NCBI GenBank assembly: GCA_904419545.1
Contig: CAJFRY010000001.1
Span: forward strand, 1-64,000
Source: Candidatus Woodwardiibium gallinarum
Lineage (GTDB): Bacteria > Bacillota > Clostridia > Oscillospirales > CAG-382
Direction of reading: 5' to 3'
DNA length: 64,000 nucleotides
Shown piece after piece: positions 1-64,000 of this stretch. Made by a program: the position numbers and the translations under genes. Below the pieces are notes generated by a model that saw only the letters and a program-made list of their open reading frames with translations, had not been told where the DNA came from and made no database searches. The stretch's first letter is position 1; each line of letters starts with the position of its first letter.

Positions 1-1
1 G

Positions 2-742
2 TTCCGGTACAGAGGGTACTACTATGACACCGAAACGGGATGGTATTATCTTAACACCAGATACTACGACCCGAACGTCGGGAGATTCCTCAGCCCGGAT
101 ACGATCCTCGGTGCCAACGGCGGTCTGCTGGGGTACAATCTGTATGCCTACTGCAACAACAACCCCGTTATGTTTGCAGATCCGAGCGGGCAGTCGTTGA
201 TATTGACGGGCATAGCGGCTAAAGTGGCCACAGCGCTTGGCGTATTGGTAACACCGATTATTGTCAAAGCCGCTGCTGATGGTTTGAAGATTGCAACGGA
301 TTTGGTCAATTCTGGGGTCGAAGCTGTTGCTGATTTGTTCAGTTCCAGTGATGATAAGCCGGATAACATCACGGTTACACCTGCTCCGACAATCGAGGAT
401 ATCGAACATAATATTCTTACGTTTGAGGAACGACGGCCTTTTGCTACGGTTTTCCCTGACACGCCTTCGAATAAGCTGGGTATTATATTTGACGATGAGG
501 TGCCTGATGTAAAATATCCCGGTGATGATGGTTCTATTCCTCCCGGTGATGATTATGAGTGGCATGGAAAACTTCCGATTGGCGGCGATAAAGGCGCATG
601 GGTCAATCCGATTACTGGTGAACAGTGGCATCCTGATTTGAATCATGCTCCGCCAAAAGGTCCGCATTGGGATTATGTGGACAGAAATGGCAATTGGTGG
701 AGTGTATTTAAAGATGGAAGGATAATACCAATAAAAAAATAG
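2..742 (+). CDS. RHS repeat protein, C-terminal part with polymorphic toxin tip (5' end outside window)
   Basis: The frame is open from the window edge, so this is the 3' end of a much larger secreted or surface RHS/YD-repeat toxin. The first ~62 residues are the RHS-associated core: a YYDTETGWYYLNTRYYDP motif, then GRFLSPD and the NPVMFADPSG end motif. A hydrophobic Ala/Val-rich stretch, a variable acidic linker (ERRPFATVFPD) and a C-terminal domain of ~65 residues rich in Trp, Gly, His and Pro (GEQWHPDLNH, KGPHWDY, NWWSVF) follow. In RHS families the segment after DPSG is the variable toxin, so I infer that the tail is the toxic tip. Its fold and activity are not certain; a 'polymorphic toxin type 37'-like domain is possible but unverified. 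A small gene starts 10 bases after the stop, as expected for an immunity partner. Confidence 0.85.
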   Translation, partial: FRYRGYYYDTETGWYYLNTRYYDPNVGRFLSPDTILGANGGLLGYNLYAYCNNNPVMFADPSGQSLILTGIAAKVATALGVLVTPIIVKAAADGLKIATDLVNSGVEAVADLFSSSDDKPDNITVTPAPTIEDIEHNILTFEERRPFATVFPDTPSNKLGIIFDDEVPDVKYPGDDGSIPPGDDYEWHGKLPIGGDKGAWVNPITGEQWHPDLNHAPPKGPHWDYVDRNGNWWSVFKDGRIIPIKK

Positions 743-752
743 GGTGGTAATT

Positions 753-1022
753 ATGGAAGATTTATGGAGAATGGATAATATTGATCATTTTAATCGTTTG
801 TTTGAAGGAGAAGTTTTTACTCTTGAGTCGTTTCAATCTACGGGTAATTGGGATCATGTCCATTGTGAATTATGCTGGGATAAAATAAGTGAATATCCAG
901 GCGATTTACATAGAGGGTATTGTACGGCAACACAAGGAAATTGGATATGTGAAACGTGTGCCCGGGATTTTAAGGATTTATTAAAAGCAAAGCTGATTCC
1001 AAGTCCAGATTCGTTGCAATAA
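753..1022 (+). CDS. Small Cys-rich protein, probable immunity protein of the upstream RHS toxin
   Basis: The product is 89 residues with no signal peptide or membrane segment, so probably cytoplasmic. It carries two cysteine pairs, CELC near residue 35 and CETC near residue 70, a likely zinc-binding treble-clef or ribbon. I chose the ATG at 753 because an AGGGTGG ribosome-binding stretch ends about 5 bases upstream; an in-frame GTG at 744 is the alternative. It lies directly behind the RHS toxin in the same orientation, the usual place for the cognate immunity gene in polymorphic toxin loci. That role is inferred from position only; the sequence family is not one I recognise. Confidence 0.6.
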   Translation: MEDLWRMDNIDHFNRLFEGEVFTLESFQSTGNWDHVHCELCWDKISEYPGDLHRGYCTATQGNWICETCARDFKDLLKAKLIPSPDSLQ

Positions 1023-1101
1023 CAAATTATAAATCCTTGTCGGGAGGAATACGCATCTGGTTTAGATGGTAAAACAGACATAAGCGTTGAAAATTGCGTT
1101 G

Positions 1102-1470
1102 ACGAACTACGACGGGACGACAATCAGCTACGATGCGTCGGGGAACCCGAAGAACTGGAAGGATATCTTGGTGTGGAATATATTGATGCTTTAAGAAAGA
1201 CGTCCTTTTGGTACTATTTCTCCGGGAATCTTAGATAACGAAGTGTCAATTTTATTTAAGGATAAGGACGATCGACTTTACGGAAATCCCGGGGATGTCA
1301 ATTTTGATGGATATAAAGAAACACATATTGGTAGTGACGGAAGAGCAGCTCAAGAAATACACCATACAGACCATAACAATCCAAAACGTCATACAAATCC
1401 GCATATTCATAAGATAACATGGGTAAATGATCATCCAAAATATTCCGGTCCGATAAATATTATACAATAA
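1102..1470 (+). pseudogene. RHS repeat fragment joined to an orphan toxin tip (broken gene)
   Basis: From 1102 one frame reads as an RHS repeat (TNYDGTTISYDASGNPKNW), then meets a TAA at 1192-1194. The same frame continues without another stop to 1470. The continuation starts ERRPFGTISPGILDNEVS, which resembles the linker of the upstream toxin (ERRPFATVFP), and ends in a His-rich module (EIHHTDHNNP, TNPHIHKITW) typical of toxin tips with His/Asp catalytic residues. The piece from GTG 1243 could still be made as a 75-residue protein, but no convincing ribosome-binding site precedes it. I read this as a displaced toxin cassette left after recombination at the 3' end of the RHS gene; loss by recombination is an inference. 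Confidence 0.65.
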
Positions 1471-1489
1471 TTATAAGAGGTGTAAAAAT

Positions 1490-1765
1490 ATGGAAAATGC
1501 TTTTAAGTGTTTAAATGAATTTTATTATAGCTTGTTAAATGGACGAGAAATTCAAATAAAATATAATGATAAAGAATATTGTATATTTAATATTGGAGAA
1601 GATAATAGTGTGGAAAAAAGTAAAATTTTAGTGGGTGAGGCAAATGCAGATGATTCATTTATTGAATATTCGAATATATATAATTTTGCGGAAATTTATC
1701 AAATTGACGGAAAAAAAATAAAAGATATTATTCTGGATTGTATAGTTACATGGAGAAACGTATAG
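1490..1765 (+). CDS. Small acidic protein, probable immunity protein of the orphan toxin tip
   Basis: The 91-residue product is strongly AT-rich in codon use compared with the core genes in this window and has no signal peptide or transmembrane segment. It starts at an ATG behind AGAGGTG (spacing about 7). It lies 19 bases after the orphan toxin tip and before another RHS fragment, the expected position for the matching immunity protein. Its acidic character (many Asp and Glu) would suit binding of a basic nuclease tip. No family is recognised, and the immunity role rests on gene order. Confidence 0.55.
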   Translation: MENAFKCLNEFYYSLLNGREIQIKYNDKEYCIFNIGEDNSVEKSKILVGEANADDSFIEYSNIYNFAEIYQIDGKKIKDIILDCIVTWRNV

Positions 1766-1777
1766 GAGTAAACAGGG

Positions 1778-1909
1778 TTCCTGTACGACGCGCGCCGTCG
1801 TCTGATCGGAACGTATCTGGATGCGAACAAGGACTCGATCGTCAACGGGACGGAGACGGTGGTGCGCTACCGTACGACAACTACGGGAACGCATCGCAGA
1901 AGGTCTTAA
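1778..1909 (+). pseudogene. RHS repeat fragment with frameshift
   Basis: From 1778 the frame reads FLYDARRRLIGTYLDANKD and then NGTETVVRYR, classical RHS/YD-repeat text. Near 1873 the similarity jumps frame to YDNYGN, indicating a single-base frameshift. The piece has no start, ribosome-binding site or toxin tip of its own. It is the third RHS remnant within 2 kb and marks the distal edge of the recombination-prone toxin region. Confidence 0.65.
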
Positions 1910-1910
1910 A

Positions 1911-2548
1911 ACATATCCTAATAAAAGCTGTTTGCGTTCAGCGGTTTAATGAAGTACTTTCAGGCAAAAGGAATATGAAAACCGTCGTTATGTCTAAAAA
2001 AGTTGAATTATGCTTGCAAATATAAAATGTTATCGCAGAAAAGGAAAAAAGGGCTGGAAATAAGTGAGCAAGTGATGTATAATAGGCAAAAATGGGCAGA
2101 GCGGATAAGGTGTGTCCGGTCGAAAAATGGGGAGACAAGGCGCAGGCAACGTGGTTGGACGAGCAGAACCGGAGGAATGATGCGAAGCAATGCGTGTATA
2201 AGTATGCGGCTTATTGCTGCTTGTATAAACACCGGGGTTGGCACTGCGATTTTTATTTAGCTGCGGGTGCGGCATTATTTCCGGTCGCTGAATGTGTTTG
2301 CGCAGCAGTTTTATCTGTCGACGCTCCGCTGATTTCTAAATGCGGTAATTTTCCGATTTGCATAATGCGGAAGGTGCATGCATGAACTTCCTTTTGTAAT
2401 ATGGACATTTTCATGGATTGAATACAGTTCACCAAAAGCAATATTGTGCGCAAAGAACTGTCGTATTTTGCATATTTATTTTAAATTGAATGTTTTTTGG
2501 CCGCCTCTGTTGACAGGCAGAGCGGTATTTTAACGATGGGAGAGCCAT
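1911..2548. other. AT-rich intergenic stretch without a supported gene
   Basis: Open frames of up to about 97 codons occur on both strands, but they overlap one another, are rich in Arg and Cys and match no family I know. A sigma-A-like promoter lies near 2055 and a partial hairpin near 2501-2525 precedes the ABC transporter gene. The stretch may hold a decayed gene at the edge of the RHS region. Confidence 0.5.
2055..2083 (+). promoter_or_regulatory. Possible sigma-A promoter (TGGAAA-17-TATAAT)
   Basis: A perfect TATAAT at 2078-2083 is preceded, with a 17-base spacer, by TGGAAA (5 of 6 similar to TTGAAA). It faces the ABC transporter genes, whose first ATG is about 465 bases downstream, so the transcript would have a long leader. 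The assignment rests on sequence match only. Confidence 0.35.
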
Positions 2549-3256
2549 ATGAAATTTATCATTGAGCATTTATCCAAGCGCTTTGAAAAAAAGGTTGTTC
2601 TGCGCGACATCGACTTTTCTTTTGATGAAGGACGCATTTATGGTCTGCTGGGACGGAACGGTGCGGGAAAGACAACGCTCTTTAACTGCTTGAACCGTGA
2701 CTTAAAGCCGGACAGCGGTACCTTTTATTTGGAAATCGACGGACAGCGGCGTGAGGTAACGGCGGATGACATCGGCTATGTCCTGTCCACGCCGACCGTT
2801 CCCGAATTTCTGACCGGACGGGAGTTTTTGAAGTTTTTTATGGATATAAATAACGGGAAACTGAGAAATCCAAAATCTCCGGATGAATATTTTGACGATA
2901 TATCCATTGCACTTGAGGATCGGGACAAGCTGATGAAGGACTATTCGCACGGAATGAAAAATAAGATGCAGATGCTCGTCAACATCATTGCGCAGCCGAA
3001 CGTTCTATTGCTGGACGAGCCGCTCACCTCGCTGGATGTAGTGGTGGCGGAAGAAATGAAACAGCTTCTCCGTTCCCTCAAACAGGGACGTATTACGATT
3101 TTCTCTACGCATATTATGGATCTTGCCTTGGATCTTTGTGATGAAATCGTATTGCTCAGCCACGGCGAGCTGGAGGTTGTAGAAAAGTCGGATTTGGATA
3201 ACCATGCTTTCAGGGATAAGATCATTTCTGCTCTGCGTGAGGAAGACGATGCTTAA
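2549..3256 (+). CDS. ABC transporter ATP-binding protein
   Basis: This 235-residue ATPase powers the membrane protein encoded next to it. Walker A (GRNGAGKTT) is at residues 35-43, and the Walker B stretch VLLLDEP is followed by LTSLD and a switch histidine in STHIMD. The signature sequence is YSHGMKNKM rather than LSGGQ, as in many Gram-positive drug, bacteriocin and lantibiotic exporters. ATG 2549 has GGGAG 7 bases upstream. The last 8 bases overlap the permease gene, indicating translational coupling. The substrate is unknown. Confidence 0.93.
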   Translation: MKFIIEHLSKRFEKKVVLRDIDFSFDEGRIYGLLGRNGAGKTTLFNCLNRDLKPDSGTFYLEIDGQRREVTADDIGYVLSTPTVPEFLTGREFLKFFMDINNGKLRNPKSPDEYFDDISIALEDRDKLMKDYSHGMKNKMQMLVNIIAQPNVLLLDEPLTSLDVVVAEEMKQLLRSLKQGRITIFSTHIMDLALDLCDEIVLLSHGELEVVEKSDLDNHAFRDKIISALREEDDA

Positions 3257-4820
3257 CATCTTCAAAACGTCATTTGTACTCAAAAATACTTATCGGGTCA
3301 ACGGTATTTTGTATTCACTCAAGCAGGTACCGCTGCTGCGCCGCCTTTTGCCGCAGACACTTTATGGCATCAGAGGTCTGAAAGCATTTGCAAATCTGCT
3401 TGCTTTGCTGTGGGAATTCGTTTCGATTTTCCTCGGCAAGCTGCTTTATATGTTGACGATGGTCACGGGCATCGGCGTTCTATATGAAAATGCCGTTCGT
3501 GAGTCTGTATTTCTTCACATTCTTCTGTTTTTAACAGTCATCGGCGGATTTATGAATACCGGCCTTTTCAATCCGACTCGGGATAAATATTATGCGATGT
3601 TCCTGATGCGGATGGACGCACGGGCGTATACCCTTACCAATTATGCATATATCCTTGGGAAGGTAATCGTCGGTTTCATGCCGTTTACGGTTGTTTTCGG
3701 ATTGTTGAACGGCGTACCGCTCTGGGTGTGCCTTATGCTGCCGTTCTGCATTGCGGGCTGTAAGCTGACCGTTGCTGCTTCGACACTTTATTTATATGAA
3801 AGGAGCGGCCACGCATACAACGAAAACGCGTTCAATAAGCGGATATGGCTGCTTGCAGCACTGCTTCTGCTTGCCGCTTACGGTCTTCCGGCTGTGGGGA
3901 TTGTATTTCCGACAGCCGTCTCCGTCGTTTTATTGCTTGCGCTTCTTCCTCTGGGATTGGCGAGCGTGCGGAAGCTGCTGACATTCGGTGCCTATCGTGA
4001 AGTCAATCAGGAACTGCTCGCGCAGCTCTTCAATCAATTGGATACCGCCGCACAGGCAAGCAAAAAGAATGCGGAAAAGGCCATTTCTGCGGATGCTTCG
4101 ATCACCAGTGAGCGAAAAGGCTTCGCATATCTAAACGACCTGTTTGTCAAACGGCATCGCAGGATCCTTTGGAGTGCGACAAAAAAGATTACGTTTGTCT
4201 GCGCATTTCTTGTCGCCGGCGCGGCGCTGCTGTTGTATATGTTCCCCGAGGGGAAAGCGGATGTCAACGAGCTTGTAGAGACCTGTCTGCCGTATTTTGT
4301 GTTCATTATGTATGCGGTTAACCGTGGAACAGGCTTTACGCAGGCGTTGTTTATGAACTGCGATCATAGTCTGCTGACCTATTCCTTTTACAAGCAGCCG
4401 CGCTGTGTACTTAAGCTATTCCGAATTCGTTTGATTGAGATTATGAAAATCAACGCAGTTCCTGCGCTGGTGATCGGTTTGGGCTTGTCGGCACTGTTGT
4501 ATCTGTCCGGCGGAACAGACACACCGCTCAGCTATGTGGTCCTTCCTGTTTCCATCCTTTGTATAAGTTTGTTTTTTTCGGTGCATTATCTTACCGTCTA
4601 TTATCTGCTGCAGCCTTATAATGCGGGAACAGAGCTAAAAAGTGGCACATATATGCTTGTGATGAGCGCTACATATTTGATTTGCTTTTCGCTGATGCAG
4701 CTCCGTGTGCCAACACTGTTATTCGGATTGCTGACGATTGTATTTTGCATCCTGTACGGAATCGTCGCGTGTATATTGATTTACAAGCTCGCGCCGAAAA
4801 CCTTTCGACTTCGTTCATAG
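3249..4820 (+). CDS. ABC transporter membrane (permease) protein
   Basis: This 523-residue polytopic membrane protein has about ten hydrophobic segments; the clearest lie around residues 60-100, 165-245 and in the last 150 residues. The N-terminal ~45 residues and a loop near residues 270-310 (Gln/Lys/Ala-rich) are hydrophilic. I chose the ATG at 3249, inside the end of the ATPase gene, because GAGGAAG lies just upstream; an earlier in-frame start at 3204 has no support. Together with the ATPase it should form an exporter, like other two-gene ABC-2-type systems. Confidence 0.88.
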   Translation: MLNIFKTSFVLKNTYRVNGILYSLKQVPLLRRLLPQTLYGIRGLKAFANLLALLWEFVSIFLGKLLYMLTMVTGIGVLYENAVRESVFLHILLFLTVIGGFMNTGLFNPTRDKYYAMFLMRMDARAYTLTNYAYILGKVIVGFMPFTVVFGLLNGVPLWVCLMLPFCIAGCKLTVAASTLYLYERSGHAYNENAFNKRIWLLAALLLLAAYGLPAVGIVFPTAVSVVLLLALLPLGLASVRKLLTFGAYREVNQELLAQLFNQLDTAAQASKKNAEKAISADASITSERKGFAYLNDLFVKRHRRILWSATKKITFVCAFLVAGAALLLYMFPEGKADVNELVETCLPYFVFIMYAVNRGTGFTQALFMNCDHSLLTYSFYKQPRCVLKLFRIRLIEIMKINAVPALVIGLGLSALLYLSGGTDTPLSYVVLPVSILCISLFFSVHYLTVYYLLQPYNAGTELKSGTYMLVMSATYLICFSLMQLRVPTLLFGLLTIVFCILYGIVACILIYKLAPKTFRLRS

Positions 4821-4929
4821 CCGTCGGAATGAATATACAACTTACTGCTTTTCTGTAAAGCAATTCAGGTATGTTGTCTTTGAAAAGATGCAAACAAATA
4901 TGTCAAATTCGTACGGAAAGGGAACGATT

Positions 4930-5223
4930 ATGTCAAGGATGAATTACGAGCATCTCATCGCTTTGGTGGAGGAATGTCACCGATTCCGAGACCTGCCGTT
5001 TCAGCGTGTTTCATTTGATGCGCTGTGCGGTGATGAGCGTCTTATCGATGAATATATGGCTGTTTTGCTGCGGGCTGTTCGTGAAAACGGTTTGCAACAA
5101 GACCGAAAAACATTGAATATGCTCGGTACGGAACTGGTCGAAGCGGCGTTGCTGCTGTGGATGATCCGCTTTCGCCCATGCGGTCATGATGCGGCGGACG
5201 GCCTTCGGCCGAATGCCGGCTGA
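4930..5223 (+). CDS. Small uncharacterised protein A of a tandem paralogous pair
   Basis: The 97-residue soluble protein begins MNYEHLIALVEECHRF after a short lead and continues PFQRVS. The gene that follows carries the same signature, MDYAYFIALMEECHRF with PFMRVS, so the two arose by duplication. ATG 4930 has GGAAAGGG 6 bases upstream; the in-frame ATG at 4888 has none. The core looks helical, and a conserved Glu-Glu-Cys-His group could bind metal. I do not recognise the family. The C-terminal ~25 residues are not shared with the partner. Confidence 0.6.
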   Translation: MSRMNYEHLIALVEECHRFRDLPFQRVSFDALCGDERLIDEYMAVLLRAVRENGLQQDRKTLNMLGTELVEAALLLWMIRFRPCGHDAADGLRPNAG

Positions 5224-5266
5224 GTGATATAGCTATACCTCTATCGAAAAGAAGGCGGTGAACCGA

Positions 5267-5542
5267 ATGGATTATGCATATTTTATTGCGCTGATGGAGG
5301 AATGTCATCGCTTTTTGAATCGCCCGTTCATGCGTGTTTCGGAGCAGGAGCTTGCTTTCAATCGACCGTTGCTGCTTCAATATTCGGATGTGCTGCACAG
5401 TGTATTTGAACGCTATGGGACGCGCAGGGATGGCGGGATGACCGAGCTTGGCTTTGAGATCTGTGAAGCGCTGAGTATGGTGAGCTATTATCGTGAGCAA
5501 CTGTGCGGCGATGCGCTTGACCGTCCCCGAGGGGAGCTTTGA
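5267..5542 (+). CDS. Small uncharacterised protein B of a tandem paralogous pair
   Basis: The 91-residue protein resembles its upstream neighbour over the first ~35 residues (ALxEECHRF then PFxRVS) and more weakly after that. ATG 5267 follows AAGGCGGTG; an in-frame GTG at 5258 is possible. There is no signal peptide or membrane segment. The pair sits between an ABC exporter and a MarR regulator and ends at a good terminator. The function is unknown; the shared EECHRF group is the only likely functional residue cluster. Confidence 0.6.
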   Translation: MDYAYFIALMEECHRFLNRPFMRVSEQELAFNRPLLLQYSDVLHSVFERYGTRRDGGMTELGFEICEALSMVSYYREQLCGDALDRPRGEL

Positions 5543-5615
5543 ACGGCTGCGGCTTTTTAACTGTGTGTATGATAAAAGAAGGTCGTGTTTCCATTATAAA
5601 CTATAAACCAAATTT

Positions 5616-5650
5616 GAACCGCGAAAATGGCTTCGCGGTTCTATTTCTTT
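5616..5650 (+). terminator. Rho-independent terminator
   Basis: A perfect 10-bp stem (GAACCGCGAA / TTCGCGGTTC) with a 6-base loop is followed by TATTTCTTT. It ends the unit containing the small paralog pair. Confidence 0.75.
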
Positions 5651-5774
5651 ATAAACGAAGACTGTCGTATTTTACAGAGGAAAAGGTTCGGCGAAGCAGA
5701 TACGGACGACTCATACAGCAGCAATAGATATCGCTTCAAACTTCATATAAATTCAATTGTATTACAGATGAGAC

Positions 5775-5803
5775 TTGACAAGCAATCGGTTTTGCTATAC
5801 AAT
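5775..5803 (+). promoter_or_regulatory. Sigma-A promoter of the MarR gene (TTGACA-17-TACAAT)
   Basis: A perfect -35 box and a 5/6 -10 box are separated by 17 bases, about 45 bases before the MarR start. Just downstream the heptamer ATCAAAT occurs twice, separated by 8 bases (5806-5827), a possible operator for autoregulation. Confidence 0.7.
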
Positions 5804-5848
5804 AAATCAAATGTCGGACTATCAAATATAATAAAATGAGGTGATATG

Positions 5849-6304
5849 ATGGAATGTGAAAAGATACGAATGTTTGTCAATCAATATTGCAAATTGCGGG
5901 ATGTCCAGTATGCTGCTTTTGAGCAGTATGCAAGGCGGCATGGCTTAACCGCTAAGGAGATATTTGTTTTGGATATAATCTGGTTTTCACCAGACGGTTG
6001 TTTGCAAACGGAAATTTGCGAAAGGCTTTCCGCTACGAAGCAGACGATCAGTGCTATTGTCAAAAAGTTTTGGAAAATGGGGTATATTGTCTTGATTGAA
6101 TCGGAAACGGATCGTCGTAATAAGATTATTCGTCTCACAGATATGGGGAAAGAATATGCAAAAACCATCATTCCGCCCGCCGCTGATGCGGAGACAGCCG
6201 CGATGGCTGAATTGTCCGATCAGGAAATTGTCGATTTGCTTCGACTTACGGCGCGATTCTCTGACTGTATGAAAAAGAAATTCACTGCTATTGTGGAGTT
6301 ATAA
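5849..6304 (+). CDS. MarR-family transcriptional regulator
   Basis: This ~151-residue protein has the winged-helix layout of MarR. The recognition helix lies in the stretch LSATKQTISAIVKKFWKMGY (about residues 60-80), and the wing is ETDRRNKIIRLTDMGK. MarR proteins bind as dimers to palindromic operators and usually repress nearby genes, with release by a small ligand. ATG 5849 gives better spacing from GAGGTG than ATG 5846. The target is unknown; the lipoprotein gene downstream and its own promoter are candidates. Confidence 0.88.
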   Translation: MECEKIRMFVNQYCKLRDVQYAAFEQYARRHGLTAKEIFVLDIIWFSPDGCLQTEICERLSATKQTISAIVKKFWKMGYIVLIESETDRRNKIIRLTDMGKEYAKTIIPPAADAETAAMAELSDQEIVDLLRLTARFSDCMKKKFTAIVEL

Positions 6305-6421
6305 AAGGTACGCTTAGGTCAAAAGCGGACGTTGGCTTGAACGTAAAGCCGAAAAGGCGACGTGGATTTCTCCATACAAAACGAGTTCAACGAAAGGTAA
6401 GATGATGATGCAAAAACAGTT

Positions 6422-7345
6422 TTGGCTTTCGTCATAGCATTTGCTCTTGCATTCTGCGGATGTGAATTGAATACTGCCGAAACTTCCTCCGATCCTCCGA
6501 TACCCATACCGGAAAATCCGACGGTTCTATGGACAGGAGGGGCACTCTATGAATATGTAGGCGAGTATATGCCCGGTGACTACGAGCCCGGCGGCAGGAA
6601 TTATATTGAAATCCCCGAAAATGAACGTTGGGAAAAAGAATTTCCCCTGTTCGGGAATACATATACTATGCAATGCTGTCTCCGATTTGAGAACGAGGAT
6701 CCGGCAATAAACGAGGTGTATGCATATGAGCTGCGCGAAAACAAAAGCACCGATTTTGCCATTAACTGGGATCCGGAACGAAATATGATTATTAAATTTT
6801 ATCTGCTTGGTTGGCCTTCGGAAGTAAAACGAAGCGAAGCTATAACGATTGAGGAGGCGGAAAAACGATGTCTGGCTTTTCTTAAAGAGCAGACGAACAG
6901 TTCCGACGGATGGGAAAAAACATATGAATATACCAATTTTGCCTATACAGATACAGATGACATCCGTAATTATGACTTTAAATTTCAGCAGAAGAAGAAA
7001 GATGTTGTTATAAAAGAGATTAACATTTGCACTGATGGATACGGAAATATCTTTCGTTATAAATGGTGCGTTTATAACGAAGACAGCGTCAATGTTCCCG
7101 AATGGCCGGAGGAATTTTACCTGAATATAGCCGAAGAAAAGCTGCGGACAGAATATGAAGATATCAGGGCCGTAGCAGAGCTCAAAGACATTCACATTGA
7201 CAGGGTTCGGTATGTATATATTGCTGATTATGGGAAATCCGCAATCAATCTTGTAACGCATTATACGCTTGTTTTCCATGACGACCGGCCAGAGCAGACG
7301 GTTCGTACGCGTATAGACATTTTGTTGAAAACCGATTCTTATTGA
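6422..7345 (+). CDS. Probable lipoprotein, start region frameshifted
   Basis: The frame encodes a hydrophobic signal segment (VLAFVIAFALAFCGC) followed by a polar Ser/Pro-rich linker and a ~250-residue extracytoplasmic domain. It resembles the lipoprotein at 8629-9681 (shared patterns around PEWPEEFYL and the tail). No ATG lies in frame; 6422 is TTG. A good start, AGGTAAGATGATGATGC at 6396-6411, lies just upstream in another frame. One extra A in the five-A run at 6412-6416 would join that start to this frame and give a normal lipoprotein signal. The gene is therefore either broken, slippery or affected by a sequencing error. Function is unknown. The 3' end abuts an IS110 remnant. Confidence 0.65.
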   Translation: MAFVIAFALAFCGCELNTAETSSDPPIPIPENPTVLWTGGALYEYVGEYMPGDYEPGGRNYIEIPENERWEKEFPLFGNTYTMQCCLRFENEDPAINEVYAYELRENKSTDFAINWDPERNMIIKFYLLGWPSEVKRSEAITIEEAEKRCLAFLKEQTNSSDGWEKTYEYTNFAYTDTDDIRNYDFKFQQKKKDVVIKEINICTDGYGNIFRYKWCVYNEDSVNVPEWPEEFYLNIAEEKLRTEYEDIRAVAELKDIHIDRVRYVYIADYGKSAINLVTHYTLVFHDDRPEQTVRTRIDILLKTDSY

Positions 7346-7478
7346 TTGCTTGAGGCAAAGCTTCAAAGCCTTCTTTACTGTTAGCAACAGTAAGAACATC
7401 AGCAAGGACTTCGCCTTCCGAATTGACAATAAAGCAATCATGCTTGTCCTTTGCAACATCAATTTCAACAATAATCAT
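7344..7478 (-). pseudogene. IS110-family transposase, N-terminal remnant
   Basis: Read from 7478 on the minus strand, the text VEIDVAKDKHDCFIVNSEGE, then SKEGFEALPQAI, matches the start of IS110-type DEDD transposases. The first catalytic Asp lies in the IDVAK motif. Only ~45 residues remain; the similarity stops where the lipoprotein gene begins. The rest of the element, including the C-terminal transposase domain, is absent. Confidence 0.75.
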
Positions 7479-7720
7479 TTTATAACTCCGATATGGTTTA
7501 TGTATCACAGAACACTTTACCTTGTAATCTCGTTCCAAATAAACCGTCGGGCGGTATCTAACTGATTAACAATACTGTAAAGAGCCGTGGTCGGAGTCTT
7601 AATTAAACCGTCTTGCGGCAGGAGGAACATACCAATCCACAGCATCTCTTACAGTGCAGTACGGTCCTTGCAGAGGGACAATAATGACTGTTTCTTTATT
7701 ATACGAGGAGCAAATACAAG
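7479..7720. other. Intergenic stretch, probably flank of the IS110 remnant
   Basis: No gene is supported here. IS110 elements carry long non-coding ends, so part of this AT-rich stretch may be the left flank of the lost element. A good ribosome-binding site for the next gene lies at its end. Confidence 0.4.
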
Positions 7721-8356
7721 ATGAACCTGTTTTTTACGAGATATACCCGCTGCCCCTGGTGCGGCAAAAGGACAACCGCCGGATATAAAAAGATTGAGAT
7801 GAGACTTGGTTTAGGAGAATATCGCTGCGAAAGCTGTAAAAATATCTACTGGATAGACAGGGCGCATTCTTATAGTGTAATAACGCTTCTGTTTGCCGCA
7901 GTTTTTTTATGCGCAATCTTTGCGGCTTATATCCATTGGTCTTTCTTGCTGTTCAGCATTCCCATAATTGCTTCCATCCCTTTCCTTGCGTACCGATATT
8001 GTCTGCGATACAAAAAGATCCCTTCCTCCGATACATCGGGCATCAACCCAAGCTGCTATACCGAGCGTCTGCTGGAGGAAAGCGTGGCGGGACAGATTGA
8101 AAACGGCGTTTTCGTACACAAAGGAGAGATATTGACGACGGTCGCCGATTTTGACGACTTTCCCTGCTTCGAGACGGCTTCCCCTGTCATTATTGCGAAG
8201 GCCACGACGTCCGGTCAAATCGCGTTCACCTTTCTGTATGAACACCCTGACAATGCCGCGGTTTTGCGGAAATATATAACGCTTTACCGCGACGGCGAGC
8301 GAATCGCCGTACATACAGATACGCCCTTCATAGGCAGTGGAAAAATACTTCGATAA
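7721..8356 (+). CDS. Zinc-ribbon membrane protein, possibly truncated by a stop codon
   Basis: The 211-residue protein starts with a four-Cys ribbon (CPWC near residue 12 and CESC near residue 37), then two adjacent hydrophobic helices (about residues 55-95) and a ~110-residue soluble C-terminal part of unknown fold. ATG 7721 follows CGAGGAG. The TAA at 8354-8356 is followed in the same frame by 44 more sense codons ending at TGA 8489-8491. That extension contains a convincing membrane helix (LILLDLLVPVSYVLLLLAG), so the ancestral protein was probably longer. No family is recognised. Confidence 0.65.
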   Translation: MNLFFTRYTRCPWCGKRTTAGYKKIEMRLGLGEYRCESCKNIYWIDRAHSYSVITLLFAAVFLCAIFAAYIHWSFLLFSIPIIASIPFLAYRYCLRYKKIPSSDTSGINPSCYTERLLEESVAGQIENGVFVHKGEILTTVADFDDFPCFETASPVIIAKATTSGQIAFTFLYEHPDNAAVLRKYITLYRDGERIAVHTDTPFIGSGKILR

Positions 8357-8628
8357 AAGACTGATCTTATCCTTCTTGACTTACTGGTGCCAGTTTCCTA
8401 TGTGCTGCTCCTGCTGGCCGGAAAGAAGACCGCCCACGATCCGTCCGAGTCGCTGCCGGAAACAAAGCCGGAGCAGGATTCCGCCGGCTGACGGCACTTC
8501 CGCGAATTCGATGCCGCAGCCGGCGGTTAGGTCATACTGAAAAAATAGAGACAAGTGCAAATTGCCCATTGTGACATTTGCTGCCCGAATGTACCCCGAC
8601 CCATATTAAAACGAACAGGAGAATGAAC

Positions 8629-9681
8629 ATGAAAATCCAAAAGCTCGCTGTCCTCTGTATCCTGCTATGTCTGCTCTGTGCAGGATGTACGGAACCGCAA
8701 ACGGACGAATCAGCCGCCGTTTCGGAAACTTCATCAGAAGCCCCAATAGACTCAAGCCCGATCCGGAAGCCCGACGAACCGCTTGTCTTTTGTCTCGAAC
8801 CGCTATATTATTATGGTGAGGATGATTTAATCTATATTGAAGAGAATATAAACGGAAAGGAGACTACTATAAATAATCCATATTTTTTGCCATATTTTCC
8901 TAGGTGTTACGCATGGCATCTGATGCAGGAGGGCTATTATGAATTGCCATCTTCCTTTGAAATGACGCCGCCGATTACCGCCACAATTATGGGGCATGAT
9001 TACACAGGCGTATATGAGATAAGCACAACGGATCAATATCAGCATCGAATCGACCGTTATCACTTTTCGGTAAGAGAAGGCGATACGTTCAGTTCTTTCA
9101 ACTACGATGTGAAGCGGCAGAAAGTGGTCGGATTTCGATTCTGGTTTGATTTTCCGGAAGAATACTATGAGCTTACAACGATAATGGATGTGGAGGAAAA
9201 AAAGGAGCGATGTTTGGAGGCGGTAAAAACGCAAACCGGTATTCGTGAGGGTTGGGTAGAAAGCGAAGCGAATCGGAATATTTCCGGTTATACGGAGTTT
9301 CTGTTCAGCCAATATCAGCATAATGTCCGCGTAGCAAATGTTCTCGTAAAAGCCGATGAATACGGCCGTGTCATTATGATGGACTGGTCAGGGGTTGGTG
9401 ATTTTCCAAATGTTCGCGTCCCCGACTGGGAAGAGGAATACTATTTGGATTGTGTAAAGAAAAAATTGATATCCGCATATCAAATGCCTGAAGCAATAGA
9501 GGAGGTGCTCGAAGTTAAAGATTTTGCCATCGTATCGGATTCTATGTACTACCTCGCCGTCCCGGAACTATGCGTGGATACGGTGGCGTTTACCGTCACA
9601 TATACCACCGTGCAAGCCGATGGTACGGAAATTGAGCGGGATGCCCTTTTTGCGCTTGCTTATCAGCCCCATAAAGGCTAA
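8629..9681 (+). CDS. Probable lipoprotein, paralog of the 6422-7345 protein
   Basis: The 350-residue protein has an n-region MKIQK, a hydrophobic core and a CAGC lipobox with the acylated Cys near residue 20. An Asp/Ser/Pro linker and an exported domain rich in Tyr and Glu follow. The motif VRVPDWEEEYYLDCVKKKL corresponds to VNVPEWPEEFYLNIAEEKL in the upstream paralog. ATG 8629 was chosen over 8623 because AGGAG at 8617-8621 then has 7-base spacing. A strong terminator follows. The substrate or partner is unknown. Confidence 0.7.
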   Translation: MKIQKLAVLCILLCLLCAGCTEPQTDESAAVSETSSEAPIDSSPIRKPDEPLVFCLEPLYYYGEDDLIYIEENINGKETTINNPYFLPYFPRCYAWHLMQEGYYELPSSFEMTPPITATIMGHDYTGVYEISTTDQYQHRIDRYHFSVREGDTFSSFNYDVKRQKVVGFRFWFDFPEEYYELTTIMDVEEKKERCLEAVKTQTGIREGWVESEANRNISGYTEFLFSQYQHNVRVANVLVKADEYGRVIMMDWSGVGDFPNVRVPDWEEEYYLDCVKKKLISAYQMPEAIEEVLEVKDFAIVSDSMYYLAVPELCVDTVAFTVTYTTVQADGTEIERDALFALAYQPHKG

Positions 9682-9716
9682 TGCGCAACAGCGTCATTAT
9701 CGCAATCGTCAAAATA

Positions 9717-9749
9717 CCGGCAAGCAGGGATGCTTGCCGGAATTTTTTT
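9717..9749 (+). terminator. Rho-independent terminator
   Basis: A perfect 10-bp stem (CCGGCAAGCA / TGCTTGCCGG) with a GGGA loop is followed by AATTTTTTT. It ends the lipoprotein transcript. Confidence 0.9.
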
Positions 9750-9770
9750 ACACAAATATGCAAAACCCTC

Positions 9771-9799
9771 TTGAAAAAGAACATATGTTCTTGTATAAT
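9771..9799 (+). promoter_or_regulatory. Strong sigma-A promoter (TTGAAA-17-TATAAT)
   Basis: The -35 box (9771-9776) and a perfect -10 box (9794-9799) are 17 bases apart, about 50 bases before the small zinc-ribbon gene. The spacer is almost entirely filled by a perfect palindrome, listed separately. Confidence 0.85.
9779..9790 (+). promoter_or_regulatory. LexA-type SOS box (GAAC-ATAT-GTTC)
   Basis: GAACATATGTTC is a perfect inverted repeat that matches the Gram-positive LexA/DinR consensus GAAC-N4-GTTC; with flanks the palindrome is 16 bp (9777-9792). It sits between -35 and -10, so bound LexA would block RNA polymerase. Control by LexA is inferred from the match and the position. Confidence 0.75.
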
Positions 9800-9849
9800 G
9801 CTTACATCATATCCCGATAAAGGAAAATAATAACAGGAGGCGTAAAGCT

Positions 9850-10047
9850 ATGATCAGGGTCAACTACATTGCGGACAGCTACCAGAAGGCATATGATTTT
9901 GTATACTGTCCGATTTGCAAAAAGGGCCGTTTGTGCGACAAACCGCGGGCGGCCGCAGTCTCGTTAGAGAAGATTCCCGTAGGCGCACACGTCGTTTTGA
10001 AGTGTCCCAAATGCGGTTCCCATTTTGCCGTTTCCACAGTTCGTTGA
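9850..10047 (+). CDS. Small zinc-ribbon protein, probably SOS-regulated
   Basis: The 65-residue protein contains CPIC near residue 20 and CPKC near residue 56, a likely four-Cys zinc ribbon, separated by a basic, Ala/Val-rich segment. ATG 9850 follows CAGGAGG with good spacing. It is a single-gene unit, with its own promoter carrying a LexA-type box and a terminator at 10122. A damage-induced nucleic-acid-binding or regulatory role is plausible but inferred. I do not recognise a named family. Confidence 0.7.
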   Translation: MIRVNYIADSYQKAYDFVYCPICKKGRLCDKPRAAAVSLEKIPVGAHVVLKCPKCGSHFAVSTVR

Positions 10048-10121
10048 GATCGTTCCACTGAAACATTATCCAACATTATCATAGTACATAGTCACAACCG
10101 AAGTTTTTACCGGACGAGTTA

Positions 10122-10162
10122 GGGCATGACAATCGCTTAGAGGCTTTTGTCATGCCCTTTTT
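10122..10162 (+). terminator. Rho-independent terminator
   Basis: GGGCATGACA and TGTCATGCCC form a 10-bp stem with a 16-base loop, followed by TTTTT. It ends the zinc-ribbon transcript. Confidence 0.8.
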
Positions 10163-10210
10163 GTTATCCGTTTTTTCTGTTTCTGCAAATCAGAAAAGGA
10201 GGTCGAAACG

Positions 10211-10708
10211 ATGAAGCAATTCCATAAGACAAGTTATTCCAAAAACAAGGGCAGCGAGGACATCGTGTACCGCAGTGTGACGGGGGATTATTCCATCTCT
10301 CAGGAGGCGTTTCTGGACAGCGATCCGGCTCTGCGTGCGGAGGACTACGCTTTTTTCAAGCGCTGGTCGGATGAAAATTACAGGGCTGAGGACAGCCGGG
10401 ACGCAAAAGAAGCCAGACGCGTGCTGCCGCTGGAGCATATCTCCGCTCTGTCCGCTCCGGCCGGGGAGGAAGGGATATGCGCTGACGGCTCGGACGATCT
10501 GCGCAGTCTGGAAAATGCGCAAAGAATCCTGAACGCCGCTGCGCTGACGCCTGTTCAGAAGCGCAGGCAACTGGTTCTGCACTTTAGAGCTGATCTGCGT
10601 TTCCGGTCATGTATTTCGCAATGCGGTCTGCCTTATTTTTTTCGCGATTTTCCTGAGCGGTCGTCGGTACTTGAAAAGCAGCATTTGACCGGATTTTTTG
10701 ATGGTTGA
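10211..10708 (+). CDS. Sigma-70-like small protein with decayed C-terminus
   Basis: The N-terminus (KNKGSEDIVYRSVTGDYSIS, then ALRAEDYAFFKRWSDENY) resembles a family of short sigma-70-like proteins common in Clostridia, often on mobile elements. LTPVQKRR marks the usual entry to region 4. The following helix-turn-helix, where one expects FREIA-xx-EG-x-SY, reads FRSCISQCGLPYFFRDF, so key residues are lost. The ATG at 10211 has AAAGGAGG upstream. It may be inactive. The family assignment is from remembered sequence pattern and should be checked. Confidence 0.5.
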   Translation: MKQFHKTSYSKNKGSEDIVYRSVTGDYSISQEAFLDSDPALRAEDYAFFKRWSDENYRAEDSRDAKEARRVLPLEHISALSAPAGEEGICADGSDDLRSLENAQRILNAAALTPVQKRRQLVLHFRADLRFRSCISQCGLPYFFRDFPERSSVLEKQHLTGFFDG

Positions 10709-10998
10709 TATTTTATAAGCAATAAAAACGTTTTCCTCCGGCAAATAGGAAGCCGCACGATTTCAAAAATCGGTTCTTTTTAACTGATTTTATGGATTAC
10801 AGACATTGTAACAAGGTGTATTCCCAAAAGAACGTTGCTCCGCTTCTGCGGGAGATGCGGGGGGTTATACAAATTTGTGCAAAAAAACTGCACTTGAACA
10901 AAGCCGTTGTGCCTTGACGCTTTCGGCTTTTAAGGCTTTTCGTTTTGTCCGGTTCGCGCTATAAAGCAATTGGCCGTTTTTTCATCCATATTTTCCTT
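10709..10998. other. Intergenic stretch between convergent units
   Basis: No gene is supported. Small inverted repeats (around 10767-10781 and 10899-10936) may terminate the sigma-like gene or the histidine kinase gene that ends from the other side. Confidence 0.4.
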
Positions 10999-12225
10999 TC
11001 AGGCCGGAAAGGACGCCGTGATTCGGAAGTCGTGGCCGGTCTGGGTGTCGGCTTGGATTTTGCCGCCATGCGCGGTCACGATGGCTTTGGCGACCGACAG
11101 CCCGATGCCATACCCGCCGGTCGCGGAACTGCGTGACGGGTCGGTACGATAAAAACGGTCGAATACCCGCTCCAGCTCCGCCGGCGTAATTTCCGTACCC
11201 GTAGGATTGGATACGCTCAGGCATAGTGTTCTGCTTTGCGCGGCGAAGCGGAGTGCGATTGTTCCGTCCGCAGGCGTGTATTTCAGTGCGTTATCCAAAA
11301 GCAGCAGAACCAGTCGCTGGATGGCTTTGTCATTGCCGCGCAAAGTAAGCATCGGCTGAATGCTGCATATAAAGCGTTTTCCTTGCTGCCGTGCAAGCGC
11401 CTGAAAGGGAGCCGCCGCGTCGCTGATGACCTCTGACACAGGGAATTCGATCAGCGGCAGCGCGTTCTCCGATTCCTCCATACGGGACAGCAGGGTCAAG
11501 TCGTTGGTCAGCTCCGACAGTCGTCGGGTCTGTTGCCGGATGTCCTGTAAACTTTCGTTTTCGCCAAATTCCATCTCCAAAATATCCGCATTTGCCTGGA
11601 TGATGGTCAACGGCGTTTTGATTTCGTGACCGGCATCGGTGATGAAGCGCTTCTGCTTTTCGTAACTCTCTGAAATTGGCCGCAGAATCCTGCCTGAGAA
11701 AAAGCAGAACAGCAGGGAAACGATCACAAATCCAGCCAGTGCCACGATCAGACTTGTGTACAGAAATTGCCGGAATGCATCCAGCGACCGGCCGCAGTCG
11801 AGAAACACAATTCGGCGCCCGCCATTCTCTTCCGCGCACATATAACGATATTGGCCGGCAAAACCCCGTTCGGCGCCGCTGTTCAGAGCCGAGAAGGCGT
11901 ATTCGATTGCCGTTTCGTCGTCCACTGCGGAAATGCGGCTCGTGTCCGTGCGCAGGATGTTGCCGTCACTGTCCAGCAGCACCGAGAAGTACCGGCTCTC
12001 ATACGGCAGCTCCGGAGTCATATTGCGCGGCGGTCGGGTCCCTTTGTCTGCGCCGGGATCGGGAAATTTCCCCTCGTTGCGGACAAGCAGCTCCAGAGTT
12101 TGATCGGCTTCGTTGACGACAGCGCAATAATTGATGACGTTCATGCTCGTTACGATGACCGTAAAAAGAGCAAAAAGGGAACCCATAAGCAAAAGCGTAA
12201 ATTTCAGACGAAGCCTTCGGATCAT
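10999..12225 (-). CDS. Sensor histidine kinase
   Basis: The 408-residue two-component kinase has a transmembrane helix at about residues 9-30, an extracytoplasmic sensor of ~120 residues and a second helix near 155-178. The phospho-accepting His follows in GHEIKTPLTII (about residue 199), then N-box text (LLLDNALKYTP) and the G-box GGYGIGLSVAKAI. It should phosphorylate the response regulator encoded just upstream; the two genes overlap by 4 bases (ATGA). The signal is unknown; the divergent surface cluster suggests an envelope-related cue. Confidence 0.93.
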   Translation of the reverse strand: MIRRLRLKFTLLLMGSLFALFTVIVTSMNVINYCAVVNEADQTLELLVRNEGKFPDPGADKGTRPPRNMTPELPYESRYFSVLLDSDGNILRTDTSRISAVDDETAIEYAFSALNSGAERGFAGQYRYMCAEENGGRRIVFLDCGRSLDAFRQFLYTSLIVALAGFVIVSLLFCFFSGRILRPISESYEKQKRFITDAGHEIKTPLTIIQANADILEMEFGENESLQDIRQQTRRLSELTNDLTLLSRMEESENALPLIEFPVSEVISDAAAPFQALARQQGKRFICSIQPMLTLRGNDKAIQRLVLLLLDNALKYTPADGTIALRFAAQSRTLCLSVSNPTGTEITPAELERVFDRFYRTDPSRSSATGGYGIGLSVAKAIVTAHGGKIQADTQTGHDFRITASFPA

Positions 12226-12893
12226 GGCGCTTCCTCCAGCGAATATCCCGCGTTTCTGTGCGCCTGAATCTGTATATCGGCGTGGAGGGCAGTCAGCTTC
12301 TTGCGCAGATAGGAGATGTATACCCAGACGACGGTGATCTCCGTTTCGCTTTCATAGCCCCAGATTTTTTCCAGAAACCGCTCTGCGGGAATAATGTGAT
12401 GCGGATTGGCCATCAGCAGTTCGCACATCTGGAATTCCTTGTTTGCCAGCCGGAAACTGCCCGTCGGGGAGGACAGTGTGAAGGTGGAACGATCCAGTGT
12501 GATGCAGCCGAATGTCAGCTTGGAATCGGCCGATGTCCTGCTGCGGGTGATTGCACGCAGTGTGGCAAGCAGCTCCTTGGTATCGAAGGGCTTGGTCAGA
12601 TAATAATTCGCGCCGCTGTCCAGACCCTGCACCTTGTCGTCCACCTCCGATCTGGCTGTCAGCAGCAGCACCGGAATCTGACTGCCCTTTGCCCGCAGCC
12701 GTTTCAATACGGCAATCCCGTCCATTTTCGGCATCATAATGTCCAGCACGGCGACGTCATATTGGCCGGAGTCCAGATATGCAAAGGCGTCTTCTCCGTT
12801 TTCTACGGCGTCAACGGTATAAAAATTTTTTTCAAAGATTTTCACGAGCGCTCGGGCCAGCGGCCGCTCGTCCTCTGCAAGCAAAATGCGCAT
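12222..12893 (-). CDS. OmpR/PhoB-family response regulator
   Basis: The 223-residue regulator has an N-terminal receiver domain: acidic residues in AEDE (residues 6-9), the phosphorylation site Asp51 in VLDIMMPKMDG, and Lys near 101 in LTKPF. A C-terminal winged helix (residues ~130-218) ends VVWVYISYLRKKL. It is the partner of the overlapping kinase gene. OmpR-type regulators bind direct repeats with about 11-bp periodicity; such a repeat lies in the promoter of the divergent operon, about 95 bases upstream of this gene. Confidence 0.94.
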   Translation of the reverse strand: MRILLAEDERPLARALVKIFEKNFYTVDAVENGEDAFAYLDSGQYDVAVLDIMMPKMDGIAVLKRLRAKGSQIPVLLLTARSEVDDKVQGLDSGANYYLTKPFDTKELLATLRAITRSRTSADSKLTFGCITLDRSTFTLSSPTGSFRLANKEFQMCELLMANPHHIIPAERFLEKIWGYESETEITVVWVYISYLRKKLTALHADIQIQAHRNAGYSLEEAP

Positions 12894-12981
12894 ACATGTA
12901 TCACGCTCCTTTGGGATTTCCCACCTATATTCTGCACACCAACATTAAACGGGCTTAAAAAGAAAAAGTCGGTATCCTTTT

Positions 12982-13012
12982 TTGACTTCGGTTAAGGTTC
13001 GGCGCCTATACT
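12982..13012 (+). promoter_or_regulatory. Promoter with long spacer and 11-bp direct repeat (probable response-regulator site)
   Basis: TTGACT (12982-12987) and TATACT (13007-13012) are 19 bases apart, longer than optimal. The spacer holds TTCGG-N6-TTCGG (12987-13002), a direct repeat with an 11-bp period as used by OmpR/PhoB proteins. I infer a promoter controlled by the adjacent two-component system that drives the VTC operon. Confidence 0.45.
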
Positions 13013-13164
13013 TGATTATGAAAGGAAGGCGTCGAGGTATGCGTCGGCTTATACTGCCGCTTAAAACCGTGATGTTTGCGGCGTTTCCTATGCGAATTCC
13101 TGAAGCCTTGCCTATATTTCACGGGAAAGGAGGCTTTCGCGCTGCGAAAGCAACGTTCAACGCT

Positions 13165-13884
13165 ATGGCGGTCCAAACGGTTTTTCAACGATATGAAATG
13201 AAATATCTGCTCACCCCCGAGCAAAAGGAGACGGTACTTCGTGCGATGCAGCCTTATATGGAGCCGGACCGGTACGGACGCACCTGTATCCGCAATCTGT
13301 ATTATGATACGGATACCTACCGTCTCATCCGCCGTTCGATCGAACGGCCGGTTTATAAGGAAAAGCTCCGCGTCCGCAGCTACGGTCGGGTCGGACCGGA
13401 TGGCATCGTGTTTGCGGAGCTGAAGAAGAAGTATAAACACACCGTCTATAAACGCAGGCTCCCACTGCGTGAGCAGGAAGCGGCCGATTGGCTTGCCGGA
13501 CGGCGGGACTGTCCCGTACAATGTCAGATCGCGGCGGAAATCGATTATTTTCTGCATTATTATGAGACGCTCCGTCCGGCAGTTTTCCTGTCCTACGAGC
13601 GCGAAGCCTTTGCCGCGCTTGACGGCAGCGCTTTCCGCGTCACCTTTGACGAAAACATTCTCTGCCGGCAGGGGGAGCTCACGCTGGATTCCGAGGCGTA
13701 CGGCACGCCCGTTCTCGAGCCGGGCCGGATATTGATGGAGCTGAAATGCGCAGGCGGCATTCCGCTGTGGATGACACATGTGCTCTCTGCAGAGCGGATC
13801 TACAAGACTTCGTTCTCCAAATACGGCACGGCGTATCAAAACATTCTGCTCCCCGCGCGGAAGGAGGCCGTCGTTTATGCTTGA
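13165..13884 (+). CDS. VTC-domain protein (polyphosphate-polymerase-like)
   Basis: The ~239-residue protein has the VTC domain: FQRYEMKYLLT at the start, RNLYYDTD, and Lys/Arg-rich KEKLRVRSYG and ELKKKYKHTVYKRR strands lining the tunnel, then FLSYEREAF and ILMELKC. In yeast the VTC core makes polyphosphate; bacterial homologues near DUF4956 and CotH-like genes are poorly characterised. The start is uncertain: ATG 13165 fits the family N-terminus, but the AAAGGAGG (13126-13133) is 31 bases away and a 7-bp hairpin lies between. The gene overlaps the next by 8 bases. Confidence 0.85.
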   Translation: MAVQTVFQRYEMKYLLTPEQKETVLRAMQPYMEPDRYGRTCIRNLYYDTDTYRLIRRSIERPVYKEKLRVRSYGRVGPDGIVFAELKKKYKHTVYKRRLPLREQEAADWLAGRRDCPVQCQIAAEIDYFLHYYETLRPAVFLSYEREAFAALDGSAFRVTFDENILCRQGELTLDSEAYGTPVLEPGRILMELKCAGGIPLWMTHVLSAERIYKTSFSKYGTAYQNILLPARKEAVVYA

Positions 13885-14572
13885 CAATTTGTTTAAGGGC
13901 CTGTTCGACACGGCGCTGACCGACGTGATCGGAGTGACCGATTTTCTGCTTTGCCTCGGCTTTTCGCTGCTGCTTGGCCTGCTGATGGCCTTCGCCTATA
14001 TGTATCGCACACGCTATACGAAAAGCTTTGTGGTTACGCTGGCGCTGCTGCCGGCTGTGGTCTGTGTCGTGATTATGATGGTCAACGGCAACGTGGGGAC
14101 CGGCGTCGCCGTTGCGGGCGCTTTCAGCCTCGTTCGTTTCCGTTCCGTCCCCGGCACGGCGAAGGAGATCGGAGTCCTGTTCCTCGCGATGGGCGTCGGA
14201 CTGATCGCAGGGATGGGCTATCTGGCTTTCGCCGCACTGTTTACCGTTATCATGTGCGCCGTTTTTATGCTGTATAACCGACTGGATTTCGGCGCAAAGA
14301 AGAATGCGCAGGCTTATAAAACGCTCACGATTACCATCCCGGAGGAGCTTGATTACGCAGGCGTTTTTGACGAGATTTTCGCGCAGTATACCGTCTCGTA
14401 TGAGCTGATGACCGTAAAAACGACCAATATGGGCAGCCTTTTCCGCCTGACCTATCACATCGTGCTGCGCGACCCGGCAGGAGAAAAGGAAATGATTGAT
14501 AAGCTCCGCTGCCGCAACGGCAATCTGGAGATCATTGTTTCCAGACAGGAGACGGCGAGCGCGGAGCTATGA
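13877..14572 (+). CDS. DUF4956 membrane protein
   Basis: The 231-residue protein has four transmembrane helices (about residues 18-38, 45-65, 68-90 and 98-130) and a cytoplasmic C-terminal domain of ~90 residues. The conserved loop AGAFSLVRFRSVPGTAKEIG between helices is typical of the family. ATG 13877 lies inside the end of the VTC gene with GAAGGAGG upstream, so the two are coupled. DUF4956 genes are regularly next to VTC genes; a role in transporting or sensing a polyanion is a common guess but unproven. Confidence 0.88.
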   Translation: MLDNLFKGLFDTALTDVIGVTDFLLCLGFSLLLGLLMAFAYMYRTRYTKSFVVTLALLPAVVCVVIMMVNGNVGTGVAVAGAFSLVRFRSVPGTAKEIGVLFLAMGVGLIAGMGYLAFAALFTVIMCAVFMLYNRLDFGAKKNAQAYKTLTITIPEELDYAGVFDEIFAQYTVSYELMTVKTTNMGSLFRLTYHIVLRDPAGEKEMIDKLRCRNGNLEIIVSRQETASAEL

Positions 14573-14593
14573 CAAAGGGAGGGAAACATCCGT

Positions 14594-16366
14594 ATGAAAA
14601 GACTTTGGAGTCTTCTGCTCCTGACGGCGCTGCTGCTGTGCGCCTGCTCAGACGGCGGGGAGTTCGGCGCGGACAGCTCGGACAGCACCGCGTCTGCTGT
14701 CTCGGCAGCGTCGGATATTGCCAAGGAGGAATCCGACCTGTTTACCGACCGCGATTATGATGACAGTTATGACGAAAGCGGCAGCGTGCATATCACGCTC
14801 AGCGGCGATTCCGCCTCGTCCGATTCGGACGCCGTCCGTATTTCCGGAACAACGGTCAGGATCACCGAGGAAGCGACCTATGTGATTTCCGGCACCTTGG
14901 ACGACGGCATGCTTGTCGTTAATGCGTCCGACACGGCAAAGGTTCAGCTCGTTTTTGACGGCGTGCAAATCAGCAGCGGGACCTCCGCGGCGTTGTATGT
15001 CCTCGAGGCGGATAAGGTGTTCCTGACGCTGGCGGAGGGCACCGAAAATGCGCTTTCCAACGGCGGGGAATTCGTTGCCGTTGATGATAACAACATCGAC
15101 GGTGCTTTGTTCTCCAAGCAGGACCTGACCGTCAACGGTGCAGGCAGTCTGACGGTTACTTCGCCGGCCGGGCACGGCATCGTCTGCAAGGACGACCTCG
15201 TAATCACGGGCGGTGTGTATATCGTTTATGCCGCCGGACATGGAATCGATGTCAACGACAGCATTCGGATCGCAGATGCGAAGCTTACGGTCGACGCGGG
15301 CAAGGACGGCATCCACGCCGAAAACAATGACGATTCGACGCTTGGGTATGTCTATATTTCCGACGGCACGCTGAAACTGGAGGCCGAGGGCGACGGCATC
15401 AGCGCCGGCTCAACGATGCAGATCGAGGGCGGCAGCTTCGATATCCTTTCCGGCGGCGGCAGTGAAAACGGTACACAGAGCAGCTCCGATTCGTGGGGCG
15501 GCTTTATGGGCGGCCGGCCGGGGACGGGAAGTCCGACTACGGCAGCGGACTCGGAGGATTCTACCAGTATGAAGGGTCTCAAGGCCGGGAGCGGGCTGCT
15601 TGTCTGCGGCGGAACTTTCACCATCGATGCTGCGGACGATGGCGTGCATTCCAATGCCGATATCACTGTCGAAGGCGGGAGCTTCACTGCCGCTACCGGC
15701 GATGACGGCTTTCACGCCGACGAGACGCTGACCATCACGGACGGCAGCATTCGGATCACCGAGAGCTATGAGGGACTGGAGGGCCTTCACGTCATCATCA
15801 GCGGCGGCGACATTGAGCTGTCCGCGACGGATGACGGCATCAACGCTGCGGGCGGCGTCGATTCGAGCGGCACCGGCGGCCGCGGCGGCGACACGTTCGG
15901 CGGCCGTGGGCAGATGGGCGGTATGATGTCCTCCTCCTCGAACGGCAGTATCGTGATTTCCGGCGGCAGCGTCTCGATCACAGCCTACGTTGACGGCATC
16001 GATGCCAACGGCTCGCTGGCCGTTTCCGGCGGATATATCACCGTCTGCGGTCCGACGCAGGGAGACACGTCCACGCTCGATTACGATACCACCGCCGTCA
16101 TTACGGGCGGCACCTTCATCGGCACCGGTGCGTCCGGTATGGCGCAGAGCTTCAGCGAGAAGGGGCAGGGCGTCGTCGCGGTGAGCGTCGGGAACCAGTC
16201 CGCAGGAACGTTCATAACGCTGACGGACAGCGACGGCAATGTCCTGCTTACCTGCGAGTCGGCGCTCTCCTTCGCCGTTGTCATCCTCAGCAGTGCTGAC
16301 GTCGTTTCGGGCCAAACCTATACCGTTACGGTCGGCAATCTATCGGGAGAATGCACAGCTTCATAA
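14594..16366 (+). CDS. Secreted DUF4353 / carbohydrate-binding-domain lipoprotein
   Basis: The 590-residue protein has a lipoprotein signal with lipobox LCAC (acylated Cys about residue 18) and an acidic Ser/Asp linker. Many short repeats follow of the type (I/L)xIxGGxFxIxAxDDGIHA, suggesting a right-handed beta-helix. Gly/Ser-rich loops (GGFMGGRPGTG, GGRGGDTFGGRGQMGG) interrupt it. It closes the VTC-DUF4956 operon, 21 bases after DUF4956, with AAAGGGAGGG upstream of ATG 14594. In related clusters a CotH-like kinase gene accompanies these; none is here. It probably acts on the outer surface. Confidence 0.85.
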   Translation: MKRLWSLLLLTALLLCACSDGGEFGADSSDSTASAVSAASDIAKEESDLFTDRDYDDSYDESGSVHITLSGDSASSDSDAVRISGTTVRITEEATYVISGTLDDGMLVVNASDTAKVQLVFDGVQISSGTSAALYVLEADKVFLTLAEGTENALSNGGEFVAVDDNNIDGALFSKQDLTVNGAGSLTVTSPAGHGIVCKDDLVITGGVYIVYAAGHGIDVNDSIRIADAKLTVDAGKDGIHAENNDDSTLGYVYISDGTLKLEAEGDGISAGSTMQIEGGSFDILSGGGSENGTQSSSDSWGGFMGGRPGTGSPTTAADSEDSTSMKGLKAGSGLLVCGGTFTIDAADDGVHSNADITVEGGSFTAATGDDGFHADETLTITDGSIRITESYEGLEGLHVIISGGDIELSATDDGINAAGGVDSSGTGGRGGDTFGGRGQMGGMMSSSSNGSIVISGGSVSITAYVDGIDANGSLAVSGGYITVCGPTQGDTSTLDYDTTAVITGGTFIGTGASGMAQSFSEKGQGVVAVSVGNQSAGTFITLTDSDGNVLLTCESALSFAVVILSSADVVSGQTYTVTVGNLSGECTAS

Positions 16367-17331
16367 GCGGCGGACAGCGGAGCATATCCGCAACGCTGTG
16401 AAGTACGGCCGCCGTTCGCGTTTTGCTGCGGAACCCATCGGTTCAATTCCTCTGCCGCCGAAGAAAGGGCGGATACGTTTCCTGCCGGCAGCGGCAATTC
16501 TTTTGAACGCTTGGGAAAAACCGCCGCAGCGGGAGATCTGACGCGTAAGTATGGCTGCCGGCAACCGCTTTTCACGGACAAGGGGCTTACGGCGTCCGGA
16601 ATACGAAAAAACGCAGTCCGCCGTTTTGCGGGACGCGGCTGTATGACGCCTGCCGATACGATGAATGCTTTCACTGCGTACAGATCGTTCTATTTCCCAT
16701 ATTATACTCTATTTACAGATAAAAAAACAAGAGAGGAGCGCAAAGAATGTATCGAAAAATCGAACGAACAACGAAAACACAACCATAGCCGCATCAGATG
16801 TATGCGGCATCGCCGTAAAGCAACCGTAGGCGTGGCCGGTGTCGGGCCGGAGCCGCTGTGCGGGGTCTTTTTCGATGATATGCAGGACCCTGCTCCGGCT
16901 TGCCGGCGGAATGTGCGGTATTTTATAGTGGAAGGGCCGCAGGTCGCTTGCGCGCCGCCGCTCGGCCCGTATCACGAATGCAGACGGCGCGGGGAAGGAA
17001 AGAGAGATTGCATGCAGAACTGGCATGGACGGCCGCACTTTCCCGCCCCGTTCCCGTGCGCCGGCCATATGCCTCTGCATCCAATGGACATACCGTTGTC
17101 CGAACGGCATATGTGTGTCCGGTTTTGCAGGGGTGGTCGGTGAATCGGCCGTCTCAGCCGTCCGGATCGATCCGGCAGCCGTGCCGCGTATAAACGAGGG
17201 AATCCGGCGGTGCGCAAATGTTGCGGAAATGAAATGGAGCCTTTTGCCCGCGCGGAATTTCTGCGCGGGCTTTCTTTCCGCAGGGAGGCTTTTTCCGGAC
17301 CTCCCAAGCCGGAAAAACAGCCTGAAAGCTC
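16367..17331. other. Gene-poor stretch of about 1 kb
   Basis: Frames of up to 210 codons exist but are rich in Arg, Cys and His, overlap on both strands and match nothing known, so I do not call them. A 13-codon frame (16747-16788) has a very good AGAGGAG site, which may be chance. A terminator-like hairpin lies at 17246-17270. Confidence 0.5.
17246..17276 (+). terminator. Terminator-like hairpin
   Basis: GCCCGCGC and GCGCGGGC form an 8-bp GC-rich stem with a 9-base loop, followed by TTTCTTT. It would stop transcription arriving from the gene-poor stretch before the AraC promoter. Confidence 0.65.
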
Positions 17332-17360
17332 TTGCAATAATGAGAAAAATATGATAAAAT
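17332..17360 (+). promoter_or_regulatory. Sigma-A promoter (TTGCAA-17-TAAAAT)
   Basis: Both boxes match the consensus at 4-5 of 6 positions with ideal spacing, about 40 bases before the AraC-family gene. It likely also drives gltX, which starts 7 bases after that gene ends. Confidence 0.65.
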
Positions 17361-17400
17361 ACAAAATAACGCTTTTATGCTTTTTTGAACGGAGGCAGCG

Positions 17401-18327
17401 GTGGCGGGCTATATGGAGGAAATGACCGAAAAAGTGAAGATGCGCAACGAGGATACGTTCGGCGGCAGCTTCCCCGTGCGTGTTTACAAGGTTTCAACGG
17501 GCTGGTGCCAGGAGACGCATTCGCACGAATATATGCAGATCTGGTACGTCGTCTCGGGTTCCTGCACGCATATCGTAGAGGGGGCGGAATATCCGCTGCG
17601 TGCCAAAAATATCTTCGTCATCCCGCCGTTTGTCGAGCATGGACTCAAGGATGAGCGCGACAATTTTACCATCATCTGCTGCGAGTTCCCCGCCGAACTG
17701 ATTACCGGCGACAATCTGTTCGATCCCGCCGGGCGCGGTCTGCTGCGCTATACCTGCATCGAGAGCTTCGCGGCGGTGCTCAGCCGCACGCGTCCCTGCC
17801 ATACGCCGGGAGAACTGAGCCGGGTGATGCTTGAACAGCTTCTGGATGAAATGCTCGCGGAATACGACCGCAGGGCGGAATACTATGAGATCATCCTCAA
17901 GGCCGATGTGCTTAAGCTGCTGACGCTGCTGGCCCGCGATTACAGCGAGGCGATGGCCGACGGCGGCGCGATCGTGCGCTCCTATTCGGCGTACATCGAT
18001 AAGGCTGTGGCGTTTATCGAGGAAAACTTCCGCGATAAGCTGCACATTGAGGACGCGGCGAAGGCCGCTTCGATGAGCGTGAGCTATTTTTCCTACTTTT
18101 TCCGCGAGCGAACGGGACGCAGCTTCCGTGAATACGTGTCCCAGCGTCGAATCGAGGCGGCAAAAGTCATCCTCCTTCAGGGAGGAACGGCCGCAGAAGC
18201 CGCCGCGGGCGCGGGATTTCCGGATACGGCGTATTTCAACCGCGTATTCAAAAAGACGCAGGGGGTCACGCCCTCCGCTTTCCGGCGTATAAACGGAACA
18301 AAACCAGAAACCATTTTGAAGGAATGA
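17401..18327 (+). CDS. AraC-family regulator with cupin sensor domain
   Basis: The 308-residue protein has an N-terminal cupin (about residues 30-110: ETHSHEYMQIWYVVSG, then IPPFVEHGL), usually a ligand-binding domain for sugars or other small molecules. The C-terminal pair of helix-turn-helix motifs is typical: IEDAAKAASMSVSYFSYFFR and AGFPDTAYFNRVFKK followed by GVTPSAFRR. GTG 17401 is preferred, with GGAGG 5 bases upstream; ATG 17413 lacks a site. It lies in front of tRNA synthetase genes, an unusual neighbourhood; its target is unknown. Confidence 0.9.
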   Translation: MAGYMEEMTEKVKMRNEDTFGGSFPVRVYKVSTGWCQETHSHEYMQIWYVVSGSCTHIVEGAEYPLRAKNIFVIPPFVEHGLKDERDNFTIICCEFPAELITGDNLFDPAGRGLLRYTCIESFAAVLSRTRPCHTPGELSRVMLEQLLDEMLAEYDRRAEYYEIILKADVLKLLTLLARDYSEAMADGGAIVRSYSAYIDKAVAFIEENFRDKLHIEDAAKAASMSVSYFSYFFRERTGRSFREYVSQRRIEAAKVILLQGGTAAEAAAGAGFPDTAYFNRVFKKTQGVTPSAFRRINGTKPETILKE

Positions 18328-18334
18328 TAAACAT

Positions 18335-19975
18335 ATGAGCTTTGAACGGCTTGCAGAGCTTCTGTTTCCCGACGTCGAGCGGGACGCGGAATATTACGAG
18401 CGCCTCTATCCCCCGCGTAAGCTGCCGGAGGGGGCGAAGGTCACGCGCCTTGCGCCCAGCCCGACCGGCTTCATCCATCTCGGCAACCTGTACGGCGCGC
18501 TGACCGATGAACGGCTGGCGCACCAGTCCGGCGGCGTGTTCTTCCTCCGCATCGAGGATACCGACGCCAAGCGCGAGGTCCCCAACGGAACCGAGTTGAT
18601 CCGCTCCAGCCTGCGTTCCTTCGGACTGAACTTCGACGAGGGCGCGCTTGAGGGCGGTGACCGCGGCGATTACGGGCCGTACCGGCAGCGACAGCGTGCG
18701 CAGATCTATCATACATTCGCCAAAAAGCTCGTGCTCGAGGGGAAGGCATATCCCTGCTTCTGCTCCGAGGAGGAGCTTGCGGAGATGCGCGCCGAGCAGG
18801 AGAGGGAAAAGGTCAATTTCGGCTATTACGGCAAATGGGCCAAGTACCGCGACCTGCCGGCAGAAGAGGCCGAGTGCCGTATCCGCGCCGGACAGCCGTA
18901 TGTGCTGCGCTTCCGCTCGGAGGGCGACCCGTCGCACTACCTGCACCTGACCGACCAGATCCGCGGGAAGATCGATATGCCCGAGAACGATCAGGACTTC
19001 GTCCTGCTCAAATCGGACGGCATCCCCACCTACCATTTTGCCCATGTCGTCGACGACCATCTGATGCGCGTTACCCACGTCGTGCGCGGCGAGGAATGGC
19101 TGGCCACGTGGCCCATCCACGTTCAGCTTTTTGCGGCGCTCGGCTGGAAATGCCCGAAATACTGCCATACTGCACATCTGATGAAGGCCGAGGGCAGCGG
19201 CAAGCGCAAACTGTCCAAGCGCAAAGACCCCGAGTTGGCGCTGAGCTTTTACCGCGAGAACGGCTATCCCGCCGAATCGGTCCGCGAGTACCTGATGACG
19301 CTGCTGAACTCGAATTTCGAGGAGTGGCGGCTGGCCAATCCCGCTGCCGACATCGACGGTTTCCGCTTTGCGCTGTCCAAAATGGGGATCAGCGGCGCGC
19401 TGTTCGATCTGGACAAGCTGCGCGACGTGAGCAAGAACGTCGTCGCCGCCATGCCCGCGCAGCAGGTCTACGACGCGGTCGCCGAATGGGCGAAGGAATA
19501 CGACAGGCCGTTTTATGACCTGCTGACCGCCGACCCTGCTTACGCGCTGCGCGTGCTGTCCATCGGCCGCGGCGGGAAAAAGCCGCGCAAGGACATCGCG
19601 CTCTGGTCGGACGTCAAGCCCTATATGAGCCTGTTCTACGACGAACTGTTCACGCGCGAGGAGCCGATGCCGCAGGGCTTTGACGCTTCGCTTGTGAAAA
19701 AAGCACTCTCGCTGTTCTGCGAAACCTATGATGAGCACGACACACAGGAGCAGTGGTTCGCCAAGGTCAAGGCGGTCGCTTCGGCTTTGGGCTTTGCGCC
19801 GGAGGTTAAGCAGTATAAGCAGTCGCCGGAGAGCTACCCGGGACATGTGGGAGACGTGAGCATGTTCCTCCGCATTGCGCTGACCGGGCGCAGCAGCTCG
19901 CCCGATATGTATGAGATCATGCAGATCCTCGGCAGGGAACGGACGCTCGCACGCCTGAACGGCTGCCCGGTCTGA
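18335..19975 (+). CDS. gltX: Glutamyl-tRNA synthetase
   Basis: The class I synthetase charges tRNA-Glu (and tRNA-Gln too if non-discriminating). It has 546 residues, longer than the usual ~480. The nucleotide-binding motif HLGN is at residues 48-51 after RLAPSPTGFI, and the second signature KLSKR is near residue 291. The insert NFGYYGKWAKYRDLPAEE is typical of a clostridial subgroup. It starts 7 bases after the AraC gene, within whose end the AAGGA site lies. A separate glnS follows directly, so this enzyme may be discriminating; no gatCAB genes are in the window. Confidence 0.93.
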   Translation: MSFERLAELLFPDVERDAEYYERLYPPRKLPEGAKVTRLAPSPTGFIHLGNLYGALTDERLAHQSGGVFFLRIEDTDAKREVPNGTELIRSSLRSFGLNFDEGALEGGDRGDYGPYRQRQRAQIYHTFAKKLVLEGKAYPCFCSEEELAEMRAEQEREKVNFGYYGKWAKYRDLPAEEAECRIRAGQPYVLRFRSEGDPSHYLHLTDQIRGKIDMPENDQDFVLLKSDGIPTYHFAHVVDDHLMRVTHVVRGEEWLATWPIHVQLFAALGWKCPKYCHTAHLMKAEGSGKRKLSKRKDPELALSFYRENGYPAESVREYLMTLLNSNFEEWRLANPAADIDGFRFALSKMGISGALFDLDKLRDVSKNVVAAMPAQQVYDAVAEWAKEYDRPFYDLLTADPAYALRVLSIGRGGKKPRKDIALWSDVKPYMSLFYDELFTREEPMPQGFDASLVKKALSLFCETYDEHDTQEQWFAKVKAVASALGFAPEVKQYKQSPESYPGHVGDVSMFLRIALTGRSSSPDMYEIMQILGRERTLARLNGCPV

Positions 19976-20005
19976 AATTCGGAATAGAAGGGACGTATTG
20001 GAACG

Positions 20006-21649
20006 ATGGAGGAAAATTCGAATTTCCTGTTTGATATTATCGAAAGCGATCTCGCCGAGGGGCGGACGGAGCGCGTCCATACGCGTTTTCCGCCCGAGCC
20101 GAACGGCTATCTGCATATCGGCAGCGCCAAGGCAATTTATATCAATTATACGGCGGCGAAGAAATACGGCGGTCTGTTTAACCTGCGTTATGACGACACC
20201 AACCCGTCCAAGGAGGACGACGAGTACGTCGTTTCCATCCGCGAGGACCTCGAGTGGCTCGGCGCGCATCCCGACGCCGTCTTTTACGGCAGCGATTATT
20301 TTGAAAAGTGCTATGAATTCGCGGTGCAGCTTATCCGCGCGGGGAAGGCGTATGTCTGTGATTTGAGCGCCGACGAGATGCGCGAGATGCGCGGCACCCT
20401 GACCGAGCCGGGTATTGAAAGCCCCTATCGGAACCGCAGTGTGGAAGAAAACCTGGCGCTTTTTGAGCGGATGAAGGACGGCGAGTTCCCTGACGGTTAC
20501 TGCACGCTGCGCGCCAAAATCGATATGGCCAGCCCGAATATGAATCTGCGCGACCCGGCCATTTACCGCATCCTGCATACCTCGCACCATCGGCAGGGCA
20601 ACAAATGGTGCATCTATCCGCTGTATGACTTCGCACATCCGATTCAGGATGCGCTCGAGGGCATCACGCATTCGATGTGCTCGATCGAGTTCGAGAATCA
20701 CCGTCCGCTTTACGACTGGGTGGTGGACAACATCGGCTTCGAGAAAAAGCCGCATCAGTATGAGTTCGCGCGCCTGAACGTGACCAACACCGTCATGAGC
20801 AAGCGCTATCTGCGCCAACTCGTCGAGACCGGCGTGGTCGACGGCTGGGACGACCCGCGCATGCCCACGCTCTGCGGCCTGCGCCGTCGCGGCTATACGC
20901 CGTCGGCCATCTTCGACTTTGTGGCCCGCGCGGGCGTGGCGAAGAACTTTTCCATCGTTGATATCGCGCTGCTCGAGCACTGCATCCGCGATGAGCTCAA
21001 CCGTACCGCGCCCCGCCGCATCGCCGTCCTCGCGCCGGTCCGCGTGGAGATCGAGAACTATCCCGAGGGAAAGGTGGAGTGTTTCGATCTGCCCAACAAC
21101 CCGAACGACCCCGATGCCGGTACGCGGCCGGTCGCTTTCTCGAGGAATCTGTACATCGACGCGGAGGACTTTTCGATGGATCCGCCGCCCAAGTACTTCC
21201 GCCTGAAGCCCGACGGCGAGGTGCGGCTGATGGGCGCGTATATCGTCAGATATAAGGACGTCGTCCGGGACGCCGACGGCCGCATTGAAAAGATCGTCTG
21301 CACCGCCGACCTCGAAAGCGGCAACGGCGCGCCGTCCGACGGCCGCAAGGTCAAGGGCACGATCCACTGGGTCTCGGCGGACGATTGTTTCCGCGCGGAT
21401 GTGCGCGTGTTCGATAAGCTGTTCACCATCGAGAACACCGGCGCCATCCCGGAGGGGAAGACCTTCGACGACTATCTCAACCGCAACAGCGTAACCACGC
21501 TGCAGGGCTGCGTGATGGAAAAGGCGTTGGAGAACGCCGCGCCCGGCGAGCGGTTCCAGTTCGTGCGGACGGGATATTTCTGCCGCGATACGAAGGACAC
21601 GGGCGTGTTCAACCGCATCGTCGAGTTGAAGGATTCCAAGCCGTTTTAA
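20006..21649 (+). CDS. glnS: Glutaminyl-tRNA synthetase
   Basis: The 547-residue class I enzyme charges tRNA-Gln directly. HIGS lies at residues 37-40 in FPPEPNGYLHIGS, and MSKR near 263 in NTVMSKRYLRQL. The GlnRS-type anticodon-binding beta-barrels make up the C-terminal ~200 residues. The PPEPNG text separates it clearly from GluRS (PSPTG). Most Firmicutes make Gln-tRNA by transamidation, so GlnRS here points to an acquired gene, as seen in some Clostridia. It lies 30 bases after gltX, probably in the same transcript. Confidence 0.94.
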   Translation: MEENSNFLFDIIESDLAEGRTERVHTRFPPEPNGYLHIGSAKAIYINYTAAKKYGGLFNLRYDDTNPSKEDDEYVVSIREDLEWLGAHPDAVFYGSDYFEKCYEFAVQLIRAGKAYVCDLSADEMREMRGTLTEPGIESPYRNRSVEENLALFERMKDGEFPDGYCTLRAKIDMASPNMNLRDPAIYRILHTSHHRQGNKWCIYPLYDFAHPIQDALEGITHSMCSIEFENHRPLYDWVVDNIGFEKKPHQYEFARLNVTNTVMSKRYLRQLVETGVVDGWDDPRMPTLCGLRRRGYTPSAIFDFVARAGVAKNFSIVDIALLEHCIRDELNRTAPRRIAVLAPVRVEIENYPEGKVECFDLPNNPNDPDAGTRPVAFSRNLYIDAEDFSMDPPPKYFRLKPDGEVRLMGAYIVRYKDVVRDADGRIEKIVCTADLESGNGAPSDGRKVKGTIHWVSADDCFRADVRVFDKLFTIENTGAIPEGKTFDDYLNRNSVTTLQGCVMEKALENAAPGERFQFVRTGYFCRDTKDTGVFNRIVELKDSKPF

Positions 21650-21665
21650 GAAAGAAAGGGTTTTC

Positions 21666-22466
21666 ATGCGCATCATTGATTTTCATACCCATTGTTATAC
21701 CGACGCGCTGGCCGAACGTGCTATGCGGAAGCTGGCCGAGAGCGGCGGCATCGCTTACTATCACGACGGGACTGTGCGCGGGCTGATCCGCTCTGCATCC
21801 GATGCCGGCGTCGATCTGTCGGTGGTGATGCCGATTGCGACGAAGGAAAGTCAGAATACCACGATCAATACGTGGGCGGCAGAGGTGCAGGAAGAAAACG
21901 ACAGCCTGCTCTGCTTCGGTACGGTTTATCCGTTTACGTCCGATTATAAGGCCGTTGTGGCGCAGATTGTTGAGCTGGGGCTGAAGGGGGTCAAGTTCCA
22001 TCCCGAGTATCAGTCTTTCCATATCGATGACAGAGCCGTTTACCCGCTTTATGAGGAGATTGCCAAGGCCGGACTGCCGATGCTGTTCCACACCGGCGGA
22101 GACGTGGCTTATAAGCCTCCTTTCCACGCTGAGCCGAAGGCTGTGTATCAGATGGCAACCGATTTTGCGGGTGCGACGATCGTGGCAGCGCATGTCGGGG
22201 GCTACGAATTCTGGGATGAGGCTGCCGAGCTGCTGCCTCAGACCGGGATTCTGGTCGATCTGGCTGCCTCTGCCGAGCAATTGCAGGGTGAGCATCTCCG
22301 CCGCATCATTGAAAAATGGGGCAGCGAGCGCGTGCTGTTCGCGACCGATTCGCCGTGGTTTCCGCAGAAGCTGTGCATTGACGCACTGTATTCCGCCGGA
22401 TTGCGCGAGGAGGATTACGAAAATATTTTCCACCGCAACGCCGAACGGCTCCTGAAGCTCGGATAA
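21666..22466 (+). CDS. Amidohydrolase-2 family metal-dependent hydrolase
   Basis: The 266-residue TIM-barrel hydrolase has HTH (His7, His9) in DFHTHCYTD, GVKFHPEY near residue 105, a further metal-ligand region LFHTGG (His ~147) and VAAHVGG (His ~180), and the final Asp in FATDSPWFPQ near 228. These are the metal ligands and general base of the amidohydrolase superfamily, which includes decarboxylases and lactonases. ATG 21666 follows AAGAAAGGG, 16 bases after glnS. The substrate is unknown. Confidence 0.87.
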   Translation: MRIIDFHTHCYTDALAERAMRKLAESGGIAYYHDGTVRGLIRSASDAGVDLSVVMPIATKESQNTTINTWAAEVQEENDSLLCFGTVYPFTSDYKAVVAQIVELGLKGVKFHPEYQSFHIDDRAVYPLYEEIAKAGLPMLFHTGGDVAYKPPFHAEPKAVYQMATDFAGATIVAAHVGGYEFWDEAAELLPQTGILVDLAASAEQLQGEHLRRIIEKWGSERVLFATDSPWFPQKLCIDALYSAGLREEDYENIFHRNAERLLKLG

Positions 22467-22529
22467 ACGAAAAACGATTGCGGGAGTCCGCATTTATGCG
22501 AAGCGTTGCGGTTTGCGCAAGATTCCGAG

Positions 22530-22563
22530 GAGGCTTCAGCGTCCCGCAGGACGCTGAAGCCTC
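22530..22563. repeat. Perfect 15-bp inverted repeat
   Basis: GAGGCTTCAGCGTCC and GGACGCTGAAGCCTC flank a CGCA loop between the amidohydrolase and the nucleotidyltransferase genes. No T-run follows, so it is not a classical terminator; it may be a dispersed repeat or an mRNA-stabilising stem. Confidence 0.8.
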
Positions 22564-22632
22564 GGCTTTGTACGGCGCAGAGCGGGAACTTCGATGGCGC
22601 AGCGGAAGTGGGTATTGCAATGGAGGAAACCT

Positions 22633-23445
22633 ATGGAATTTTGCGGCTATGGAACGCTTTCCGCACCGGTTCGTGCTCAGATCGAACGCGTAGCGGACAT
22701 ATGGAAAGTGCATCTGCAAGCGCAGCTTGTCGGCCTGTATCTCCACGGCTCGCTCGCACTTGGCCGCTTTGCGGAGGGCGTCAGCGACCTTGACCTGTTG
22801 GCCGTTGCCGGACGCCGTATGCCGCGTGCGGAACGTCTCGCCGTCGCGTCGGATATGCTTGACGCCGACCGCCGTCCATGTCCGCTGGAAATGTCCGCGC
22901 TTTATATCGGTGATCTGGAGCCGTGGCGGCATCCGACGCTCTGTCAGTTCCATTATTCCGATTATTGGGCCGAGACCTACCGGCAGCTTCTTGACGGGCG
23001 GATGCGCGGCTGCTTTCTGCTCGACGAGGATTTTCCCGATCCTGACATTGCCTGCCATGTGCGCTTGACGTCCGAAAGCGGGATCTGTATCCTCGGCCGT
23101 CCCGCCGAAGAGGTGTTCCCGCCGGTCCCAGAAATGGATTTTTGGGATTCCATCAGCAGGGGAATCGAGGAAACAGGCCCTTGCGTCTCTTCGCCGCGGC
23201 AGATTGTTGCCGACATTCTCAATCTCGTTCGGGTTTGGTCGTATGGTAGCGAAAAACGGATCTTGTCCAAATATGACGCCGGGTGCCGGGCGATCTCGCG
23301 GCTTCCCAAACGCTTCCGGCCTATTGTGGAGGCTGCGCTGCGTGCGCAGTACGCCGGCACGACGCTGCCTGCATATACTCCCGAGATGCTTGAAGCGCTG
23401 CGCCGGCATCTGCTTGGACGCATCAGAGACAGCGCGCCGGTGTGA
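22633..23445 (+). CDS. AadA-like aminoglycoside nucleotidyltransferase family protein
   Basis: The 270-residue protein has the nucleotidyltransferase motif GSLALGRFAEGVSDLDLL: GS at 39-40 and metal-binding Asp52 and Asp54. An all-helical C-terminal domain of the DUF4111 kind (VADILNLVRVWSYGSEKRILSKYDAG, residues ~190-215, then LPKRFRP) follows. This layout is that of ANT(3'')/ANT(9) enzymes, which transfer AMP to streptomycin or spectinomycin. ATG 22633 follows GGAGG by 6 bases. A resistance activity is possible but unproven for such chromosomal homologues. Confidence 0.8.
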   Translation: MEFCGYGTLSAPVRAQIERVADIWKVHLQAQLVGLYLHGSLALGRFAEGVSDLDLLAVAGRRMPRAERLAVASDMLDADRRPCPLEMSALYIGDLEPWRHPTLCQFHYSDYWAETYRQLLDGRMRGCFLLDEDFPDPDIACHVRLTSESGICILGRPAEEVFPPVPEMDFWDSISRGIEETGPCVSSPRQIVADILNLVRVWSYGSEKRILSKYDAGCRAISRLPKRFRPIVEAALRAQYAGTTLPAYTPEMLEALRRHLLGRIRDSAPV

Positions 23446-23462
23446 TAAAGGGGAAGGGCATT

Positions 23463-24227
23463 ATGCAGGATTGGTTTACCGTCGAGATGATCGACGCCGA
23501 TACGTATGCCATCAGCGAATATGTGCATTGGGAGGAACCACACTGCTATCTCATCTGCGGCGCGGCGTATGCACTCCTGATTGATACGGGCTTGGGTGTG
23601 GCGGATGTCCGTAGCGTGGTGAACAGTCTGACCGCGCTTCCTGTTCTGGCGGCGCTCACGCATGCGCATTGGGATCATATCGGCGGCTGCGCGGCGTTTG
23701 AAGCCGTTGCCGTTCATGAGGTGGAACGGGACTGGATATCGGGCCGGTTCCCGTTGCCGCCGGAAATGGTGAAACGAAACCTGACCTGCCGTCCCTGCGT
23801 GTTCCCCGAAACCTTCCGTCCGGCGGATTACCGAATTTTCAGCGGAGGGCCGCAGCACCTTCTGCACGACGGCGACGGCCTGGACTTGGGCGGCCGGAAG
23901 CTTTCGGTTGTCCACACGCCCGGACATTCGCCCGGACATTGCTGTTTTTATGAGGAGGAGCGCGGGTATTTGTTTTCGGGCGATCTGCTCTACGTTGGTA
24001 AGCTCGACGCCTTTTATCCGACGACTGACCCAAGGCGGTTTTGGCGGTCCGTGCAGAAGGTACGGAAGCTGGAGTTCAGCCGCATTCTGCCCGGTCATCA
24101 TACGCTGGATATCCCGACAGGCTTTGCCGACGCGGTCGAGCGCGCGTTTTCCGAATTGGAGGAACAGGGAATGCTGGAGCAGGGGAACGGCATCTTCGAT
24201 TTCGGGGCGTTTCGGCTTCATATCTGA
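23463..24227 (+). CDS. Metallo-beta-lactamase-fold hydrolase
   Basis: The 254-residue protein carries the metal motif THAHWDHIGG (His67, His69, Asp71, His72). A later His lies in HTPGHSPGHCCF, an Asp in FSGDLLYVG and a His in LPGHHT, giving a complete binuclear site. This is a glyoxalase-II-like member of the superfamily with an unknown ester or thioester substrate. ATG 23463 follows AAGGGGAAGGG; an earlier GTG at 23442 is less likely. It lies 17 bases after the nucleotidyltransferase gene. Confidence 0.87.
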   Translation: MQDWFTVEMIDADTYAISEYVHWEEPHCYLICGAAYALLIDTGLGVADVRSVVNSLTALPVLAALTHAHWDHIGGCAAFEAVAVHEVERDWISGRFPLPPEMVKRNLTCRPCVFPETFRPADYRIFSGGPQHLLHDGDGLDLGGRKLSVVHTPGHSPGHCCFYEEERGYLFSGDLLYVGKLDAFYPTTDPRRFWRSVQKVRKLEFSRILPGHHTLDIPTGFADAVERAFSELEEQGMLEQGNGIFDFGAFRLHI

Positions 24228-24245
24228 AGCCGATGCTTCCGTTTT
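24212..24245 (+). terminator. Possible terminator overlapping the stop codon
   Basis: TCGGCTTCA and TGAAGCCGA form a 9-bp stem with a 4-base loop; the TGA stop of the hydrolase gene lies in the stem. A T5 run follows 7 bases later, so termination would be imperfect. Confidence 0.4.
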
Positions 24246-25251
24246 TGGAATCGGACCGCTTATTTTTTGTGAAAACAGCGGTTTGATTTTGGGCAATTTA
24301 CTTGAAGAGGCCGTATAAAGGGCTTTTCCGTGAAGACGGACAGGAAGGTTCGCCGCAGCTAAGCCCTTTCCTTGCAGGTGCGTAAAAGTATACGCGGCGA
24401 TTTGTTTTGCGTCGAAAGCGCGCAATTGCAGCAGCTCGGATGCGTTTGCCGTTTAGCGTGCGCAGCGGCGCAAAAGAGTGAAGGCGCAGCAAATTCGCTT
24501 GCTTCGGTGTGGAGGACGGTACTGCGGAATGGCCGGAGCCATTTGCTCTGAAGGAATTTTTCAATGTTTCCGGTGCTTTCGGGCTTTGTATTTGCTGCGG
24601 AGCAAAACCTAATCGGAAAACGCCGCGCGCTCCGCCGCAGCGGGGCGCACAAATGTCCGGTGCGAATGCAAAAACGCCCAGAAACCGCAGAGCAAGCTCC
24701 AATTCCCGGGACTCTCAACCATACTTCCGTATGCCCACCGTGCAACGTATAATTGCGAAGCTGTTGTCCGCTTTTTCTGCCGACAGCAACCGCCTTTCCG
24801 GAGTGGGGACGGGAGAGATGTGCCCCCCGCCCGGAGTTGTGCTGAGGCGGAGGAAGCAGGACGTGAGCCGCCGCGTTCGGAATGCGATGGCAGAATGATA
24901 AAAACGCCGATTTTGCATCGTCACCCCTTGCATTTGCAAGGCTTTGGGCGCGAAAAAGGATTTTGCGGAGTTTCTCCGCATGGCTGATTTGTCTGTTGTT
25001 TTTTACTGGGGAATGCAATCGGATTGCACCTTCGGAATTTTTGGCGCTTCCTGCGTTCCGACCTGCACCGCGCCATGTTCCGAATGGTTGGCTTTGCAGA
25101 TAGCGGACGGGACATCCTGAAAAGCGCGATGCGTCTCATCGATTTTTTATCGCGCCGCGTTGGAATATGATTCTGCTGCGCAGCGCTTTGAACGCTGCGG
25201 CTGTGTTTTTCAGATACGGCAAGCCGAAGAACGCTTTTGGCGTTTATTCGC
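24228..25251. other. Gene-free stretch of about 1 kb
   Basis: Frames on both strands (for example 24509-24898) are Arg/Pro/Cys-rich, lack good ribosome-binding sites and match no known family. A 7-bp hairpin (24964-24980) is the only clear structure. I see no RNA gene that I can support. Confidence 0.5.
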
Positions 25252-25292
25252 ATAAAAAATCACCCGAAAAGGCAACGCCTTTTCGGGTGATT
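25252..25292 (-). terminator. Rho-independent terminator of rpsB-tsf
   Basis: A 16-bp stem (25258-25273 with 25277-25292, loop AAC) is followed on the minus strand by a T-run. It lies about 55 bases after the tsf stop. Confidence 0.92.
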
Positions 25293-25346
25293 GCTTTCAC
25301 GGATTTATGAGTGCCTTCACACCCTGATTGCGTCCCGAAGCCGTTT

Positions 25347-26282
25347 TTACTGGCCCTTGACCAGCTTGTCGATCTCGGCCGCAAAGTCGTCCTCGCGCTT
25401 CTCGAGGCCTTCGCCGCGTTCATAGGAGACGAAAGAAACGATCTTGATCTCGCCGCCCAGTGCCTTGGCCGTGTTTTCGACATATTTGCCGACTTTTACG
25501 TCATCGTCCTTGACGTACTGCTGTTCGAGCAGGCAGGCGGTGTCGTAAAACTTGGAAACGCGGCCCTCGACCATCTTCGCAATGATCGCATCGGGCTTGT
25601 TGGCGCTCTTGGGATCATTCTTGATCTGGGTGAGCAGGATTTCCTTCTCGTTGTCGATCACCGACTGCGGTACCTGTGTTTTGCAGACATAAGTCGGCGC
25701 CATCGCCGTGATCTGCATGCAGATGTTCTTGGCCAGCTCGGCGAACTCGGGCTTGCTCTCAATGCCGCCCGTCGTTTCAAACTTGGTCACGACGCCGGCC
25801 GATCCGTTGCCGTGGATATAGGTGCCTGTCACGCCCTCGATGATCTCGAAGCGGCGGATGGTGATGTTCTCACCGATGGCAAAGATTTTATTTTTTACTT
25901 CTGCGTCGACGGTGTTTTCGGTGCCGTCGAACGGCAGGGCGAGCAGAGCCTCGACGTTTGCGGGTTTTCCGGAGAGAATCGTGCGCAGGATGCCGGCGAC
26001 GAATTCGCGGAAGGTGGCATTGTTGGCGACGAAGTCAGTTTCGGAGTTGACCTCGACGATGGCCGTCGTCAGGCCGTCCGCGCTCTTGAGAATGTCTACG
26101 ACGCCCTCGGCGGCGATGCGGTCGCTCTTCTTCGCGGCGACGGCAAGCCCCTTCTCGCGCAGGATCTTCATTGCTTTATCGAAATCGCCCTCGGCCTCGA
26201 CAAGCGCCTTTTTGCACTCCATCATACCGATGCCGGTTTTTTTGCGCAGTTCCATAACGTCTTTTGCTGCTATATTTGCCAT
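25347..26282 (-). CDS. tsf: Elongation factor Ts
   Basis: EF-Ts recycles EF-Tu by exchanging GDP for GTP. The 311-residue product starts MANIAAKDVMELRKKTGIGM, the N-terminal UBA-like domain with the family TGIGMM-x-CKKAL motif. The core FVANNATF and the coiled-coil region follow, and it ends with the usual basic C-terminus. ATG 26282 is chosen over an in-frame TTG 9 bases earlier. It lies 45 bases after rpsB, the conserved arrangement. Confidence 0.97.
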   Translation of the reverse strand: MANIAAKDVMELRKKTGIGMMECKKALVEAEGDFDKAMKILREKGLAVAAKKSDRIAAEGVVDILKSADGLTTAIVEVNSETDFVANNATFREFVAGILRTILSGKPANVEALLALPFDGTENTVDAEVKNKIFAIGENITIRRFEIIEGVTGTYIHGNGSAGVVTKFETTGGIESKPEFAELAKNICMQITAMAPTYVCKTQVPQSVIDNEKEILLTQIKNDPKSANKPDAIIAKMVEGRVSKFYDTACLLEQQYVKDDDVKVGKYVENTAKALGGEIKIVSFVSYERGEGLEKREDDFAAEIDKLVKGQ

Positions 26283-26327
26283 AATGGTCAATCCTTTCGT
26301 TTTGAAATTTGGAGGGGAGAGCTGTCC

Positions 26328-27083
26328 TTACGCCTCGTTGACCTTCTCGGCTTCAGCCGCAGAGACGGCGTCCTTGTTCTCGGAGGAATCGGTGATCTGC
26401 TCGCCCTGCTTGCCTTCGATGACGGCTTCGGCCATCACGGAGGAAAGCAGCTTGATGGCGCGGATGGCGTCGTCGTTGCCGGGGATGACATAGTCGACTT
26501 CGTCCGGGTCGCAGTTGGTGTCGACGATGGCCACCACGGGGATGCCCAGCTTGCGCGCCTCGTCAACGGCGTTCTTTTCCTTCTTCGGGTCGACGACGAA
26601 CATGCAGGAGGGCAGGCTCTTCATATTTTTGATGCCGCCGAGATTTTTCTCCAGATCGTTCATTTCCTTCTGGAGCGCGGCGACTTCCTTCTTGGGCAGG
26701 AGGTCGAACGTGCCGTCCTCCGCCATTTTTTCAAGGTTGTTGAGCTTCTGGATGCTCTTTTTGATCGTTTTGAAGTTGGTCAGCATGCCGCCCAGCCAGC
26801 GCACGTTGACATAGAACATTTCAGCGCGCTCCGCTTCCTCGCGGACAGCCTCCTGCGCCTGTTTCTTCGTGCCGACAAACAGGATCGTGCCGCCGTCCAT
26901 AATGACGTTGCGGACAAACATATAGGCTTCTTCCACCTTCTTGACCGTCTTCTGCAGGTCGATGATGTAGATGCCGTTGCGCTCGGTGAAGATGTACTCA
27001 GCCATCTTCGGGTTCCATCTTCTCGTTTGATGGCCGAAGTGAACGCCGGCCTCGAGAAGCTGCTTCATGGTAATAACTGCCAT
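26328..27083 (-). CDS. rpsB: 30S ribosomal protein S2
   Basis: S2 joins the small subunit late and helps dock S1-like factors. The 251-residue product begins [20 protein letters not shown] and has NPKMAEYIF, the [10 protein letters not shown] motif and [10 protein letters not shown]. The tail of ~30 residues is acidic and Ser/Ala-rich. ATG 27083 follows AAGGAGA. It heads the rpsB-tsf unit. Confidence 0.97.
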
Positions 27084-27235
27084 GGTGTCTCCTTTTCCTT
27101 TCGGGTTGCCCCGCCACCGCATTTGGATTTTGCAGCGCCGTCTCCGCCGGCACAGGCTTTGTGCAGCGCACCCGCGGGCCGCAATGCGGTGTGTGTATTG
27201 CCGGTCGCGCAAAAAGCGCAAACCCGTACCTATGT

Positions 27236-27264
27236 ATTCTATCACAAAAGAAACGGGATTGCAA
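27236..27264 (-). promoter_or_regulatory. Sigma-A promoter of rpsB-tsf (TTGCAA-17-TAGAAT)
   Basis: Read on the minus strand, TTGCAA and TAGAAT are 17 bases apart, ending about 150 bases before the rpsB start. The leader between is GC-rich and may carry a control structure. Confidence 0.65.
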
Positions 27265-27284
27265 GCCCTTTTTCCGAATTTTTC

Positions 27285-27314
27285 AAAAAACGTGCGCCGG
27301 AAATCCGGCGCACG
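27285..27314 (-). terminator. Rho-independent terminator of the ECF/beta-propeller operon
   Basis: A 10-bp stem (27291-27300 with 27305-27314, loop AAAT) is followed on the minus strand by TTTTTT, 13 bases after the beta-propeller gene's stop. Confidence 0.9.
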
Positions 27315-27326
27315 GCGGTATGGGGG

Positions 27327-29192
27327 TTATTTGAACGAAAACGGGCCATGAATCTGAAAATCGGTCAGCGAAAGAGGCGTGATTCCGCTTTGTGAGACGA
27401 TGTAATAGCAGTCCCCGATGTACAGTCCGCGCGCGTTTATGCTCGGGAATGCCGACAGCGGAATCCGCGCCCGTTCGACGAAGCCCTCCGATTCATCGTA
27501 GCTGAAAAGCAGATAGACGCCCGTGCCGTCCCGCTGTTCGGCGGGAAAACCGATGAGGTTTTTCACCGGGTCCACGAGCAGCATCCTGTGCGTGTACGAA
27601 TACAGCGGGGAAAGGTCGTCAAACGCCCGCGCGTTTTCCGTCCGTACAGCGTTCAGGTGGGAGATGTCGAACATGCTCAGCTTCAGCGAATGCACGAGTC
27701 CTTCCTCCGTTGCTTCGTTGCCGAAGCCGAACAGCTTTCCTTCTCCGTAGGCGTGCAGATACGAGGAATAGCCGGTGATTTTCAGCTCGGAGCAGAGCTT
27801 CGGCTGCGCGGGGTCGGACAGGTCGACGGTGTACAGCGGGTCGGTCTGCCGGAAGGTGACGATGTATCCGACGTCGCCGCAGAAGCGCACGCCATAGATG
27901 CTTTCGGTCAGGCCCAGCCCAATAAGCGTACCGGCGATGACGAGCCGGTCCCCGTCCTGCCGCAGGGTGTAAAGCGAATTGAAGATGTCTCTGTCGCCGT
28001 ATTCCATCACTGCGACGCGGAGCACGCCGCCGTATTCGTCCATGGAGAACTGGTTCAGCAGTTCGCCGGGCACGCGGCCCTTGGCGACCGGCTCCAGACC
28101 GTCGCCGCAGCGTGTCAGCTTGACGAACTCGGTGAACGTGGTATTGTCGGCGTCGCTGAAGCCCGCGCGGGTCATGTACAGGTTTTCCGCGTTCATGTAC
28201 AGGGGACCGCTGTAGCCGAGAAAGGTTCGGATGCCTGTGCAGCGCGCGTTCCCGGACGTATCGAGCACGCAGATTGAAGTAAAGTAAGGCATATTCGCAT
28301 CGTCGGAAATCAGGATGTCCTCGGATTTCGGATAAGCGGTCGTATGGCCCGCAGTGCAGCTCGGCAGGATGTCGTAGACGTCGTCGCTGCGGTAGGCTCT
28401 TTCTCTGGTTTGGATATAGACATGCCCGTCGATCTGCCGCGCTGTCTTACAGGTGCCGCTGAGCAGGAACTCGTTGACGAACGCGGGGGCCGCCGGGTCG
28501 CTGACGTCGTAGACCATCGCCAGCGTCGAACGCCCGTAAACATAGGTGCTGCCGGCGGACAGGGCCGACAGGACCCGTTGGGACGGAACGTCCATCAGGA
28601 CCGTCAGGCGGCTGCCGCCGAGCAGGAGACCGCAGATAGAACCGGGAGACATTCTGCCGCCGCTCTGCCTGCGGACGCCGGCGCAGACGGCCGAATCGGC
28701 CGTAAGGTCGAGCGTCGCCGCTGCGGAAAGGCTCCCGTTGTCCGCGCGGGTGATGTATACGAGACTGTTGCTGTCGGAAGCGGTGTAGATGTATCTGCCG
28801 TCGGTTTTGACGGCGTCCGGCTCCTGCACGCCCGCGACCTGATTGTTGGTCTCGGAATATTCAAGATAGACGCCAGGCTCTTCCGGTTGTTCCAGGATTG
28901 CCGTATCATTTGACAAGCTATGAAGAACATACGCTTCATACGAGCAGTAGTCATCCATTCCTTGGAGCTTTTCCAGCAGCGTCTCGTAGCCGTCCGCGCT
29001 TCGCATCTGCAAGACGGCCGGCAGCGCCAGCGCCGACAGCAGCACCAATGCGGTAAGCACGGCCGCAATTGCGCGCACGGGCGGCCGTTTCGGCCGGTAC
29101 CGGAGCGTATCCATTTCCTTCAGAAGCGCGTCCCTGGCGAAGTCCGACGGCGCCGTTTTCTGCATCTCTTGGCGGTATTCTTCTTCAAACAT
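27327..29192 (-). CDS. Membrane-anchored beta-propeller domain protein
   Basis: The 621-residue protein has a short cytoplasmic N-terminus (~40 residues with FARDALLKEMD), one membrane helix (about residues 40-60) and a large outside domain of the 'beta_propel' family. Markers are QVAGVQEPDAVKTDGRYIY near residue 115, then repeated blades such as YGVRFCGDVGYIVTFRQTDP and LYTVDLSDPAQPKL. Its start overlaps the ECF sigma gene by 8 bases. By analogy to other ECF neighbours the cytoplasmic part may restrain the sigma factor; that is an inference, as no zinc anti-sigma motif is visible. Confidence 0.9.
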   Translation of the reverse strand: MFEEEYRQEMQKTAPSDFARDALLKEMDTLRYRPKRPPVRAIAAVLTALVLLSALALPAVLQMRSADGYETLLEKLQGMDDYCSYEAYVLHSLSNDTAILEQPEEPGVYLEYSETNNQVAGVQEPDAVKTDGRYIYTASDSNSLVYITRADNGSLSAAATLDLTADSAVCAGVRRQSGGRMSPGSICGLLLGGSRLTVLMDVPSQRVLSALSAGSTYVYGRSTLAMVYDVSDPAAPAFVNEFLLSGTCKTARQIDGHVYIQTRERAYRSDDVYDILPSCTAGHTTAYPKSEDILISDDANMPYFTSICVLDTSGNARCTGIRTFLGYSGPLYMNAENLYMTRAGFSDADNTTFTEFVKLTRCGDGLEPVAKGRVPGELLNQFSMDEYGGVLRVAVMEYGDRDIFNSLYTLRQDGDRLVIAGTLIGLGLTESIYGVRFCGDVGYIVTFRQTDPLYTVDLSDPAQPKLCSELKITGYSSYLHAYGEGKLFGFGNEATEEGLVHSLKLSMFDISHLNAVRTENARAFDDLSPLYSYTHRMLLVDPVKNLIGFPAEQRDGTGVYLLFSYDESEGFVERARIPLSAFPSINARGLYIGDCYYIVSQSGITPLSLTDFQIHGPFSFK

Positions 29193-29691
29193 CGATAAAA
29201 TCCTCCTTCAGCATGTCCCTGAGCTGCTGCCGCGCGCGGTGCAGGGCGGTTTTGACCGCCGACTCCCTGCGGCCGAGGAGCTTCGCCGTCTCTGCTACCG
29301 AGCAGCGCTCGTAGTAGAAGAGATAGACGACGTCCCGCTGCTTCGGAGGGAGCGCGCGCACCGCCTCGGTGACGGCGGCACGGTCGTGCAGCGCCGAAAG
29401 CCCGCTGTCCGTTTCGCCCGCCTCGTCGGTCAGGGCGGCCGTATGGCGTGCGTAGGCGGAGGACGCCAGGCTCCGGCAGCGATGGACCGTCGAGCGGATG
29501 AGGTAGGCTTTCAGGTGCTCTTCGCTCTCAAAAAAACGTTCCTTGCGGATGTAGCGCAGGAAGACCTCCTGCATCACATCCTCCGCGTCGGCGGTGTTCA
29601 GCGTGCGGTTCAGGGCGATGCGGTAGACCATCGGCGCATAGCGCTCGATGATTTCACGGTTGCTTAGCGCGTATGAAGAAATGCCGGCCAT
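29185..29691 (-). CDS. ECF-type RNA polymerase sigma factor
   Basis: The 168-residue protein has region 2 (YAPMVYRIALNRTLNTADAEDVMQEVF, about residues 18-45) and region 4 with the helix-turn-helix CSVAETAKLLGRRESAVKTALHRARQQL (residues ~130-160). Region 3 is missing, as in ECF sigmas. ATG 29691 is taken because MAGISSY fits the length of the family; the ribosome-binding site AAAGGGGAG is 11 bases upstream. It is co-transcribed with the beta-propeller protein, which is probably its sensor or regulator. Confidence 0.92.
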   Translation of the reverse strand: MAGISSYALSNREIIERYAPMVYRIALNRTLNTADAEDVMQEVFLRYIRKERFFESEEHLKAYLIRSTVHRCRSLASSAYARHTAALTDEAGETDSGLSALHDRAAVTEAVRALPPKQRDVVYLFYYERCSVAETAKLLGRRESAVKTALHRARQQLRDMLKEDFIDV

Positions 29692-29763
29692 TCTTTCATC
29701 AGCTCCCCTTTGTAATGAATACCGCGTAAGCGTGCCGAAGGTTACGCAAAAATCAATGCTTTT

Positions 29764-29806
29764 AAAAAAAGACCGCGCGGGACGGCGGCTTGCCGTCCCG
29801 GCGGTC
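29764..29806 (-). terminator. Rho-independent terminator of the AGE-family gene
   Basis: An inverted repeat of about 15 bp (29771-29786 with 29792-29806, one bulge) is followed on the minus strand by a long T-run. It lies about 150 bases after the epimerase stop. Confidence 0.85.
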
Positions 29807-29956
29807 TCTTGCGCGGGGTCGATTTCTGCTGAAACGTATAGGGAACGTTTCCATTTGGCGGACAGGCGTTCGGATTTGCGCCGGACTCCCGTTTGCCCTT
29901 GTATTTGATGCGGGGAATCGGCCGTGCCGTATCTGTTTTGGAATTGCCGCAGCGTA

Positions 29957-31177
29957 TTACAGGAGCGTTTCCATCTTTTTGCCGTCGGCAAGCAGCGACA
30001 GAATCTTTTCGCAGTTCATCAGGCAGCGCGGGTGATGGAAGGGGCCTTTCCACATCGAGCCCTTCTGCGTGTGGGAGACGGTGCCGTCCTTGTGCAGATA
30101 GCCGTACCATTCGCCGTACTCCTTGTCGGCAAAGTGGCCGAAGGCATAGGCGTGTACCTTCTCGAACCAGTCAAAATATTTTTTCTCGCCCGTCAGGCCG
30201 TAGGCCAGCAGAGTGGCGATGAGCGCCTCGTTGTGGACCCACCACAGCTTCATGTCCCATTCAAGCTGCTCGCAGGGACGTCCGCTGATATCGGTGAAGT
30301 AAACAAAACCGCCGTACTGCTTGTCCCAGCCTAATTCGAGCGACCAGTCGAGGATGTTCAGCGCCTTCTTCAGCAGCTCTTCGTTGCCGGAATAAACGGC
30401 CTCGTTCATCAGGAACCACGAGTTCTCCATCGAATGCCCGGGATTGACGCAGCGGCCGGCCGGATTGTCGATGAACTCGCCGTTTGCGCCGACGCACTCA
30501 AGGACGCACTTCCGCTCGGGCTTGTAGTGGTAATCGATGATTGCGTCGACCATCTCGTTGGTCACTTTGCTGTAGTAATCGGCTTTGGCCGGATCGCAGC
30601 GGCGCAGGAGCTGTGCGCTGGAAACGAGCACCATCGGCACCGCCGACGCGCGTTCGGAGCGCGTGGAAGCGTAGGTCTTGGGCGTGATTTTGTAGGGATC
30701 GCTCTCGGGTGTACGGTAGAGCCGCAGCATCAGCTCAAAGCAGTCCTCGGCCTTGCGCAGCGCTTCGGCGTCGCCGGTCGCGGCGGCGTATTCGGCCATC
30801 GAAACGACATAGAAGCTCTCGGAGTACATATAGCGGCGCTTGCGCAGCGGCAGTCCCTCGCGCGTGACGGTAAAGAACATCCGCCCGTCCGCGTCGGTGC
30901 AGAATTTTTCCAAAAAGCCCTTACCGACCTCTGCGCCCTCCTCCCACGAGGCCTTTTTTCCGTAGCGGTTCATCAGCGCGGAAAACGTCCACAGGCAGCG
31001 GCCCTGGAACCAGACGGACTTGTCGTCGTTGTAGCTCTTGCCCTCGCGGTCGACCGAGGTGATGTAGCCGCCGTACTGCCGGTCGAGCAGGTCGCTTTGC
31101 TCCCAGAAGGGCACACAGTCGTCCAGAAGCTGATGGCGGTAGAAGTCTCTGTAAGAGGCAAAGATCTCTTTGGTCAT
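29957..31177 (-). CDS. AGE-family epimerase/isomerase (N-acylglucosamine 2-epimerase or cellobiose/mannose epimerase type)
   Basis: The 406-residue protein is an (alpha/alpha)6-barrel enzyme. Family motifs seen are GGYITSVDREGK near residue 37, WFQGRCLWTFS near 57, the active-site NPGHSMENSWFL near 246, WDKQYGGFVYFTD near 288 and WWVHNEALIATL near 318. The two His in NPGHSMENSW and in WWVHNEA are expected to act as general acid and base. It could act on N-acylglucosamine, mannose or cellobiose; sequence alone does not decide. The gene is a single unit with its own promoter and terminator. Confidence 0.9.
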   Translation of the reverse strand: MTKEIFASYRDFYRHQLLDDCVPFWEQSDLLDRQYGGYITSVDREGKSYNDDKSVWFQGRCLWTFSALMNRYGKKASWEEGAEVGKGFLEKFCTDADGRMFFTVTREGLPLRKRRYMYSESFYVVSMAEYAAATGDAEALRKAEDCFELMLRLYRTPESDPYKITPKTYASTRSERASAVPMVLVSSAQLLRRCDPAKADYYSKVTNEMVDAIIDYHYKPERKCVLECVGANGEFIDNPAGRCVNPGHSMENSWFLMNEAVYSGNEELLKKALNILDWSLELGWDKQYGGFVYFTDISGRPCEQLEWDMKLWWVHNEALIATLLAYGLTGEKKYFDWFEKVHAYAFGHFADKEYGEWYGYLHKDGTVSHTQKGSMWKGPFHHPRCLMNCEKILSLLADGKKMETLL

Positions 31178-31243
31178 ATGTCGTATTCCTTTCCGTGTGC
31201 GGCCGTCCGAAGGACAGCCGCGCGTATCGTTTTGTTTGGCTCT

Positions 31244-31272
31244 ATTTTATTACGGTTTGCGGGCCTTGTCAA
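31244..31272 (-). promoter_or_regulatory. Sigma-A promoter of the AGE-family gene (TTGACA-17-TAAAAT)
   Basis: Read on the minus strand, a perfect -35 box is followed by a 17-base spacer and TAAAAT, about 65 bases before the start codon. It diverges from the alaS promoter 30 bases away. Confidence 0.75.
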
Positions 31273-31301
31273 GACGACGGGGCTATTTTTCTGCAATTTA
31301 C

Positions 31302-31329
31302 TTGACTTTTTCCGCCGATAATGTATAAT
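31302..31329 (+). promoter_or_regulatory. Sigma-A promoter of alaS (TTGACT-16-TATAAT)
   Basis: A near-perfect -35 box, a 16-base spacer and a perfect -10 box lie about 50 bases before the alaS ATG. The leader is too short for a T-box. AGTGAAT and ATTCACT (31333-31360) could form a small stem. Confidence 0.8.
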
Positions 31330-31378
31330 AAAGTGAATGTTGTCAATTTATTATTCACTATAAGGAAGGATCGTCCGA

Positions 31379-34012
31379 ATGGAACCGCTATCTCTCAATG
31401 TCCTGCGGGAGAAATATCTCTCGTTTTTTGAAAGCAAAGGCCATCTGCGCCTGGAGAGCTTCCCGCTCGTCCCGCAGAACGACAATTCGCTGCTGCTCAT
31501 CAACGCCGGTATGGCGCCGCTCAAGCCCTATTTCAAAGGCGAACGCGTGCCGCCGTGCAAGCGTGTGACCACCTGTCAGAAGTGCGTACGCACGCTGGAT
31601 ATCGACAACGTGGGCAAGACTTCGCGCCACGGTACGTTTTTTGAAATGCTCGGCAACTTTTCCTTCGGCGATTATTTCAAGGAAGAGGCAATCCCGTGGG
31701 CGTGGGAATTCTTGACCGAGGTGCTGGAAATCCCTGCGTCACGTCTGTATCCGAGCGTGTATGTCGAGGATGACGAAGCGCTTGAAATCTGGGTTAAGAC
31801 CGGTGTGCCGAGAGAACGGATCGTTAAGCTCGGCAAGGATGATAATTTCTGGGAGATCGGCGCCGGCCCCTGCGGCCCCTGCTCGGAAATCTATTTCGAC
31901 CGCGGCCCCGAGCACGGCTGCGGCAAGCCGACCTGCGGTCCGGGCTGCGACTGCGACCGTTTTATCGAGATCTGGAACATCGTGTTCACCCAGTTCGACG
32001 GTGACGGGAACGGCCATTATACCCGCCTTGCGCACCCGAATATCGACACGGGGATGGGACTCGAGCGTCTGGCGACGGTTATGCAGGGCGTCGGGAATCT
32101 GTTCGAGGTGGACACCATCCGCAATATTATGCACAAGGCCTGTGAGATCGCCGGTGTGCAGTACGGCGGCTCGTCCGCGCCGTCCGACGTATCGCTGCGC
32201 GTCATTACCGACCACATACGCACCGCCGTGTTCCTGATTTCCGACGGCGTCATTCCCTCCAACGAGGGGCGGGGGTATATCCTCCGCCGCGTGCTGCGCC
32301 GCGCCGCACGGCACGGCCGTCTGCTGGGCATCCGCGGCTGCTTCCTGGATACGCTGTGCGACACCGTCGTGGAGGAGAACCGCGGCGCCTATCCGGCGCT
32401 TGCGGAGCGCATCGAATATATCCGTAAGACCATCCGCACCGAGGAGGAACGCTTCGGGCAGACCATCGATGCGGGGCTTGGGATTCTGGAAAAGATGATG
32501 GAACAGGTCAGCGGCGGCCGTCTGGACGGTGCGAGCATTTTCCGTCTGTACGACACCTTCGGCTTCCCGCTGGACCTGACCAAAGAGATCACTGCCGAAC
32601 ACGGCATTCAAATTGACGAAGAAGAGTTCAAACATTTGATGCAGCAGCAGAAGGAGCGTGCGCGTGCCGCGCGTGCGGGTCTGGGCGACGTGGGCTGGAC
32701 CGACGCGTCGGGTGATCTGATTGACAAAACGGTGAAAACCGAATTCACCGGCTATGATGAGCTGGCAAGCGATTGTGAAATCCGTACGATCCTCGCCGGC
32801 GATGAGTCGGTTTCTCTGCTTTCGGGCGGGCGCGCCGTGCTCGTGCTTGACCGCACGCCCTTTTACGCCGAGGGCGGCGGACAGGTCGGCGACAGCGGCG
32901 AAATCGTCACCGGAACCGGCGTGTTCTGTGTGGAGGATACAAAGAAAACGCCCGAGGGACAGTATCTGCATATCGGCTTCGTCGCTTCGGGATGTATTTC
33001 GCTCGGCGCTGCCCGCGCAGAGGTGAACGGGGCGCGCCGTGAGGCGATTATGCGCAACCATTCCTCGGTGCATCTGCTGCAGGCAGCGCTGCGTAAGGTT
33101 TTGGGTACGCATGTTGAGCAGTCGGGTTCATATGTGGATGAAAATCGCGCGCGCTTTGACTTCACCCATACCGCCGCGCTCACGCCCGACGAGCTGCAGC
33201 GGGTTGAACTGCTCGTCAATGAGCAGATCCTCCGAGGGTCGGCCGTTACGGCGACGGAGATGCCCGTCGACGAGGCGAAGAAGCTGGGCGCGATGGCGCT
33301 CTTCGGCGAAAAATATGGTGACGTCGTCCGTGTGGTGCGGATGGGGGATTTCTCTGCCGAGCTTTGCGGCGGCACGCATGTAAACGATACCGCCAAGGTC
33401 GGTCTGTTCAAGATCCTCAGCGAGAGTTCCGTGGCTTCCGGTGTCCGCCGCATCGAGGCGGTTACGGGCCTGAATACACTCGGACTCCTGCACGCGCAGG
33501 AAAACAGGCTGCTTGCCGTGCGCGCCGCGCTCAAAGCCAACAGTGTGGACGAGCTGGTCAAGAAGGCCGAGTCGCTGCAAAATGAGTTCAAGTCCGTTAA
33601 AAAAGCGCTGGAAAACGCCAATATTACCGCCGCGTTCACTCAAATTGCTTCTGAATTGGAGAAGGCCAGGACGGTCGGCGCGCTGCGGCTGGTGACGACC
33701 CGCTTTGCGGATATCCCGGTCGACGCGCTGCGGGAGGCTTCGGACAAGCTGCGCGCCAAGCATCCGGACGTCGTATGCGTGTTTGCCACCGTTTCCGGCG
33801 GAAAGATCACCTTTGCTGCGGGCTGCGGCAAGGCGGCGCTTGAGGCGGGCGCCAATGCGGGCGCACTGCTCAAGGCAATCTCGCCGATTGTGGGCGGCGG
33901 AGGAGGAGGACGTCCGGACAGTGCCACCAGCGGCGGGCGCGACGTGTCCAGGCTGGACGAGGCGCTCGGGGCTGCGGCAGGCCTGTTGGCGACCCAACTC
34001 GGCGCAGAATAA
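31379..34012 (+). CDS. alaS: Alanyl-tRNA synthetase
   Basis: The 877-residue class II synthetase charges tRNA-Ala and edits mischarged Ser and Gly. The catalytic domain starts LREKYLSFFESKGH and has GMAPLKPYF and RHGTFFEMLGNFSFGDYF. The editing domain carries NHSSVHLLQAAL (zinc His pair) and CGGTHV further on. The C-terminal oligomerisation part ends GGGGGGRPDSATSGG. All modules have normal length. AAGGAAGG precedes the ATG. It heads a run of plus-strand genes reaching 40261. Confidence 0.97.
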   Translation: MEPLSLNVLREKYLSFFESKGHLRLESFPLVPQNDNSLLLINAGMAPLKPYFKGERVPPCKRVTTCQKCVRTLDIDNVGKTSRHGTFFEMLGNFSFGDYFKEEAIPWAWEFLTEVLEIPASRLYPSVYVEDDEALEIWVKTGVPRERIVKLGKDDNFWEIGAGPCGPCSEIYFDRGPEHGCGKPTCGPGCDCDRFIEIWNIVFTQFDGDGNGHYTRLAHPNIDTGMGLERLATVMQGVGNLFEVDTIRNIMHKACEIAGVQYGGSSAPSDVSLRVITDHIRTAVFLISDGVIPSNEGRGYILRRVLRRAARHGRLLGIRGCFLDTLCDTVVEENRGAYPALAERIEYIRKTIRTEEERFGQTIDAGLGILEKMMEQVSGGRLDGASIFRLYDTFGFPLDLTKEITAEHGIQIDEEEFKHLMQQQKERARAARAGLGDVGWTDASGDLIDKTVKTEFTGYDELASDCEIRTILAGDESVSLLSGGRAVLVLDRTPFYAEGGGQVGDSGEIVTGTGVFCVEDTKKTPEGQYLHIGFVASGCISLGAARAEVNGARREAIMRNHSSVHLLQAALRKVLGTHVEQSGSYVDENRARFDFTHTAALTPDELQRVELLVNEQILRGSAVTATEMPVDEAKKLGAMALFGEKYGDVVRVVRMGDFSAELCGGTHVNDTAKVGLFKILSESSVASGVRRIEAVTGLNTLGLLHAQENRLLAVRAALKANSVDELVKKAESLQNEFKSVKKALENANITAAFTQIASELEKARTVGALRLVTTRFADIPVDALREASDKLRAKHPDVVCVFATVSGGKITFAAGCGKAALEAGANAGALLKAISPIVGGGGGGRPDSATSGGRDVSRLDEALGAAAGLLATQLGAE

Positions 34013-34033
34013 AAGAAGGGGAAGGAATCAACG

Positions 34034-34372
34034 ATGGATTGTATTTTTTGTGAGATCATCCGGGGGAGCATCCCCTCGCAGAAGGTTTTCGAGAATGAAG
34101 CCGTTTACGCGTTCCGTGACATCAAGCCCTGCGCGCCGGTGCATATCCTCATCGTCCCGAAGGCGCATATCGCTTCCGCAGACGAGATAAACGCGGACAA
34201 CGCCGATGCCGTGCGCGACGTTTTCCTTGCCATTCCCGAGATTGCAAAGGCTGCGGGTCTGACCAACGGCTATCGCATTGTCACCAATATCGGTGAGGAC
34301 GGCGGCCAGACGGTCAAGCATCTGCATTTCCATCTGCTCGGTGGGCAGAAATTTGCAGAAAAGCTCGTTTGA
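34034..34372 (+). CDS. HIT-family nucleotide-binding protein
   Basis: The 112-residue protein begins DCIFCEIIRGSIPS, with the zinc Cys pair, and ends with the HIT motif HLHFHLLGG (His x His x His), whose middle His is the nucleophile. HIT proteins hydrolyse nucleoside phosphoramidates or dinucleotides such as adenylyl-lysine. Spacing of 21 bases after alaS suggests co-transcription. A role in clearing aminoacyl-AMP by-products would fit that neighbour, but this is inference. Confidence 0.94.
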   Translation: MDCIFCEIIRGSIPSQKVFENEAVYAFRDIKPCAPVHILIVPKAHIASADEINADNADAVRDVFLAIPEIAKAAGLTNGYRIVTNIGEDGGQTVKHLHFHLLGGQKFAEKLV

Positions 34373-34398
34373 AACGGGCAGGGAAGGAGAATGTAGAG

Positions 34399-34977
34399 AT
34401 GACCGGCATGCATATCGACGTCGAAACCTACCATTCCTACCCGCTCGAGGTGGCGGGACTCAAACGCGACCTGCCCATTTGCCGCGTGAGCGACAGTCTG
34501 TACATCGCCGCGTTCGTTATCTTCGGAGACGTGGAGCTGACCAAGGCCTGCGCTTCGGAGCTGATTAAAAAGCTGCCGCCCTACGATGTGCTCATTACGG
34601 CCGAGGCGAAGGGCATCCCGCTCGTGTACGAGATGGCGCGCCAGCTTGGAGACGAACGCTATCTGATCGCGCGCAAGGCGGTTAAGCTGTATATGAAGGA
34701 GCCGCACAGCGTCGAGGTCCACTCGATCACCACCGCGAAGAAGCAGACCCTTTTCATCGACAAGGCGGACGCCGATTATATGCGCGGTAAGCGTGTCGTC
34801 ATCGTTGATGACGTCATCAGCACCGGCGAGAGCCTGTTCGCTGTCGAGAAGCTGGTCAAGGAATCGGGCGGCACGGTCGCCGCGCGGATGGCCATTCTTG
34901 CTGAGGGCGACGCCAAATACCGTGACGATATCCTCTATTTAGAAGAATTGCCGCTTTTCCATCCGAAGGCGGAATAA
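34399..34977 (+). CDS. Phosphoribosyltransferase-domain protein (adenine PRTase-like)
   Basis: The 192-residue type I phosphoribosyltransferase has the PRPP-binding loop RVVIVDDVISTGES (about residues 133-146), TAEAKGIPLVYEMAR upstream and a flexible loop around YMKEPHSVEV. The layout resembles adenine phosphoribosyltransferase and its PyrE-like relatives, but the base recognised is not clear. ATG 34399 follows AAGGAG; an ATG at 34369 in the end of the HIT gene is less likely. Confidence 0.85.
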   Translation: MTGMHIDVETYHSYPLEVAGLKRDLPICRVSDSLYIAAFVIFGDVELTKACASELIKKLPPYDVLITAEAKGIPLVYEMARQLGDERYLIARKAVKLYMKEPHSVEVHSITTAKKQTLFIDKADADYMRGKRVVIVDDVISTGESLFAVEKLVKESGGTVAARMAILAEGDAKYRDDILYLEELPLFHPKAE

Positions 34978-34999
34978 TCCGGAACAAGGGGTGTGACCA

Positions 35000-37210
35000 A
35001 TGCTCAAAAACCGCGTCTTAGCATCGTTCGGCGCGCTATTCGCGTGCGGCGCTGCCGTTGCGGTCTATTTTGAGAAGTACATCCCCTTGTTTCTGCTGCT
35101 TGTTGCGGGCGTGCTGTGCGGTTATTTCTGCATCGCACGCCTTTTGCGCCGTAAGCCGCGCATCCGCCGCACGCTGGCGTATGCGGCCGCGCCGCTTTTG
35201 GCTATCGCCTTCACGCTCGTTTACCGCGCGCTGTTCATTACGCCTTATTATGCGCTTGACGGCGAGGATATTACCGGCTCAGGCACGGTCGTCGAGGTGC
35301 GCGAATATGCCAACGGCGGTTATCTCGAGGTTGAAATCGAGGACGCCGATGCGCCGCTTGCGAAGGGCCTGACGGTTCGCATGTATTTGGCTGACGGTGC
35401 AAATCTGCCCGCCAGAGGGTTCACTGTCCGTTTTGAGACGACGCTGCGCGTGCCGTCCAACGGTGCGCAAATGGCCTCCGACAATGTGCTGCTTATCGGT
35501 ACACAGGCCAGGCTGACGTCGGTTTGGTATCCCTCCGGCGCACTGTGGAAGCTGCGTTATGCTGTTTCCCGGGACATTGATGAAATGTTCGGAGAATTTG
35601 GACAAGGGGTTTCTGCGGTGATTAAGGCCACTGTCGTCGGCAATACGACGGACCTGACCGACGATGTGTACGCCTCCTTCCGCGATACCGGCACAGCGCA
35701 TCTTATCGCTATCAGCGGGCAGCATTTTTCGATCCTGATTATGTCGATTTATGGGGTTTTATGTGCCCTCGGTATGGCGCGCAAGCCCCGCTCGCTCATC
35801 TGCTCGGTGCTGGCCATTCTATATGCAGCGTTCGTCGGCTTTACACCCTCGGTGGTGCGCGCGGCAATCATGCTTTTGATTGTATTTTTGGTTTTTATGG
35901 CGATGCGTGAGCCGGACGGGATCACTTCGCTTGTTTTCGCACTGATGGTGCTGCTGGTACTGAATCCGTATTCCATCGCTTCGGTCAGCCTGCAGCTTTC
36001 CTTCCTCTCCTGTTTGGGGATCCTTCTTATCGGACCGCTGATGAACGAGTTTTTCAGCCTGCGTTTCGGCTTCGGATACCGTCTGCTGGAATTCCTCGTC
36101 ACACCGATCGTGTATTCGGTTGTTGCGGCGCTGTTTACCTTTCCCGTCACCGCTTCGGTATTCGATACGATCTCGATCATATCGCCGCTGGCCAATTTGC
36201 TGTCCGGCTCGTTGTTCACCCTGCTGTTGGTTTTGTCGCTGATCTCTGTCGCATTGTATCCGCTGATCGGTACGGCTGCGGTGATCGTCTATTATCCCTG
36301 CGGTTGTCTGGCAAGGGCCATTCTCGCGCTGATTGACTGGCTGGCTTCGCTTCCGTTTGCGTCGATGCCCTCGTCCGCGCCGCACCTGTGGCCGGCGATG
36401 CTCGCCGCCGTGCTGTCCATCGCCATTCTGATTGCGTTCCGCAAGAGATTCAAGTATATTGTTTCACTTGTGTTGGCGGCAGCTTTTTTCGTTACGCTCG
36501 GCGTCGGGAACGCTGTGCTGGCACGCTACCTGAAAGAGCATACGATTATCGGGCTGGTCGAAGGCAAGGAGGCTTCGCAGCTCTATATCGCGGCGGAAAC
36601 GCTGCGCATTCTCGTTGATTTCGGCGGCGAAGGCGATTTTATGACCCTGCCGGCTGCGCATTATGAAACGGGTGTGGACGTCCTTGTGCTCCTCGCGCCT
36701 GACGAGTCGGCTTACGGACGCGTCCGCTCGCTGTTGGCTACGACAGAGGTCAGGCAGATTGTGTTTCCGACATTCAGAGACGCACGCAGCGATATTGACG
36801 GAATAGCCGACAAAATTTCACTCTTGGCAGAGGAGCATAACTGTGCTATACTGTATCGTGAGGAGGCGTACCGGTTCCGGTCGGGGATTACCGAAGTGGT
36901 GCTGGATACGGAAATGACTAAAGAAAAGGGCGCGTTTGCCGTCGATGTAACCACGGCGGGCAACCGGTTTTTATTCCTGTACGGCGACTGCGGCGCCGCA
37001 TATGCGGAAAATGGCCGCTGGACGCAGGTGCTTGCCGTCAGCGGGGATACGTATTTTATGCCCAATATGGCGCGCATCGTGCTGTACGGTTCCGGCGTCA
37101 ACCGGGTCCGCCTGCCGATGACGGCATATCGGGTGGAGAACTATACCGCTGCCGGCGGATTTACCGTCGTATTTGGAGTCGACGGCGTTCGGGAGGTGAC
37201 ATTGAATTGA
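35000..37210 (+). CDS. comEC: ComEC/Rec2-family DNA uptake channel protein
   Basis: The 736-residue protein has N-terminal helices and an OB-like outside domain (about residues 85-175). A competence domain with about nine membrane helices follows, including the signature FRDTGTAHLIAISGQHFSIL near residue 228 and GFTPSVVRAAIM near 277. The C-terminal part resembles a metallo-beta-lactamase fold (VEGKEASQLYIAAETLRILV onwards), but the HxHxDH metal motif is absent, so nuclease activity is unlikely from this domain. It probably carries single-stranded DNA across the membrane. Confidence 0.9.
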   Translation: MLKNRVLASFGALFACGAAVAVYFEKYIPLFLLLVAGVLCGYFCIARLLRRKPRIRRTLAYAAAPLLAIAFTLVYRALFITPYYALDGEDITGSGTVVEVREYANGGYLEVEIEDADAPLAKGLTVRMYLADGANLPARGFTVRFETTLRVPSNGAQMASDNVLLIGTQARLTSVWYPSGALWKLRYAVSRDIDEMFGEFGQGVSAVIKATVVGNTTDLTDDVYASFRDTGTAHLIAISGQHFSILIMSIYGVLCALGMARKPRSLICSVLAILYAAFVGFTPSVVRAAIMLLIVFLVFMAMREPDGITSLVFALMVLLVLNPYSIASVSLQLSFLSCLGILLIGPLMNEFFSLRFGFGYRLLEFLVTPIVYSVVAALFTFPVTASVFDTISIISPLANLLSGSLFTLLLVLSLISVALYPLIGTAAVIVYYPCGCLARAILALIDWLASLPFASMPSSAPHLWPAMLAAVLSIAILIAFRKRFKYIVSLVLAAAFFVTLGVGNAVLARYLKEHTIIGLVEGKEASQLYIAAETLRILVDFGGEGDFMTLPAAHYETGVDVLVLLAPDESAYGRVRSLLATTEVRQIVFPTFRDARSDIDGIADKISLLAEEHNCAILYREEAYRFRSGITEVVLDTEMTKEKGAFAVDVTTAGNRFLFLYGDCGAAYAENGRWTQVLAVSGDTYFMPNMARIVLYGSGVNRVRLPMTAYRVENYTAAGGFTVVFGVDGVREVTLN

Positions 37211-38256
37211 GCGCGGATGCGCTGAAAAAGAAAATCAAATCCGGCAAGCTCGGCGGCGCCTATCTGTTTTACGGCGACGAGGAATATCTGAAGGACCACT
37301 ACCTCGGGCAGCTCCGCCGCGCGGTGGAGACGTCTCCTTTGCCGGAATTCAATCATATTGTTTTTGAGGAAAAGGATATGCGCTTCTCCGATCTGGGCGA
37401 TGCGCTCGAAACGCTGCCGACTATGGCGAATTTCAAGCTCATTGAAATCCGTGAACCGAATTTTGAAAAAATGAAAGCCGACACTGCCGAGCGCTATGCC
37501 GCATTGCTGGATGATCTGCCTGACTATGCGGCAATCGTCTTTTTGCTGCGCGGCGAAACCGACGGCAGGCTGTTCGCGCCTGGCGGGAAAACGCCTGCAG
37601 CCGTTGTTGCTGCTGCCGTGCGTCGGAACGGGCTGGTTGTCGAATTCAAAAAAGAAACCGAGAGCAAGCTCTACGCGTGGATCGACCGCCACTTCACGCA
37701 CCGCGGCGTCACGATAGGAAAGGATGCCGTTGAGCTGCTTGTGGCGATGTGCGGCAATGATATGTATATCCTTGCCGGCGAGATAGAAAAGCTCGCAAGC
37801 TATGCTTCCGACCGTCCGCTGACTGCGGAGGACGTGCGTACAGTCTGCTGCGCCAACAGCAGCTACCGTATTTTCGATATGAGCGCATCCGTTACTGCGG
37901 GCGATTACCGTAAGGCGCGGACGATCCTTGCCGATTTGATGTTTTCCAGGACGCCGCCTGAGCTCATCATCGCTACGCTCGGCAAATCATTTTGCGATAT
38001 GCTGCTTGTGCGCGACGCGCAGAGCGCCGGAAAAAGTCCTGCGGCGATGGCAGGCGCGCTGAAATTGCAGGACTGGCAGCTTCGCAGGGTTCTTCCTGCC
38101 GCTTCCCGCGCGGAGGCGTCCTTTCTTGCGTATGCCGTGCGGGCCTGTGCCGAAACCGACCTGCGCCTCAAGAGTGTCGCCTGTGAGCCGTATGCGGCTA
38201 TCGAGACCCTTCTCGTGCGCCTGCGGGTGTATGGGCGTGCGCGGAAAACGGTGTAA
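37207..38256 (+). CDS. holA: DNA polymerase III delta subunit
   Basis: The 349-residue clamp-loader subunit has GGAYLFYGDEEYLKDHYLGQLRR at the start, the RAAAVSF-like middle region (residues ~130-215: ELLVAMCGNDMYILAGEIEKL) and the C-terminal collar domain. It opens the beta clamp during loading. The start is TTG 37207, 7 bases after GGAGGTGA and overlapping the comEC stop by 4 bases; no ATG fits. The comEC-holA order is common in Firmicutes. Confidence 0.93.
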   Translation: MSADALKKKIKSGKLGGAYLFYGDEEYLKDHYLGQLRRAVETSPLPEFNHIVFEEKDMRFSDLGDALETLPTMANFKLIEIREPNFEKMKADTAERYAALLDDLPDYAAIVFLLRGETDGRLFAPGGKTPAAVVAAAVRRNGLVVEFKKETESKLYAWIDRHFTHRGVTIGKDAVELLVAMCGNDMYILAGEIEKLASYASDRPLTAEDVRTVCCANSSYRIFDMSASVTAGDYRKARTILADLMFSRTPPELIIATLGKSFCDMLLVRDAQSAGKSPAAMAGALKLQDWQLRRVLPAASRAEASFLAYAVRACAETDLRLKSVACEPYAAIETLLVRLRVYGRARKTV

Positions 38257-38262
38257 ACGGGT

Positions 38263-38877
38263 ATGGAAAAGCACGAGCGCCTTGTTTTGAAATATCCCGT
38301 CCTCGTCGAAGGAAAATATGACCGCATCAAGCTTTCCAATGTGGTCGCCTCGCCTATCCTTACGGCGGATGGGTTCGCGGTTTTCAACAGTCCGCAGAAA
38401 AAAAAGCTGCTGCGCCGTCTGACGCAGGCGGGAAAGCTCATCCTGCTGACCGACAGCGATTCGGGCGGGCGGCTCATTCGCAATAAGCTGAAGGGTTATC
38501 TGCCGCCGGGCAGTACGATCGACCTGTATATTCCCAAGCTGCCCGGCCGTGAGCGCCGTAAGTCCAAGGACTCCAAAGAGGGTCTGCTCGGCGTGGAAGG
38601 GATGGATGACCGCCTCCTCTACGAGCTGTTGGCCGGCTACGCTGCGTCGGTCGGCGAATCTGCCGTGCGCGGGGAGATCGATACCGTGCGGCTGTACGAG
38701 GACGGGTTCCTCGGCGGTGCGGACAGCGCGCGGCGCCGCCGGCTGCTGGCGGACGAGCTGGGGCTGCCCGACGATTTAAGTGCGAAGGCGCTGCTGCAGG
38801 CTGTCAATCTCGTCGCCGGCGCGGCAGGGTACGAGAAGGCGAAGTTGAAGGTAAAGGAGCGGCTTGGACATTTATAG
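38263..38877 (+). CDS. Toprim-domain protein, DUF4093 / RNase M5-like
   Basis: The 204-residue protein has a toprim domain: the acidic VLVEGKYDRIKL (Glu near 16), then LLTDSDSGGRLIR with the DxD metal motif near residue 62. A C-terminal domain (residues ~120-200) of the DUF4093 type follows. RNase M5 uses the same fold to mature 5S rRNA; this paralog is of uncertain target. It starts 6 bases after holA. Confidence 0.87.
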   Translation: MEKHERLVLKYPVLVEGKYDRIKLSNVVASPILTADGFAVFNSPQKKKLLRRLTQAGKLILLTDSDSGGRLIRNKLKGYLPPGSTIDLYIPKLPGRERRKSKDSKEGLLGVEGMDDRLLYELLAGYAASVGESAVRGEIDTVRLYEDGFLGGADSARRRRLLADELGLPDDLSAKALLQAVNLVAGAAGYEKAKLKVKERLGHL

Positions 38878-40261
38878 TATGGAAAATATGAACACCGTTC
38901 CCGATAAGGTTTCATATCGGAAAATACCGGCGTCCGATGATTCGGAAAAACGGGTACCCTCTCGGACGGCGTCCTTTTATACCCTCGGCTGCCGTGTCAA
39001 CGCGTATGAAACGCAGGCGATGGGGGAACAGATGCGGGCGGCGGGCTTCGTGCTCGTTCCGTTCGGCGAACCCTGCGATGTCTGCGTGGTCAATACCTGC
39101 GCCGTGACTGCCGAGAGTGAGCGTAAGAGCGCGCAGCTTCTGCGCCGCGCAGGCGGGTTCGCAGCACATGTGATTGCTGTCGGATGCCAGGCGCAGTTTC
39201 ATCCCGAAAGGGCTGCTGCTTGTTCCGGCGTGCATTTTGTGGGCGGCTGCGCGGGCAAATCGGCAGTTGCGTCAGTTGCAATCGCACTTTGCAGAGGGAG
39301 TGCGCTTCCGCTCCGGCAGAGGTTCTGCGGCAAAGAATATGAGCCGATGGCGATTTTCACGCGTACAGATGCCTTCGCAGGCAAATGCCGCGCATATTTG
39401 AAAATCCAGGACGGATGTTCCGGCCGCTGCTCCTATTGTATCATTCCGTCGCTGCGCGGCCCCTCGCGATCGCGCGAAGCAGAGGAGATTTTGCAGGAGG
39501 CGGCCCGCGCGGTCCGTGCCGGCGTGAAGGAATTGGTGCTTACAGGTATTGAGACCGGTGCATACAACCGTCTGCCGTTGCATGTGCTGGCCGCGCGCGT
39601 TGCGGCCGTGCCGGGCGTAGAACGTTTGCGGCTCGGCTCTCTGGACCCGGCCTGCGTCACGCCCGTGCTCGTGACGGCGTTGGCTGCTCTGCCGAATTTT
39701 ATGCCGCATTTCCATCTTTCGCTGCAATCGGCCAGCGATCGCGTGCTGCGTCTGATGCGTCGTCCTTATGATGCGGCGGGCGCGCAGCGCGCCGTCGACC
39801 TGCTGCGCAGCGCGTTCCCCGGCGTAATGCTCAGCGCGGACGTAATCTCCGGCTTTCCCGGAGAGACAGAGGAGGAATTCGAGCAGACCTGCGCGTTTGT
39901 CGACCGCAACGCCTTTTCTCACGTTCATGCGTTTCCTTTTTCACCGCGAGAGGGCACGCCCGCTGCGTCGATGGAGGGACAGCTGCCGCCGGGCGAGGCG
40001 AAAGAACGAAACGAGCGCCTGATTGCGTTGGCGGATCGGGTGCGGGATCGTGTTTGCCGTTCGCGGATCGGCCGGCTTGAGTCCGTGCTGGTTGAACGGG
40101 TGGACGGCGAATGCGGCGGAGGCCATACCGAAGGCTTTTTGAACTGTATCGTGTATGGAAGCGGTCTGCGTGCCGGTGAGCTGGTCAAGGTGCGCGTGAC
40201 CGATGCGGAAAACGGGAATTTGCTTGCTGTGCCGGTTGCAGATGAAGGAGAAGGGTCATGA
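38864..40261 (+). CDS. mtaB: tRNA t6A37 methylthiotransferase
   Basis: The radical-SAM enzyme adds a methylthio group to t6A at position 37 of ANN-decoding tRNAs. The N-terminal UPF0004 domain starts FYTLGCRVNAYETQAM with further Cys in VVNTCAVT and VGCQAQ, giving the auxiliary cluster. The SAM cluster motif DGCSGRCSYCIIPS is near residue 185, and GEEITGFPGE-type text (VISGFPGETEEEF) follows. The TTG at 38864 has AAAGGAG 4 bases upstream and overlaps the toprim gene; ATG 38879 is the alternative. Confidence 0.92.
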   Translation: MDIYSMENMNTVPDKVSYRKIPASDDSEKRVPSRTASFYTLGCRVNAYETQAMGEQMRAAGFVLVPFGEPCDVCVVNTCAVTAESERKSAQLLRRAGGFAAHVIAVGCQAQFHPERAAACSGVHFVGGCAGKSAVASVAIALCRGSALPLRQRFCGKEYEPMAIFTRTDAFAGKCRAYLKIQDGCSGRCSYCIIPSLRGPSRSREAEEILQEAARAVRAGVKELVLTGIETGAYNRLPLHVLAARVAAVPGVERLRLGSLDPACVTPVLVTALAALPNFMPHFHLSLQSASDRVLRLMRRPYDAAGAQRAVDLLRSAFPGVMLSADVISGFPGETEEEFEQTCAFVDRNAFSHVHAFPFSPREGTPAASMEGQLPPGEAKERNERLIALADRVRDRVCRSRIGRLESVLVERVDGECGGGHTEGFLNCIVYGSGLRAGELVKVRVTDAENGNLLAVPVADEGEGS

Positions 40262-40334
40262 AGTTTGACGGAAGGGACCTTCGTCCTTCATCAAACGGTT
40301 TTCCGCTTCCATTCCGAAAGGAGGATTCATAAAA

Positions 40335-41570
40335 ATGAACGATAACTTTATGCCGGATATGCCGGAACGGGAAGTTGATGCCTATCCGTATCCCAATGAA
40401 GATGTGCGCGCTTATTTTGCTGCCCGCGGCCGGCAGCCGACGCCTGACGAGCAGATTGTTTTAGATGAATGCCTTCGTGCGGACAGCCGCTATAATCTGC
40501 TTTCCACGCGGTATGGAGATGTTCGCATTGCTGACCCTGAGGTTGCGAGATGCTTTCAGAGCTTTATTAAAAAGCGCAGACCGCAGAACGGCTTTTTTTC
40601 ACTCGGTGAAGTCGCGCTGCTTGGTTTGGAAAGACCCTGTACCGTTCCGCCGCGTCCCGGCGATCTGCTCTTGTATATTGAGGATCTGCCCTTCGACCAA
40701 AAACTGCAAACGCTCATCCGCCGGCACGCGTTTTTCGGTCTGCAGGCACTGCTGGCGCTTTCGACAGGGCTTACCGTGGATCTCGGTGCGTTCCCGCCGT
40801 CCTGCGGCCTCGTCAGCTTTCATGATTTGCTTACAATGCGTTTTTTGGCCGCAGATGAACGGACTGTCAACCGGATACGCGCATTGGTGCGGAAGGCCTC
40901 ACCCTATGTGCCGTCATCCATGACGGCCGTCGGCGTGTTTCATTCGCTCGGAACGCTTACCCTTTTGCGGGAGGAACAGCCGGTCGTGGATATCGCCTCC
41001 TCGCTTTTGCAGGAGAGCGCAAAGCGGCTGTACGCCGCCGAGATTGCAGATGCGTCTGATTTTCATGAGGGGATGCTCGATGTTGCCGACGCGCTGCTGA
41101 CGGCTGTTTCGGGTATGCGCAATCATCTTATGGTTGTCGCCCGCGAGCGGACGGACCGTTCGGCACTGCTTGCGCACCGGCTCGGCGTTCTTGCAGCCGA
41201 ACGTGCTATGTCGGTCACGGTGAGCGGGTTTGTGCCGCAGAAGGGCGAAAAAAGGCTGCCGCCCTTTGAAAAGAGCGGCAACCTTCTGTATTCGGTTCCT
41301 CTCGGCCGTTTTGCCGGGGAGCCGTATCTGAACCTGCTTGCGCAAACTCTCCCGCGCCTGCAAGCGGACATTCGCAGCGGTATCATCGTGCGCGCTGTGC
41401 GCTGCCGCAGTACGTTGGAAGCGGCGATTGCCGAGCTTTGCGGCGATACGTATCGCTTTGTTCCCGCGCCGACGCCCGCCGTCTGCGGGGAGGGTGATCT
41501 GCTCATCGAAACGCGGATGCCCTTTCAGGCGCCGCTGCTCGGACGCTGTGAGGCGAGAGATTTCGATTAA
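40335..41570 (+). CDS. Uncharacterised cytoplasmic protein
   Basis: The 411-residue protein has no signal peptide or membrane helix and starts at ATG 40335 behind AAAGGAGG. The N-terminal ~60 residues are acidic. Recognisable stretches are PPRPGDLLLYIEDLPFDQKLQ near residue 113, a hydrophobic FFGLQALLALSTGLTVDLGAF near 138 and a C-terminal SGIIVRAVRCRSTLEAAIAEL. Codon use matches the core genes. It follows mtaB by 73 bases and its 3' end overlaps a convergent gene by 4 bases. I do not recognise the family. Confidence 0.75.
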   Translation: MNDNFMPDMPEREVDAYPYPNEDVRAYFAARGRQPTPDEQIVLDECLRADSRYNLLSTRYGDVRIADPEVARCFQSFIKKRRPQNGFFSLGEVALLGLERPCTVPPRPGDLLLYIEDLPFDQKLQTLIRRHAFFGLQALLALSTGLTVDLGAFPPSCGLVSFHDLLTMRFLAADERTVNRIRALVRKASPYVPSSMTAVGVFHSLGTLTLLREEQPVVDIASSLLQESAKRLYAAEIADASDFHEGMLDVADALLTAVSGMRNHLMVVARERTDRSALLAHRLGVLAAERAMSVTVSGFVPQKGEKRLPPFEKSGNLLYSVPLGRFAGEPYLNLLAQTLPRLQADIRSGIIVRAVRCRSTLEAAIAELCGDTYRFVPAPTPAVCGEGDLLIETRMPFQAPLLGRCEARDFD

Positions 41571-42352
41571 AAGAATCTGGAGATTTCGCCGATGCTATCA
41601 AAGATGAAGTCCGGCGCGTTGCTTTCATTGACGTCCTCGCGTTTTGTCTCGCCGGTGAGGACGAGAATGCTCGTCAGCCCGTTGTTCCGCCCGAGCGCGA
41701 TATCGGTGTAAAGCCGGTCGCCGACAACGGCGGTCTTTTCCGCTGGTATACCGAAGCGGCGGGAGAGCATCTCCGCCGTTTCCTTGTGCGGCTTGCCGAA
41801 ATAGCGGGGCTGTTTTCCCGTCGAGGCGGTGATGAGCGCGCAGATGGCGCCGCTGTCCGGGATGAAGCCTGTTTCCGTCGGGCAGTTGAAGTCGGGGTGT
41901 GTGGAGTAAAATTTTGCGCCGTTCCGAATGAGCGTGCAGGCTTTTTCCAGTTTTTCGTAGGTCAGCGTCGTGTCGAAGCTGGAAACGACGATGTCCGCCT
42001 CGCTGCCGTCGGTGAGCGGGATTCCTTTCTCGCGGAAGCTGGCTTCGAGGAAGGGGGTGCCGACGAGATATACCTTCTCACCTCTGTGGAAGGTATTGAG
42101 GTATTCGGCCGTAACGTCGCCCGCCGTGACGATTTCCGCCCGTTCGGCATCGAAGCCGAGCCGCAGCAGCTTTTCATAGTAAACCGCCGGGTTTTTCGAG
42201 GCGTTGTTGGTGAAATATACGACCTTGCGTCCGCTTTCCTTTGCTTTGCGGATAAATTCGATGGCGGCAGGGAAGGGGCGTTCGCCGAGGTAGATGGTGC
42301 CGTCCATGTCCAGCACGAACAGCTCAATGTCCTTTAAGATGGCCGGGTCCAT
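41567..42352 (-). CDS. HAD-superfamily IIA phosphatase (NagD/AraL-type)
   Basis: The 261-residue HAD phosphatase has motif I DMDGTIYLG (nucleophile Asp15, Asp17), motif II in VYFTNNASKN, a C2-type cap starting near residue 85, and motifs III/IV with Lys in FGKPHKETAEM and Asp in VVGDRLYTDIALG. These enzymes dephosphorylate sugar phosphates or damaged glycolytic by-products. The start ATG 42352 follows a GAAAGGAAC site. The 3' end overlaps the convergent gene. Confidence 0.93.
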   Translation of the reverse strand: MDPAILKDIELFVLDMDGTIYLGERPFPAAIEFIRKAKESGRKVVYFTNNASKNPAVYYEKLLRLGFDAERAEIVTAGDVTAEYLNTFHRGEKVYLVGTPFLEASFREKGIPLTDGSEADIVVSSFDTTLTYEKLEKACTLIRNGAKFYSTHPDFNCPTETGFIPDSGAICALITASTGKQPRYFGKPHKETAEMLSRRFGIPAEKTAVVGDRLYTDIALGRNNGLTSILVLTGETKREDVNESNAPDFIFDSIGEISRFF

Positions 42353-42952
42353 ATGTGTTTTGTTCCTTTCGTTTCAAACAATCGATTACTGTTATAATTT
42401 GTGCCGAACAAAGCCTAAAGCAGGCCGGCGTTGTTCAAGCGGAAGGCATTCGGGCAATTTTGCTCAAAACCCTGCACGATTTCCTGATACGGCGCGCCGT
42501 ATCAGGAAGCCTGCACAGTGGTATCATGCCTAAAACGGTTCTTTTGAGCCGTTCGGATAAAGTTGGGCGGCAGTAGCTGTGCAATTGAACCGAAACGCGG
42601 TTTCTTCGGCAGACATTATTATAATCGATTATGGCGTATTTTGCAATAGCTTTTTGACGCGGCGGCAGATGGCGCAGAGACGGCTTTGATGAAAAAACCA
42701 AAGAGAGGCGTATAATGAAGCGGACGGAATGGGCGCTTTATGTATTTCGATGCGCCGTTCGGAATATGTATTTCCGTATCTGCCCGCAGGGCGATTATGG
42801 GAAGCACTTGTTTCCGTTCTTGTGTTGCAGGCGGTGCGCTTTCCTTCAACTCCGTTTTTGCAAGGGCGTGATTCGGGTTGCAAGGGTGTAAACGGTAATG
42901 CTTTTTACGTAAAATACAGAGCTCTATAAATGCTGAAAGGAATTGTTTTCGT
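42353..42952. other. Intergenic stretch with a large palindrome
   Basis: About 600 bases without a supported gene; short frames on both strands are Arg/Cys-rich and lack family matches. The clear structure is the 28-bp perfect palindrome at 42481-42508. A ribosome-binding site for the aminopeptidase gene lies at the end. Confidence 0.55.
42481..42508. repeat. 28-bp perfect palindrome without loop
   Basis: The half-site TTCCTGATACGGCG is followed at once by its exact complement CGCCGTATCAGGAA. Flanks repeat CCTGCAC on both sides (42471-42477 and 42510-42516). There is no T-run, so it is a candidate protein-binding site or small-element end rather than a terminator. Confidence 0.85.
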
Positions 42953-43762
42953 ATGAACGTTGCAGGAAAGAAATTTTATGTCAGTGTCGATCTTGAGGGC
43001 ATGGCCTGCGTGGTCGGAAATTACGGGCAGGGTCTGGGTGACGGAAAAAACTATGCCTTTGCCTGCGCACAGGGAAGCCGCGAGGCCGCCGCTGCCGCCG
43101 GCGCGCTGCTTGACTGCGGTGCTGCGGGCGTCACGGTCTGGGACTGCCACGGCACCGGCGTCAACCTCGATTATAACCTGTTCGACAAGCGCTGCGAATT
43201 TATGCTCGGCGCGGGAAGCCGTCTGCGTTTCCCGGGGATTGAAGAAGGGTATGCCGGTGTGCTTTTTCTCGGCTATCACGCGTATGATGCGCCGGCCGCT
43301 ACACTTGCGCACGTGTATTCCTCCACGACCTTTCAGGGCCAGTGGATCGACGGCAAACCGGTCGGAGAGCTTCAAATCGACGCGGCTGTCGCCGGGAAGC
43401 ACGGTGTGCCGGTGCTGTTTGCCGCCGGCGACGACGTCTGCATTTCACAGGCCAAGGGAACCTTTCCGTGGGCGGAGACGGTCGTGACCAAAAAGGCGCT
43501 GGCTTGGAATAGCTGTATCAGCAAGCATCCGCAGACCGCCTGCGACGAAATTTACGAAGGGGTGAAGGCTGCCTGCGCCCGTTTGTCGGAGATGCGGCCT
43601 TTCACGATTCCCGAGCCGTTTTCGTACGAGATCCGTTATAAGCGCATCGAATATGCGCAGGGATGCTCTTATCGCTGCCCCGACGGCACGCTTTTCGAGC
43701 GGACCGATGCGTATACCCGCCGCGGGACGCTCGCACGGATTGAGCAGATTTTTGAAGCATAA
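42953..43762 (+). CDS. M55 family D-aminopeptidase (DppA-like)
   Basis: The 269-residue zinc peptidase has SVDLEGMA at residues 11-18 (metal ligands Asp13 and Glu15), VWDCHGTG near 63, LFLGYHAYDAP near 107 and LAHVYSSTTFQGQWIDG near 119, all typical of the DppA family. DppA removes N-terminal D-amino acids from short peptides, often peptidoglycan-derived. GAAAGGA precedes the ATG by 13 bases, a loose spacing. The next gene is 15 bases downstream. Confidence 0.92.
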   Translation: MNVAGKKFYVSVDLEGMACVVGNYGQGLGDGKNYAFACAQGSREAAAAAGALLDCGAAGVTVWDCHGTGVNLDYNLFDKRCEFMLGAGSRLRFPGIEEGYAGVLFLGYHAYDAPAATLAHVYSSTTFQGQWIDGKPVGELQIDAAVAGKHGVPVLFAAGDDVCISQAKGTFPWAETVVTKKALAWNSCISKHPQTACDEIYEGVKAACARLSEMRPFTIPEPFSYEIRYKRIEYAQGCSYRCPDGTLFERTDAYTRRGTLARIEQIFEA

Positions 43763-43777
43763 AAAGGAGGGCTTTCA

Positions 43778-44770
43778 TTGGATGCGTCTGTGGAATCGGT
43801 CATACACAGCCGTGCGCAGCGTCGTGCGATGCGTCGTGATTTGCAGCGGTATATACGTGTTGTGCGCAGCTTTGACTTTTCCGGCGTTGCGGAAAACAGC
43901 CCGGTTGAAATCACCGAGGGCTATGTCGTAAGCGATAAAGAGACCGACGAGGTATTCGTATGCTTCGAGCTGCTCTGTGTAGCTGCGCGTCCGCTGCGGT
44001 CGCTGACGATTCGTCTGCACCTGTACGACCGCCAGAATGTTCCCTACGAAAAGCTGACCTTTCGTTACTCCGCAGCCGACGGTACGCTCGGTCTCCGTTC
44101 GGGTCTGGGCAAAAAGTGGTCCTGCCGCCGTGCTGAGCCGGTTCTGATCCGGCCGGGCGAAGCATTCGGCCGCGCGTCATATATCCGGCTTCCCGCCCGC
44201 TATTTCAAGCGGCTGACGCTGGAGTTGGTTTCGGTCGTCTATGCAGGCGGGACCGAGGAAGCACTCGGCATTGTCGTCTCGGGCGGCGCGCAGCGGCTGA
44301 GCGAGACGGATATTTACACCCGCCGTGCGTTCGAGAATAAGAATGTGTTCCGCGCGGCGGAAGAACAATTCCCCTCTCTCTATGTCCCCGAGGCGGGCGA
44401 GCATTCGTGGCTCTGCTGCTGCGGCCAGAAAAACCTGACATCCGACGCCGTTTGTACCCGATGCTCGCGTGAGCGCGACTGGGTTCTGGCCAATTTGAAC
44501 GGGCAGTCGCTTGCACAGGAACGCGAGAAGGAGATTGCGGAGGAAGCCGGCACGCTGCGCAAGAACGCTTATCGTCAGAATCGCTTTCTGGAAACAGAGG
44601 AAGAACGCGAACAAAAGGCCGAGGCGTTCGAGAAAGCGGTGGCCGCCATTGCCGAACGCGAACGGCAGGCGGAAAAACGCAAATGGCGCATCCTTGTCTA
44701 TGTTCTTGTCCTTGTCGGTCTTGCCGCGCTGTTTGCATTCATCGCGCGGCTGTACGACGTATTCGGCTGA
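43778..44770 (+). CDS. Uncharacterised zinc-ribbon protein with C-terminal membrane anchor
   Basis: The 330-residue protein has a beta-rich N-terminal domain (residues ~40-190) and a zinc ribbon CCCGQKN with VCTRCSRER (about residues 211-230). A long charged helix (Glu/Arg/Gln-rich, residues ~240-300) and one membrane helix near the end (ILVYVLVLVGLAALFAFIA) follow. TTG 43778 is the start: AAGGAGG lies 7 bases upstream and no ATG fits. It shares a transcript with the M55 peptidase and ends at a terminator. The family is not recognised. Confidence 0.75.
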   Translation: MDASVESVIHSRAQRRAMRRDLQRYIRVVRSFDFSGVAENSPVEITEGYVVSDKETDEVFVCFELLCVAARPLRSLTIRLHLYDRQNVPYEKLTFRYSAADGTLGLRSGLGKKWSCRRAEPVLIRPGEAFGRASYIRLPARYFKRLTLELVSVVYAGGTEEALGIVVSGGAQRLSETDIYTRRAFENKNVFRAAEEQFPSLYVPEAGEHSWLCCCGQKNLTSDAVCTRCSRERDWVLANLNGQSLAQEREKEIAEEAGTLRKNAYRQNRFLETEEEREQKAEAFEKAVAAIAERERQAEKRKWRILVYVLVLVGLAALFAFIARLYDVFG

Positions 44771-44793
44771 AACAAGGGGGAGTATGGTTATCT

Positions 44794-44823
44794 GCGGCAG
44801 AGCGTAACGCTCTGCCGCTTTTT
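44794..44823 (+). terminator. Rho-independent terminator
   Basis: GCGGCAGAGCG and CGCTCTGCCGC form an 11-bp stem with a TAA loop, followed by TTTTT. It ends the M55/zinc-ribbon unit. Confidence 0.9.
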
Positions 44824-45416
44824 GCGGTCTTCCGCTATCGATTTGGAGCGAAATCCGGCAGTTCCGTTTTGAAATGCCGGAAATGGCCGCGGTCTGCAAT
44901 GGGAAACAGGGGGAAAACGCCGTATTCCATCTGTGCTTTCCGCAGCAGCCGGCCGAGCGTTTTGCTTCGGTTGTCGTTCATGCAGAAAAGCCGTCCCCCG
45001 CCTTGTGTGTGCGGGGGACGGCTTGTTGTTCTGCTTTGCGCTTCGGCTTGTTTTTGCTTGCGCTCAATACATCCGGCCGGTATTTGCAGCGCATAAGCCG
45101 AACAGACCCGAAAGCGACCTTTTCCGACGCGGATTCCGCCACGCTTCTCAAGCCAAGAAGCGATTCGTTCTTCCACTGCCTGCGGACTTCGCTTTCACTG
45201 CACAAATCCAAAGGAAAAAAGGAAAGAACATTTCCCGTTTCTTTGCCTTTTGCTCGCGTGTTTACGAAAAAGAGCTTCACAGCAGCGTTATTTGTCCGCT
45301 GTCTCTCCTCTGTCCGGCGCGTAGATGCGGGATTTTACGCATGTGCCGCAAAATTCGCATGTACCGTCCACGACAGACGCGTAAAGTCCGTTTTTGTTTT
45401 TTTTGAAAAGTAAATG
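44824..45416. other. Intergenic stretch between convergent units
   Basis: No gene of confident coding character is seen. It contains a large hairpin (44988-45024) and, on the minus strand, a 3' extension of short Cys-containing frames (CEFCGTC near 45340-45360) downstream of the sugar mutase gene. Confidence 0.45.
44984..45024 (-). terminator. Large GC-rich hairpin, probable terminator of the sugar mutase operon
   Basis: A perfect 14-bp stem (44988-45001 with 45011-45024, 9-base loop) is followed on the minus strand by TTTT. It lies about 450 bases after the mutase stop, so the transcript would have a long 3' part. Confidence 0.55.
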
Positions 45417-45494
45417 TCAAATGTGTTCGCAATTGCCGCACGCGCCGCATTTTGCACATACGCCGGAACAGACGAAATCAGCCACGTTTTTCAT
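45417..45494 (-). CDS. Possible 25-residue Cys-rich peptide
   Basis: The frame starts at an ATG inside the last codons of the sugar mutase gene and runs 25 codons to TGA. It contains five Cys spaced C-x3-C-x2-C-x2-C-x2-C in the middle and ends NCEHI. No strong ribosome-binding site is visible, so translation is uncertain; the dense Cys pattern is the only reason to list it. Confidence 0.2.
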   Translation of the reverse strand: MKNVADFVCSGVCAKCGACGNCEHI

Positions 45495-47214
45495 CCGGGA
45501 ACTGCGCCTTCAGGAATGCGGTGTAAACGGCCTTCTTCGCATCCAGCTCCCGTTCGTCCTTTCCCTTGGCGAGAATGTAGACCTTGATTTTCGGCTCAGT
45601 GCCCGACGGGCGGACGATGACGTTCGTCTCATCCTCCAACTCGAAATAGAGCACGTCGCTTTGCGGCAGATCGGTCATGCCCGTTGTGCCATCGGTCAGA
45701 TTGAATACCGTTTTGCGAAGATAGTCGCGCACGCGTATGACCTTGCAGTCTGCGATGCTGTCGAACGGCGCGCCGCGCAGCCCTGCCATCCGCTTATTCA
45801 TTTCGGCCATCGGGTCGATGCCGCCGACCTGGATATTCAGCACCGTCTCGCCGTAATAGCCGTATTCCTTGTACAGCGCATGGATCGCGCCGTACAGCGT
45901 CGTTCCGATCGACTTGTAATAGGCCGCCATCTCTGCGATCAGCAGCGAGCCGGCGACCGCGTCCTTGTCCCGCACGTAGCCGGCGGAGAGGAAGCCGTAG
46001 CTTTCCTCGTAGCCGAACAGGAAGGTGTACTGTTTGGTTTTTTCGTATTCCGCAATCTTCTCGCCGATGTATTTGAAGCCGGTCAGGACGTTGATCGGCG
46101 TCACGCCGTTCTTTTTACAAATCGCCGTAAACAGCTCGCTGGATACAATCGATTTGACTGCGCATGCGTTCTCTGGCAGCGTCCCCTTGCGGCGGCGGGC
46201 CTGAATGATATAATCGACCAGCAGTGCGCCCAGTTCGTTTCCCGACAGCGGCACAAACAGCCCGTTGGCGTCTTTGACCACAACGCCCACGCGGTCTGCA
46301 TCGGGGTCTGTCCCGATGATGAGGTCGCAGTCGGTACCGTCGCGCAGGACGAGATCAATGGCCTCGGCAAAGCAGGCTTTATTCTCGGGATTGGGAACGG
46401 CGACGGTGGGGAAGTCCCCGTCGGGCTTGCGCTGACTTTCGACCACGCGCAGATTGGTCACGCCCGCGCGTTTGAGCACCTCCGGCACCAGACGATATCC
46501 CGTCCCATGCAGCGGGGTGTAGACGATGCCCACCGCGTTGCCGTATTGTTCGAGGATCTCAGGGTCCGTCCGGCAGTCGAGCACGGCGCGCAGGAACGCT
46601 TCGTCCATTTTCTCGCCGATGCGCACGATCAGTCCCTTGTCGCAGCCGTCGGAAAAATCCATCCGGCGCACGCCGGTAAAGATATCGATGCGCTCCATTT
46701 CACGGCTGACCTCGTCGGCATGGTCGGGCGGAAGCTGCGCGCCGTCCTCCCAATAGACCTTGTAGCCGTTGTATTCCTTCGGGTTGTGCGAAGCGGTGAT
46801 GTTGATGCCCGCGATGCAGCCGAGCTGCAAAATCGCAAAGGACAGACAGGGAGTAGGGTGCAGGCTTTCGTATATATATACCTTCACGCCGTTGCCGGCA
46901 AGCACCTCCGCCGCCGTTTCGGCAAAACGCATCGAGTTATTGCGGCTGTCGTAGGCGATGGCCACGCCGCGCGCCTGTTCGCCGCAGCGGCAGATGAGGT
47001 TGGCCAGTGCCTGCGTCGTCTGCGCAACGGTGTATACGTTCATTCTCGAAATGCCCGCCGCCATGATGCTGCGCAGCCCTGCCGTGCCGAACTGCATCGG
47101 TTTAGCAAAACGCGCTTCGATTTCCTCTTCGTTTCCCGAAATGGATTCCAGCTCGCGCCGGGTTTCTGGGTCAAGGCCCCCGTAAGAAAGCCAGTATTCA
47201 TAGTTTTTGTTCAT
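45478..47214 (-). CDS. Phosphoglucomutase/phosphomannomutase family sugar mutase
   Basis: The 578-residue alpha-D-phosphohexomutase moves phosphate between C1 and C6 of hexoses. The catalytic Ser lies in ITASHNPKEYNGYK (about residue 142), the metal loop in GTDPDADRVGV near 300, the sugar-binding loop in FGYEESYGFL near 398 and the phosphate-binding loop in RPSGTEPKIK near the end. The length and N-terminus MQFGTAGLR match the PgcA type of Firmicutes. It overlaps the TSCPD gene by 4 bases. Confidence 0.94.
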   Translation of the reverse strand: MNKNYEYWLSYGGLDPETRRELESISGNEEEIEARFAKPMQFGTAGLRSIMAAGISRMNVYTVAQTTQALANLICRCGEQARGVAIAYDSRNNSMRFAETAAEVLAGNGVKVYIYESLHPTPCLSFAILQLGCIAGINITASHNPKEYNGYKVYWEDGAQLPPDHADEVSREMERIDIFTGVRRMDFSDGCDKGLIVRIGEKMDEAFLRAVLDCRTDPEILEQYGNAVGIVYTPLHGTGYRLVPEVLKRAGVTNLRVVESQRKPDGDFPTVAVPNPENKACFAEAIDLVLRDGTDCDLIIGTDPDADRVGVVVKDANGLFVPLSGNELGALLVDYIIQARRRKGTLPENACAVKSIVSSELFTAICKKNGVTPINVLTGFKYIGEKIAEYEKTKQYTFLFGYEESYGFLSAGYVRDKDAVAGSLLIAEMAAYYKSIGTTLYGAIHALYKEYGYYGETVLNIQVGGIDPMAEMNKRMAGLRGAPFDSIADCKVIRVRDYLRKTVFNLTDGTTGMTDLPQSDVLYFELEDETNVIVRPSGTEPKIKVYILAKGKDERELDAKKAVYTAFLKAQFPDEKRG

Positions 47215-47474
47215 TCCTGCTCGTCTCCTTTCAACGCCGCTTCCAATGCGGCGGCAAATTGGTCGGGGCAGGAGGTTGGCTTGAAGCCGCAGCGCACGCC
47301 CTTCAGACGTGAAATGATTTCTTCGGCAGGCATGCCCTCGCTCAGTGCCGCTACGCCCTTGAGGTTGCCGTTGCAGCCGCCTACAAACGATACGTCATGC
47401 ACACGTCCCTCGCCGTCAAGCTCGAAGCTGACGGTGCGGGAACAAACGCCGTTCATTTTCATTGTTCTTTTCAC
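47211..47474 (-). CDS. TSCPD-domain protein (TIGR03905-type)
   Basis: The small protein (about 87 residues from GTG 47474, or 83 from ATG 47462) contains the name-giving TSCPD motif (KPTSCPDQFAAAL) and conserved Cys in VCSRTV, VGGCNGN and RCGFKP, probably a metal site. The domain also occurs at the end of some ribonucleotide reductases. Family members are mostly found in Clostridia and have no known function. It is coupled to the sugar mutase by a 4-base overlap. Confidence 0.85.
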   Translation of the reverse strand: MKRTMKMNGVCSRTVSFELDGEGRVHDVSFVGGCNGNLKGVAALSEGMPAEEIISRLKGVRCGFKPTSCPDQFAAALEAALKGDEQE

Positions 47475-47538
47475 CGGTGATCGTTCCTTTCGGTGGGTTC
47501 CGGCATTTCGGTATAAGCCGAAATCCCCTTCATTCTAT

Positions 47539-47566
47539 ATTATAGCATACTTTTTCCGCAAATCAA
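47539..47566 (-). promoter_or_regulatory. Sigma-A promoter of the TSCPD-mutase operon (TTGATT-16-TATAAT)
   Basis: Read on the minus strand, a perfect -10 box lies 16 bases from TTGATT, about 65 bases before the TSCPD gene start. Confidence 0.7.
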
Positions 47567-47678
47567 GCGGGAAATGAATCTTCGTGCAAAAATTCTCGCG
47601 GTTTGACGTTAAAAAATAGAGGAACGTCTTCATTTACAAAATGTTTACAATTGCAGGGCGCAAATTTGGTGAAAAAGG

Positions 47679-47707
47679 TTGACAGAGCCTTGCGGTTGTG
47701 TTATACT
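47679..47707 (+). promoter_or_regulatory. Main promoter of the S10-spc-alpha superoperon (TTGACA-17-TATACT)
   Basis: A perfect -35 box, ideal spacing and a 5/6 -10 box lie about 185 bases before rpsJ. The distance leaves room for an mRNA leader that could sense a ribosomal protein. Confidence 0.85.
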
Positions 47708-47811
47708 TGCGATTGCTTGGTATGCGATGAAGCGGGAGATTGCTGTCCAAAAACAGGTAACTTCCGCAGAGTATGTCCGACAATCGGGCGACGGTTTGAG
47801 CATTTTTTAAG

Positions 47812-47830
47812 GGGCGTTCGCGGAACGCCC
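47812..47830 (+). promoter_or_regulatory. Hairpin in the S10 operon leader
   Basis: GGGCGTTC and GAACGCCC form an 8-bp stem with a GCG loop, 62 bases before rpsJ. It may belong to a translational or attenuation control element; the binding protein is unknown. Confidence 0.4.
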
Positions 47831-47892
47831 GGACGGGTGTTCAGATACCGTGCCTCAGCCAAATGCAAAATTTAAGGAGGCAAAAGCAAGTC

Positions 47893-48204
47893 ATGGCAAC
47901 AAAAGAGAGAATCAGAATCAGACTGAAGGCTTACGACCACACGCTCATCGATCAGGCGGCCGAAAAGATCGTGGAGACGGCCAAGCGCAACGGTGCGGCG
48001 GTTTCCGGGCCTATCCCGCTGCCGACCGACCGCGAGATCATCACGATCCTGCGCGCGGTGCATAAGTATAAGGATTCGCGTGAGCAGTTCGAGCTGCGCA
48101 CCCACAAGCGTCTGATCGACATCATCAAGCCGTCGCAGAAAGCCGTTGAGGCCCTGATGGGTATGGAACTTCCCGCCGGCGTGGATATCGAGATCAAGCT
48201 CTGA
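47893..48204 (+). CDS. rpsJ: 30S ribosomal protein S10
   Basis: First gene of the S10 operon; S10 is a small-subunit head protein that also serves as NusE in antitermination. The 103-residue product starts [20 protein letters not shown] and contains GPIPLPT and [12 protein letters not shown] 47893 is preferred; AAGGAGG is 16 bases upstream, and the earlier in-frame ATG at 47863 would add non-family residues. Confidence 0.97.
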
Positions 48205-48283
48205 AGCTTTGTTGACTAAAAGGTCATGTTAGCGCTGCAAAAAAGCTGCGCCAACCAATAACCTTAAGGAGGATAAACGGAAA

Positions 48284-48913
48284 ATGAAAAAAGGCATCAT
48301 CGGCAAAAAGATCGGAATGACCCAGCTTTTTGATGAAAAGGGCAACGTTATACCGGTAACGGTCATCAGCGCGGGTCCCTGCGTTGTGGTCGCCAAGAAA
48401 ACGGCGGACAAGGAGGGCTATGACTCCGTCCAGCTCGGATATCAGGACATAGCGGAGAGAAAGCTGACGAAGCCCGCGAAGGGCACCTTCAAAAAGGCCG
48501 GCGTTTCCTATAAAAAGTATCTCAAGGAGTTCCGCCTCGACGGCGCCGCGGAAATGAACGTGGGTGACACCGTTACCGCAGACACGTTTGAAGTCGGCGA
48601 GAAGGTCGACGTTACGGGTATCACCAAGGGCCGCGGCTATTCGGGCGTCATCAAGAGATGGGGCGCACACCGGCTGAGAATGACCCACGGCACCGGCCCG
48701 GTTCACCGTCAGGTTGGCTCGATGGGCGCAAACAGCACGCCGTCGAGAGTATTCAAAAACAAAAAAATGGCTGGTCAGTACGGCAATGAAAAGGTGACGG
48801 TTCTGAATCTTGAGGTCGTCAAGATCGACGCCGACAACAACCTGATTGCAGTCAAGGGCGCGGTCCCCGGCTCGCGGGGCGGAATCGTTTGTATCCGCAA
48901 CACGGTGAAATAG
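48284..48913 (+). CDS. rplC: 50S ribosomal protein L3
   Basis: L3 initiates large-subunit assembly near the peptidyl transferase centre. The 209-residue product has the start [14 protein letters not shown] and the loop [24 protein letters not shown] that reaches towards the active site. AAGGAGG lies upstream of the ATG. The 79-base gap after rpsJ is the largest in the early operon. Confidence 0.97.
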
Positions 48914-48933
48914 GCTGAAGGGAGGAAACAAAA

Positions 48934-49560
48934 ATGCCAGTAATTGATGTTTACAATATGGAGGGCAAAACCTGCGGCACGATCGATCTGAACGAGAAGA
49001 TCTTCGGCGCACCGGTCAATGTTCCCGTTATGCATTCGGTGGTCAGAGCATATCTGCTCAACCAGAGACAGGGCACACAGTCCACCCTGACGCGCAGTGA
49101 GGTCGCCGGCGGCGGCCGCAAGCCGTGGAGACAGAAGGGCACCGGCCGCGCCAGACAGGGTTCGACCCGTGCGCCGCAGTGGACGAAAGGCGGTATCGCG
49201 CTTGGCCCCAAGCCCAGGAGCTACCGGGTTTCCGTGAACAAGAAGGAAAAGCGGATCGCCATGCTCGGCGCGCTTTCTTCGAAGGTTTCCTCGGGCGAAC
49301 TGATTGTCCTGGACAATATCGCGCTCGAAGAGTTCAAGACCAAGAAGATCGTTGCGATGCTTGCCGCGCTCGGTGCGAACGGCAAACCGATGATCGTCAC
49401 CGAAAAACCGGATCAGAAGGTGGTCAAATCCGCCGCCAATATCCCCGGCGTCGCCACGGCTCCCGTCAATGCGATGAGTGTGTATGACATCCTCAAGCAC
49501 GACAAGCTCATTCTGACCAAGGCTGCGGTCGCGTCTCTCGAGGAGGTTTACGGAGAATGA
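48934..49560 (+). CDS. rplD: 50S ribosomal protein L4
   Basis: L4 lines the peptide exit tunnel; in several bacteria it represses its own operon. The 208-residue product carries RSEVAGGGRKPWRQKGTGRA and GSTRAPQWTKGG, the tunnel loop. The last 4 bases overlap the start of rplW (ATGA). Confidence 0.97.
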   Translation: MPVIDVYNMEGKTCGTIDLNEKIFGAPVNVPVMHSVVRAYLLNQRQGTQSTLTRSEVAGGGRKPWRQKGTGRARQGSTRAPQWTKGGIALGPKPRSYRVSVNKKEKRIAMLGALSSKVSSGELIVLDNIALEEFKTKKIVAMLAALGANGKPMIVTEKPDQKVVKSAANIPGVATAPVNAMSVYDILKHDKLILTKAAVASLEEVYGE

Positions 49561-49850
49561 AAACAGCATACGACATCATCCTCAAGCCGGTTATCACCGA
49601 GGCTTCCATCGAGGATATGCAGAATAAGAAGTATACGTTCCGCGTCGCCAGAGACGCCAATAAGATTGAGATCAAGAACGCGGTCGAGGAGATCTTCAAG
49701 GTCGAGGTCGACAAGGTGACGACGATCAACATGAAAAGCAAGCCGAAGAGACTCGGCCGTTCCGAGGGAAGCACGAGTGCGTGGAAAAAGGCCATCGTGA
49801 AGCTGTCGGAAGGCTCCAAGACCATCGAGTTCTTCGACAGCCTGATGTAA
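49557..49850 (+). CDS. rplW: 50S ribosomal protein L23
   Basis: L23 sits at the exit of the tunnel, where trigger factor and SRP dock. The 97-residue product has KPVITEASIEDMQNKKYTF and VDKVTTINMKSKPKR. Its ATG overlaps the rplD stop, giving translational coupling. Confidence 0.96.
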   Translation: MKTAYDIILKPVITEASIEDMQNKKYTFRVARDANKIEIKNAVEEIFKVEVDKVTTINMKSKPKRLGRSEGSTSAWKKAIVKLSEGSKTIEFFDSLM

Positions 49851-49868
49851 AGCGGAAGGAGTCAGACA

Positions 49869-50699
49869 ATGGCAACGAAGACATATAAACCGACAACTCC
49901 GTCGAGAAGGAATATGGTGACGCCCTCCTTCAGCAAAATCACGAAAAAGAAGCCTGAAAAGAGCCTCGTCACCGTTTTGAAGAAGAATGCGGGCCGCAAC
50001 AACACCGGCCGCATCACCGTTCGCCATCATGGCGGCGGCAACCGTCAGAAGTACAGAATCATCGACTTCAAGCGGAATTCCGAGGCGATCAACAAGGTTG
50101 TCGCCATCGAATACGATCCCAACCGCACTGCCTATATTGCTCTTCTGCAGGATGAAAGCGGGAAGAAGAGCTATATTGTCGCTCCCGACGGACTGTCGGT
50201 CGGCGATACACTGTATGCGGGCGAACACGCCGATATCAAGACCGGCAACGTCCTGCCCATCGGCGCCATTCCCGTGGGCACCTTTATCCATGCCATCGAG
50301 CTGTATCCCGGCAGAGGTGCGCAGCTTGTTCGTTCCGCCGGCGCCGCAGCGCAGCTGATGGCCAAGGAGAACGGTATGGCGCAGATCCGCCTTCCCTCGG
50401 GCGAGGTCCGGCTCGTACGTCTCGACTGCAGGGCCACCATCGGTCAGGTCGGCAACCTCGAGCATGAGAACATCAAGCTCGGCAAGGCCGGCAAGACCCG
50501 CCACCTCGGTATCCGTCCGACGGTCCGCGGCTCGGTTATGAACCCTGTCGATCACCCGCACGGCGGCGGCGAAGGCCGTTCGCCGATCGGCAGACCTTCC
50601 CCGGTTACCCCGTGGGGCAAGCCTACTCTCGGCTATAAGACGAGAAACAAGAAGGCGCGCACCGACAAGTTCATTGTCAAGCGCAGAAATGACAAATAA
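49869..50699 (+). CDS. rplB: 50S ribosomal protein L2
   Basis: L2 is needed for subunit joining and peptidyl transfer. The 276-residue product has the family signature [20 protein letters not shown] with the conserved His near residue 229, and [19 protein letters not shown] in the N-terminal half. Length and C-terminus are normal. Confidence 0.98.
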
Positions 50700-50723
50700 G
50701 TCGGTGAAGGAGGATATTAGACA

Positions 50724-51005
50724 GTGAGCAGAAGCGTGAAAAAGGGCCCTTATGTAGAGGCCAAGCTGTATAACCGTGTTTGCGATATGAACGCCAAGGG
50801 CGAGAAGAGAGTTCTCAAAACCTGGTCGCGTTCTTCCACAATATTCCCCGAGTTCGTCGGACATACGATCGCCGTGCACGACGGCCGGAAACATATTCCG
50901 GTCTATGTTGTGGAGGATATGGTCGGGCATAAGCTCGGTGAGTTTGCGCCTACGCGGACGTTCCGCGGCCATTCCGGCTCGAAAACGTCCAACACGTCGA
51001 AGTAA
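50724..51005 (+). CDS. rpsS: 30S ribosomal protein S19
   Basis: The 93-residue head protein starts at GTG 50724 ([11 protein letters not shown]) behind AAGGAGG and carries [20 protein letters not shown]. It contacts S13 and the P-site region. Confidence 0.97.
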
Positions 51006-51031
51006 TGTCGGATTGAAAGGAGGCAGAAACT

Positions 51032-51382
51032 GTGGAAGCAAAGGTGGCAAAGGCGCATCTCAAGCAGTTGCGCATGACCCCCAGAAAGGTCAAGATTGTG
51101 CTTGATCTGATTCGCAATAAGAATGTCGCGGAAGCCGCGGCGATTCTCAAGACGACCAACAAACTCGCTTGCGAAAGCGTAGAAAAGCTCCTCAAATCGG
51201 CAGTGGCAAACGCGGAAACGAACCACGGCATGGACGTTGAAAAGCTCTATGTCGCGGAGTGCTTCGTGACGCCCGGTAAGCTCAAGGGTATGAAACGAGT
51301 GATGCCGCGCGCGAGAGGAAGTGCCTTCCGCATTGTGAAGAGAACCTCGCACGTGACCGTTGTGCTGAAGGAAAGAGATTAG
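51032..51382 (+). CDS. rplV: 50S ribosomal protein L22
   Basis: L22 forms the tunnel constriction with L4. The 116-residue product starts at GTG 51032 (AAAGGAGG upstream) and contains [15 protein letters not shown] and the beta-hairpin [20 protein letters not shown]. Confidence 0.97.
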
Positions 51383-51396
51383 GAGGAAGCGAAGTT

Positions 51397-52077
51397 ATGG
51401 GTCAAAAGGTTAATCCGCACGGTCTGCGTGTGGGCGTTATAAAAGACTGGGATTCCCGCTGGTTCGTGAAGGACGAAGTATTCGGCGATACGCTCGTTTC
51501 TGACTACAAGCTCAGAAGGTTCCTGAAGGAAAAGCTTAAGCAGGCCGGTGTCCCCCAGATTGAAATTGAAAGAGACAATGCGAAGATTCGTGTGATCATT
51601 CATTGCGCGAAGCCCGGTATCATCATCGGCAAGGGCGGTACCGAGATCGAAAAGCTCCGTAAGGAGATCGAAGCCTTCGCCGGCAAGCCTGCCAGCGTCA
51701 ACGTGATTGAGATCAAGCAGCCCGACCTCAATGCGCAGCTTGTCGCGGAAAACATTTCCGCGCAGTTGGAGAAGCGCATCGCATTCCGCCGCGCAATGAA
51801 GCAGGCTATCGGCAGAGCCATCAAGCTCAACGCCAAGGGCATCAAAATTATGGTTTCCGGCCGCCTCGGCGGCGCTGAAATTGCCAGAAGCGAGCATTAC
51901 CACGAGGGCACTATCCCGCTCCAGACCCTCAGAGCCGATATCGATTACGGCTTTTACGAGGCGAATACGACCTACGGCAAGATCGGCGTCAAGGTCTGGA
52001 TTTATAAGGGCGAGGTCCTTCCTGAGGTCAAGCGCACCTCTTCGGACCAAGGAGGAAGACGAAATGTTAATGCCTAA
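51397..52077 (+). CDS. rpsC: 30S ribosomal protein S3
   Basis: S3 binds the mRNA entry site through its KH domain. The 226-residue product starts [20 protein letters not shown] and shows [16 protein letters not shown], the KH loop, near residue 70. Its last 14 bases overlap rplP, whose ribosome-binding site lies inside rpsC. Confidence 0.98.
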
Positions 52078-52483
52078 GAGAGTCAAATACAGAAGAGTAC
52101 AGCGGGGCCGCCTCAAGGGTACGGCGACGCGCGGCAACAAGATTACGAACGGTCAGTTCGGCCTTGTCGCTACGGAGCCCGCATGGATCACCAGCAATCA
52201 GATTGAAGCTGCCCGTGTCGCTATGACACGTTACATCAAAAGAGGCGGTCAGGTCTGGATCAAGATATTCCCCGATAAGCCGATTACCGAAAAGCCCGCC
52301 GAAACGCGCATGGGCTCCGGCAAAGGCAGCCCCGAGTATTGGGTAGCAGTGGTCAAGCCCGGAAGAGTTATGTTTGAAATGGACGGCATCACCGAGGAGG
52401 TCGCGCGCGAGGCAATGCGTCTGGCTTCCCATAAGCTTCCGATCAAGTGTAAGTTCGCAACCAAGGCTGACCTCGAAAAATAG
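52064..52483 (+). CDS. rplP: 50S ribosomal protein L16
   Basis: The 139-residue product helps shape the A-site; it starts [19 protein letters not shown] and has [17 protein letters not shown]-like text ([20 protein letters not shown]). The start at 52064 has CAAGGAGG upstream and overlaps rpsC by 14 bases. Confidence 0.97.
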
Positions 52484-52493
52484 GAGGTAACTA

Positions 52494-52694
52494 ATGAACA
52501 TCAAAGATATCAAGCAGATGGCGCCCTCCGAGCTTACCAAGACTTTGAGGGAGCAGAAGGAAGAGCTTTTTAACCTTAGATTTCAGCATTCCATCAACCA
52601 GCTCGATAACCCGATGAAAATCGTGGAAACCAAAAAAACCATTGCCCGCATCCTGACGGTTCTTCGTGAAAAAGAACTCAGCGGCAAGGCGTAA
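52494..52694 (+). CDS. rpmC: 50S ribosomal protein L29
   Basis: The 66-residue helical hairpin at the tunnel exit carries ELTKTLREQKEELFNLRFQ and the KKTIARILTVLREKE end. It starts 10 bases after rplP behind AGGAGG. Confidence 0.95.
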   Translation: MNIKDIKQMAPSELTKTLREQKEELFNLRFQHSINQLDNPMKIVETKKTIARILTVLREKELSGKA

Positions 52695-52713
52695 GCGAAA
52701 GGAGTAGGTTGAG

Positions 52714-52974
52714 ATGAATACGGATAGAGCGCTCAGAAAATCCAGAGTCGGCAAGGTCGTTTCCAATAAAATGGACAAGACGATCGTCGTCGCGATCGAA
52801 GGCAGCAAAAAGCATCCTCTGTATAAAAAGATCATCAAGCACACCGTTAAGTTCAAGGCGCACGACGAGAAGAACGAGTGCAATGTCGGCGATAAGGTGC
52901 TGATTATGGAGACACGCCCCATTTCCAAGGATAAGAACTGGCGGCTGGTCGAGATCATCGAGCGCGCCAAGTAA
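52714..52974 (+). CDS. rpsQ: 30S ribosomal protein S17
   Basis: The 86-residue OB-fold protein has [20 protein letters not shown] and [20 protein letters not shown], the S17 signature. GAAAGGAG precedes the ATG. Confidence 0.97.
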
Positions 52975-52996
52975 GCCGGTATAAGGAGGACACAAA

Positions 52997-53365
52997 ATGA
53001 TACAGCAGCAATCCTATATGAAGGTTGCCGATAATACGGGCGCGAAGGAGCTGATGTGCATCCGCGTGCTCGGCGGCACCGGCAGGCGCTATGCGGAGAT
53101 CGGCGATGTTGTCGTCTGCTCCGTGAAAAAGGCCTCCCCCGGCGGCGTCGTCAAGAAGGGTGAGGTGGTCAAGGCCGTCATTGTGCGCACGGTGAAAGGT
53201 CACCGCAGACCGGATGGCTCGTATATCCGATTCGACGACAACGCGGCCGTCCTGATCAAAGAAGACAAAAACCCCAGAGGTACCCGTATCTTCGGGCCGG
53301 TTGCCCGTGAGCTTCGCGAGAAGGACTATATGAAGATACTCTCCTTGGCTCCCGAAGTAGTTTGA
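52997..53365 (+). CDS. rplN: 50S ribosomal protein L14
   Basis: The 122-residue product begins [20 protein letters not shown] and carries [20 protein letters not shown] and [15 protein letters not shown]14 forms part of the subunit interface and is the landing site of the silencing factor RsfS. Confidence 0.98.
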
Positions 53366-53381
53366 CAGGAGGTAACCGTAA

Positions 53382-53708
53382 ATGCAAAACGTAAAAAAGA
53401 TGCACGTCAAAACCGGTGATACCGTAATGGTCAGATCCGGAAAGTACGCAAAGGTCATCGGCAAGGTCATCGGCGTGTCTCCCAAGGAAGGCAAGGTTAT
53501 CGTCGAGGACGTTCATAAAGTCCATAAGCACGTCAAGCCCAGAAAGCAGGGTGAGGCGGGCGGCATCATCGAGACGTCGGGCGCAATCTACGCCTGCAAA
53601 GTGCAGCTTTACTGCCCGAAATGCCAGAAGGGCGCGCGCGTCGCACATAAGGTGACCGCGAACGGCGAAAAAATCCGCACCTGCACGCGCTGCGGTGAAA
53701 CTTTATAA
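53382..53708 (+). CDS. rplX: 50S ribosomal protein L24
   Basis: The 108-residue assembly initiator has the KOW motif in MHVKTGDTVMVRSGKYAKV and the tail CPKCQKGARV with RTCTRCGETL. That gives a four-Cys zinc ribbon of the C+ type, seen mainly in some Gram-positives. Confidence 0.97.
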   Translation: MQNVKKMHVKTGDTVMVRSGKYAKVIGKVIGVSPKEGKVIVEDVHKVHKHVKPRKQGEAGGIIETSGAIYACKVQLYCPKCQKGARVAHKVTANGEKIRTCTRCGETL

Positions 53709-53723
53709 GAAGGAGAGACGATA

Positions 53724-54263
53724 ATGGCAAGACTTCAGGAATTCTACAAAAGCGACGTTGCTCCCGCTCTTATGAAGAAGTTCGGTTACAAGAGCCCGAT
53801 GCAGATTCCGCGCCTTGAAAAAGTCGTTGTCAACGTCGGTGCGGGCGACGCAAAGGACAACGCCAAGGCAATTGACAGCATCATCGACGATCTGACAACC
53901 ATCACCGGTCAGAAGGCCGTGCCCACGACGGCGAGAAAATCGGTCTCGAACTTTAAGCTGCGTGCGGGTATGCACATCGGTGCAAAGGTCACGCTTCGCG
54001 GCGATCGGATGTACGAATTTGTGGATAAGTTCTTCTCGCTTGCGCTTCCGCGCGTCAGAGACTTTAAGGGCATCAATCCCAATTCGTTCGACGGCCGCGG
54101 CAATTATACCTGCGGGCTTAAGGAGCAGCTTATTTTTCCGGAGATCGAGTACGATAAGGTCGATAAAATCAGAGGCATGGATATTTGCTTCGTGACGACG
54201 GCAAACACCGACGAAGAGGCTAAGGAGCTTCTTACCCTGCTCGGCGCGCCGTTTGCAAGATAA
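53724..54263 (+). CDS. rplE: 50S ribosomal protein L5
   Basis: The 179-residue 5S-rRNA-binding protein carries [17 protein letters not shown] and [21 protein letters not shown] and ends with [26 protein letters not shown] precedes the ATG. Confidence 0.98.
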
Positions 54264-54280
54264 CAGGGAGGGCAGACAGA

Positions 54281-54466
54281 ATGGCAAAGACATCGATGAA
54301 AATCAAGCAGCAGAGAGCGCCCAAGTTTTCTACCCGCGCCTATAATCGCTGCAAAATCTGCGGTAGACCCCACGGTTATCTGCGCAAGTTCGGCATCTGC
54401 CGTATTTGCTTCCGGAATCTGTCCTATAGCGGCCAGATCCCCGGCGTGAAAAAAGCAAGCTGGTAA
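54281..54466 (+). CDS. rpsZ: 30S ribosomal protein S14, zinc-binding type
   Basis: The 61-residue short form has CKIC near residue 24 and CRIC near residue 40, the zinc site of type Z S14. The alternative long zinc-free form is not in the window. It starts 17 bases after rplE. Confidence 0.97.
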
Positions 54467-54480
54467 AGGAGGACGGATCA

Positions 54481-54882
54481 ATGCAAGTGACAGACGTTGT
54501 GGCGGATATGCTCACACGCATCAGAAACGCCAATTCCGCGAAGCACGAAAAGGTGAACGTTCCGTGCTCCAATATGAAAAAAGCCATCGCGGATATCCTC
54601 GTGGAGGAAGGTTTTATCAAGGGCTATGAGGTCAGCGAAACCGATAACAAGCAGGGTATGATCACGATCACCTTGAAGTATGGCGAGGGCAAGACCCGCA
54701 CCATCGAGGGTCTGCGCAGGGTTTCCAAGCCCGGACTGCGTATTTATGCTTCCTGCAAGGACATTCCGAAGGTCAGAAACGGCCTCGGCATCGCGATCAT
54801 TTCCACCTCGAAGGGGCTTATGACCGATAAGAAAGCCCGTAAAGAGAACATCGGCGGCGAAGTGCTCGCTTTCGTATGGTAA
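54481..54882 (+). CDS. rpsH: 30S ribosomal protein S8
   Basis: The 133-residue product carries [20 protein letters not shown] and [21 protein letters not shown]8 binds the central domain of 16S rRNA and represses the spc operon in E. coli. AAAGGAGG precedes the ATG. Confidence 0.98.
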
Positions 54883-54898
54883 GGGGAGGTAAACAAGC

Positions 54899-55438
54899 AT
54901 GTCAAGAATAGGCAGAATGCAGATCGCGATCCCCGCCGGCGTGACGGTAGACGTAGCCGATGGCAATGTCGTTACCGTGAAGGGGCCGAAAGGAACGCTT
55001 ACGCAGCGGCTCCATCCGGAAATGGCGATCGAGATCGACGGCGGGTTTGCGCATGTCAAGCGTCCCTCCGATGATAAAGAGCATAAGGCGCTTCACGGAC
55101 TGACCCGTTCGCTTCTGAACAATATGGTCGTCGGTGTGACCGAGGGCTATAAGAAGGAACTGGAGATCAACGGCGTCGGCTACCGTGCGGCAAAGCAGGG
55201 CAAGCAGCTTGTCCTGAATATCGGGTATTCGCATCAGGTCGTCTTTGACGAGCCGGATGGAATTACCTTCGATGTGCCCAATCCCAATGCAGTCGTCGTC
55301 AGCGGCGCCGATAAGCAGAAGGTCGGGCAGATTGCCTCGGAAATCCGTGGCAAAAGACCTCCGGAGCCGTATCTCGGCAAGGGCATCAAGTATGCCGACG
55401 AGAGAATCAGGCGCAAGTCTGGTAAGGCCGGCAAATAA
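54899..55438 (+). CDS. rplF: 50S ribosomal protein L6
   Basis: The 179-residue two-domain protein starts MSRIGRMQIAIPAGVTVDV, contains TVKGPKGTLTQ and ends with the family text PPEPYLGKGIKYADERIRRK. It lies near the factor-binding centre. Confidence 0.98.
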   Translation: MSRIGRMQIAIPAGVTVDVADGNVVTVKGPKGTLTQRLHPEMAIEIDGGFAHVKRPSDDKEHKALHGLTRSLLNNMVVGVTEGYKKELEINGVGYRAAKQGKQLVLNIGYSHQVVFDEPDGITFDVPNPNAVVVSGADKQKVGQIASEIRGKRPPEPYLGKGIKYADERIRRKSGKAGK

Positions 55439-55456
55439 CGGAAAGGAGCGGAAAAT

Positions 55457-55816
55457 ATGGTTAATCGTGTTGACAGCAATAAGCAGCGTCTGAAGCGCCA
55501 TAAGAGAGTCCGGGCGAAGATCTCGGGAACTGCGCAGAAGCCGCGTATGTGCGTTTACCGTTCGTTGAACAACATCTATGTGCAGATTATCGACGATACG
55601 GCGGGAAAGACTTTAGTTTCAGCCTCCAGCGTTGAGCCGGCATTCGGCAATGAGGGCGGCAATAAGGAAAGTGCCAAGAAGGTCGGTGCGCTCGCCGCGC
55701 AGCGTGCAATCGAAAAGGGCATTACCGAGGTCGTGTTCGACCGTGGCGGCTATATCTACCACGGGCGGATCATCGCGCTCGCCGACGGCGCGCGTGAGGC
55801 CGGGCTCAAATTTTAG
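55457..55816 (+). CDS. rplR: 50S ribosomal protein L18
   Basis: The 119-residue 5S-rRNA-binding protein has [20 protein letters not shown] and [24 protein letters not shown] at its C-terminus. AAAGGAG precedes the ATG. Confidence 0.97.
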
Positions 55817-55826
55817 GAGGTTCATA

Positions 55827-56330
55827 ATGGCTAAAAAGGTTGATTATTCCGCAATAGAGCTGAAAGAGACCCTTATCGATACCAAACGTGTCTCCAAGAC
55901 GGTAAAAGGCGGCCGTATCGCTCGGTTCTCTGCCCTTGTCGTCGTCGGCGACGGCGCCGGTCATGTCGGCTACGGCCTCGGCAAAGCCGCTGAGGTTCCG
56001 GAAGCCATAAGAAAAGCCATTGAAGCCGCTAAGCGGAACGTCATCGAAGTCTCCGTGAAGGGTACGACCATTCCTCACGAGATCATCGGTGAATTCGGCG
56101 CAGGCCGCGTGCTGCTTAAGCCGGCTTCTCCCGGTACCGGCATCATCGCCGGCGGAACGATGCGCGCAGTTCTCGACAGCGCGGGCATTCGCGATATCAG
56201 AGGGAAATCGCTGCGTTCCAATAACGCCATCAACGTTGTCAAGGCCACGTTTGAGGCGCTTCGTTCGCTTCGCACTGCCGAACAGGTTGCGAAGGCGCGC
56301 GGCATCAGCGTGGAAGCCGTCAACGGCTGA
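55827..56330 (+). CDS. rpsE: 30S ribosomal protein S5
   Basis: The 167-residue product carries the dsRNA-binding-like [20 protein letters not shown] and the S5 C-terminal motif [25 protein letters not shown] 55827 follows AGGAGG by 6 bases; a longer frame upstream is not part of the gene. Confidence 0.97.
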
Positions 56331-56345
56331 GGAGGTAAGTAAAAA

Positions 56346-56528
56346 ATGGCAAAGGTTAAACTGACGCTGGCCAAGAGCCTGATCGGCCGCAAGAAAAATC
56401 AGATCCTCACGGCCAATTCCCTCGGCTTGAAGAAGATAGGCGACACGGTTGTCTCCGAACGGGACAACATACTCGAAGGCAAACTTAATGTGATAGCTCA
56501 CCTTGTCAAGGTCGAGGAAGCTAAATAA
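56346..56528 (+). CDS. rpmD: 50S ribosomal protein L30
   Basis: The 60-residue product ([20 protein letters not shown], then GLKKIGDTV) has normal length. GAGGAGG precedes the ATG. It is followed by an unusually long, structured gap before rplO. Confidence 0.96.
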
Positions 56529-56534
56529 CATTAG

Positions 56535-56640
56535 AACAACGTATAAGAGGGCGCTCGACGGGTCGTGCCCTACGGGCGGCGGAGGAACGATTCCTCCGTG
56601 CGGCGCAGGCGGCTCCTCAATAGAAAGGAAGGGCATAGTT
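56535..56640 (+). promoter_or_regulatory. Structured gap between rpmD and rplO
   Basis: The 112 bases between these usually adjacent genes hold GGAGGAA-CGA-TTCCTCC (56581-56597), an upstream stem using AGGGC and GCCCT (56548-56570), and the rplO ribosome-binding site. A leader controlling rplO-secY translation, or a processing site, is possible. Confidence 0.4.
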
Positions 56641-57084
56641 ATGAAGCTTCACGAGCTTTCTCCGGCTCCCGGCTCCGTTAAGGATAACTTCCGTAAAGGA
56701 AGGGGCACCGGCAGCGGCAACGGCAAGACCGCCGGCCGGGGCCATAAGGGCCAGAACGCGCGCTCGGGCGGCGGCGTCCGGCCGGGTTTCGAGGGCGGAC
56801 AGCTTCCGATATACAGAAAACTCCCGAAGCGCGGGTTTACCAACCACTTTTCGAAGGAATACGCGATCATCAACCTCGGCCGTCTGGATGAGTTGTTTGA
56901 TGACGGCAGTGTCGTCGATATGGAGACGCTGCTGGCCAACGGTATTCTTCGTAAGGAGTTGGATGGTCTTAAAATCCTCGGAGAAGGTGAGCTGACCAAA
57001 AAGCTGACCGTTAAAGCAAAAGTCTTTTCCGCCAGTGCAAAGGAGAAGATAGAAGCCGCAGGCGGGAAGGCCGAGGTGGTATAA
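56641..57084 (+). CDS. rplO: 50S ribosomal protein L15
   Basis: The 147-residue product starts [20 protein letters not shown] and shows [20 protein letters not shown], the L15 signature. ATG 56641 follows AAAGGAAGGG. It is coupled to secY, which starts 1 base after its stop. Confidence 0.97.
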
Positions 57085-57085
57085 A

Positions 57086-58375
57086 ATGCTGGAAACATTA
57101 AGAAACGCGTGGCGTGTTGACGATATTCGCAAAAAGCTCATTTATACCTTTGTGGTCATTGTGCTTTTCAGAATAGGCTCCGCGATCCCTGTTCCTTATG
57201 TTGACAAAGAAGCATTGGGAGAGTATTTCAGCTCGGCCAGTGTATCCACCTCACTGCTTGGTTATTTTAACCTTCTCTCGGGTGATGCGTTTTCAAAAGC
57301 GACTCTGTTTGCACTTTCGATCTCTCCGTATATCACCGCTTCCATCGTGATGCAGCTTTTGACTGTAGCGATTCCTGCGTTGGAAAGGCTGCAAAAGAGC
57401 GGACCGGACGGGCAGGAGAAGATTAAGCGTATTACCCGCTATGTAACGGTCGCTCTTGCGATTGTCACGGCTTACGGTTATTATCTTACAATTCGGAGCT
57501 TCCTCTATACCACCAACTGGTTTGCGTGCCTTGTTATCGTAGCCGCGTTTTCGGCCGGCGCGTATCTGGTTATGTGGATGGGCGAAAAGATTGATGCCAA
57601 CGGTATCGGCAACGGCATATCGATCATTCTGTTTGTAAGCATTGTTTCCCGTGCGCCGGCGATGCTCTCTTACGGCTGGGAGTATCTTAAATATGCGTTT
57701 GACGGGAATATTGAATATCTCTTCTATCTGATATTCATTGTCCTGTTTATGCTCGCCGTCGTCACCCTTGTTGTTTTCATTACCAACTCGGAACGCCGTC
57801 TTCCCGTTCAGTACGCGAAGCGGCAGGTCGGCAGAAAAATGTACGGCGGCATGAATACGCATCTGCCCATTAAGCTGAATATGACCGGTGTTATGCCGAT
57901 CATTTTTGCCCAGGCCATTGTTTCCATCCCTGCCACGCTCGCACTGATTTTTACAAGCTGGCAAAACGGGATCAACACTTGGTTCTCGGCAGCCAGCAGA
58001 TGGCCGTTCTATGCCATCGTGTACTTCCTGATGATTATTGCATTTGCTTACTTCTACAATTCCATTTCCTTTAATCCCGTAGAGGTGGCGAACAATATCC
58101 GGAAGAACGGCGGAACCATTCTCGGCTACCGTCCCGGCAAGCCGACGGCAGACTACATCAAGAAGGTTCTCAATCGTATCACTCTCATCGGCGCGCTCTT
58201 TCTCGGTTTTATCGCCGTGTTCCCGATCGTGCTTTCGATGACAGGAAATGCTGTATTTCAGGCATTCGCGTTCGGCGGTTCCTCGCTGCTGATCGTGGTC
58301 GGCGTCGCGCTTGAGACGACCAGAGACCTTGAAAGCCAGATTATGATGCGTCATTATAAAGGCTTCCTTGAATAA
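57086..58375 (+). CDS. secY: Protein translocase subunit SecY
   Basis: The 429-residue channel protein of the Sec translocon has ten membrane helices, the first near residues 18-37 and the plug region around YFSSASVSTSLLGYFNLLSG. The SecA/ribosome-binding loop ERRLPVQYAKRQVG lies near residue 235 and the YYxxxFNPVE-like FYNSISFNPVEVANNIRKNG near 320. The length is normal. It follows rplO at once. Confidence 0.98.
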   Translation: MLETLRNAWRVDDIRKKLIYTFVVIVLFRIGSAIPVPYVDKEALGEYFSSASVSTSLLGYFNLLSGDAFSKATLFALSISPYITASIVMQLLTVAIPALERLQKSGPDGQEKIKRITRYVTVALAIVTAYGYYLTIRSFLYTTNWFACLVIVAAFSAGAYLVMWMGEKIDANGIGNGISIILFVSIVSRAPAMLSYGWEYLKYAFDGNIEYLFYLIFIVLFMLAVVTLVVFITNSERRLPVQYAKRQVGRKMYGGMNTHLPIKLNMTGVMPIIFAQAIVSIPATLALIFTSWQNGINTWFSAASRWPFYAIVYFLMIIAFAYFYNSISFNPVEVANNIRKNGGTILGYRPGKPTADYIKKVLNRITLIGALFLGFIAVFPIVLSMTGNAVFQAFAFGGSSLLIVVGVALETTRDLESQIMMRHYKGFLE

Positions 58376-58390
58376 TGTATATTTTTGCAG

Positions 58391-58425
58391 TCGGACGCAC
58401 GGTGAAGCGTTCGCCGTGCGTCCGA
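58391..58425 (+). promoter_or_regulatory. Large hairpin between secY and adk
   Basis: TCGGACGCACGG and CCGTGCGTCCGA form a perfect 12-bp stem with an 11-base loop, extendable past a bulge by TGCA/TGCA. No T-run follows, so it is not a standard terminator. It may tune adk expression or mark an mRNA cleavage site. Confidence 0.6.
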
Positions 58426-58450
58426 TGCAGGGACAGAACGGAGTAGAAGA

Positions 58451-59086
58451 ATGAATATCATTTTTTTCGGCCCTCCCGGCGCCGGTAAGGGCACGCAGGC
58501 GGAGATTGTCAGCAAAAGGCTGCAAATTCCGACCATTTCCACCGGCGCTATGCTGAGAGAGGCCATCAAAAAGGAGACCGCAAGCGGTCTGTCAGCCAAA
58601 AGCTATGTGGACAGCGGTGCTCTTGTCCCGAATGAGGTTGTTATCGGCATCCTCAAGGACAGACTTGCCGAGGAAGATTGCAAAAACGGCTTCATCCTCG
58701 ACGGCTTTCCCCGCACGATTCCGCAGGCAGAGGCGCTGGAAAAAATGGATATCCGCATTGATGTAGTCCTCTCGCTTGAGGTTTCGGATGAAACGATCGT
58801 CGAACGCCTCAGCGGCAGACGTCTTTGCGCTTCCTGCGGCAATCCGTATCACGTCAAGTATAACCCGCCCAAGGACGGCAGCCGGTGTGATAAATGCGGC
58901 GGGGAGCTGATCGTCCGCAGGGACGACGACCCCGCCGTTGTCAAGAGCCGGCTGGATACCTACCACGAGGAAACCGAACCGCTCAAGGCTTATTATGAGA
59001 GTAAGGGAATCCTCAAGAAGATTATCGGCCAGGAAGAAGTCGCGGATACGACGAAACTGACATTGGCCGCCTTAGGCATAGAATGA
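58451..59086 (+). CDS. adk: Adenylate kinase, zinc-binding form
   Basis: The 211-residue enzyme converts ATP and AMP to ADP. It has the P-loop GPPGAGKGTQ (residues 7-16), the AMP site in DGFPRTIPQAE, and a long LID domain with CASC near residue 131 and CDKCGGE near 151, giving the structural zinc site usual in Gram-positives. It overlaps map by 4 bases. Confidence 0.97.
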   Translation: MNIIFFGPPGAGKGTQAEIVSKRLQIPTISTGAMLREAIKKETASGLSAKSYVDSGALVPNEVVIGILKDRLAEEDCKNGFILDGFPRTIPQAEALEKMDIRIDVVLSLEVSDETIVERLSGRRLCASCGNPYHVKYNPPKDGSRCDKCGGELIVRRDDDPAVVKSRLDTYHEETEPLKAYYESKGILKKIIGQEEVADTTKLTLAALGIE

Positions 59087-59832
59087 TTGCCATCAAGAGT
59101 GCGGCGCAGCTTTCGCTTATGCGGGATGCAGGGCGCATCGCTGCGGAGGCGAGGGCGCTCGGCGGTTCGCTGGTACGGGAAGGGGTGACGACCAGTCACA
59201 TCGATGCAAAAATCAGGGCTTGCATCCTCTCGCATGGAGCGCACCCTTCCTTTCTCGGTTATGCCGGCTTCCCCGCCTCAGCCTGTATCAGCGTGAATGA
59301 TCAGGTAATCCATGGCATTCCCTCGCCGGAGACCGTTTTGAAGAACGGTGATATCGTTAAGATTGATGTCGGCGCGTTCTATAAAGGGTATCATGGGGAC
59401 TGTGCGGCTACCTTTGCGGTCGGCTCGGTTTCGGATGAAGCCAGACGTCTGATTGAGGTTACGGAGGACAGCTTTTATAAAGGCATCGAGCAGGCGCTGC
59501 CGGAGCATCGCATAGGCGATATCGGAGCAGCTATTGAGGGATTTGTCCGCGAAAACGGCTTTACCGTCGTGCGTGATTTCATCGGTCACGGTGTCGGTGA
59601 AAAGCTGCACGAGGACCCCGAGGTGCCGAATTTCGGCGTCGCCGGACGCGGTGTAAGACTGCGCAGCGGGATGACGATTGCCGTTGAACCGATGGTTAAC
59701 GCCGGTACTTGGCGCGTGAAAACGCTTTCTGATGGCTGGACGGTCAAAACGCTTGACGGCCGCCTGTCCGCGCATTATGAAAATACGATATGTGTGTCGG
59801 ATAACGGCCCCGTCATTTTAACCGCCGTCTGA
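59083..59832 (+). CDS. map: Methionine aminopeptidase
   Basis: The 249-residue type Ia enzyme removes N-terminal Met. The substrate His lies in INDQVIHGIPS; metal ligands lie in KIDVGAFYKGYHGDCAATF (two Asp), IGHGVGEKLHEDP (His), TIAVEPMVN (Glu) and HYENTICV (Glu). The set is complete. The start overlaps the adk stop. Confidence 0.97.
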   Translation: MIAIKSAAQLSLMRDAGRIAAEARALGGSLVREGVTTSHIDAKIRACILSHGAHPSFLGYAGFPASACISVNDQVIHGIPSPETVLKNGDIVKIDVGAFYKGYHGDCAATFAVGSVSDEARRLIEVTEDSFYKGIEQALPEHRIGDIGAAIEGFVRENGFTVVRDFIGHGVGEKLHEDPEVPNFGVAGRGVRLRSGMTIAVEPMVNAGTWRVKTLSDGWTVKTLDGRLSAHYENTICVSDNGPVILTAV

Positions 59833-59851
59833 AAATGCTTGGAGGTTTGAA

Positions 59852-60118
59852 TTGGATACAAGTTTGCTGTTAGGTTCGATCGTGACTTCGCTTTGCGGCA
59901 GAGATAAAGGCAGAAATTTTGTTGTCATCGAGATTATAGACGCCGATTATGTTTATATCGCGGACGGCAGATTGCGCCGTGTTGAGTCGCCGAAGCGGAA
60001 GAAGGTGAAACATATCAGCGCGCTCGCCCGTGCGGATGAGTCCGGCAGCGTCAGGATTGATGTGGAGAATATAACGAATAAAACGCTCCGCGAATTCCTG
60101 TCGGGGCTGGATGGCTGA
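59852..60118 (+). CDS. KOW-domain RNA-binding protein (L14e-like)
   Basis: The 88-residue protein starts at TTG 59852, 8 bases after GGAGG, and contains a KOW-like core ([20 protein letters not shown]) followed by [20 protein letters not shown]. Firmicutes place this L14e/L6e/L27e-like protein between map and infA. A ribosome-associated role is assumed from location and fold. Confidence 0.88.
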
Positions 60119-60147
60119 ACGCGGCGGCATTCGAAGGAGGGATTGTT

Positions 60148-60366
60148 CTGGCTAAAGACGATGTGATCGAATTTGAAGGCGTGGTCACGGAAGCACTTCC
60201 GAACACCGTGTTCAAGGTAAAGCTTTCCAACGGACATATGGTTACTGCCCATATATCCGGGAAAATGAGAATGCACTATATCAAGATCTTCCCCGGGGAT
60301 AAAGTCACGGTGGAGGTATCGGTGTACGACCTGACGCAGGGCAGAATCATCTTCAGGTCGAAATAA
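60148..60366 (+). CDS. infA: Translation initiation factor IF-1, apparent CTG start
   Basis: IF-1 occupies the A-site during initiation. Reading from CTG 60148 gives [18 protein letters not shown] and a protein of 72 residues, the exact length of the family. AAGGAGG lies 7 bases before the CTG. The only other in-frame start, GTG 60163, would remove five conserved residues and has no site. The OB-fold text [19 protein letters not shown] is normal. A CTG start is rare and worth confirming. Confidence 0.93.
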
Positions 60367-60451
60367 CGGTACGCGCGTTCTGAACAGAGGACGGCAGCGC
60401 CCGCAAACGGCAAAACGTCGCGCATCAGCGAGAAAGGAAAGGTCATTAGGA

Positions 60452-60565
60452 ATGAAAGTTAAGCCTTCCGTCAAGAAGATTTGCGAAAAGTGCAAGGTCA
60501 TCAAACGCAAGGGTAAAATCATGATTATTTGCGAGAACCCGAAGCACAAGCAGAAGCAAGGATAA
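60452..60565 (+). CDS. rpmJ: 50S ribosomal protein L36
   Basis: The 37-residue protein [20 protein letters not shown]... has the zinc ligands Cys11, Cys14, Cys27 and His32 of the C+ form. GAAAGGAAAGG precedes the ATG. It lies between infA and rpsM as usual. Confidence 0.96.
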
Positions 60566-60580
60566 AAGAGAGGTGTAAAT

Positions 60581-60949
60581 ATGGCTCGTATTTCCGGTGT
60601 TGACATACCCAATGCAAAACGCGTCGAGATCGGTCTGACGTATATCTACGGTATCGGCAGAGCGCGCTCGAACGAGATACTCAAGAAAACCGGCATCAAC
60701 CCCGATGTCCGCGTCAAGGACTTGACCGAGGACGATGTCGCGAAGCTGCGTGAGGTCATCGAGAACAACTACCTCGTGGAGGGCGACCTGCGAAGAGAAG
60801 TCGCGCTCAACATCAAGCGTATGGTGGAAATTGACTGCTACCGCGGCCAGCGCCACAGAAAAGGCCTGCCTGTCAGAGGACAGCGGACCAAAACGAATGC
60901 GCGCACGAGAAAAGGTCCGGTCAAGACCATCGCCAACAAGAAGAAATAA
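60581..60949 (+). CDS. rpsM: 30S ribosomal protein S13
   Basis: The 122-residue head protein has [20 protein letters not shown] and the tail [20 protein letters not shown], with a basic C-terminus reaching the P-site tRNA. AGAGGTG precedes the ATG. Confidence 0.98.
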
Positions 60950-60964
60950 GGGAGGGAAAATCGG

Positions 60965-61363
60965 ATGGCAAAGATGCAGAAAAAAGTCGTGACGAAGAAG
61001 CGTCGCGAGCGCAAGAACGTCGAACGCGGCGCCGCGCATATCAGTTCGAGCTTCAACAACACGATCGTTACGATTACCGATACTGCCGGAAACGCACTTT
61101 CCTGGGCGTCTGCAGGCGGGCTCGGATACAGAGGTTCGCGCAAGTCCACGCCGTTCGCCGCGCAGATGGCTGCCGAGACCGCTGCCAAGGCTGCGATGGA
61201 GCACGGATTGAAAACGGTAGAAGTCTACGTCAAGGGGCCCGGTCAGGGGCGCGAGGCTGCAATCAGAGCGCTTCAGGTTGCCGGCTTGGACATCAGCACG
61301 ATTAAAGACGTGACGCCTATTCCCCACAACGGCTGCAGACCGCCTAAAAGAAGACGCGTTTGA
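60965..61363 (+). CDS. rpsK: 30S ribosomal protein S11
   Basis: The 132-residue platform protein has [20 protein letters not shown] and ends [14 protein letters not shown], the family signature, where an Asn-Gly site often forms isoaspartate. GGGAGGG precedes the ATG. Confidence 0.98.
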
Positions 61364-61386
61364 TCGGAAAGAACGGAGGATAAGAA

Positions 61387-62019
61387 ATGGCAAAATATAC
61401 AGGTCCTGCTTGCAGATTGTGCCGCAGGGAAGGCACCAAGCTCTTTCTGAAGGGCGACAGATGCTTTTCCGATAAATGCTCGGTATCGCGCAGAGCGCAG
61501 GCCCCGGGTCAGCATGGTGTGGGCACGGGCAGAAAGAGAGTTAAGGAATACGGCCTTCAGCTCCGCGAAAAGCAGAAGGCAAAGAGGTACTATGGTATTT
61601 TAGAGAAGCAGTTTAAGAATTATTTTGTGAAGGCGGATAAAAAGGAAGGCCAAACCGGCGAAAACCTTCTCACGATGATCGAAAGACGGCTTGATAATGT
61701 CGTTTACCGTATGGGTATGGCGGATAGCCGCCGTGAAGCGAGACAGCTGGTCCGCCACGGCCACTTCCGGGTGAACGGCCGCAAGGTCGATATCCCCTCT
61801 TATATCACAAAGAAGGGTGATGTCATTACGCTTCGCGAGCAGAGCCGCAAGTCCCCGAAAATTAAAATGCTTGTCGAAAATATCTCCGCAAGGTCAGTAC
61901 CCGCTTGGATCTCGATGGATAAGGAGAACATTCAGGCAACCATCACTGCGTTGCCCGTGAGGACGGATATAGACTTCCCGATAGAGGAGCATCTGATTGT
62001 CGAGTTGTATTCCAAGTAA
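61387..62019 (+). CDS. rpsD: 30S ribosomal protein S4
   Basis: S4 starts small-subunit assembly. The 210-residue product has an N-terminal CRLC and later DKCSVSRR, a likely zinc site of the C+ form, and the S4 RNA-binding domain ([20 protein letters not shown], residues ~97-160). ACGGAGG precedes the ATG. Confidence 0.97.
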
Positions 62020-62048
62020 TAGCGCCCAAAAGTAAAGGAGGTTAACCT

Positions 62049-62999
62049 ATGATTGAGATAGAAAGACCGAATATTATAACTGTCGATCTCAGTGAAGACG
62101 GGAAACACGGCACTTTTGTCATTGAACCCCTTGAACGCGGTTATGGCATTACCCTGGGGAATTCGCTCAGAAGGGTCCTTCTCAGCTCGCTTCCCGGCGT
62201 GGCCGCGACCTCGATAAAAATTGAAGGCGTTTTACATGAGATATCAACCGTCCCCGGTGTACAGGAGGATGTGACCGAGATCGTTCTGAATATCAAGGGC
62301 GTGGTCGCAAAGCTCTACACCCAGTCTCCGAAAACGGTTTTCATTAAAACGAGAACCGGCGGCGAAATCACCGCCGGCGATATCGTCTGCGATTCCGATA
62401 TTGAGATACTCAATCCCGAGCACCATATAGCCACCGTCGAGGAAGGCGCTGAGTTTTATATGGAGATCACCTTTGATCACGGCAGAGGGTATGTTTCCTC
62501 GGATAAGAACAAGCAGCTCGGCACGAGCGTAATCGGTCTCATTTATACCGATTCGATCTATACGCCGGTCTACAACGTCAACTACAAGGTTGAGAACACG
62601 CGTGTCGGTAATATTACCGATTACGATAAGCTTACGCTCGATCTTGTCACCAACGGTACGATCAATGCCAAGGAGGCGGTTTCGCTTGCAGCTAAAATCC
62701 TCAGTGAGCATCTGAACCTGTTCATTGAGCTTTCAGATGAGGCGAAGAACACCGAGATTATGGTCGACCGTGAGGAAACGATTAAAGAGAAGGTTCTCGA
62801 GATGACGATCGAGGAGCTGGATATGTCGGTCAGGAGCTTCAACTGCCTGAAACGCGCAGGGATCGATACCGTTGAGGATTTGACCAACCGGACCGAGGAG
62901 GATATGATCAAGGTCAGAAACCTCGGTAAAAAGTCGCTTGAAGAGGTTATCCAGAAGCTTCAGTCGCTCGGATTGTCGCTGAAGAAATCGGAAGACTAA
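62049..62999 (+). CDS. rpoA: RNA polymerase alpha subunit
   Basis: The 316-residue subunit nucleates RNA polymerase assembly and contacts activators. The N-terminal domain shows [20 protein letters not shown] and the C-terminal domain carries [20 protein letters not shown] and [12 protein letters not shown], which bind UP elements. AAAGGAGG precedes the ATG. Confidence 0.98.
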
Positions 63000-63032
63000 G
63001 CGCAACTATTCGATAAAAGGAGGCAGAATCCA

Positions 63033-63542
63033 ATGCCCGGAACAAGAAAGCTAGGCAGAAAGACCGACCACAGAATGGCGATGCTCAAAGGCATGGCAAC
63101 CTACCTGTTGGAATACGGTAAAATAGAGACCACCGTTACCCGCGCGAAGGAGGTCAGCGCTCTGACCGATAAAATGGTCACGCTCGGAAAAGCGAATACG
63201 CTCGCTTCGAGAAGACAGGCGATGGCGTTTCTGAAAAAGGAGAGCGTGGTCGCTAAGCTCTTTACCGAGATTGCTCCGCTTTATGCGGACCGTAACGGCG
63301 GCTATACCCGCGTTCTGAAAATTGGCCCGCGCCGCGGCGACGGCGCCGAAATGGCCATCATTATGATGGTGGATGCATCCGCCGTGTACGATAAAAAGCC
63401 CGCCAAGGATGAAAAGTCCGCTAAGAAGTCAAAGGACGACAAAAAAACGGATACAGCCGATAAGGCCGAGAAGAAGCCCGTTGCTCGTAAGAAGGCTGCT
63501 CCGAAGACAGAGCCGGCTGAAAGCGCTGCCGCAGAAGCGTAA
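63033..63542 (+). CDS. rplQ: 50S ribosomal protein L17 with long basic tail
   Basis: The first ~115 residues are standard L17 (MPGTRKLGRKTDHRMAMLKG, then RNGGYTRVLKIGPRRGDGAEM). About 50 extra residues follow, almost only Lys, Ala, Asp, Glu, Pro and Thr, low-complexity and probably disordered. Bacterial L17 is usually 115-130 residues. It closes the superoperon. Confidence 0.96.
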   Translation: MPGTRKLGRKTDHRMAMLKGMATYLLEYGKIETTVTRAKEVSALTDKMVTLGKANTLASRRQAMAFLKKESVVAKLFTEIAPLYADRNGGYTRVLKIGPRRGDGAEMAIIMMVDASAVYDKKPAKDEKSAKKSKDDKKTDTADKAEKKPVARKKAAPKTEPAESAAAEA

Positions 63543-63556
63543 AAAAGAACAGATGA

Positions 63557-63597
63557 CGCCCACCTCTTTTATGAATCGAAGGGGTGGGTGTGATTTT
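63557..63597 (+). terminator. Probable terminator of the ribosomal superoperon
   Basis: CGCCCACCTCTT and AAGGGGTGGGTG form an imperfect stem of about 11 bp (one wobble pair) with a 10-base loop, followed by TGATTTTG. The T-run is short, so read-through is possible. Confidence 0.6.
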
Positions 63598-64000
63598 GTG
63601 TCTTTGAAATCATTTATGTGGATATGGCCGTTAAAGCAAAAACGTTTTATTGCCCGTGCTGGTTAGTCCGCATCATTCAATAAGCGCGTTCTATACTTAA
63701 AATTGATGAAAATGTTGAAAACATTCTCATCCGTCATTCGCATGAGCGAATGACGTTCCGGGCAAGGTCCGGAGAAATATGCCGTACAATATCTATTTCT
63801 TGCGGCATTTTCCGCGGTTGATAAAACGGTTTCAATCCGTTTTATTAAGAAATCGTATTATCACTTGGAATGCGACGAATCTGTGTGTCCGTCGTGGACA
63901 ATGGTGAATCGTGTGGTGCTTAAAAAACATATAGATCTTGCAACGGCCATATGCGGCGTATGCTCATAACATTTTGGCTCTGTTCAGTATGGGAGCGGGA
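63598..64000. other. Intergenic stretch with three hairpins
   Basis: No gene is supported up to the window end. Three stems lie close together: 63705-63731 (12 bp, one mismatch, 3-base loop), 63732-63755 (10 bp, loop ATGA) and 63821-63845 (9 bp, 7-base loop). None is followed by a clear T-run. Confidence 0.5.

Follow-up and report, generated by a model that had tools for sequence, protein, structure and literature searches.

A putative LexA-controlled zinc-ribbon gene that appears to derive from a mobile-element control module in a Clostridia genome

The 64-kb window (the whole stretch of DNA analysed) contains a small zinc-ribbon gene with a LexA-type box inside its promoter, followed by a terminator, a base-paired ribosome-binding site and a sigma-like open reading frame (Table 1). 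The zinc-ribbon gene appears to be what is left of a mobile element's control module, not an isolated repair gene of a new kind. The explanation that joins these features, a LexA-controlled, Com-like zinc ribbon from a mobile-element module acting on the gene downstream, is proposed at slightly less than an even chance of being correct as a whole.

Table 1. Positions of the features at the zinc-ribbon locus within the window.
Feature	Coordinates	Strand	Basis
Terminator of the upstream gene	9717..9750	+	10-pair stem, then T run
Sigma-70-type promoter, TTGAAA-17-TATAAT	9771..9799	+	11/12 consensus
LexA-type box GAACATATGTTC	9779..9790	.	Sequence; box of this type also at recA and the Y-family polymerase gene
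Ribosome-binding site of the zinc-ribbon ORF, AGGAGG	9835..9840	+	Sequence
65-aa zinc-ribbon protein (CPIC...C...CPKC)	9850..10047	+	ORF; same Cys in Clostridia homologues
Conserved terminator hairpin separating the zinc-ribbon and sigma-like genes, GGGCATGACAA...TTGTCATGCCC-TTTTT	10122..10162	+	Alignment with 13 other loci
Hairpin over the ribosome-binding site of the next ORF (AAAAGGAGG)	10168..10202	+	Computed pairing
Diverged 165-aa ORF related to sigma-region-4-like proteins carried by elements	10211..10708	+	Two same-family genomes

The first-pass annotation had placed a LexA-type box in the spacer of a TTGAAA-17-TATAAT promoter, and this was confirmed: the box lies between TTGAAA (9771–9776) and TATAAT (9794–9799), which together match 11 of 12 consensus bases, and sits at the centre of a palindrome, AAGAACATATGTTCTT (9777–9792), that is perfect over 16 bp. 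It is the sole occurrence in the window of GAACN4GTTC, the published LexA operator of B. subtilis and C. difficile (PMC4234289). Shuffled sequences give 1.17 such sites; because about one is expected per 64 kb, the significance of the bare match within the window was dropped, and the weight of the box comes from its position and from its genome context. The gene upstream of the promoter (8578–9681) has its own terminator, which, judged from sequence, insulates the SOS promoter from it. Also near the locus, on the reverse strand (7245–7538), lies a truncated ORF that resembles, by eye, the N-terminus of an IS110-family transposase.

The organism very probably uses the GAACN4GTTC operator. Its genome (2.32 Mb, 69 contigs) encodes one LexA and one RecA and holds 17 exact sites, seven of which are non-coding by inspection, against about two expected on the assumption that 12–15% of the genome is non-coding (binomial P 0.002–0.008). 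These seven lie at the zinc-ribbon gene, at recA, at a second zinc-ribbon gene, at an ArpU/RinA-like regulator (two) and at mraZ (two). The recA promoter reads TTGACA-17-TATTCT-AATTAG-GAACATAAGTTC, with the box right after the −10 element, and GAACATTTGTTT stands just 5' of the start of the Y-family polymerase gene. Across the family, 11 of 29 recA genes carry an exact box and 22 of 29 a box with at most one mismatch, in a scan of the 250 bp preceding the matched domain with 0.01 exact boxes expected per gene. The earlier idea that the box would recur at both recA and lexA thus held for the former; at the organism's own lexA, which lies close behind another gene, the box was sought and none was found. 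With LexA encoded and the same box at recA and the Y-family polymerase gene, LexA control of the zinc-ribbon ORF is likely, and we regard such SOS control, as predicted, with good confidence.

Tandem GAACN4GTTC palindromes, GAACGGGCGTTC and GAACGCTTGTTC, occur upstream of an apparent mraZ at C1:120053-120102 (L003). At C2:87789-88010 (L019), two sites surround the promoter and leader of a 146-aa ArpU/RinA-like phage-type transcriptional regulator, which matches phrog_36 (E 4.4e-11).

Alternatively, the box could have arisen by chance or serve a different repressor as its operator, in a locus that has decayed to a constitutive or silent fragment. The expectation of about one site per window and of about 1.6 exact boxes in upstream regions, on the assumption of 2200 genes, would allow for this, as would the divergence of the sigma-like ORF and the lack of the box at homologues, but a perfect 16-bp palindrome exactly within the spacer of an 11/12 promoter, the same operator at recA and the Y-family polymerase gene, boxes at the independent second zinc-ribbon gene, and an intact zinc-ribbon ORF with a good ribosome-binding site together make it unlikely. 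At the genome rate of exact boxes, about 0.0004 would be expected per 60-bp promoter. A check of box conservation at homologues found no exact box at L023–L027 or L029–L034, which weakens the case for conserved control but not for its presence here; LexA control of the module would be, as far as seen, a feature of the window locus alone.

The encoded protein has five cysteines (20, 23, 29, 52 and 55) rather than the four first counted, arranged with two CxxC motifs, CPIC and CPKC; close homologues keep both motifs and the fifth cysteine. No family assignment from Pfam, NCBIfam or PADLOC was convincing, and the candidate identities YacG, Trm112 and Cys-rich KTR were rejected, their matches being far below cut-offs. 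An AlphaFold model built from four sequences was poor (mean pLDDT 56) and a PDB fold search returned no significant match, so that the fold is a prediction from sequence only. Homologues are rare and scattered, a distribution that fits a mobile gene: a set of 197 relatives gave, besides the genome under study, a single good match and a single broken one, and at the level of the order 7 of 394 genomes carry a homologue, at that of the class 2 of 391, with the genome under study counted in. Within the same family, the zinc-ribbon search matched nothing besides the own genome. Viral contigs, phages and plasmids yielded no relative of the window protein, nor did viral contigs searched with an alignment or plasmids searched with the L025 protein; the L025 query matched one phage-labelled scaffold.

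The neighbourhoods of the homologues point to a mobile-element module. Gene order is mostly XRE, ImmA/IrrE-type (M78) peptidase, zinc ribbon, terminator and sigma-region-4-like gene, with recombinases or integrases nearby, and in every homologue examined a conserved leader and then the sigma-like gene lie 3' of the zinc ribbon. WYL, XRE and M78 (ImmA/IrrE-type) genes precede the zinc ribbon in L025, L027 and L029 (the WYL gene of L029 being seen in L035, the sequence around it, which also holds two tyrosine integrases). In L026, the zinc ribbon is preceded by S24 LexA-like, M78, XRE and M78 genes and followed by genes for a MazF-like toxin and a serine recombinase; in L034, a Y-family polymerase gene directly precedes it. 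Two IMG/VR contigs and MT838666.1, a metagenomic scaffold labelled as phage, carry XRE, M78, zinc ribbon and sigma-like gene together with a helicase (DinG-like by eye) and a serine recombinase. The element of the closest homologue also has a pemK RNA (RF02913, E 2.2e-8) at L026 3646-3762, before the MazF-like toxin gene. A literature search of incomplete coverage found no description of an XRE–M78–zinc ribbon–sigma-like module.

The window itself keeps the zinc ribbon, the conserved terminator and the sigma-like ORF of this module. The zinc-ribbon gene had been described as the only gene behind the promoter, but the sigma-like ORF comes next. Two same-family genomes hold matches to it (E 2.5e-8 to 1.2e-6, 26–30% identity), which align over the N-terminal 139 residues and each sit behind M78 and zinc-ribbon ORFs; through these matches to the window's own sigma-like ORF, three loci with the order M78, zinc ribbon, leader and sigma-like gene were located in the two genomes. 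Pfam, run on ten ORFs around the locus, gave no hit for the sigma-like ORF, and its C-terminal region 4 is not recognisable. No XRE, M78 or integrase/recombinase gene was recognised by eye among window ORFs of at least 110 aa. Since the terminator and the sigma-like ORF are kept while XRE, M78 and integrase are not recognised, we call the locus a remnant of the module, and its origin from a mobile-element control module is, in our judgement, likely.

The first-pass annotation had offered the gene as an SOS effector or inhibitor not described before. A related alternative accepts LexA control as real and has the zinc ribbon act elsewhere, on RecA, LexA or cell division, the downstream RNA being only a terminator. 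The SOS-type promoter agrees with such a role, and SOS modulators are indeed borne by mobile elements, among them RamT and RamA of ICEBs1, PsiB of F-like plasmids and gp7 of GIL01 (PMC11841131). Family and profile searches, however, found no similarity between the 65-aa protein and known SOS modulators, and the conserved leader and sigma-like gene behind every homologue examined point instead to a regulator of the sigma-like gene. An action elsewhere is improbable; with the module found in other Clostridia, the protein is more likely the regulator of the next gene.

That reading directs attention to the RNA between the two ORFs. A terminator does follow the zinc-ribbon gene, as first described, though not at once: it starts 74 nt past the stop codon. 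It exists in two sequence versions, GGGCATGACAA/TTGTCATGCCC and GGAGCCTTACA/TGTAAGGCTC, the window carrying the first, and 3 of its 10 pairs are altered on both sides yet kept. The terminator alone would explain part of the leader conservation. Beyond it, the GAGG of the sigma-like gene's ribosome-binding site is largely paired in the window (P(unpaired) 0.05, 0.11, 0.12 and 0.65), and in each of the eight leaders folded, the window's among them, pairing takes up most or all of this site. Thirteen leaders were considered, eight folded by script and the hairpins of L025, L069 and L071–L073 judged by eye only; the folded stretches exceed mononucleotide shuffles in stability (z −3.1 to −6.4). Rfam gave nothing credible in the window leader and no match in the zinc-ribbon leaders of L025–L027, the pemK RNA being the sole real match.

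Several relatives also encode, past the terminator and ahead of the hairpin masking the ribosome-binding site, a short ORF of 13 residues, MRxxWQPYIAKYP-stop. The peptide was recognised by reading the leader sequences, after which a pattern scan of IMG/VR added a further two loci with the same gene surroundings; it occurs in L027, L029, L031, L032, L033 and L069, at L079 5980-6009 (−) and at L080 2892-2921 (+), and is not present in the window leader. Its stop codon sits at the 5' arm of the hairpin, which would suggest ribosome-arrest control, and the peptide is a possible ribosome-arrest leader peptide.

The most likely functional parallel of the zinc ribbon is phage Mu Com, a zinc-finger translational activator of 62 aa with four zinc-binding cysteines, which binds a hairpin beside the translation inhibition structure of the mom mRNA and so turns mom translation on (PMC6483171). 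The window protein matches phrog_6417 'translational regulator' weakly, at only E 0.058, for which reason we claim that it may work like Com, not that it is Com; gpCom is not among its listed PHROG matches. The MT838666.1 homologue reaches E 0.0017 against phrog_6417. The second zinc-ribbon gene of the organism's own genome, likewise of 65 aa (C19:644-838; L014, L074; region C19:514-838), has SOS-type boxes, GAACAAAAGTTC and AAACAAATGTTC, around its promoter, and its product matches gpCom (phrog_13819) weakly at E 7e-4. Taken by itself, a Com-like RNA role of the window protein is plausible, though somewhat likelier to fail than to hold; no other link in the combined explanation is as weak.

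Transcription factors often contain zinc ribbons, and the constant linkage to a sigma-region-4-like gene would also suit a transcription factor or an RNA-polymerase or sigma partner of the sigma-like protein in place of an RNA-binding translational regulator. That assignment fits poorly with an intergenic leader whose nucleotide sequence is conserved and in which the following ribosome-binding site is paired, and the weak profile matches that carry an assigned function are to gpCom and to a translational regulator; we consider it quite improbable.

Under the preferred explanation, a LexA-controlled Com-like zinc ribbon, we infer LexA binding, induction, RNA binding and activation at the window locus as follows. 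LexA on the spacer box would bar RNA polymerase from the promoter, and RecA-stimulated LexA cleavage upon DNA damage would free it; these two steps are proposed because of the box, its position and the presence of the same box at recA and the Y-family polymerase gene. The transcript would comprise the zinc-ribbon ORF and then the conserved terminator hairpin, and readthrough past the terminator would reach the sigma-region-4-like ORF with its base-paired ribosome-binding site. The zinc ribbon may then bind the leader RNA, as Com binds the mom leader, and, so bound, would let the downstream gene be expressed upon DNA damage. Extended to Clostridia mobile elements at large, a DNA-damage-controlled relay in which a Com-like zinc ribbon relieves both the terminator and the ribosome-binding-site block of the sigma-like gene is a doubtful generalization, its damage control lying perhaps with ImmA-type proteins in the elements and with LexA in the window remnant.

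If true, this arrangement would tie the host SOS response directly to the expression switch of a mobile element via an RNA-binding zinc ribbon, a regulatory mode already known from phage Mu, and would give a testable function to small zinc-ribbon genes named by no curated family searched.

Compared with known systems, the window locus shares with the LexA regulon of Bacillus subtilis and Clostridia the same operator inside a sigma-70-type promoter, whereas we found no SOS regulon in which the presumed target, an element-type zinc-ribbon gene, is named. In the DNA-damage response of the integrative element ICEBs1, ImmA/ImmR parallel the XRE and M78 genes that stand directly before the zinc ribbon in the homologous loci; the window locus, unlike these, has neither XRE nor M78 and carries a direct LexA-type box instead. 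Although the downstream gene of the com-mom system of phage Mu is mom, while here it is sigma-like and RNA binding is predicted, in both a small multi-Cys protein is encoded immediately 5' of a gene whose RNA structure conceals its ribosome-binding site.
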